Origin: a bacterium
Lineage (GTDB): Bacteria; JAJVIF01; JAGGVT01
DNA: 28,907 nucleotides
Assembly (NCBI GenBank): GCA_021157815.1
Contig: JAGGVT010000039.1
Coordinates: forward strand, 1 to 28,907
Direction: 5' to 3'
Under the pieces are notes generated by a model. It was not told the origin of the DNA. It did not search any database and saw only the letters and a program-made list of their open reading frames with translations. How positions within the stretch are numbered: position 1 is the stretch's first letter; each line of letters opens with the position of its first letter. Positions 1 to 28,907 of this stretch are shown here, one piece after another. The position numbers and the translations under genes are program-made.

Positions 1-1100
1 ATTGTTCTGTTTTCTTTCTTGTATTGAGCCAAAACCTGGAGGGCATCTGTCATCGATTTGGGGTTAGCGTTGTAGCAATCGAGTATAACTTTAACGCCTG
101 AATCTTTAACATATATAGACATTCTCATCCCTTCACCGGCATAACTTGTAAGCCCCTCGAAAATATATTTATCCCAAATCTTGCCCGCGACAGCTGCCCC
201 AGCAGCTGCAATTGCAGACTGCGCCATACCCATTGATGGCGTATTCAGTTTAATCTTTTCCGGTTTCCCGCCCTGAATTGCCAATTTAAATGTAACGTTT
301 TTATCCTCATCCCAATCCCATTCGGTACCCATGACATCAGCCGGAGCGCCATCGTGGCTGAAAGTTATCACATGACGGTCGAATTTCGAGCGGAAGAACG
401 AATAGAAACTGTCGCTCCGATTTAATACCGCAACTCCTCGCTCATCCAAATTAAGCAGCAGTTCGGATTTCGCCTCAGCGATATCCTCCATCGTGCCGAG
501 CAATTCGAGATGTGACGGCGCCACATTCGTAATCAATCCAACATGCGGTTGTGTCATCTCGGCAAGATACCCTATTTCACCTTTGGCGCGCATCGCGAAT
601 TCAAGAACGAAGGCATCGTATTTTTCTTTCAGAAATGCGGACAGTGTGAGAGGCACTCCGATATCGGTATTGAAATTACCCGGAGTTACCAGCGGATTCG
701 AGCCCTCGCATTGCAGTATCCGCGCGAGAACTCCCTTCGCAGTGGTTTTTCCAACTGAGCCCGTTATCGCGTACCACGGAAAAAGCGCTGTCGAGATACG
801 GATATATTTCGCAAAAGCGTTCAACGCTTTCAGTGGATTATCTATTGATATTACGGGAAGGTTTTTCGGTTCATGGGGAACCAGTGTCATGTCGGAGACG
901 ATTAATCCGCCGGCGCCTTTGTTAATCGCATCGGGAATGAAATCATGGCCATCGGCATTTCCCCCCACGAACACCATGAACCATTCGTTTTGTTTCAGGT
1001 TTCGAGTGTCAATCGAAAACGGCCCGACTGGAGCATCGGGATTTCCCCTGACAAGAGCGCCATCGAGGATTTTACTAAGAGTTTCCGCCCTGATCTTCAC
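1..1100 (-). CDS. murF: UDP-N-acetylmuramoyl-tripeptide--D-alanyl-D-alanine ligase MurF (3' end outside window)
   Basis: MurF is the cytoplasmic ATP-dependent ligase that adds D-Ala-D-Ala to the UDP-MurNAc-tripeptide. I read 366 codons from a GTG at 1100; the gene runs off the left edge, so roughly the last fifth of a normal MurF is missing. The GTG has a GGAGG seven bases upstream and there is no better ATG. The N-terminal substrate domain reads into a P-loop GSVGKTT at about residues 114-120. Further on are typical Mur ligase segments, including the N-rich N(F)NTDIGVPLTL stretch and an NVAPSHLE stretch. The start lies inside the end of murE (26-base overlap), so the two are probably translationally coupled. 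Identification rests on the P-loop, the overall layout and the position directly after murE. Confidence 0.95.
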   Translation of the reverse strand, partial: MKIRAETLSKILDGALVRGNPDAPVGPFSIDTRNLKQNEWFMVFVGGNADGHDFIPDAINKGAGGLIVSDMTLVPHEPKNLPVISIDNPLKALNAFAKYIRISTALFPWYAITGSVGKTTAKGVLARILQCEGSNPLVTPGNFNTDIGVPLTLSAFLKEKYDAFVLEFAMRAKGEIGYLAEMTQPHVGLITNVAPSHLELLGTMEDIAEAKSELLLNLDERGVAVLNRSDSFYSFFRSKFDRHVITFSHDGAPADVMGTEWDWDEDKNVTFKLAIQGGKPEKIKLNTPSMGMAQSAIAAAGAAVAGKIWDKYIFEGLTSYAGEGMRMSIYVKDSGVKVILDCYNANPKSMTDALQVLAQYKKENRT

Positions 1101-2565
1101 TGCGAAGCCTCCGGGCGATATATTTGCGCGCGATTTTTGAATCACTGAACCTGATCCTGCCGGTTGCAAGAATCTGGTAGTCCTCATGCCCTTTGCCCAG
1201 TATAAAAAGCGCGTCTTTTTCCTTCAGGCGAGAAACGCCAAGCGCGATTGCTTTCTCACGATCAGGCTCCACATGGTACGTCCTATCCAACCCGCTGTGC
1301 TCCACACCCTCAATTATTTCATCGATTATCCTCGATGGGTCCTCGCTTCTCGGATTATCAGATGTGATTATCAGCTCATCAGCCAGTTCCATCGCGATTC
1401 GCCCCATCAACGGGCGTTTTTCCCTGTCCCTATCGCCACCGCATCCGATAATCACTATTATTCTGTTGAAATTTTCAGCTCTAGCCTCCTTGAGGATCGC
1501 CTCAACCGACTGCGGGTTGTGCGCGTAATCCACAAAAACACTGTATGGAACATTCTCGGCACTGACCTTTTGATATCTGCCGGGAACTCCTTTGAACGTG
1601 CTGTTCGCATTTGCTATGTCATCCAGAGAGATTCCCATCGTCAAAGCGGTCGCTGTCACTGCAAGAAAATTAAGAAGATTGAAACGGCCTAAAACGCCTG
1701 GCTTGAAACTGCTGAATCCATCGGGGGTTTCAAGAAGATAAGAACCGTCAGGCTCCCGAACGCCAAGAGTAACATCAGCGATATTATCAAGAGCGTACGA
1801 TAGATATTTTTCATGCGATGCCACAACGAACGAGCCGAAATAATCATCATCAGCATTTAAAATAGCAAGCCCCTCTTTTACTTTCGACTGCGTGGTATCC
1901 TCGAAAAATCGGCGCTTGGTCGCGATGTAATCATCCCATTTAAAATAATCAAGATGATCCTGCCCTATGTTTGTAAAAACAGCGTAATCGAAATGAACCT
2001 CAAGAACGCGTTTCAGATGGATTCCGTGCGCTGTAACTTCCAATACAATCGAATCGTAACCTTCATCAACAAGTTTTCTCATCTCACGTTGGATATCCAG
2101 TGACGCCGGAGTTGTCAGGTTGAAATCGATCACCTTTCCGTTTTGCCTTATCAGTCCCAGAGTTCCCATCACGGCGCATTTCCGCCCGGCGTGTTTAAGC
2201 AGATGTCCCAGCATCCATGCGACTGTTGTTTTCCCTTTTGTCCCCGTAATGCCTATTACTTCAAGTTCCTTTGACGGGTCGGAATAAAAAAGCGCACTTA
2301 ATGACGCCAGCGCTGCACGTGTATCCTGCACCTGAATATATGGGAGCCTGCATCCTTCAGAATCCTCGACACAAGCGGCAATCGCGCCCCTGCGCTTCGC
2401 TTCATCGATAAACGCATGGCCATCAACAACCTCACCTTTAATCGCGACATAAATATCACCGGGCCTTACCTGTCTGGAATCATAGCTCAACCCAATGAAA
2501 TTCCCGCTGAAATCAGGTGATATCGATTCGATTTTTACTCGTCTTTGTATGTCAAGTAAATCCAT
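1075..2565 (-). CDS. murE: UDP-MurNAc-L-Ala-D-Glu:meso-diaminopimelate ligase MurE
   Basis: MurE adds the third stem-peptide residue to UDP-MurNAc-dipeptide in the cytoplasm. The protein has the N-terminal Mur domain, the P-loop GTKGKTT, the central NIGQDHLDYF segment and a C-terminal domain with DNPRSEDP. DNPR is the motif that binds meso-diaminopimelate, which implies DAP-type peptidoglycan. I chose the ATG at 2565 (496 residues), preceded by AAGG. A longer reading starts with TTG at 2604, adding 13 residues, but it has no ribosome binding site. A hairpin (2576-2594) lies just before the chosen start. The 3' end overlaps murF. Upstream is an unrecognised gene in the same direction; its stop is 49 bases before this start, so co-transcription is likely. 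Confidence 0.95.
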   Translation of the reverse strand: MDLLDIQRRVKIESISPDFSGNFIGLSYDSRQVRPGDIYVAIKGEVVDGHAFIDEAKRRGAIAACVEDSEGCRLPYIQVQDTRAALASLSALFYSDPSKELEVIGITGTKGKTTVAWMLGHLLKHAGRKCAVMGTLGLIRQNGKVIDFNLTTPASLDIQREMRKLVDEGYDSIVLEVTAHGIHLKRVLEVHFDYAVFTNIGQDHLDYFKWDDYIATKRRFFEDTTQSKVKEGLAILNADDDYFGSFVVASHEKYLSYALDNIADVTLGVREPDGSYLLETPDGFSSFKPGVLGRFNLLNFLAVTATALTMGISLDDIANANSTFKGVPGRYQKVSAENVPYSVFVDYAHNPQSVEAILKEARAENFNRIIVIIGCGGDRDREKRPLMGRIAMELADELIITSDNPRSEDPSRIIDEIIEGVEHSGLDRTYHVEPDREKAIALGVSRLKEKDALFILGKGHEDYQILATGRIRFSDSKIARKYIARRLRSEDQGGNS

Positions 2566-2575
2566 TTGCCTTATC

Positions 2576-2594
2576 CCGGGAAATGGATTCCCGG
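2576..2594 (-). promoter_or_regulatory. Short hairpin in the murE leader
   Basis: CCGGGAA and TTCCCGG form a perfect 7-bp inverted repeat around a 5-base loop, ending 11 bases before the murE ATG at 2565. It has no following T-run, so it is not a terminator. In RNA it would sit close to the ribosome binding site. A role in translation or RNA processing is only a guess. If the TTG at 2604 were the start, it would be coding sequence. Confidence 0.3.
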
Positions 2595-2614
2595 TTACAA
2601 TCAATCAGATTATT

Positions 2615-3430
2615 TCACAGAACGAACGAAAAATAAAACGGAACAATCATCAAAGACAGATTTCCCGCCCTGTTGACAAGCGCAATCCTGCACATATAAC
2701 GCGTGTCCTTTCGTACAACCCACATCCAGAGTGAATTTTCGTGAGGGTATTCAGTATCGTGCCATACAGGTCCCCAATATGAATCACCATGCATCATCTC
2801 GATTCTGGTAACAAGAAGGTCCTCAAATGCCGGACAGTTATTCGGAAGAAACACTTTCTCATCCTTGTAGAAACACTCCGGCTCGTTTTCCATATCCTCA
2901 GATAAAAACATGTGATAACGAATTGGGCCCTGCACTCTCATAAATTTCGAATTGTATTCATCAGGCTCAATTTCCCTTTTGATGATACCGTGCTCACGAA
3001 GTTCTCTTTCACGCCAACGGCGAATGTAATCATGAAAACCCTCCTCTTCCTCGGGAATCGGTACCGCTCTTTCAACAAAATCAACATGCCTGATTCCCGC
3101 GCCGCCCCATAATGCAGATAGCATTACACCACCGGAGATCATTCTGTCCGCTTTTATCAGTAATGAGTCATCCTCCTTCACAACCTTGCCATCGACAAGC
3201 GTACCGGAAACAATCGCTAATTTAAACGTGTCGAATTTCCGCCAGAGAGCGTTACCGAGTCGCTCCTCCCAGTAATTATGGGGAATAAGAAACGCGAGTA
3301 TCCTGTCATCATGCGACAGCGATTCATCCGATGCCATTCTGAAATAACCACAATTTGATTCACCCGGAACAAACTCATCATAGACATGAAGAGGAACCTC
3401 TCCAAACGAATGCCGTTCGAAGAAATCCAT
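2615..3430 (-). CDS. Unrecognised protein encoded between ftsI and murE
   Basis: I do not recognise this family. The ATG at 3430 is preceded by AGGAG nine bases upstream and gives 271 residues. An ATG seven codons upstream (3451) lacks such a site. The protein looks soluble: no signal peptide and no hydrophobic membrane helix, except a mildly hydrophobic C-terminal tail (SLMIVPFYFSFVL). It is rich in Trp, Tyr, Arg and acidic residues, for example an EEEEGFHDYIRRWRERELRE segment near the middle, and contains several isolated Cys and His. It has no Walker motif, helix-turn-helix or other signature that I can name. It lies 91 bases after ftsI and 49 bases before murE on the same strand, so it is likely part of the cell-wall operon. 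ORF length and ribosome binding site make it a real gene. Confidence 0.85.
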   Translation of the reverse strand: MDFFERHSFGEVPLHVYDEFVPGESNCGYFRMASDESLSHDDRILAFLIPHNYWEERLGNALWRKFDTFKLAIVSGTLVDGKVVKEDDSLLIKADRMISGGVMLSALWGGAGIRHVDFVERAVPIPEEEEGFHDYIRRWRERELREHGIIKREIEPDEYNSKFMRVQGPIRYHMFLSEDMENEPECFYKDEKVFLPNNCPAFEDLLVTRIEMMHGDSYWGPVWHDTEYPHENSLWMWVVRKDTRYMCRIALVNRAGNLSLMIVPFYFSFVL

Positions 3431-3521
3431 ATATGAATTCTCCTGTGACATAATCAGATGAAACCGCTACCTGTTGTTTCTAGAATTACACGCAATAAAA
3501 TACGTATAGATTTTACGTTAT

Positions 3522-5465
3522 TTAAAGTTCCTCGTCAGTATTTTTCTCATTTATCGGAGGAATTCCATCCCATACCATAAGGTTTTCAAAAATCACACGG
3601 AAAACCGGACCGCAACTTGCACCGCCCCAATGGGGTTTCGGTTCGTCGAGCAGAACAAGGATAGTATATTTCGGTTCAGGCAGGGGCCCAAATCCGACAA
3701 AGCAGGCATAATGGCGGTTTTTATAATATCCATGCGTTACACGGTCAGGCTTCTCAGCAGTTCCTGTTTTTCCAGCGATGCGATATCCCATGCCCTTCGC
3801 CTCTGTACCGGTTCCTTCATTCACAACTGATTCCAAAATATCCTGCATTATCGAAAGTGTCTCCTGAGACAAAATCCGCTCACGTTCAGGCTGGGGGAAG
3901 TAATACGTTTCCCGAACAGCCGATGACGCATCAAGCGCAATTCGCGGTTTGACATAACAGCCATCGTTTGCGAAAACATTCATCGCCGCGATAATCTGAA
4001 TCGGTGTTGCTGTAATTCCCTGTCCAAATGCGACTGTCGCTTCTCTTGCAAGCGACCAGCTCGGTGTGCCGATAATGACTTCTTCCAGTTTCTTGTTAAG
4101 GTTACCGTCGTATTCTTCTATCAATCCAAGAACCTTTTCGCCGAAATGGAAACGCTCCAATGATTCGACAAGGTTCGCCCGCCCCATTTTCATGCCTATC
4201 TGCGCCATCCCCACATTCGATGAATGAATGTTGATTTTATCAACACACCAAAACTCTGTTTTTTTCGGTGGATGTGTATCCGTTATCGGTTCGTCCTTCC
4301 CCTTGATTTTTATTCCTTTCGGATTGATTTCGAATCGCTCATCAGGACTAACTAGTTCATTTTCCAGCGCCCATGACGTCACAATCGGTTTAAGAACGCT
4401 TCCCGGTTCAAACGACAACTGAGTAACAAGATTGTGCATCGGATTAAGCCTGTATTCATCAGGGGGAAGAGTGTCAGGATGATCGGGTCCCAGGTTGATG
4501 TAATCATTGTAGTTTTCAGGATCGAAAGTTGGATAGTTTGCCAGGGCAAGAATCTCAGCGCTTGGCGCATCGAGTACAATAACGCACCCTCCCTTCGCGC
4601 CGGTTGATTTTACACGATCCTCAAGAGCCTTGTACGCCAGCGACTGAATTTCACTCGAAAGAGTCAGCCGTAAATCATAACCCGGCACAATACCCTTTCT
4701 GACAGTGTCAAAACCCGGAAGTTTTTCGCCGCGAGCGTTTTTCCATTCGATTACTCTTCCCTCACCACCCTTAAGCGTGTCGTCATATTTACGTTCAAGC
4801 CCTCTCCATGGAGTGAATTCGCCATGCACATCAGATGAATATCCGATAATGTGGGCGGACATTTCGCCTCCGGGATAACATCTTTTGTAGCTTTTACGCG
4901 CCTGGATTTCACCAAACTCCCTATCGAATTTCTTATAGAATTCACTTTTGTCCTTGAATCCGTCGAACAATCCCGGGTTGGAATTATAGAAATTATCCAG
5001 TTCCCTGGAGAAGTTCAAATAACGAAATTCACAAAACGCATCGAATTCCTGCTGTGTCATCCCCTCAACAAGTTTTACATTATATTTAGTATTGTTATAC
5101 GCCTCTACAATTTCATCTTCCGTCAGGTTAATCCTGGGCGCCATGAATTTCGCTATAATGCGATACATGTCCGGGGTATCCGGGCGTTTAACAGCAATGA
5201 CATCTCGAGACAATCTGCTGGCAGCGAAAGAGCGCCCTTTTCGGTCCAGGATATCTCCGCGTTTAGGGGTTTCCTTCCTGCTCCCAAAACCTTCATCAAC
5301 AGATCTCGCTTTCAATTCAGTATTTAAAACTGACGTGTTAAGCAGAGCAATTATCAGAAGAAGGAAGAGAGTGGAAATCCAAGCTTTCAGGCTTCCGACA
5401 CCTTTTTGGAAATACTGAGCACGGATAACTATCAACCATTTCCATATTTTTCTGATAACTATCAT
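3522..5465 (-). CDS. ftsI: Peptidoglycan D,D-transpeptidase FtsI (class B penicillin-binding protein)
   Basis: This is the septal peptidoglycan cross-linking enzyme, anchored in the inner membrane with the catalytic domain in the periplasm. The 647-residue protein has a short cytoplasmic N terminus, one membrane helix at about 29-45, a PBP dimerisation domain (RGDILDRKGR at about 69-78) and the transpeptidase domain. Its three active-site motifs are intact: SVLK at 356-359 (nucleophile Ser356), SSN at 415-417 and KTGT at 566-569. There is no PASTA domain. The ATG start has only a weak ribosome binding site, and the first codons repeat the segment TGATAGTTATC 30 bases apart (IVIR twice). It is separated from ftsL by about 600 bp of repeat-rich DNA, which is unusual for this gene pair. 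It could alternatively be named SpoVD/PBP2B-like; the context favours FtsI. Confidence 0.95.
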   Translation of the reverse strand: MIVIRKIWKWLIVIRAQYFQKGVGSLKAWISTLFLLLIIALLNTSVLNTELKARSVDEGFGSRKETPKRGDILDRKGRSFAASRLSRDVIAVKRPDTPDMYRIIAKFMAPRINLTEDEIVEAYNNTKYNVKLVEGMTQQEFDAFCEFRYLNFSRELDNFYNSNPGLFDGFKDKSEFYKKFDREFGEIQARKSYKRCYPGGEMSAHIIGYSSDVHGEFTPWRGLERKYDDTLKGGEGRVIEWKNARGEKLPGFDTVRKGIVPGYDLRLTLSSEIQSLAYKALEDRVKSTGAKGGCVIVLDAPSAEILALANYPTFDPENYNDYINLGPDHPDTLPPDEYRLNPMHNLVTQLSFEPGSVLKPIVTSWALENELVSPDERFEINPKGIKIKGKDEPITDTHPPKKTEFWCVDKINIHSSNVGMAQIGMKMGRANLVESLERFHFGEKVLGLIEEYDGNLNKKLEEVIIGTPSWSLAREATVAFGQGITATPIQIIAAMNVFANDGCYVKPRIALDASSAVRETYYFPQPERERILSQETLSIMQDILESVVNEGTGTEAKGMGYRIAGKTGTAEKPDRVTHGYYKNRHYACFVGFGPLPEPKYTILVLLDEPKPHWGGASCGPVFRVIFENLMVWDGIPPINEKNTDEEL

Positions 5466-5651
5466 GACACATCTGACTTATGCAAATGAACAATCTTTTG
5501 TAGGGGCGCTGCAAAGAATCTGTCTCAAAACCCGCCAAAATCGTCATTCCGATACTCGCGAAGCGAATGGTCGGAATCCCTTTCTTCCTTTCTCAACATA
5601 CTCCTTTTTCCTGCATTTATGCCAGCTTACACAAAATTGCTAAAAAAAACG

Positions 5652-5862
5652 GGCACTTCAATAAACTGTGTGGGTTATCTGCACCCCCGTAAAAAAAGGG
5701 GCATTCCCCAATCATGGGGTACGTCCACATAAGGCTTCAAACTTGATGATTTCAATAAGCCTCATTAATAATCCCAGTGTTTATCGCATTAATAAACGTG
5801 GTTTGGACAGTCCCCTTTTTTTACTCAATCTAAACTCAACCCACACGATTTATTGAAGAGCC
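5652..5862. mobile_element. MITE-like element, copy 1, with 25-bp terminal inverted repeats
   Basis: The ends at 5652-5676 and 5838-5862 are inverted repeats that match at 22 of 25 positions and include GTGTGGGTT / AACCCACAC. The element is about 211 bp and has no coding capacity. Internally it carries GTAAAAAAAGGGG near the left end and CCCCTTTTTTTTAC near the right end, which are also inverted with respect to each other. Related copies lie at 9540-9708 and 18377-18424. It has inserted between ftsL and ftsI. I could not find a clear target duplication, and no transposase in this window obviously belongs to it. Confidence 0.7.
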
Positions 5863-5870
5863 AAAAAACG

Positions 5871-5943
5871 AAATGGATGGGAATACAATTAAGCGACTGC
5901 ACCGGGGTTAGGTGAAATTTTAATTCCAGGTACCCCATCCATT
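5871..5943 (-). terminator. Possible long-loop terminator between ftsL and ftsI
   Basis: AATGGATGGG and CCCATCCATT (5934-5943 and 5871-5880) are a perfect 10-bp inverted repeat with a 53-base loop. On the minus strand the second arm is followed by TCGTTTTTTGG. A stem followed by a T-run suggests termination or attenuation ahead of ftsI, but the long loop makes this weak. It could be another palindromic repeat fragment. Confidence 0.3.
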
Positions 5944-5990
5944 CCGTATCTGTCATTTGGAAACCTAATTATAAAAGAGCGATCCGGCAT
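5889..5990 (-). CDS. Small ORF (33 residues) between ftsL and ftsI
   Basis: ATG at 5990 follows AAAAGGAG at a good distance (nine bases) and opens a 33-codon frame (MPDRSFIIRF...NPGAVA) that ends in TAA. It resembles no protein I know. The ATG lies in one arm of an imperfect 12-bp inverted repeat (5981-5992 with 6041-6052), with the ribosome binding site in the loop. That arrangement could control its translation. The ORF could equally be a chance frame or the remnant of a longer gene broken when the neighbouring element inserted. Short length and lack of homology keep confidence low. Confidence 0.3.
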   Translation of the reverse strand: MPDRSFIIRFPNDRYGMDGVPGIKISPNPGAVA

Positions 5991-6052
5991 TGATGAAAAC
6001 TCCTTTTACTGTTTTAAATACATCCTCACAGCGCAAAGTCCAATACCGGATC
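5981..6052 (-). promoter_or_regulatory. Inverted repeat enclosing the small ORF's ribosome binding site
   Basis: The arms GATCCGGCATTG (5981-5992) and CAATACCGGATC (6041-6052) pair at 11 of 12 positions, the exception being a wobble in the RNA. The loop is 48 bases. On the minus-strand transcript the arm contains the AUG of the small ORF at 5990 and the loop contains AAAAGGAG. The structure is seen in the sequence; any regulatory role is inference. Confidence 0.4.
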
Positions 6053-6071
6053 TATCTCGTTAACACCAGCT

Positions 6072-6440
6072 TTATCCCCCAACTTCCCAGAGATCATGCA
6101 CAAATGAACATTCAGGCGTGTAATCCGCATTGCAGTTCAAACTTACGTTAAGTGAATCGCCAAACAGCGCGTCGATTTCGCCTTGCAGTTCATTTATTCT
6201 TTCATCAATCAGATTCATTTCCACCTTCTTGTTATTCACGGAAACATCAAGGTTTGCCGTATAAGCTCTCAGTCCACCCACACACGCAATCATGAGTATG
6301 AACAATGCAACCAATGCAACCATCCTTGATGCAAAACTCATGCCAGGATTTTCAGTTTTTGAAATTGTCCGGCTGGTGACATGAAATCGATCATGTTTGC
6401 TGCTTCTTGTTCTTTGTCTGTTGATTGTAGTGGTTTGCAT
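6072..6440 (-). CDS. ftsL: FtsL-like cell division protein
   Basis: 122 residues: a basic cytoplasmic N-terminal tail (about 1-35), one membrane helix (about 40-60, VALVALFILMIACVGG) and a short periplasmic part with a heptad-like stretch (VEMNLIDERINELQGEIDAL). This is the bitopic, coiled-coil layout of FtsL, which with FtsB and FtsQ activates septal peptidoglycan synthesis. Sequence similarity is too low to recognise on its own; the call rests on topology, size and the position between rsmH and ftsI, where ftsL normally lies. The coiled coil is shorter than usual and is followed by a Cys-containing tail. ATG has GGAG nine bases upstream. The gene starts 36 bases after the rsmH stop. Confidence 0.75.
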   Translation of the reverse strand: MQTTTINRQRTRSSKHDRFHVTSRTISKTENPGMSFASRMVALVALFILMIACVGGLRAYTANLDVSVNNKKVEMNLIDERINELQGEIDALFGDSLNVSLNCNADYTPECSFVHDLWEVGG

Positions 6441-6476
6441 TTTTACCTGCTCCTTCGATATCTGCTTGTCATCTTC

Positions 6477-7385
6477 CTAAAATAATTTTTCATAAACTCT
6501 GAATTGTGCCGACCTTATCAGAGGGTTCATTCGAATGGCTTCATCTGTTGGTTTGAGCGCTTTTCTTGTAATTACTTTAAGGCGTTTGTTTTCATCATCC
6601 GCGTATCGTTCATCTATAAGCCTCGCGAAACGCTTGTAAATCCTGGCTTCTCCTGAATGGTATGAAATAGTCAGAAGCCTTCCTGATTTCTTCAACGCCT
6701 CAAATCCCTTTTCCACCGCCACTCTCAGAGTGTTTAATTCGTCATTGACATGAATTCTAAGAGCGAGCATTACAAGAATCTCGGGAGGAACTCGTTTGCG
6801 CTTCGCTTTAAATGGGACCGCTTTTGAAACAATCGATGCTAGTTCGCCTGTCGTGGAAATTTCGTTCTCCTTTCGCACTTCAGCGATTCTAATTGCAATC
6901 CGTTTGGGAAAAGGAACTTCGATAATTTTCAAGATAGCAATTAATTCCTCCACAGGCGCGTTGTTTACAACCTGCCCGATTGTTTGTGCCTGCGTCTGGT
7001 CGAATCTGCCATCCAGCGGGCCTGTCAGCTTCACACTGAACCCGCGCTCCGGATTAGTAACATATTCGAGCCTCAGCCCGGGATCATAAATCGCGCATCC
7101 GATTTCGCTTAACCCCTCATCTAAAATCCGCTTGTCAAGGTGCATACAACTTTGCTTTTTTATATGAACTCTCTTACCAAATCTCTCAAGCCGTTTTGAT
7201 GCCGTATCGATTGCCTTTTGGTCGATGTCAAAATGGAAGTACTCGAGCTGCGGAAACTTTTCCAATAGCACCTCGCCATAAGTACCATCTCCGCCATATA
7301 GATCAAATACAATTCCATTTCCGTTAAAATTTCCGTATGTGACTATTTCATCAATAAATGCCGGATAATGATATTTCTCACTCAT
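6477..7385 (-). CDS. rsmH: Divergent 16S rRNA (cytosine-N4) methyltransferase RsmH
   Basis: RsmH (MraW) methylates N4 of C1402 in 16S rRNA using S-adenosylmethionine. From the ATG at 7385 (302 residues, overlapping the mraZ stop as ATGAGTGA) the family signatures appear in order: HYPAFIDEIV at the N terminus, a glycine-rich loop DLYGGDGTYGE (about 28-38), NPERGFS...GPLDGRFDQTQ, ISTTGELASIV, ALRIHVNDEL (about 208-217), ISYHSGEARI (about 240-249) and NPLIRSAQFRVYEK at the C terminus. Several normally strict segments differ: the usual DLGVSSPQLD is DPGLRLEYV, and FHSLEDR is YHSGEAR. It is a full-length but fast-evolving member. A longer frame upstream to 7442 lies within mraZ and is less likely. 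Confidence 0.9.
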   Translation of the reverse strand: MSEKYHYPAFIDEIVTYGNFNGNGIVFDLYGGDGTYGEVLLEKFPQLEYFHFDIDQKAIDTASKRLERFGKRVHIKKQSCMHLDKRILDEGLSEIGCAIYDPGLRLEYVTNPERGFSVKLTGPLDGRFDQTQAQTIGQVVNNAPVEELIAILKIIEVPFPKRIAIRIAEVRKENEISTTGELASIVSKAVPFKAKRKRVPPEILVMLALRIHVNDELNTLRVAVEKGFEALKKSGRLLTISYHSGEARIYKRFARLIDERYADDENKRLKVITRKALKPTDEAIRMNPLIRSAQFRVYEKLF

Positions 7386-7863
7386 TTTCATCATCCACGC
7401 TGAATCTATCGTAACGTTTTGGATATCTCTTCTTGAATTCACATTCCGCCCAAACCACTACTTGTTTATTCTTGAAATCAAGAATAATCTTGTTATCACC
7501 CTCCGGTAATTGCAGTCGGTTAACTTCGGATTTATACAATTGAATCTTGTTCGTTTTAACCACACTCGTTCTCAGATTGCCTTTTGGTTTCTCATCCTCA
7601 TCACCTGCCAGAGAAAGCAGGCTGCCTAAAACATCATTCACATCCGTTTTCTCTACCTGGTCTAACAAATCTTTTACTTTGTCCATGTTTAAAATAATGA
7701 GAGCCGGTATATCTTTCTCGAGAGGGAATGTAATTCCATATTCAACATCTGAATCACTGCCGTTGTCCTTTATCGCGGCAAGATACTTCGCTAAAGGAGA
7801 GATAACGAATATCCTGTTCCGGGAATCCAATTTGACTTTCTTTACGTCGAGCACTAAACTCAT
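7378..7863 (-). CDS. mraZ: Divergent MraZ-type transcriptional regulator
   Basis: 161 residues at the position where mraZ opens the dcw cluster. MraZ is a SpoVT/AbrB-fold DNA-binding protein that binds tandem repeats ahead of its own operon. The first half has LDSRNRIFVISPLAKYL (about 12-28), matching the LDxKGRIxIP...R motif with DxxxR kept. The second half has KTNKIQLYKSEV...LPEGDNKIILDFKNKQVVVW, equivalent to the second repeat, but its DxxxR is lost. An acidic insert of about 25 residues (around 70-95) separates the halves. Identification rests on this pattern, the size and the location. The ATG has no clear ribosome binding site. It overlaps rsmH by eight bases. Confidence 0.75.
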   Translation of the reverse strand: MSLVLDVKKVKLDSRNRIFVISPLAKYLAAIKDNGSDSDVEYGITFPLEKDIPALIILNMDKVKDLLDQVEKTDVNDVLGSLLSLAGDEDEKPKGNLRTSVVKTNKIQLYKSEVNRLQLPEGDNKIILDFKNKQVVVWAECEFKKRYPKRYDRFSVDDENE

Positions 7864-8105
7864 GTTGTTAATGTGATTCAGATTTCGTTATTTTTAAAAA
7901 CAATCGCGGGTGAAAGATTCCTGGATTTTTTGGCGACCGGGATTCTGTAATATGTAATTTCTTTTCTCACCCGCAAATTGTGTGTAAACAAAAATAAAGC
8001 TGCGAACGGTTAAACGTTATTTTGGATTATTATGACAACCGGGTTTGGTTATTATTTTCGCGTTGTCCCCGGTCACAGCTTGAAACATTAATTTAAGGCA
8101 CAGCA
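7864..8105. other. mraZ leader region without genes
   Basis: About 240 bases between the mraZ start and the phased repeats hold no ORF that I would support. They contain an inverted repeat GCGGGTGA / TCACCCGC (7906-7913 and 7967-7974) that would form a stem in a long mraZ leader RNA. Nothing else stands out. Confidence 0.4.
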
Positions 8106-8165
8106 GTAACATTTTGAAACATATATTTATCTGCTGTAACACCATTTAACATTTTGTAACACCGG
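8106..8165. promoter_or_regulatory. 10-bp phased repeat array, candidate MraZ operator
   Basis: Five copies of a (G/T)(T/A)AACA unit start at 8106, 8116, 8136, 8146 and 8156, so all are exactly 10 or 20 bases apart; the slot at 8126 is degenerate. Read towards mraZ the unit is TGTTAC or TGTTTC. MraZ proteins are known to bind short direct repeats with a 10-bp period upstream of mraZ. The period and location fit; the core differs from the E. coli TGGG core. The array starts just downstream of a predicted -10 box for mraZ (8168-8173). Confidence 0.6.
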
Positions 8166-8167
8166 CT

Positions 8168-8196
8168 ATAATAATTGTATTCACTTCGCTGTTCAA
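8168..8196 (-). promoter_or_regulatory. Predicted promoter of the mraZ operon
   Basis: On the minus strand TTGAAC (8191-8196) and TATTAT (8168-8173) are separated by 17 bases. Transcription would begin near 8161, at the edge of the repeat array, giving a leader of about 300 bases before mraZ. The same DNA reads TATAAT on the plus strand (8167-8172), so a rightward promoter is also conceivable, but no well-spaced -35 is seen for it. Confidence 0.5.
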
Positions 8197-8530
8197 GGTG
8201 AACATCCGTTTATTCCAAAATTCCTTTCTTGAATCAAATGTCGCTTCAGATTTGCCTTCCATCATGCGCTAACGGGCATTATTACCGGCATTTGCGCATA
8301 GTATCACCCGCCACCCAATTACATTTAATTTCAGCCTCTGAAAAAATATCTTTTTTTTCCATTGACAAGGTAATTAAACCAACATGTTTTTTGTGTTCAA
8401 TCGTTGCGTCTTGTTCATCTCATTGACGAAATAACGCATTGTAATTTTCAACTGCGATTTCCCAATGATTCGTAATCAATCTTTACATGCCTGGCATTTT
8501 CAATTATATTTTTGTGGTTTGAATCATAAG

Positions 8531-8611
8531 CTGCAATTTTGTGCTGCAGGATTTAGTACAAAATCAGACATTTGGTCTGAGTTATTTTATGCCTTTAACT
8601 TATAAGGCATA
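8531..8611 (+). promoter_or_regulatory. Cluster of three small palindromes upstream of the kinase gene
   Basis: Between 60 and 145 bases before the kinase start are CTGCA/TGCAG (8531-8535, 8545-8549), TCAGAC/GTCTGA (8564-8569, 8575-8580) and TATGCCTT/AAGGCATA (8588-8595, 8604-8611). They could be operators or leader hairpins. I see no convincing -35/-10 pair here. The rest of the gap from 8197 to 8673 holds nothing that I can support; a 65-codon frame at 8229-8426 looks like chance. Confidence 0.35.
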
Positions 8612-8673
8612 TCCAATAAATGAGATTATTTCCTGAACTATCTGATTTATAAAATCAAACAGGTGAAGCAATA

Positions 8674-9519
8674 ATGGCAAAGCAGGACAAGTATCTTAAT
8701 CAAAAAATCAATAATTATGGCGTGAAGTATCGTCTTGGACAGGGCGCATTCGCAACGATATACGCCGCGGAGGATTTATCAAAATCCACATCGCAGGAAA
8801 AATGCATGGTCGCCTTGAAAATTCCCTTGAACAAGGATGAGAACTACAAAAAGAACATGGCGGAAGCGGAACTTCTTCTCGGGCTTAATCATCCGAACAT
8901 CGCTAGATGCTATTCAATCGAGATGGACAGGCGGGAGAACATTTTTTTCTTCGTAATGGAAATCATCAAAGGCAAGGATCTCAATGAGATTATCGACCTT
9001 GCCGGCGGGCCGATGCCGTCAAAACAGGTCGAGCATATTGGACGCCAAATTCTTGACGCATGCAAATACATGGGGAAGAACTACATTGTCCATCGCGACA
9101 TAAAACCGGCGAATATTGTTATCCTCGATGAACCGTACGGCTGGGCGAAGATAATGGATTTCGGCCTTGCAATCAACACTCTTGACTGGAATGGCAAGGG
9201 CGCGCAGGCGGGAAGCCTTTTGTTTATGGCTCCTGAACAATGCAAGGGCAAGCCTGAACCGGCTAGTGATATCTGGGGAATCGGAGTAATCATGTATAAA
9301 ATGCTGACCGGCAAATCCCCATTCCTGGCAGCAAGTGAACCTGAAATTCGCCAGAGAATCCTTGAAGATGAGCCGACTCCAATTCTTGAAATCATCCCGA
9401 ACGCCGATCCAAAACTGGTTGAATTAATCGACAAGTGCCTCATTAAAGATCCGAAGGAACGCTACAAATTCGAGGATATGGAAGATGGATTCAGGCCATA
9501 CGGTGATGGCGACACATAA
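8674..9519 (+). CDS. Soluble Hanks-type Ser/Thr protein kinase
   Basis: The 281-residue protein is a bare eukaryotic-type kinase domain. Visible motifs are the glycine loop GQGAFATIY (22-30), the ATP-anchoring Lys49 in VALK, the catalytic loop HRDIKPAN (140-147), DFG (162-164), APE (186-188) and DIWGIGVIMYKMLTGKSPF of subdomain IX. All catalytic residues are present. There is no membrane helix, PASTA or other sensor domain, so it should act in the cytoplasm on unknown substrates. It starts with ATG after AGGTG. It is divergent from the dcw cluster across an 810-bp gap, so regulation of cell-wall genes or FtsL/MurJ by phosphorylation is possible but not shown. It is apparently monocistronic. 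Confidence 0.93.
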   Translation: MAKQDKYLNQKINNYGVKYRLGQGAFATIYAAEDLSKSTSQEKCMVALKIPLNKDENYKKNMAEAELLLGLNHPNIARCYSIEMDRRENIFFFVMEIIKGKDLNEIIDLAGGPMPSKQVEHIGRQILDACKYMGKNYIVHRDIKPANIVILDEPYGWAKIMDFGLAINTLDWNGKGAQAGSLLFMAPEQCKGKPEPASDIWGIGVIMYKMLTGKSPFLAASEPEIRQRILEDEPTPILEIIPNADPKLVELIDKCLIKDPKERYKFEDMEDGFRPYGDGDT

Positions 9520-9539
9520 AGCGACAATATGCTAATGCA

Positions 9540-9708
9540 TTCAATTAATTGTGTGTGTTATTTGCACCCCGTAAAAAAAAGGGTACAGTCCACATGAGGC
9601 TTCAAGTCTGATGTTATCAATATACTACGCTGCAAACCCACATTTATACTGGGTTTATTCATTTGGCTGGGACAGTCCCCTTTTTTTTACTCAACCTAAG
9701 CTCAACCC
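9540..9708. mobile_element. MITE-like element, copy 2 (right end truncated)
   Basis: It shares with copy 1 the left part (GTGTGTGTTATTTGCACCCC, then GTAAAAAAAAGGG), the middle (AGGCTTCAA, then TGATG, then TCAATA) and the right core (GACAGTCCCC, T8, ACTCAA). Its right terminal repeat stops at CTCAACCC (9701-9708) and continues straight into a different palindromic element at 9709. No coding capacity. Confidence 0.6.
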
Positions 9709-9809
9709 GGGTGCCGCCCACACATCACGTCTTTTTGTGATTTGTGGGTGAAATGCGTATCTTCGCTGCAAACACCCATAAAACCGAGACGGCTGTATGG
9801 GCGGCACCC
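9709..9809. repeat. REP/BIME-like palindromic element
   Basis: GGGTGCCGCCCA (9709-9720) and TGGGCGGCACCC (9798-9809) are a perfect 12-bp inverted repeat. Inside, CCCACACATCAC (9717-9728) and GTGATTTGTGGG (9737-9748) pair at 11 of 12 positions, so two alternative hairpins compete. Such compact GC-rich palindromes are typical of REP-type intergenic repeats. It abuts copy 2 of the MITE-like element. Confidence 0.55.
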
Positions 9810-9828
9810 AGCTTTAACGTTTTTCCAT

Positions 9829-9852
9829 AACACCATGCTTTAGCGTGGTGTT
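9829..9852. repeat. Perfect-geometry hairpin between REP element and rpsT terminator
   Basis: AACACCATGC (9829-9838) and GCGTGGTGTT (9843-9852) form a 10-bp stem with one wobble and a 4-base TTTA loop. No T-run follows on either strand, so it is more likely part of the repeat cluster or an RNA 3'-end stabiliser than a terminator. Confidence 0.4.
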
Positions 9853-9861
9853 GCAAAACAA

Positions 9862-9894
9862 AACCGCCCCTTTACGGGACGGTTAGTTTTTTCT
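9862..9894 (-). terminator. Intrinsic terminator of rpsT, possibly bidirectional
   Basis: AACCGCCCC (9862-9870) and GGGACGGTT (9876-9884) form a 9-bp stem with a G-U wobble on the minus-strand RNA and a 5-base loop, followed by TTGTTTTG. On the plus strand AGTTTTTTC follows, so it may also stop transcripts coming from the kinase. It lies about 40 bases after the rpsT stop. Confidence 0.7.
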
Positions 9895-9931
9895 TCAAGA
9901 AAATCAGTAATGACTACTCAGTTGTTTTTTC

Positions 9932-10426
9932 CTAAGATTGTTCATCCGTTGTATCTGCAGATACACTCTCTTCACTTTCAGCTGGTTCCGTTTTTTCATC
10001 CGGTACCTTTTCTGTCGGTTCCTTTTCCGCCTTGTTGATAGCAGCAGCCATCACATCAGCATCTACAGATTCCGTGGATTCATCAAGCTCCGGCCGTTCA
10101 GGCTTGACAACCTTCGGTTCTTCATGAATGGTTTTTTCAGATTTCAAAACCGCGGGTTGCCCAATGTTAAGCGTAATATTGAGGCGCTTCATAAGGCGGC
10201 TTTTTCGCCTTGACGCATTATTTTTTTTAATAATGCCTTTGGTAACCATCATGTCGAGTACACGACACGCTGCGTCTACACGCTCTGACGCATCAGATGT
10301 ATCCTTATCGAGCGCGACTCTCGCAGTCTTCACATAAGTGCGCATTTTACTTCGAAGAGTTCGATTACGAATCGTGCGCTTTTTAATTCGCTTTAGGTCC
10401 TTAATACTTGACTTGGTATGTGCCAT
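9932..10426 (-). CDS. rpsT: 30S ribosomal protein S20 with long acidic C-terminal extension
   Basis: Residues 1-87 are a complete S20: MAHTKSSIKDLKRIKKRTIRNR at the start, basic helices binding the 16S rRNA 5' domain, and NNASRRKSRLMKRLN at the end. S20 is normally under 90 residues; here another 77 or so follow, very rich in Glu, Asp, Pro, Ser and Thr (for example EPAESEESVSADTTDEQS), probably disordered. The frame is continuous, with no sign of a frameshift. A consensus-like promoter lies upstream (10475-10503) and a terminator downstream, so the gene is monocistronic, divergent from murJ. The tail's role is unknown. Confidence 0.93.
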   Translation of the reverse strand: MAHTKSSIKDLKRIKKRTIRNRTLRSKMRTYVKTARVALDKDTSDASERVDAACRVLDMMVTKGIIKKNNASRRKSRLMKRLNITLNIGQPAVLKSEKTIHEEPKVVKPERPELDESTESVDADVMAAAINKAEKEPTEKVPDEKTEPAESEESVSADTTDEQS

Positions 10427-10474
10427 TCGTCAATCCATATCCTGTAAACAGAAATAAATCACACAAAGCATAAG

Positions 10475-10503
10475 ATTATAATGAATACATAAGCAAAATT
10501 CAA
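10475..10503 (-). promoter_or_regulatory. rpsT promoter
   Basis: On the minus strand TTGAAT (10498-10503) and a perfect TATAAT (10475-10480) are 17 bases apart. Transcription would begin near 10468, leaving a leader of about 40 bases before the rpsT ATG. This is a vegetative sigma-factor-type promoter by sequence. Confidence 0.7.
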
Positions 10504-10579
10504 GGTTAATATTCAAATGAATGTATTTCATTTATTATGTAACATGTCGGGATGATTAACTTCTATTCTGTCATGGCAA

Positions 10580-10608
10580 TTGCATGTTTTGTGTGCTGAA
10601 CATATAAT
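10580..10608 (+). promoter_or_regulatory. murJ promoter
   Basis: TTGCAT (10580-10585) and a perfect TATAAT (10603-10608) are 17 bases apart. The predicted start site near 10615 leaves only about 12 bases of leader before the murJ TTG codon, with a short AGG at 10616-10618. Confidence 0.65.
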
Positions 10609-10626
10609 TGAATTCAGGTTGGACTT

Positions 10627-12312
10627 TTGAACTTAAAGGAAAGAACAACGCCGAATAAGCCAGATGAAATAAAAAGCAATGGTGGAGTCAAAATTCCAAG
10701 TGGGCGCTTTCTTGCTTTCAGTGCGCTTATTGTGATGGTTGCCACTATCCTGTCCCGTCTTCTCGGGCTTGTTCGTGAAATGACAATCGCGCATATATAC
10801 GGTGCGACAGGAAATACGGATGCTTTCTACCTCGCGTTCAATATTCCTGAATTAATCCGCACGCTGATTATATCTGGAGTACTGAGTACAATATTCATTC
10901 CGATTTTCGCCGACTTTCGAGAGAACAAATCGTTTGAGGTCGCCAAACGTGTAACCACCGAGATTTTTTCTTTCACTACATTGATTGCTGTCTGCACCGT
11001 AGTTCTTGGAATTGTGTTCGCACCCGCGGTAATTCGAGGGGCTGAGATAATCAGTTTCAGAAAAATAGATCCACAAACCATGGCCACTGCTATTCAGCTT
11101 ACACGACTCCTTTTCCCGATGTTGATTTTCATAGCGTTAAACGGATTGATTCAGGGCATTCTCAATTCCCTTCACGATTACAAAACTCCAGCGTTCGCTC
11201 CATTGATTTTTAATGTGGCAGTAATCAGCACATTGATATATTGTAAAGTATCAAATCCTGATTTTGACAATATTCGAGTTTTGGCAGTCGCTGTAGTAGC
11301 CGGTGTTTTTCTTCAATATCTGGTTCAATTGCCCGCGCTCAAATCGCATGGGTTTATTCTTTTTAAGATACCGGATTTCACTCACGAGGCGTTTGTCAAG
11401 TTCAAAGACCTGGCTCCCGCTGCGATGCTGGGTTATGCGACAATGGTTATCAACTCGTTTGTTGACAAAGCGATTGCGTTTGGGCTTGTTGAAGGTGGAA
11501 TTACAACTTTATACCTTGGATTCAGAGTTCAGCAATTGCCATACAGCATTTTCGGAGTAACGATTGTAACCGTTTTATTCCCGCTAATGGCACAACATAT
11601 TGCCGCAAAAAGATTTAACGATCTTAAAAACGCGATTAATATGGGAGTGCGCATGCTGGCGTTTACGATTATCCCCTCTTCTGTCTTCTTCATGGCGATG
11701 AGTACAACGGTAATCAGAGTTCTTTTCAGCCATGGTGAATTTCAAAATTTCGCTCAAGGTGTCGAATGGACTGCTGACGCTTTGAAGTATTACACGTTTG
11801 GAATCTTCCCCGCTGTCTCCCTTCTGCTTATTTCCAGAGTGTTCTTCAGCTTTCAGGATACAAAGACACCTCTCAAGGCTGGCGCGGTAATGGTTGTTGT
11901 TAATTTCTGTCTTGACCAGCTGCTTGGTTCGCACTTTGGAATCAAGGGCATCGCTTTTGCAACGAGTATTGTATCGTTCTTAAACTGCACGATACTTCTT
12001 TACTTCCTGAAAAGCCGCCTCCCGGATATTTGGGAATCATTTTTCAACCGCAATATATTAAAAATGCTGATTGTCGGAATTATTCAATATGCCGCGTTGA
12101 CGTATATGCTCGCCTACTACAACTTGATGTATCCTGAGCATAGTGTTGTTCGTGATATCGCTGCAATTGTAGCGGGCCTTATTGTATCCCTAATCGTATT
12201 TGGCGGATTTAGTTATGTATTCAAATGCGGTGAATGGAAAATGATTTCTGAGTATATTTTCCACAAACGCATGCGAGACAAGGAAATCCGCCTGGATGAT
12301 ACTGATATTTGA
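10627..12312 (+). CDS. murJ: Lipid II flippase MurJ
   Basis: MurJ (MviN) moves lipid II across the inner membrane for peptidoglycan synthesis. The 561-residue protein has a polar N-terminal tail of about 25 residues and then many hydrophobic helices in the MATE/MOP-fold pattern. Family signatures are SRLLGLVREMTIAHIYGATGNTDAFYLAFNIPELIR near the N terminus, GVLSTIFIPIF, and LLFPMLIFIALNGLIQGILNS, with SRVFFSFQDTKTPLK in the later half. The start is TTG at 10627: a stop codon lies in frame at 10609 and there is no ATG before the first helix. It stands alone, divergent from rpsT, away from the dcw cluster in this window. Confidence 0.95.
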   Translation: MNLKERTTPNKPDEIKSNGGVKIPSGRFLAFSALIVMVATILSRLLGLVREMTIAHIYGATGNTDAFYLAFNIPELIRTLIISGVLSTIFIPIFADFRENKSFEVAKRVTTEIFSFTTLIAVCTVVLGIVFAPAVIRGAEIISFRKIDPQTMATAIQLTRLLFPMLIFIALNGLIQGILNSLHDYKTPAFAPLIFNVAVISTLIYCKVSNPDFDNIRVLAVAVVAGVFLQYLVQLPALKSHGFILFKIPDFTHEAFVKFKDLAPAAMLGYATMVINSFVDKAIAFGLVEGGITTLYLGFRVQQLPYSIFGVTIVTVLFPLMAQHIAAKRFNDLKNAINMGVRMLAFTIIPSSVFFMAMSTTVIRVLFSHGEFQNFAQGVEWTADALKYYTFGIFPAVSLLLISRVFFSFQDTKTPLKAGAVMVVVNFCLDQLLGSHFGIKGIAFATSIVSFLNCTILLYFLKSRLPDIWESFFNRNILKMLIVGIIQYAALTYMLAYYNLMYPEHSVVRDIAAIVAGLIVSLIVFGGFSYVFKCGEWKMISEYIFHKRMRDKEIRLDDTDI

Positions 12313-12354
12313 TTGTGATTGCATAAAGAGACCTCGTCCCTTACGTCGAATTAC

Positions 12355-12519
12355 CCGTCATTCCCACGAAAGGGCCTGTTGAAAAAGCCTGTTATATCCC
12401 AGACCGTAGGGGCAACTCTCCGTGGTTGCCCTGTATTTATGCCAATATTTAGGGTAGGCACAGAGACCTACCCCCTACATTCAGCCCTTTTTCAACAGCC
12501 CCTTTCGTGGGAATGACGG
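12355..12519. mobile_element. Composite MITE-like element with about 37-bp terminal inverted repeats
   Basis: The ends at 12355-12391 and 12482-12519 are inverted repeats; the outer 33 positions match at 32 (CCGTCATTCCCACGAAAGGG, then C or G, then CTGTTGAAAAAG). Inside is a second unit, GTAGGGG (12406-12412) to CCCCTAC (12472-12478), which itself holds two hairpins: GGGCAAC/GTTGCCC (12410-12416, 12425-12431) and GGGTAGG/CCTACCC (12452-12458, 12467-12473). It is 165 bp, non-coding, and fills most of the murJ-tgt gap. The remaining bases to 12615 show nothing that I can identify. Confidence 0.7.
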
Positions 12520-12615
12520 AATCTTGATTCGTGGAAATACTTACCCCTCACTAACGTTCGGGGCTCGGATAATTCTAGTGGAAAGTTAAAACAATCCACA
12601 ATATTCTTTTCTATT

Positions 12616-13743
12616 TCAAACTCCGGGAATCAACGACTGCTTTAAATACTCATTCAGAAAATCACCGAATCGGTTTTCCAAAATAGCTTTTCTAATTTCC
12701 TTCATCAGATTCGCATAAAAAGCAAGATTGTGGTGGGTTATAATCATCAAGCCGGAAATGTTATCCTGCTTGACCAGATGGCTTATCAGCGCGCGAGTGT
12801 ATGTTCTGCAAACCTTGCAGTCGCAGTTTTTATCCAGCGGAGAATCATCATCGCGATACTGTGAGTTTTTCAGGTTCAACCTGCCCTCCGATGTTATCGC
12901 CGCCGCAGTTCGACCAAGTCGTGTCGGCAATACGCAATCGAACATATCCATCCCGAGCGCGACTGTTTTGACAATATCCCCGGGATACCCAAGCCCCATC
13001 AGATAATGAGGTTTGCCTTTGGGCAGCAAATCGGTCAAATCGTTTATCGATTCAAGCATCGCCGACTGCTCTTCCCCTACTGCAAATCCGCCAAGCGCAA
13101 TCGCGGAAATATCAAGTTCAAGAATTTCCTCAAGGCTTTGCTTTCTAAGGTTGTTATAAATTCCACCCTGAGCAATTCCGAACAGCGACTGATGTTCCTG
13201 ACCAAACCGATTAAAACTCTCAAGGCTCCCTTTCGCCCATGCGGTTGTTCTATTAACAGCAGTTGCAACATCGCTTTCATCCGCAACCGACGACGGACAC
13301 TCATCAAGTGGCATGACAAAATCGCTTCCCAGCGCGGCTTGAATTTCCATGACCTTCTCAGGCGTGAAGAAATGCATTGAACCGTCAATCGGGCTTTTAA
13401 AATGAACGCCCTCATCTGTAACCTTGCGATAATCGGACAGAGAGAAAACCTGATATCCGCCGGAGTCAGTAAGAATACCGCCATCGAATCCCATAAACCT
13501 GTGAATTCCGCCTGTCTGCTTTACAATTTCATGTCCGGGCCTTAGATATAGATGAAACGCGTTTGACAGCATGACATCGAATCCGAGTTCCTTTAATTCC
13601 CAGGTATGCGCTGCCTTGACCGCTCCCATCGTGCCAACGGGCATGAAAAAAGGCGTTTCATAGATTCCGCGCGGCGTTGTAATCCGGCCCAATCGAGCTT
13701 TGGTCTGTGAACATTCAGCGATAATCTCGAAGTTCAAAGCCAC
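12616..13743 (-). CDS. tgt: Queuine tRNA-ribosyltransferase Tgt
   Basis: Tgt replaces the anticodon guanine at position 34 of tRNA-Asp, -Asn, -His and -Tyr with the queuosine precursor. The 375-residue protein is of normal length and complete. It has TDSGGYQVFSL with the catalytic Asp93, the GIAQGG and LGGFAVGE segments, the nucleophile Asp269 in FDCVLPTRLGRTA, and a zinc site Cys307, Cys309, Cys312 and His338 (spacing as in known Tgt structures). It begins with GTG, preceded by GGGAGG ten bases upstream, and shares one base with the rluD stop (TAGTG). It is the last gene of an mscS-lspA-rluD-tgt operon. Confidence 0.97.
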   Translation of the reverse strand: MALNFEIIAECSQTKARLGRITTPRGIYETPFFMPVGTMGAVKAAHTWELKELGFDVMLSNAFHLYLRPGHEIVKQTGGIHRFMGFDGGILTDSGGYQVFSLSDYRKVTDEGVHFKSPIDGSMHFFTPEKVMEIQAALGSDFVMPLDECPSSVADESDVATAVNRTTAWAKGSLESFNRFGQEHQSLFGIAQGGIYNNLRKQSLEEILELDISAIALGGFAVGEEQSAMLESINDLTDLLPKGKPHYLMGLGYPGDIVKTVALGMDMFDCVLPTRLGRTAAAITSEGRLNLKNSQYRDDDSPLDKNCDCKVCRTYTRALISHLVKQDNISGLMIITHHNLAFYANLMKEIRKAILENRFGDFLNEYLKQSLIPGV

Positions 13744-14786
13744 TATTCCATATCCTCCCGTGCGAGGTCGCGCAAAATCTCAAGCAATCGTGAATAACAT
13801 TCCGGCAAAGGCGCTGTTATGTTCATTTCCAAATACGATACCGGATGCCGGAAAATCAGGTTTTCAGCGTGAAGGAACATGCCCTGGTATTCCGACACAA
13901 TCGCTTTGACATTCTTCATCAGTTTGCCTATTCTGTCTGCCGGAAGCCCTTTCATTCCAAGCCACCTGATATGATCAGTCAATTTCCTTGTGCCATAAAC
14001 ATGGTCATTTAAAACAGAGCGCCCCGAGTGCGCAAGGTGAACTCTAATCTGATGAGTTCGTCCCGTATGGATTTGAAGTTCAAGCGAGTCAAATCCGAAG
14101 TAACGCTCAAGCACTTTGTAGTCTGTTATCGCTTCCTTGCCGCCTTCTTTCATCGCCGCCATTTTTACACGGTTTTTGGGATGGCGTCCGATATTCAAAT
14201 CAAACGAGCCTTTCATATCCCGCATATTTCCTATGACTACAGCTCGGTAGTACTTCTCTATCTGTCGTTCTTTGAATATTTCGACCATGCGATAATATGC
14301 TTTATCTGTTTTTGCAAACGCCAGTATCCCGCTTGTTTCCTTGTCGAGACGGTGAACCACTCCCGGACGGTATTTCCCGCCGGCTGGCGCGAGTTGAATC
14401 CCCCTGCCAATCAAACCGTTAACCAGTGTGCCGGATGGCATCAATTCCGTGGGATGAGTGATTACACCTGCAGGCTTGCTCACGATTATTAAATCATCAT
14501 CCTCATGAAGAATGTCAAAATCAATTTGTTCTCCTTCTATAATTACAGGCTTATCGGCGGGGATGGTTATTTCAACCTGCTCTCCCGGCGTAAGAATGTG
14601 ATTCTTTTTACACGGGATACCATCAACAAGTGCGTATCCATCCGTGATTAGCTTTTGGATTTTACTTCGGGACAGAGTTTTGCTCGACTCGCTTTTTAAC
14701 ATACGCACGAGGAAAGCATCGACACGCTCCCCCTCGATATCAGCTTGAAAAGCAAGCCTGTTATTATCGTCAGTCGGGGATTTCAT
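13743..14786 (-). CDS. rluD: RluD-family 23S rRNA pseudouridine synthase
   Basis: An RluA/RluD-type synthase that isomerises uridines in RNA, probably 23S rRNA. From the ATG at 14786 (347 residues) it has an N-terminal S4 RNA-binding domain (about 13-75), then a catalytic domain with LIIVSKPAGVITHP, the active-site HRLDKETSG (catalytic Asp at about 148), IHTGRTHQIRVHL and HAENLIFRHP. A TTG seven codons upstream is possible but has no advantage. The start overlaps the lspA 3' end by 17 bases and the stop overlaps tgt by one base, indicating coupling. Exact target uridines cannot be told; RluD is the best match because of the S4 domain. Confidence 0.92.
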   Translation of the reverse strand: MKSPTDDNNRLAFQADIEGERVDAFLVRMLKSESSKTLSRSKIQKLITDGYALVDGIPCKKNHILTPGEQVEITIPADKPVIIEGEQIDFDILHEDDDLIIVSKPAGVITHPTELMPSGTLVNGLIGRGIQLAPAGGKYRPGVVHRLDKETSGILAFAKTDKAYYRMVEIFKERQIEKYYRAVVIGNMRDMKGSFDLNIGRHPKNRVKMAAMKEGGKEAITDYKVLERYFGFDSLELQIHTGRTHQIRVHLAHSGRSVLNDHVYGTRKLTDHIRWLGMKGLPADRIGKLMKNVKAIVSEYQGMFLHAENLIFRHPVSYLEMNITAPLPECYSRLLEILRDLAREDME

Positions 14787-15513
14787 CCTCGCCTGTCTCG
14801 CACTCAACTTTTTCCTCTAAAGGAGGGACTTTTTGGATTGGTGTAAAAGTTCCTTTTTCGTTATTGTTTTTATCCTGATTGGATTCATCCAACGGAACAA
14901 TATTGGATTCAGCTGATTCGGATTCAGCCTTGGGTTTGGTTTCGCTGTCGGGTGGCATTCGCAGGATGAAAGCCAGCAGAAGCACAGTTCCTATCACAAC
15001 CCAGATGTCGGCAAAATTGAAAACCGGGTAGTCATATAGTTGATTGAATTGCGCGAAATATTCCTGCGCTGAAGTCCAGCCGACTTTCCCCGAAAGGTTA
15101 TACCAGATTCCTCCCACTCCCCCACCCCATGGGATATAGACATTGATAAAATCGACAACTCCCTGTCTGTGAGAAAGTCGGTCATAGAGATTACCCAGCG
15201 CGCCTGCCACCTGGAATGTCAACGCCCATCCCAAAAGGCGGTCCTTGAGAGTGGTTTTTCCCAGAATTGTCAGGATTACGATTATCATCACGGTTGACAT
15301 AACCGCAAGCCCCTGAGTCCATCCTGAGAACATGCCCCATGCGGCGCCGGTGTTATAGAGAATTTTCAATTCAAGATATTTTGGAATGAGAGTATAGACC
15401 ATGCTGTGATGGTCGAGGACAATAATCGCCCATAGTTTGCTCGCCTGATCAAGCGCGAACAGGGCAATAATAGCCGCGCCGTACAGGAATCTATATTTCC
15501 ACAATTCAGGCAT
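14770..15513 (-). CDS. lspA: Prolipoprotein signal peptidase LspA, with insertion and charged tail
   Basis: LspA cleaves lipoprotein signal peptides in the inner membrane. The protein has four hydrophobic helices and the family motifs LDQASK (about 21-26), YNTGAAWGMFS (53-63), AGALGNLYDR (103-112), VVDF with catalytic Asp121, and FNFAD with catalytic Asp169. It is 247 residues, against the usual 150-170. Between the two catalytic Asp there are 48 residues, about 20 more than in E. coli, including a Gly/Trp-rich stretch (IPWGGGVGGIWYNLSGKVGW). After the last helix a hydrophilic, acidic tail of about 60 residues follows. The ATG overlaps the mscS stop (TGATG). Confidence 0.94.
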   Translation of the reverse strand: MPELWKYRFLYGAAIIALFALDQASKLWAIIVLDHHSMVYTLIPKYLELKILYNTGAAWGMFSGWTQGLAVMSTVMIIVILTILGKTTLKDRLLGWALTFQVAGALGNLYDRLSHRQGVVDFINVYIPWGGGVGGIWYNLSGKVGWTSAQEYFAQFNQLYDYPVFNFADIWVVIGTVLLLAFILRMPPDSETKPKAESESAESNIVPLDESNQDKNNNEKGTFTPIQKVPPLEEKVECETGEDEIPD

Positions 15514-16769
15514 CAGTTATTATCAGAATCTCCATTGTCTATAGTATCGTCCGGCGTAATTTCCGTTGAATCACCTTTTTTTACCTGTTTCGCTGACACA
15601 GGCAGTGCGTCTTTTTTAACATCATCCGGTATGTAATGAACAACCTGCTGCGGGAATGGAATTTCAATCCCGCGCTCATCCAGTCCGCGTTTAATCATCT
15701 GCCTCAGTTCCCTTTCTATAGACCAGTGCGCCAGCGGCCTGGTTCGAACCGCGACCCTGAATGTTACATCAAAATCGCCAAGTTTGGTTACTCCCATGAC
15801 CACAGGCCGATCCAGAAGGTCAGGATGTTCGAACTTACCCACAATTTCATTTATCGTTGTTCTTAAAATATCAATATCCTCGTTGTAGGTTACTCCGACT
15901 TCCACAATCGCCCTGGAAAATCCTCGCGACAAAACGGAAACCGTATCCAGAGATGAATTCGGAAACATGTGCAATGCGCCATCGAAAGATCGAACAACCG
16001 TGAGCCTGAGCGTCATTTTCTCCACTGTTCCCGAAATGCTGCCCACTTTAATATAATCGCCGACATGGAACTGGCCCTCAAACAAAATGAAAAATCCTGA
16101 GAGAATATCCTTCACAAGTGTCTGCGCTCCAAACCCGATTGCCAGACCCATGACACCTGCACCGGCTAGCGCTGGGCCAATATCCAGCCCGATTTCCTTG
16201 AGAATCATCATGAACCCGACAAAATAAAGCATGTATCTCAACGTGCTTTTCAGAAGATAACTGATTGTATGCGCGCGCTTTTCAGCGTCGCTGAAAGCCG
16301 GATCATCATCCTCGACCGACTCAACCCACTTGTCAACAGCGAAATTGATAAATGTCAGCGCCAGTTCCACACCGATTAGAATTACAAATATCAGGCATAG
16401 TTTATAGAGAACAGACATCCATAACGCTTTTGAAACCGCCCCGCCAAGCACTCCGATTTCCTGCATGACTATGAGAATGATAAACCACATCCACACAGTC
16501 CAGAAAAAGATTGTCAGGAATCGAACGACGCTGGTTACAACATTCATTGTTCGTTCAATTCGCTCTTCCTCGCTTCCCACACTCAGGAATTTCGGAATGA
16601 TATTGCTGACAAAAGATTTAAACAGCCGTTGAATAATAATCATTACCAAAAACGCGACTGCAATCGCCAGAAGCGCCTCAACAAGCCGCAGCCCGATTGT
16701 CCACGCCAGCCCGCCCCAGCCTGTATATGTTACCTGGAAATATTCATACAGCAATTGTTCTATATACAT
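15513..16769 (-). CDS. mscS: MscS-family mechanosensitive channel
   Basis: A membrane channel that opens under osmotic downshock. The 418-residue protein has about five hydrophobic segments, more than the three of E. coli MscS. The pore-lining helix region follows (GPALAGAGVMGLAIGFGAQTLVKDILSG, about 205-232), then the beta domain FEGQFHVGDYIKVGSISGTVEKMTLRLTVVRSFDG and the alpha/beta C-terminal domain with IEIPFPQQ. A polar tail of about 50 residues ends the protein. ATG follows GAGGT. It is the first gene of the operon with lspA, rluD and tgt; a perfect TATAAT lies 65 bases upstream on the minus strand (16834-16839) but without a good -35. Confidence 0.93.
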   Translation of the reverse strand: MYIEQLLYEYFQVTYTGWGGLAWTIGLRLVEALLAIAVAFLVMIIIQRLFKSFVSNIIPKFLSVGSEEERIERTMNVVTSVVRFLTIFFWTVWMWFIILIVMQEIGVLGGAVSKALWMSVLYKLCLIFVILIGVELALTFINFAVDKWVESVEDDDPAFSDAEKRAHTISYLLKSTLRYMLYFVGFMMILKEIGLDIGPALAGAGVMGLAIGFGAQTLVKDILSGFFILFEGQFHVGDYIKVGSISGTVEKMTLRLTVVRSFDGALHMFPNSSLDTVSVLSRGFSRAIVEVGVTYNEDIDILRTTINEIVGKFEHPDLLDRPVVMGVTKLGDFDVTFRVAVRTRPLAHWSIERELRQMIKRGLDERGIEIPFPQQVVHYIPDDVKKDALPVSAKQVKKGDSTEITPDDTIDNGDSDNN

Positions 16770-16833
16770 AGTCAGTTACCTCTATCTGATATTTCTCGCA
16801 CGTCGAATCAGCAAGATCAGATATGAAAAAGGG

Positions 16834-16839
16834 ATTATA
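16834..16839 (-). promoter_or_regulatory. Possible -10 box of the mscS operon
   Basis: A perfect TATAAT on the minus strand 65 bases before mscS. Seventeen bases further upstream there is only a T-run, a poor -35, so this is tentative. Confidence 0.3.
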
Positions 16840-16976
16840 CCCCACCAGAGCTATTGAAAAAAACCTTTTTCAGAAATGATGTGTCTTCAGTGAAGCGTAC
16901 TCGGTGACTCGCACGAAATCAACGTTAAATAGAACTTTCTCGGTGTGGCTCATCAATAGGGCTTTATCTCGTCAAG

Positions 16977-17009
16977 TTGTAGGGGTGGGTTTAAAACCCA
17001 CCCCTACAA
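16977..17009. repeat. REP-like perfect palindrome downstream of tatD
   Basis: TTGTAGGGGTGGGTTT (16977-16992) and AAACCCACCCCTACAA (16994-17009) form a perfect 16-bp inverted repeat around one base. It begins 30 bases after the tatD stop. No T-run follows, so it is not a standard terminator. The GTAGGGG head also starts the inner unit of the 12355-12519 element and occurs at 5501-5507, suggesting a dispersed family. Confidence 0.6.
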
Positions 17010-17038
17010 CAATGCGGAAATGGTATTTATTATTTTTA

Positions 17039-17860
17039 TCAACCAAGCGCAGCCTGTCTCTTTTCCAACGCGGACAAAAGTTTTGGGAAACAGTCCATTG
17101 TATTTTCAAACAGAAGATTCTGGAGAATATCAAGCTCCATCTGGCGTATGCTCGCAAGCTCTTTCGCTGTCTCTACTACATACCCCGGTAGATTCCCCCT
17201 GCTCTGCTTCTTGAATTTAGCGGGAGTCATAAACGGCGAATCGGTTTCAATCAATGCCCGCTTCATCGGGATTGATTTTGCGGTGTTTTTTAATTTTTTA
17301 GAGTGTTCATAGGTCAAAACGCCGGGAAATGAAACATGAAATCCCATGTCAACACAGATTTCAGCCTCTTTTGGACCGTATCCGAAACAGTGAAAAACGC
17401 CTCTGAGAGGAAAATCGCGCCTAACTTCATTCACAATCTCAAGCGTATCATCCCATGCCTTGCGTGAGTGAATCACAACCGGCATATTGTTCTCACCGGC
17501 AAACCGCAGTTGCGTTTCAAAAAATTGCTTTTGCAAATCGCGCGGAGAGTAATCGCGATAGTAATCAAGCCCAATCTCACCTATCGCTACCACTTTCGGG
17601 TGATTGAAATTATTGGCTATGAAATCCAAATCAGCTTCAGTTGCGTTTTTTACATCATGCGGATGAATTCCGATTACAGCGTAAACCTCATCATAACGCT
17701 CAGCACGCGCAATTACATCCCTGCATGACTGCCCGTCGACAGCAACATCCAGCAGGATATCGACGTTGTTATCATGCGCGTGTTTGATTAGATCTTCTTC
17801 GGAGATGAAGTCGCACATTCCGATATGGCAGTGTGTGTCTATCCAGTGTTTTGTGTTCAT
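17039..17860 (-). CDS. tatD: TatD-family metal-dependent DNase
   Basis: A TIM-barrel metallohydrolase of the amidohydrolase superfamily; TatD proteins act as Mg-dependent DNases. From the ATG at 17860 the protein has 273 residues, with metal ligands IDTHCH (His10, His12), GEIGLDYY, PVVIHSR, FHCFGYG and ETDSPF, the complete family set. The open frame continues 32 codons upstream to 17956, but that part lies in the transposon remnant region and TatD proteins normally begin just before the DTHxH motif. There is no ribosome binding site, but a GTTACA/TATAAT pair (17873-17901) predicts a transcript with almost no leader. It is separated from mscS by a REP palindrome. Confidence 0.93.
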   Translation of the reverse strand: MNTKHWIDTHCHIGMCDFISEEDLIKHAHDNNVDILLDVAVDGQSCRDVIARAERYDEVYAVIGIHPHDVKNATEADLDFIANNFNHPKVVAIGEIGLDYYRDYSPRDLQKQFFETQLRFAGENNMPVVIHSRKAWDDTLEIVNEVRRDFPLRGVFHCFGYGPKEAEICVDMGFHVSFPGVLTYEHSKKLKNTAKSIPMKRALIETDSPFMTPAKFKKQSRGNLPGYVVETAKELASIRQMELDILQNLLFENTMDCFPKLLSALEKRQAALG

Positions 17861-17872
17861 TTTCAGGAGGTC

Positions 17873-17901
17873 ATTATACAATGATGCTAGTGTCATGTAA
17901 C
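17873..17901 (-). promoter_or_regulatory. Candidate tatD promoter
   Basis: On the minus strand GTTACA (17896-17901) and a perfect TATAAT (17873-17878) are 17 bases apart. TATAAT ends 12 bases before the tatD ATG, so the message would be nearly leaderless. The -35 lies next to the transposase remnant and could derive from its end. Confidence 0.45.
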
Positions 17902-17943
17902 TCTTTTTGCTGGACATAACAGTTTTCATCCATAATATCAAAC

Positions 17944-18319
17944 ATGACATATTCAACCAAACAATATGCGCTCACTGAAGACCAGCGCACCGAACTCCAT
18001 CGAAGAGTCCAAAGTAGCAAGACATCCAAGCGAGATAGTCTTAGAGCCAATATAATTCTTCTGCGAGAAGGCGGAATGAAACAAAGAGATGTCGCAAAGA
18101 ATCTGGGCATCAGCCATACAAGTGTATCAAAGTGGACCATGCGTTTTGAAAAGCAGGGCATCAAGGGGCTTAAAGATGCCCTGGGGCGAGGTCGCAAACC
18201 CACCATAGATAGCAGCAAACTCCGTAAAGTCATCGACCAGGTGGAGCACTCGAACCATGGCAAAGGAGGCAGGTGTCTCCCAAAAGTATGTATTATTTAG
18301 ATACATAACTTTTTCTTGA
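17944..18319 (+). pseudogene. IS630-type transposase remnant, frameshifted and truncated
   Basis: An ATG at 17944 opens 118 codons that match the N-terminal helix-turn-helix region of IS630/Tc1-type transposases: a first DNA-binding helix-turn-helix (QRDVAKNLGISHTSVSKWTMRF, about 50-70) and the GRGRKPTID linker. After about 18241 the correct protein continues in the +1 frame: from 18242 it reads WSTRTMAKEAGVSQK, the usual next segment of this family, and then ends at a TGA at 18317. Thus a small deletion shifted the frame, and the DDE catalytic domain is absent. No function is expected. It sits between tatD and cheA. Confidence 0.75.
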
Positions 18320-18376
18320 ATTCCTCGGAATGTCAAGCGGGAAGCCTTTTTTATTAACTAAAGCTTATACATTTAA

Positions 18377-18424
18377 ACAGTCCCCTTTTTTTTACTCAAT
18401 CTAAACTCAACCCACTCGATTTAT
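18377..18424. mobile_element. MITE-like element, copy 3 (right-end fragment)
   Basis: This fragment repeats the right part of copy 1: ACAGTCCCC, a run of eight T, ACTCAATCTAAACTCAACCC, then A(C)TCGATTTATT. Only this right end is present; the left side is missing. It lies next to the transposase remnant, about 165 bases before cheA. The rest of 18320-18590 shows no gene and no promoter that I can defend. Confidence 0.55.
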
Positions 18425-18590
18425 TTAAAAACCAGTAAATTGATGTCGCAATGAGATATTTTTTGAAAAAGAATAATGTAATCGATATTTTCGGTTCTTA
18501 AGCAAAAAACCAAAGGTTCATCTAGATAATAAATTTGAGATTATAGGGCAGAATCTTGCAGTAGAAAAAAATAAAAGGAGCGAAACTTTC

Positions 18591-20765
18591 ATGGCACTTG
18601 ACGCATTAGCTGCCGCAGCTATTGGTGTAGAACCCGATGACAAAGCAGAGCTTAACAACATTCGAACCTCTTTGGTTGAACTGAAAAATTCTTCCAAATT
18701 ACCTGATGAGGCTCGCTTTCTTGCAAGTGAAGCCGCTAACCTGATTAATGAAGTTATAAATGGCAAGAAAGAGGATTCGAGTGAAACACTTGCAAATGTA
18801 GGCCAGATAATTTCATCTCTCCAAATGCTTATCGACCCGGATGAAGTGGACTTTTCAGAAGGCGAAACTCCCGTATCAGGTTCCGAACCTCAAGCCGAAG
18901 AAAGTACGACCCCACCTGAATCGACAGAAAAGGATGATGAACCTGAAGAGGCAGCGGCTCCAGAGCCGGATATTGAAGCTGACTCATTCGAGGATGACCC
19001 TGAATTGATTGCGGAGTTTATCACCGAAGCGATGGATCATCTTCAGAATTCTGAAGCTGCGCTACTTACACTTGAGACTGACCCGGAAGATGAGGATTCA
19101 CTCAACCTTGTTTTCCGCGCGTTCCATACAATCAAAGGCACTGCCGGATTTCTCAATTTGAAATCGGTTCAAACACTGGCTCACAGGGCCGAGAATTTGC
19201 TTGACAGAGCGCGTAAGGGGGAACTTCAGCTTGTTGGAGGTTACGCTGATCTGGCGCTTGAATCAGCGGATATGCTAAAGCAAATGACGATAGACCTCGA
19301 GGCGAAAACAGAAAAAGGGCCCCTGCCAGACCCGGAGAACCTGGATGATCTTATTAAACGACTGGAAAATCCTGAAGATTATGGCGTAAGCGATACCGAT
19401 TCAATAGCCGCTGAGGATGTTCCACGAGTGGGAGATATTCTCGTTGCTCAGAAAACAGTAACTCGCAGACAGGTTGAAAAAGTTGCGAAAGAAAGAGGAG
19501 AAAAACCAATCGGGGAAGCGATTGTGGAATCAGGCGCAGCTACAACCACGGATGTCGCAAAAGCGCTTCGTGTGCAGAAAAAGATGGGGGGGGGAAAGAT
19601 TGCGGATTCAAGTATCCGCGTTAGTACCAAAAGGCTTGACGGTTTAATCAACATGGTTGGTGAACTTGTAATCAGCCAGGCTATGGTTGAGCAGAATGAA
19701 TGGATCATCGCTCAGAAAGATCGCTCTGTAGCGAAAAACGTTGCACAGATGGGTAAAATCACTCGTGACCTTCAGGATTTAAGCATGTCTCTCAGAATGG
19801 TTCCTCTTAAGCACCTCTTCCAGAAGATGGTTCGATTGGTTCGTGACCTTGCGCGCAAATCCGGCAAGCAGGTGAATTTTGTAACCGAGGGTGAAGACAC
19901 CGAAATAGACCGCAACATGGTTGAATTGCTGGGCGATCCCCTGATACACATGATAAGAAACGCAGTCGATCATGGAATAGAAAGCCCTGAAGATAGAAAA
20001 GCCAAAGGCAAAAATCCTGTTGGAACAGTCACACTTAGGGCGTATCACACTGCTGGAAATGTTGTAATTGAACTACTGGATGACGGCAAAGGGCTGGATC
20101 GTGACAAAATTCTTAAAAAGGCAGTTGAAAATGGCCTTGTTCCTGAAAACAAAGAGCTCAGTGACAGTGAGGTTTTCAAACTTATTTTTGCAGCCGGATT
20201 ATCAACCGCGGAGAAAGTAACTGATGTTTCCGGCCGCGGTGTCGGAATGGATGTTGTAAGGAAAAACATTGAAGCGATAAGAGGACGCGTTGATGTCGAT
20301 TCGCAAATAGGAAAAGGATCGACTTTTGCTCTGAAGATTCCTCTCACTTTGGCGATCATCGATGGCATGCTGCTTAGAGTTGGTGATGAAAAATATATCA
20401 TTTCAACACTGAATGTGGTTCGTGCATTCCGCCCGGAAAAAGACGCTTTAAATACGGTTACCAATCGAGGCGAGATGGTCATGCTTAGAGGTGATCTCCT
20501 TCCAATTTACAGGCTGCATGAACTATTTAATGTTCCAGATGCGATAGAGGAGCCAACTGAAGCGCTTCTGCTTGTAGTTGAACACGAAGGACAATCCTGC
20601 GCATTGCTTGCTGATGAACTTCTGGGGCAGCAGCAGGTTGTTATTAAAACGCTGGGAGACGGAATTAAGAAAGTTGATGGCGTATCAGGAGCTGCAATCC
20701 TTGGTGATGGCCATGTCGGGTTAATCTTGGATGTCGCTGGAGTTATGAATATTGCGCACACTTAG
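18591..20765 (+). CDS. cheA: Chemotaxis histidine kinase CheA, unusual domain order
   Basis: CheA phosphorylates itself in response to receptors and passes the phosphate to CheY and CheB. Domains in the 724-residue protein: an extra helical region (1-85); an acidic, Pro-rich linker (86-135); the Hpt/P1 domain with phospho-site His179 in AFHTIKGTAGFL; a two-repeat module (279-332) of the pattern VGDILVxxxTVTRRQVEKV / IGEAIVxxxAATTTDVAKAL; the dimerisation domain; the ATPase with HMIRNAVDHG (N box), DDGKGLD (G1) and GRGVGMDVV (G2); and a C-terminal CheW-like domain (about 586-720). The usual P2 (CheY-docking) domain is not recognisable; the two-repeat module occupies its place. ATG follows AGGAG. 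It heads the chemotaxis operon. Confidence 0.96.
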   Translation: MALDALAAAAIGVEPDDKAELNNIRTSLVELKNSSKLPDEARFLASEAANLINEVINGKKEDSSETLANVGQIISSLQMLIDPDEVDFSEGETPVSGSEPQAEESTTPPESTEKDDEPEEAAAPEPDIEADSFEDDPELIAEFITEAMDHLQNSEAALLTLETDPEDEDSLNLVFRAFHTIKGTAGFLNLKSVQTLAHRAENLLDRARKGELQLVGGYADLALESADMLKQMTIDLEAKTEKGPLPDPENLDDLIKRLENPEDYGVSDTDSIAAEDVPRVGDILVAQKTVTRRQVEKVAKERGEKPIGEAIVESGAATTTDVAKALRVQKKMGGGKIADSSIRVSTKRLDGLINMVGELVISQAMVEQNEWIIAQKDRSVAKNVAQMGKITRDLQDLSMSLRMVPLKHLFQKMVRLVRDLARKSGKQVNFVTEGEDTEIDRNMVELLGDPLIHMIRNAVDHGIESPEDRKAKGKNPVGTVTLRAYHTAGNVVIELLDDGKGLDRDKILKKAVENGLVPENKELSDSEVFKLIFAAGLSTAEKVTDVSGRGVGMDVVRKNIEAIRGRVDVDSQIGKGSTFALKIPLTLAIIDGMLLRVGDEKYIISTLNVVRAFRPEKDALNTVTNRGEMVMLRGDLLPIYRLHELFNVPDAIEEPTEALLLVVEHEGQSCALLADELLGQQQVVIKTLGDGIKKVDGVSGAAILGDGHVGLILDVAGVMNIAHT

Positions 20766-20767
20766 AC

Positions 20768-20783
20768 AGCAATAAGTATTGCT
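20768..20783 (+). promoter_or_regulatory. Small hairpin after cheA
   Basis: AGCAAT and ATTGCT make a 6-bp stem with an AAGT loop, followed by TTTAAAT, two bases after the cheA stop. A second 6-bp stem with one wobble, GGTGAT / ATCGCC, lies a little further on. They may attenuate or stabilise the cheA-cheW message; too weak to call a terminator. Confidence 0.3.
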
Positions 20784-20858
20784 TTTAAATAGATTTATTA
20801 ACGGTGATGTTTAATCGCCATTTAGCAAAGCAAGCAAAACGAAAGGAGAGGTTTTGAA

Positions 20859-21383
20859 ATGGAAAACACTCAAACTGTTACAACAACCGATGTTCCAACA
20901 GGCCGCCAACTAGGCGGGAAGTACCTTACTTTTGAACTGGCATCAGAGGAATATGGCCTGGAAATCCTGAAGGTTCGCGAAATTATGGGGATGATGCCGA
21001 TAACCGCTGTACCTCGTACACCAAATGATGTCAAGGGAGTAATCAACCTTCGAGGCAAGGTTATACCCGTTATCGACCTCAGGCTCAAATTCGATATCGA
21101 GGAAATGGAGGTGACTGAAGAAACCTGCGTTATCGTTGTAGATGTCAACAGCTTGGAAATGGGTATCATTGTTGACAAGGTTTCTGAAGTGCTTGATATT
21201 TCATCGGAAGATATTGAAGATTCACCGTCGTTCGGTTCCTCAGTTGATACCAATTTTATTCTTGGCATGGGCAAAACCGAGGAAAGAGTAAGCATATTAC
21301 TGGATATCACAAAAGTCCTGGATGGAATGGATATGGATTTCATGAATCAGGAAAATGGCAAGGAGGTTAGCGAGAAGTTTTAA
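20859..21383 (+). CDS. cheW: Chemotaxis adaptor protein CheW
   Basis: CheW couples receptors to CheA in the chemosensory array. The 174-residue protein is a single CheW (SH3-like) domain with family segments YLTFELASEEYGLEILKVREI, PRTPNDVKGVINLRGKVIPVIDLRLKF and ILLDITKVL. It is slightly longer than usual because of a polar N-terminal tail of about 20 residues and a C-terminal tail of about 20. ATG follows GGAGAGG. It lies 93 bases after cheA, within the operon. Confidence 0.96.
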   Translation: MENTQTVTTTDVPTGRQLGGKYLTFELASEEYGLEILKVREIMGMMPITAVPRTPNDVKGVINLRGKVIPVIDLRLKFDIEEMEVTEETCVIVVDVNSLEMGIIVDKVSEVLDISSEDIEDSPSFGSSVDTNFILGMGKTEERVSILLDITKVLDGMDMDFMNQENGKEVSEKF

Positions 21384-21469
21384 GGACCATTACCAATTAT
21401 GCGAAAGCAATTACATATAAATAGATTTAAAAGCATGAAATATTACTGAAACAACGGAGGCATTACATA

Positions 21470-23440
21470 ATGTTTGCAAACATGAAACTAGCTACAAAAA
21501 TGGCTCTCGGATTTGGAGTGCTGATTCTATTCGCGGCAATCCTTGGATACACCGGCTTTTCCAGCCTTGGGAATGTGGGTAAAACGGTTGAAAACGCGGA
21601 TGACGCCAACTGGATCATCAAGCAGTCGCTGGATGGGCGAATCAAAGAGAAGAACTTTATGCTGCGCAAGGATAAGAAATATCAGGATGAAGCAAAGGAA
21701 CTTGTTGCGGGAATCCATGAACGTGCAACTACGCTGAATGGCAAACTCAAGGATTCAGCAGACAAGTCGACATTGACAAGCACTACATCCGAAGTTGATA
21801 CTTGGATAACAGCTTTGGATAAGTACGTATCCCTGGAGGATAAAAAGGTAGAAGCTGACGCAAAAATGGTTACGGCCGCAAGAGATGCGATCACGGAGAT
21901 CGAGAAAATGCGTGCCGACCAGAAAACAAAGCTGCTTGATGAGATGGATAACGAGAATTCATCAGCAAAACTAATTGACAGGCTGGCAAAGGCGGATGAT
22001 GCAAACAGGCTCAACAAGTTTGTTCTTGAAGCACGACGCCAGGAGAAAAACTACATAATCAGGGATGATAATAAGTATGTGGATAACGTTGCTGCGGAAG
22101 TTACTGCAATGGTTGCCCTCGCGGAGGACATGAAAAGTCGTTTCAATGACCCGTTAAACCAGAAGCAGACTGATGATGTCATTCATGCAATTAACACTTA
22201 CCATAATGCATTTAAGGAATATGCCGGTTATGTGGAAGAACAAAGAACCGAGGCGGCTACAATGGTTGATTCGGCAAGGCAGCTGCAAGAGGATGCAGAA
22301 GAGCTTCGCGCAGGACAGAAAGACAAGATGGAAACAATCATGGCATCATCCAATATGGTTATGATGTCGATTTCAATCGGCGCTATTTTAATCGGCATTC
22401 TCGCCGCATGGTTTATTACTGTTTCAATAACCAAATCGCTTAACCAGGTTATTTCCACACTGACAGAGAGTTCAAATCAGATGACCTCTGCTGCGGGCCA
22501 GGTTTCATCATCCAGCCAATCAGTTGCCCAGGGCACAAGTGAACAGGCTGCCGCTATCGAAGAGACTACCGCCTCACTTGAGGAATTAAGTTCAATGACA
22601 AAGCAGAACGCATCGAACTCCCAACAGGCAAACACTCTAATGGCTGACAGTGTGAATTTGATAAACAACGGGCAGGAATCCATGAAACGCATGGTTAATG
22701 CAATTGATGAGATAAAAACCTCATCTGATGAAACGGCCAAAATCATCAAGACAATCGATGAGATTGCATTCCAGACAAACCTACTCGCCTTGAACGCTGC
22801 TGTTGAGGCCGCGCGAGCCGGCGATGCCGGAAAGGGATTCGCGGTTGTTGCGGAGGAAGTCCGTAATCTTGCTCAACGTTCTGCTGAAGCGGCAAAGAAC
22901 ACCCAGGTTCTTATAGATGGTTCGGTTGAAAACTCGGAAAGGGGTGTCACCGTATCTCAGGAGACATCACAGGTACTTGAAGAAATTATTGTTTCTTCAA
23001 AGAAGGTCGCTGAGCTTATCGCTGAAATCGCCGCGGCATCCAACGAACAGGCGCAGGGTATCGACCAGATGAATGTTGCCATGACACAGGTCGATCAGGC
23101 AACACAGGCTAACGCGTCCAATTCAGAAGAAACAGCATCCGCTGCAGAGGAAATGGCCGCGCAGTCTGAAATGCTGAAGGGTATGGTTGATGCACTGATT
23201 CAAATCGTGGGTGGAAGTGATGGCAGTTCTTCCAGTTCCGATTCTTATTCCGGCAATGGTCGTGTAGAAAATGGAATCAAAGGCGCACTTGGAAGAATGA
23301 AAGGAAACAAGCCAAAATCCAATTCGAACGGGAGTAGTAAGAGTAATGTTCATAACCTGGTGGGACATGCGGCAGGCAAGAGCAACTCACCTGAAGATGT
23401 AATTCCATTCGATGATGACAAAGATTTGGCGAATTTCTAA
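21470..23440 (+). CDS. Methyl-accepting chemotaxis protein (transmembrane receptor)
   Basis: 656 residues: membrane helix 1 (about 10-30), an all-helical periplasmic sensor (about 31-293), membrane helix 2 (about 295-320) and a cytoplasmic signalling domain with the conserved tip [21 protein letters not shown] (431-451). The sensor contains two similar segments, [17 protein letters not shown] (about 59) and [17 protein letters not shown] (about 191), consistent with a helical bimodular (HBM-like) duplication. After helix 2 there is only a short stretch before the methylation helix, too short for a full HAMP domain. A Ser/Gly-rich tail (about 582-656) follows; it lacks a clear CheR-docking pentapeptide. 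CheR, CheB and CheD encoded next to it should modify it. The ligand is unknown. Confidence 0.94.
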
Positions 23441-23462
23441 TTTGAGAGATAATCAATGGCTA

Positions 23463-23490
23463 AGAGCGTTTGTTTGATAAAGAACGCTCT
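23463..23490 (+). promoter_or_regulatory. Stem-loop between mcp and cheR
   Basis: AGAGCGTT (23463-23470) and AACGCTCT (23483-23490) form a perfect 8-bp stem with a 12-base loop. No T-run follows. It contains the possible TTG start of a 29-codon frame. It may block 3' exonucleases and so favour the receptor message over downstream genes; that is inference. Confidence 0.45.
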
Positions 23491-23559
23491 GAGCTGTTAT
23501 CAAAACTTGATGAAGAAGACTTAAATGAAGATTTTATCAGCCTAAATGTGGGGTTTTGA
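23470..23559 (+). CDS. Possible small acidic ORF (29 residues) just before cheR
   Basis: A TTG at 23470 opens FDKERSELLSKLDEEDLNEDF..., ending in TGA directly against the cheR ATG (TGAATG). Its acidic, helix-prone composition looks protein-like, and direct abutment would couple it to cheR. The weak start (TTG inside a stem, only AAGAG upstream) argues against. A different 22-codon ATG frame at 23456 also exists. It may be a real microprotein, a leader for cheR translation, or the remains of a longer gene. Confidence 0.25.
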   Translation: MFDKERSELLSKLDEEDLNEDFISLNVGF

Positions 23560-24405
23560 ATGGTATCAACCGTATTGCATATTGATGATTTAACAGAACG
23601 GCAATTCAAAGAGATAAGCTTGTTGGTTAAGAGCATGGCTGGCATCAATCTTGGCATAGGCAAGATGGAACTTGTTAAATCCAGGTTGAATAAACGCCTC
23701 CGTGAGCTTGGTATGAGAAACTACAAGGAATATATCGAGTATCTCAAAACAATAGCTGATGAAGATGAATTTATATTGATGCTTGATGCGATTTCGACCA
23801 ACCTGACAAGTTTCTTCCGTGAAGCGGACCATTTTGAATACCTTGCGAACAATATATTAAAGCAAAAGGTTGCCAGCGCCAGCCAAACGGGACATAAGAT
23901 CCGAATGTGGAGCGCAGGTTGCTCATCAGGCGAGGAACCTTACACGTTAGGTATTGTTATTAACGAAAAGATTCCAAATCTGAAAGCATGGGATGTGAAA
24001 ATTCTTGCAACCGATCTTTCAACAAAAGTACTGAAAAAAGCAAAAGAAGGCATCTATGATGAGGATCGAATCAAAACAATTCCAGCAATGATGAGATCCA
24101 GATATTTAACATGCATTAAGAAGAAAAAACCACGTATCTATCGAGTTAACAGCAAACTGACCAGTTTGGTTCATTTTGCCCGGTTGAATCTTATGGAACA
24201 ATGGCCCATGAAAGGCCCGTTTGATGTAATTTTCTGCCGTAATGTAATGATCTATTTCGATAAGGAAACTCAAGAGACGCTTATCAACAGGTATTACGAT
24301 CTGCTTGGTCCTGGAGGAACGCTCTTTACGGGACATTCGGAAAGCCTTGCAGGTGTAAAGCATCAATTTAATTACATAAAAGCTACTGTTTATGAGAAAC
24401 GCTAA
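23560..24405 (+). CDS. cheR: Chemotaxis protein methyltransferase CheR
   Basis: CheR transfers methyl groups from S-adenosylmethionine to glutamates of the receptor. The 281-residue protein has the N-terminal helical domain with SRLNKRLRELG and STNLTSFFREADHF (79-92), then the methyltransferase domain with SAGCSSGEEPYTLGIV (118-133), LATDLS (149-154) and FCRNVMIYF (225-233), and ends with GHSESL. It lacks C-terminal TPR repeats. ATG follows a GTGGGG stretch. It is of standard length and looks active. Confidence 0.97.
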   Translation: MVSTVLHIDDLTERQFKEISLLVKSMAGINLGIGKMELVKSRLNKRLRELGMRNYKEYIEYLKTIADEDEFILMLDAISTNLTSFFREADHFEYLANNILKQKVASASQTGHKIRMWSAGCSSGEEPYTLGIVINEKIPNLKAWDVKILATDLSTKVLKKAKEGIYDEDRIKTIPAMMRSRYLTCIKKKKPRIYRVNSKLTSLVHFARLNLMEQWPMKGPFDVIFCRNVMIYFDKETQETLINRYYDLLGPGGTLFTGHSESLAGVKHQFNYIKATVYEKR

Positions 24406-24429
24406 CTTTATGGAGTTAGAGAGAAAACA

Positions 24430-24906
24430 ATGAAGCACATTGTCGGAGTAGCAGATATGAAGATTTCAAAGCAGCCTGGTGATATTGTCGTCACACATGC
24501 ACTGGGGAGTTGCCTGGGCATTACAGCTTACGATCCAGTGTCGTGTGTTGGCGGTATTTTTCATGTCATGCTCCCAAACTCGGAAGTGAATCCTGAAAAG
24601 GCAAAGACAAATCCTTATATGTTTGTTGATAAGGGAACTCCGGCGTTCTTTAAAAAACTCTATTCTACGGGCGCTGACAAAAAGCGAATAATTGTAAAAG
24701 TGGCGGGAGGAGCCGCACTTGGAAGTGGTGATGATTTCTTTGCAATAGGCAAACGTAATTTTGTAATGTTGAGAAAATTGTTCTGGAAAAACGGAATCAT
24801 GATAAGTGGCGAGGATGTAGGCGGAAGTATTTCAAGAACATTATACCTTGATATCAGTAACGGAAGAACATGGTTGAGTTCAGGAGGCCGTGAATGGGAC
24901 CTATGA
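24430..24906 (+). CDS. cheD: Chemoreceptor glutamine deamidase CheD
   Basis: CheD deamidates receptor glutamines and, in several bacteria, binds CheC/CheX-type phosphatases. The 158-residue protein keeps the catalytic set Thr22, Cys28 (in LGSCLGI) and His45 (in GGIFHVMLP), matching the T. maritima enzyme with an offset of one. C-terminal parts include KVAGGAAL and IGKRNFVMLRKLFWKNGI, also family-typical. The 3' end overlaps the next gene by 13 bases. Confidence 0.95.
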   Translation: MKHIVGVADMKISKQPGDIVVTHALGSCLGITAYDPVSCVGGIFHVMLPNSEVNPEKAKTNPYMFVDKGTPAFFKKLYSTGADKKRIIVKVAGGAALGSGDDFFAIGKRNFVMLRKLFWKNGIMISGEDVGGSISRTLYLDISNGRTWLSSGGREWDL

Positions 24907-25742
24907 TAATAACAATAGACATGGCGGAAATAGACAGTCTGGCGCCAATGCCGGCTTCTGTTGTCAAACTGACACAGATGGTCAGCAATCCGGATTCCGG
25001 AGTTCATGATATTGCCCGTGTTGTTGAACTGGATCAGGCGTTGACAGCTAATGTTTTAAGATCGGCAAATTCAGCATTAAGCGCATCAAGAACCAAGATA
25101 ACAACGGTGAAAAACGCTGTTGTTCGTCTCGGTACAGCCCAGATTCTAAAGTTGGCGGTTGGTCAACAGGTGGTAAGCGCAATGAGTGAGGAGTTCACCG
25201 GCTATGGATTATGTGAGCATGAGCTATGGCGTCACAGTGTGGCATCAGCGCTGGCATCGGAGAGTATCGGCAAATATGCATCCGTACCAATTCCCGGTAT
25301 CTCATTCACTGCGGCTTTGCTTCATGATATTGGAAAACTTCTTTTGGAACGGCATCTGAATGCTGAAGTTACCGAATTGATGCTGTCCATGATTGAGGAC
25401 AAGGGAATAACCTGGCTTGAAGCGGAACACAGGATTCTTGGAACCGATCATACCGAGGTGGGAGCAGCTATAGCACGCCACTGGAATTTCCCTGATGAGT
25501 TGGTTCTTGCTATCGAACACCACCACGATCCGGATCCAATGTCGAATACACTCCTTGACGTGGTTCACATTTCAAATTCAATCGCCAAGCTGATAGGTGT
25601 AGGTCTTGGAGCTGAACAGATGCATTCGAATGTCAGCAAAGCTGCAGCTGAGCGTTTGGGATTAAGCCAGACGGATATGGAATCGTTATGTGCAAAAGTC
25701 AAGGATGATCTTATAGAGTCGGAAAAGCAATACAAGGAGTAG
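24894..25742 (+). CDS. HDOD-domain signalling protein
   Basis: 282 residues with an HDOD domain (about 14-215): LAPMPASVVKLTQMVSNP, a DQALTANVLRSANSA segment, and ALLHDIGKLLLE, where the HD pair (144-145) is kept, unlike in many HDOD proteins. A region like IEHHHDPD (about 202-209) resembles HD-superfamily metal ligands. HDOD proteins take part in signalling, often next to chemotaxis genes, and most have no demonstrated enzyme activity. ATG at 24894 has AGGAGG six bases upstream, and overlaps the cheD end, so translation is coupled. The role within the pathway is unknown. Confidence 0.9.
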   Translation: MGPMIITIDMAEIDSLAPMPASVVKLTQMVSNPDSGVHDIARVVELDQALTANVLRSANSALSASRTKITTVKNAVVRLGTAQILKLAVGQQVVSAMSEEFTGYGLCEHELWRHSVASALASESIGKYASVPIPGISFTAALLHDIGKLLLERHLNAEVTELMLSMIEDKGITWLEAEHRILGTDHTEVGAAIARHWNFPDELVLAIEHHHDPDPMSNTLLDVVHISNSIAKLIGVGLGAEQMHSNVSKAAAERLGLSQTDMESLCAKVKDDLIESEKQYKE

Positions 25743-25746
25743 GACT

Positions 25747-26637
25747 ATGGGACTCAACGTATTGATAGTGGATGACAGCTCAGTCATGAGATCAATGGTT
25801 AAAAAAACCATTAAAATGAGCGGTGTTCCGGTAACAGAATTCTTCCAGGCTGAAAACGGAAAGGTTGGACTGGATGTTCTGGAGCGCGAATGGGTTGATG
25901 TCATTTTTGCGGATATCAACATGCCTGTTATGAATGGCATGGAGATGATTGACAACATTCGAAATAACAACGAACAAAAGGAAATTCCGATAATTGTGAT
26001 TTCAACAGAATCAAGCACTACGCGAATTCAGGAAATTACAGAAAAAGGTGTGCATTTTATTCATAAGCCTTTCACACCTGAAAAACTCAGGGAAGTCATC
26101 AACGATATTCTTGGCGATCTCGCTTTCAGAGTGCAGGTAAGCGAAAAGCAGCTTGTGAAGGTCGCTGCGAATGTGCTTGAAACCATGGCTTTTGCTTTCC
26201 TTGATACAAGTGATGGAAAAGAGTCTGACAGTACGGAATTTAAAAGCGCAACGGTTCAGTACCATGGGCCGTTTAGCGGTATTGTTATTCTGGCAATATC
26301 AAATCAGGCGTTATCTGAGTTTGCAAAAAATATGCTGTGCCAGGATGATGAAGATGAAGTAACGCAACAACAAGAAGACGACGCTCTTTGCGAACTCACA
26401 AATGTTGTCTGCGGAAATCTTCTCTCTGACCTTGCTGGTCCTGAACCTGTATTTAATCTGGACGCTCCTCAGATTTTGCCGGGAGAAGAAACAGTATCCA
26501 CAGTTGAATTATCCGGTGATGTAACAAGTACAAGGCTTCAGTTGGATAACGGATGGGCTGAATTGACAGTAGCTATTGTTAACCAGGACTCTGTAAACCG
26601 GAATGAAGCATCTGAACCAGATGAGGATTCATTTTGA
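25747..26637 (+). CDS. Response regulator fused to a CheX-like phosphatase domain
   Basis: The N-terminal receiver (1-125) has the acidic pair Asp9/Asp10, phospho-acceptor Asp56 (FADINMP) and Lys107 (HKPF), so it should be phosphorylated. The C-terminal part (about 126-280) resembles CheX/CheC: the segment DALCELTNVVCGNLLSDL carries the E..N...GN pattern of the phosphatase helix. A plausible job is a phosphate sink or a phosphatase whose activity depends on its own receiver. Acidic stretches (QDDEDEVTQQQEDD and the C-terminal tail) are present. ATG follows AAGGAG; it lies four bases after the HDOD gene. Confidence 0.85.
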   Translation: MGLNVLIVDDSSVMRSMVKKTIKMSGVPVTEFFQAENGKVGLDVLEREWVDVIFADINMPVMNGMEMIDNIRNNNEQKEIPIIVISTESSTTRIQEITEKGVHFIHKPFTPEKLREVINDILGDLAFRVQVSEKQLVKVAANVLETMAFAFLDTSDGKESDSTEFKSATVQYHGPFSGIVILAISNQALSEFAKNMLCQDDEDEVTQQQEDDALCELTNVVCGNLLSDLAGPEPVFNLDAPQILPGEETVSTVELSGDVTSTRLQLDNGWAELTVAIVNQDSVNRNEASEPDEDSF

Positions 26638-26655
26638 AAAGAGCTGGAGGAGAAT

Positions 26656-27699
26656 ATGATTAGAGTACTGATAGTTGATGATTCTGCGGTTGTTCGCAAA
26701 ATTCTCAAGGAAAAACTTGAGAAAGCGAATGATATTGAAGTTATTGGAACCGCAACAGACCCGTATATTGCACGAGATAAGATTGTCCAGCTAAAACCCG
26801 ATGTTGTTACACTGGATATCGAAATGCCGCGCATGGATGGCTTAACGTTCCTTGGTAAACTCATGAAACATTTTCCCCTGCCTGTTATTGTTGTCAGTTC
26901 ACTTTCACCTGAGGGCAGCGCTACAGCCCTTCGCGCTTTGGAACTCGGCGCGGTTGAGGTTGTCGGGAAACCGGGATCATCATATTCACTGGATAAAATT
27001 TCCAGTTTGTTAATAAATAAAATCCGAATAGCATCGAAAGCCCGATATCGTAATTTCGGCAAATCCAATAAACTATCAACCGTATCAGGAGCGGAATTAT
27101 CTCGCATAGAGACAACAAATAAAATCCTTGCTATTGGAGCATCAACGGGTGGAACAGAAGCGATTAACAGAGTCATGATTCAACTTCCTCCAACAACGCC
27201 GGGAACACTAATCGTTCAGCATATGCCTGAAAACTTTACCAAAGCATTTGCTGAACGCCTGAATAAAAACTGCCAGATGGAAGTTCGTGAGGCCTCAGGC
27301 AGGGAGATCATGCGTCCGGGATTGGCTTTACTCGCACCGGGTAACAAGCATTTGGTTATTATGCGTAATGGCGCCCAATATATTGCTCATATAAAAGATG
27401 GTCCTGAGGTCTTTCATCAGCGGCCAAGTGTAGAGGTGCTGTTCAATTCAGTAGCAAAGCATGTTGGTGTTAATGCGGTTGGTGTAATTATGACAGGAAT
27501 GGGAGCGGATGGAGGCAAGGGACTTCTTGCCATGAAAGAAGCCGGCGCTAGTACAATCGCGCAGGATGAGGATTCATGTGTTGTATGGGGCATGCCTAAA
27601 GTTGCGATCGATCTGGGGGCCGCGGGAAAAGTAATGTCGCTTGACAGAATTCCACAGGGAATTATGCATGCTTTTGGTTCATTAAAGCGTAAGGTGTAA
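26656..27699 (+). CDS. cheB: Chemotaxis response regulator protein-glutamate methylesterase CheB
   Basis: CheB removes methyl groups from receptors (and can deamidate) when phosphorylated. The 347-residue protein has a receiver (1-120) with Asp8/Asp9 and phospho-site Asp54 (LDIEMPRMDG), a linker of about 30 residues, and the methylesterase domain with the catalytic triad Ser163 (GASTGG), His189 (VQHMP) and Asp285 (MTGMGADGG). All sites are intact. ATG follows GGAGGAG. Standard in length and order. Confidence 0.97.
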   Translation: MIRVLIVDDSAVVRKILKEKLEKANDIEVIGTATDPYIARDKIVQLKPDVVTLDIEMPRMDGLTFLGKLMKHFPLPVIVVSSLSPEGSATALRALELGAVEVVGKPGSSYSLDKISSLLINKIRIASKARYRNFGKSNKLSTVSGAELSRIETTNKILAIGASTGGTEAINRVMIQLPPTTPGTLIVQHMPENFTKAFAERLNKNCQMEVREASGREIMRPGLALLAPGNKHLVIMRNGAQYIAHIKDGPEVFHQRPSVEVLFNSVAKHVGVNAVGVIMTGMGADGGKGLLAMKEAGASTIAQDEDSCVVWGMPKVAIDLGAAGKVMSLDRIPQGIMHAFGSLKRKV

Positions 27700-27718
27700 C
27701 AATATTATTTAGTTAATA

Positions 27719-27744
27719 GAGATAATCTAAATTCTAATTATCTC
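27719..27744 (+). promoter_or_regulatory. Hairpin directly before the cheY ribosome binding site
   Basis: GAGATAAT (27719-27726) and ATTATCTC (27737-27744) form a perfect 8-bp stem with a 10-base loop. The second arm directly touches the GGAGG of cheY (27745-27749). It may tune cheY translation or message stability; the effect is inference. Confidence 0.4.
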
Positions 27745-27753
27745 GGAGGCGCC

Positions 27754-28113
27754 ATGAAGATTTTAATAGTTGACGACAGCAAGGCGATGCGAATGATTGT
27801 CAAGCGAACGGTTCGCAAAGCAGGATTCAATGATGCTGAATATCTTGAAGCAGAAAATGGAATCGAAGCATTGAAGACAATCGAGACATCAAAGCCTGAC
27901 ATTGTGCTTTCCGACTGGAACATGCCTGAGATGGGCGGCATGGAACTGTTGTTGGAATTGAATAAACTCAATGCAACAGTCAAGTTTGGGTTCGTGACAT
28001 CAGAGGGAAGTTTGGATATGAGGCAAAAAGCTGAGGAAGCAGGAGCATTATTCCTTATCGCAAAACCATTTAACGCAGAAACACTAAAGGATGCACTAAA
28101 AGGAATAGGATAA
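27754..28113 (+). CDS. cheY: Chemotaxis response regulator CheY
   Basis: A single receiver domain of 119 residues that, when phosphorylated by CheA, signals to the motor or another output. Asp7/Asp8, phospho-site Asp54 (LSDWNMPEMGG), Thr82 (VTSEG) and Lys104 (IAKPF) are all present. A strong GGAGG precedes the ATG. Its stop overlaps the start of cheX (TAATG). The output target is not encoded in this window. Confidence 0.95.
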   Translation: MKILIVDDSKAMRMIVKRTVRKAGFNDAEYLEAENGIEALKTIETSKPDIVLSDWNMPEMGGMELLLELNKLNATVKFGFVTSEGSLDMRQKAEEAGALFLIAKPFNAETLKDALKGIG

Positions 28114-28613
28114 TGGCACAAACAGAAATCACAACACAAGACTGGCTTGATGCTGCGATTAAAGGCATCGAAGAAACTGCAACCTGTGCACTTGGTTATG
28201 ATGGAGTAAAAATCATAAAAACATCCAACGAGTTTCCTTTAGACATGGCTGGGGCGTTTATTAGTTTGATGGGTTCACAAGTATCAATGCAATTGGGTAT
28301 TACTGCTACCAATGAAACCTGTAATTTGCTTGCCAAAGCTTTATTTGGAATGGAAAGCGATGACGAAGAACTGCCCCAGGCTGATGTTGCAGATGCTGTT
28401 GGAGAAATCGCTAACATTATGATTGGTGTGGTGAAAGGATTAATGTCAGAGAAGGAATCCAATATGCAGATCGGGTTGCCTATTTTTTTTGAAGGCAATA
28501 TTACGCTCACGGAAAAACAGGAGGTTGCAGTTGCTGAAGTTCAATTGGATTCTCTGAACACTCATATTGTAGTAATAGCTCCCAATTCGGGAGAAAAAAA
28601 GGGAGATGCTTAG
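28113..28613 (+). CDS. cheX: CheX-type CheY-phosphate phosphatase
   Basis: 166 residues forming a single CheX-like domain. The phosphatase helix is seen as DAVGEIANIMIGVVKG (94-109), with the catalytic pair Glu98 and Asn101 of the CheC/CheX/FliY family; the usual following GN is GV. Homologues dephosphorylate CheY-P and so terminate the signal. The start overlaps the cheY stop by one base, which supports a direct partnership. It is the second CheX domain in this operon besides the receiver fusion. Confidence 0.9.
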   Translation: MAQTEITTQDWLDAAIKGIEETATCALGYDGVKIIKTSNEFPLDMAGAFISLMGSQVSMQLGITATNETCNLLAKALFGMESDDEELPQADVADAVGEIANIMIGVVKGLMSEKESNMQIGLPIFFEGNITLTEKQEVAVAEVQLDSLNTHIVVIAPNSGEKKGDA

Positions 28614-28614
28614 C

Positions 28615-28907
28615 ATGGCCTATCCAATGCCTACTGCTGTGATAGTACAAAACCTGATTGCTGACTTGCTTGACAAGAAAATAGCGGTTCAAAAGTGTGA
28701 ACCGCTTGAAATCAAACCCCTTCCGGTTGTGGCAGTTGCTGCATACGAAGCTGATAAAGATGATAACAAGCTGGCTGCTTTATGCATCTGCAACATGGAA
28801 TTTGCATCAAGAATCGCCGCTGCTTTGACAATGATTCCTGAAAACATTGCGACTGAAAGCATCAAAAATGGCAAACTGGCTGATGTTCTGGATGAAAACT
28901 TCTTAGA
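28615..28907 (+). CDS. Uncharacterised chemotaxis-operon protein (3' end outside window)
   Basis: ATG at 28615, two bases after the cheX stop and preceded by GGGAG, opens 97 codons to the window edge. The visible part reads as an N-terminal helix (VIVQNLIADLLDKKIAVQ), a stretch of beta-like residues (PLPVVAVAAYEAD), then an Ala-rich helix with LCICNMEFASRIAAALTMIP and ENIATESIKNGKLADVLDENF. The order resembles CheC/CheX- or FliN-associated domains found beside chemotaxis and flagellar genes, but I cannot name the family. Function unknown; it is likely cotranscribed and may bind CheX or CheY. Confidence 0.75.
   Translation, partial: MAYPMPTAVIVQNLIADLLDKKIAVQKCEPLEIKPLPVVAVAAYEADKDDNKLAALCICNMEFASRIAAALTMIPENIATESIKNGKLADVLDENFL

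Follow-up and report, generated by a model that had tools for sequence, protein, structure and literature searches.

Phased TGTTAC repeats ahead of a candidate mraZ gene: a probable variant MraZ operator at the head of a bacterial dcw cluster

An array of short direct repeats with a 10-bp period precedes the dcw (division and cell wall) cluster in a bacterial contig of 28,907 nt (JAGGVT010000039.1 of assembly GCA_021157815.1, which in its full length is called the window here). The array is probably the MraZ operator of this cluster, in a variant form where (R)TGTTAC cores replace the GTGG cores, and this reading is the best supported of those considered. It draws on the array itself and its statistical significance, on its uniqueness in the genome, on the agreement of its period, strand and position with those of other mraZ leaders, and on the dcw gene order.

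Five of the six slots of a strict 10-bp grid are filled by repeat units and one slot is degenerate (Table 1). This arrangement had been reported in a first-pass annotation of the same DNA, and it is present in the sequence exactly as claimed. On the forward strand the units read GTAACA at 8106, GAAACA at 8116, GTAACA at 8136, TTAACA at 8146 and GTAACA at 8156, while the degenerate slot at 8126 reads TTTATC. On the mraZ strand, from the -10 element onwards, the sequence is TATTATAGCCG GTGTTACAAA ATGTTAAATG GTGTTACAGC (AGATAAATAT) ATGTTTCAAA ATGTTACTGC, with more than three direct repeats of 10-bp period upstream of mraZ. TGTTA is exact in four of the five units. When checked for a GTG(G) core, two units have GTGT and three have ATGT, and two units read AAAATGT with an A-rich flank. 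An additional off-grid pair, GTCACA at 8072 and GAAACA at 8082 on the forward strand, was absent from the first-pass annotation; this pair belongs to a 24-nt imperfect copy of 8106-8129 (repeat family D1).

Table 1. Coordinates of the array and of the features around it in the window
Feature	Position	Strand	Remarks
Array, proposed MraZ boxes	8106..8161	-	TGTTAC 8161-8156, TGTTAA 8151-8146, TGTTAC 8141-8136, degenerate GATAAA 8131-8126, TGTTTC 8121-8116, TGTTAC 8111-8106
Off-grid pair TGTTTC 8087-8082 and TGTGAC 8077-8072	8072..8087	-	possible extra half-sites
Promoter-like site TTGAAC-N17-TATTAT towards mraZ	8168..8196	-	9/12 matches, predicted
Promoter-like site TTAACA-N18-AATAAT towards the kinase gene	8146..8175	+	10/12 matches, overlaps the array, predicted
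Remainder of the putative mraZ leader	7864..8105	-	
mraZ-position ORF, 161 aa, putative highly divergent MraZ	7378..7863	-	
rsmH (mraW), 16S rRNA methyltransferase, next dcw gene	6477..7442	-	
Ser/Thr protein kinase gene, divergent neighbour of mraZ	8674..9519	+	

The grid score used here is the slot consensus over six 10-bp slots, where the worst slot is dropped. The array obtains a score of 22. Dinucleotide shuffling of the intergenic region (811 bp) gave at best 21 over 2000 randomisations and shuffling of the whole window at best 19 over 200, and the second-best place in the window at a 10-bp period scores 17. The periodicity is confined to the core columns, and in an autocorrelation of whole 10-mers at period 10 the array is not outstanding. 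Genome-wide motif counts were obtained by pattern searches in the genome, which is 90.9% complete. The exact triples of WAACA and of RTGTTA at 10-bp spacing each have a single occurrence in the 3.2-Mb genome, and the counts of looser core patterns are near background. Matches to the pair pattern elsewhere in the genome are located within ORFs or at a start codon.

A set of 95 upstream regions of mraZ from other lineages was used for comparison. Two or more GTGG in 10-bp phase were found in 79 of the 95 leaders on the mraZ strand versus 6 on the opposite strand, and three or more in 52 versus 0. A promoter-like site is found near the boxes in 60 of the 79 leaders, and in 49 of these 60 the first box is placed 0-15 nt after the -10 element, with a peak at 5-10 nt which random positions in the surveyed leaders do not show. 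In the window the first unit is placed 5 nt after the predicted -10 of the mraZ promoter, and the first-pass statement that the array starts just downstream of this promoter agrees with the peak of the survey. The TTGAAC-N17-TATTAT sequence that it had named as the promoter pointing at mraZ is also there, as a predicted site with 9/12 matches.

As the same annotation had pointed out, the core towards mraZ is not the TGGG of E. coli. It is (R)TGTTAC and not the GTGG typical of the surveyed leaders; phased TGTTA is absent from all 95 of them. A weight matrix trained on GTGG boxes has its best three-slot match of the intergenic region in the array, on the mraZ strand. This score is not significant, being equalled in 128 of 500 shuffles, so that from its letters alone the array cannot be recognised as an MraZ box.

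GTGT instead of GTGG cores in phased mraZ boxes were observed in two families outside the phylum of the window, with GTGTA boxes in L046 and L108, and GTGT followed by GTGGG in L101 and L106. These leaders are like the array in having GTGT cores with a 10-bp period near the mraZ -10, and they differ from it in that the boxes are GTGTA or mixtures of GTGTT and GTGGG, not TGTTAC, and in that the MraZ protein is ordinary. Another leader of the survey, from an alphaproteobacterial MAG (L010, about 4430-4470, upstream of mraZ), has four CCCAT units at 10-bp spacing, i.e. ATGGG boxes whose orientation is the reverse of that seen in nearly every other mraZ leader.

In Burkholderia, as in E. coli, the MraZ repeats are found downstream of the -10 and overlap the start, and the core shared by distant bacteria is a repeated GTG (PMC7761207). 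Like the boxes of E. coli, Burkholderia cenocepacia and other bacteria (GTGG/TGGG), the array consists of 10-bp direct repeats on the mraZ strand, which closely follow the -10 and overlap the expected transcription start. Unlike these, it has an (R)TGTTAC core and six slots of which one is degenerate, it is located 243 nt from the mraZ start, and the MraZ is unrecognisable by family models. For Mollicutes, PMC8475190 quotes the MraZ box as AAAGTG[T/G] (Fisunov 2016) and mentions that a single MraZ-box site was reported in the genome of M. genitalium. Measured against this box, the array also has TG followed by T or G, an A-rich flank and a single genomic site, but the G before TG is an A in two or three units and TTAC follows. 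Most likely, the array is an MraZ operator with the usual architecture and an unusual core, placed beside an MraZ gene that is missed by standard models.

The main rival reading, which we consider unlikely, is that the array is the site of a winged-helix response regulator of the OmpR/PhoB family which controls the divergent kinase gene or the dcw operon, or the two together. Its dimers would sit on tandem half-sites separated by one helix turn, like those at E. coli ompF and ompC. Sites of OmpR, RstA, CenR and WalR are likewise direct hexamers about one helix turn apart, and the letters GTTACA/TGTWAH fit, as the array agrees both with the OmpR motif GTTACAnnnnGTTACA (PMC7315122) and with the WalR half-site TGTWAH, although WalR sites have a spacing of 11 bp and not the 10 bp of the array (PMC4168254). 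CenR, a regulator of the OmpR family, recognises direct repeats with 10-bp spacing, and in R. sphaeroides it gave a ChIP signal ahead of mraZ, but the CenR motif is absent from the mraZ promoter there (PMC9275681). A TATAAT after the array on the forward strand would also suit such a regulator. The position and the period of the array are, however, those of MraZ boxes, and an array which is unique in the genome, where the pair matches elsewhere fall in ORFs or at a start codon, gives no sign of a regulon. The genome yielded a single PF00486 protein, at whose operon no such array is seen. By pattern and by eye no further sites of the response-regulator type were seen in this 90.9% complete genome, OmpR sites being degenerate.

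The dcw cluster on the reverse strand of the window comprises the mraZ-position ORF, rsmH, an ftsL-like ORF, ftsI and murE, where the names ftsL and murE are given solely by position and translation. The mraZ-position ORF is the first dcw gene, directly before rsmH. The comparison covered four genomes of this phylum, the nearest being in other families, and one of them (G002) has the same arrangement. A kinase gene diverging from mraZ-rsmH is also common to the window and G002, and the two kinases are 51% identical. The MraZ of G002, with 24.0 bits, barely exceeds the Pfam threshold of 23, and no clear array was found in G002. In G001 and G003 no protein scores above the cut-off of the MraZ family and the mraZ position is without a gene, and these two genomes are therefore unusable for judging the conservation of the array. 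Among the 40 genomes searched, the mraZ-position protein had no match in another genome.

Three further observations concern other genes. The ORF at 9932-10426 (-) begins like ribosomal protein S20 and has a length of 164 aa with a long acidic C-terminal extension, and the short ORF at 17944-18300 (+) resembles the N-terminal helix-turn-helix part of an IS630-type transposase and is possibly a remnant, in both cases judged by translation only. Short tandem repeats (about CCAATTCATGATAGGATTTGAAGAGG) are found at L016:1876-2000 (G000:C170), directly 3' of an ORF resembling the gene for aminodeoxychorismate/anthranilate synthase component I.

The promoter-like site on the forward strand at 8146-8175, which was absent from the first-pass annotation, overlaps the array, and its strand has a TATAAT directly after the array. 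If the array activated this promoter, its target would be the kinase gene, or a small RNA preceding that gene, and not mraZ. Such a reading would fit that TATAAT and the conservation of the kinase as divergent neighbour of mraZ in G002. We regard it as very unlikely, as the kinase gene begins 500 bp away and the kinase orthologue in G001 (L019), which is located away from mraZ, has no such array in the approximately 290 bp upstream.

We infer that the ORF at 7378-7863 encodes MraZ, from the gene order, the conserved residues and a structural model guided by MraZ sequences. Pfam PF02381 has no match to this ORF at E<=1, BLASTP against the G002 copy finds nothing, and a profile comparison with MraZ is not significant. 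Using an HMM built from the survey, the ORF comes first among the ORFs of the window with 4 bits, a score that is not significant (decoy 2.8). An alignment of 37 proteins has four invariant columns, and the ORF keeps all of them (D13, R17, R116 and W138). The motifs are LDSRNR in the first half and SEVNR in the second half, together with a VVVW strand. Seen as DxxxR halves, the first keeps both D13 and R17, whereas the second keeps R116 without the D; W138 is kept, and there is no helix following the second motif. The first-pass description of the encoded MraZ as divergent is borne out by these results, as Pfam does not detect it at this threshold, yet the residues invariant in MraZ are retained.

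A first AlphaFold run with five alignment rows was poor (pLDDT 40), and the run with the 37-protein alignment gave a pLDDT of 71.5. By Foldseek and VIA-align the model groups with the MraZ of M. genitalium and M. pneumoniae. The model built with the MraZ alignment matches 9qlg_B with a Z of 10.6 and an rmsd of 3.0 A over 117 residues, the next unrelated fold having 5.1, and since the MraZ alignment guides the model, this match is support and not proof.

The missing helix and the failure in Pfam, together with the two relatives that have neither an MraZ over the cut-off nor any gene in its place, are what one might expect if MraZ were being lost in the phylum and the array were the decaying remnant of an MraZ operator that has lost its working regulator. 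We find this very improbable: decay would preserve neither TGTTA in four of five units nor the exact grid, and the reading frame is uninterrupted across 161 codons.

The first-pass annotation had proposed an MraZ operator and, in addition, co-evolution of the protein with its site. The operator part fits the survey of 95 leaders in period, in the position after the -10, in strand and in the near-GTG core; the co-evolution part is unsupported, as the box change and the change of the N-terminal motif occur separately in the survey. In the families with GTGT boxes the N-terminal MraZ motif is of the ordinary DxKGR type (LDEKGR and LDSKGR), and L055, L056, L060 and L068 have a KNR motif, which is close to the RNR of the window, yet ordinary GTGG boxes. 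Thus, neither change predicts the other. It is conceivable, though somewhat doubtful, that an MraZ diverged past family detection reads the changed (R)TGTTAC box, regulator and operator of a gene cluster that ranks among the most conserved in bacteria having changed together in this lineage.

If the array is the MraZ operator, transcription of mraZ-rsmH-ftsL-ftsI-murE would begin some 7 nt beyond the TATTAT at 8168, at the first box or close to it. The divergent MraZ would form a ring-shaped oligomer and bind several boxes from the same face of the helix, and this binding would overlap the start site and repress its own operon. Beyond the identity of the ORF, we infer the binding of MraZ at the array, the use of the promoter and the outcome of repression; the precedents of E. 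coli, Burkholderia and Mycoplasma suggest binding around the start and autorepression.

A point against the MraZ reading is the distance of 243 nt between the array and the mraZ start, which is longer than in any surveyed leader with three phased GTG except one. The putative mraZ leader RNA, 7864-8161 (-), is predicted to fold better than shuffles (z -2.74, 2/200), and this fold may leave room for further control at the RNA level. An Rfam search of the window gave no RNA family. Distant arms GCGGGTGA and TTTCACCCGC were noted in the putative leader RNA near 7905-7975.

MraZ boxes are nearly uniform across bacteria, as seen from the phased GTGG in 79 of the 95 leaders. If the proposed reading is true, a TGTTAC operator together with an MraZ that evades the family models would provide a natural test of DNA recognition by the MraZ ring, and MraZ control would persist in genomes where annotation reports no MraZ.
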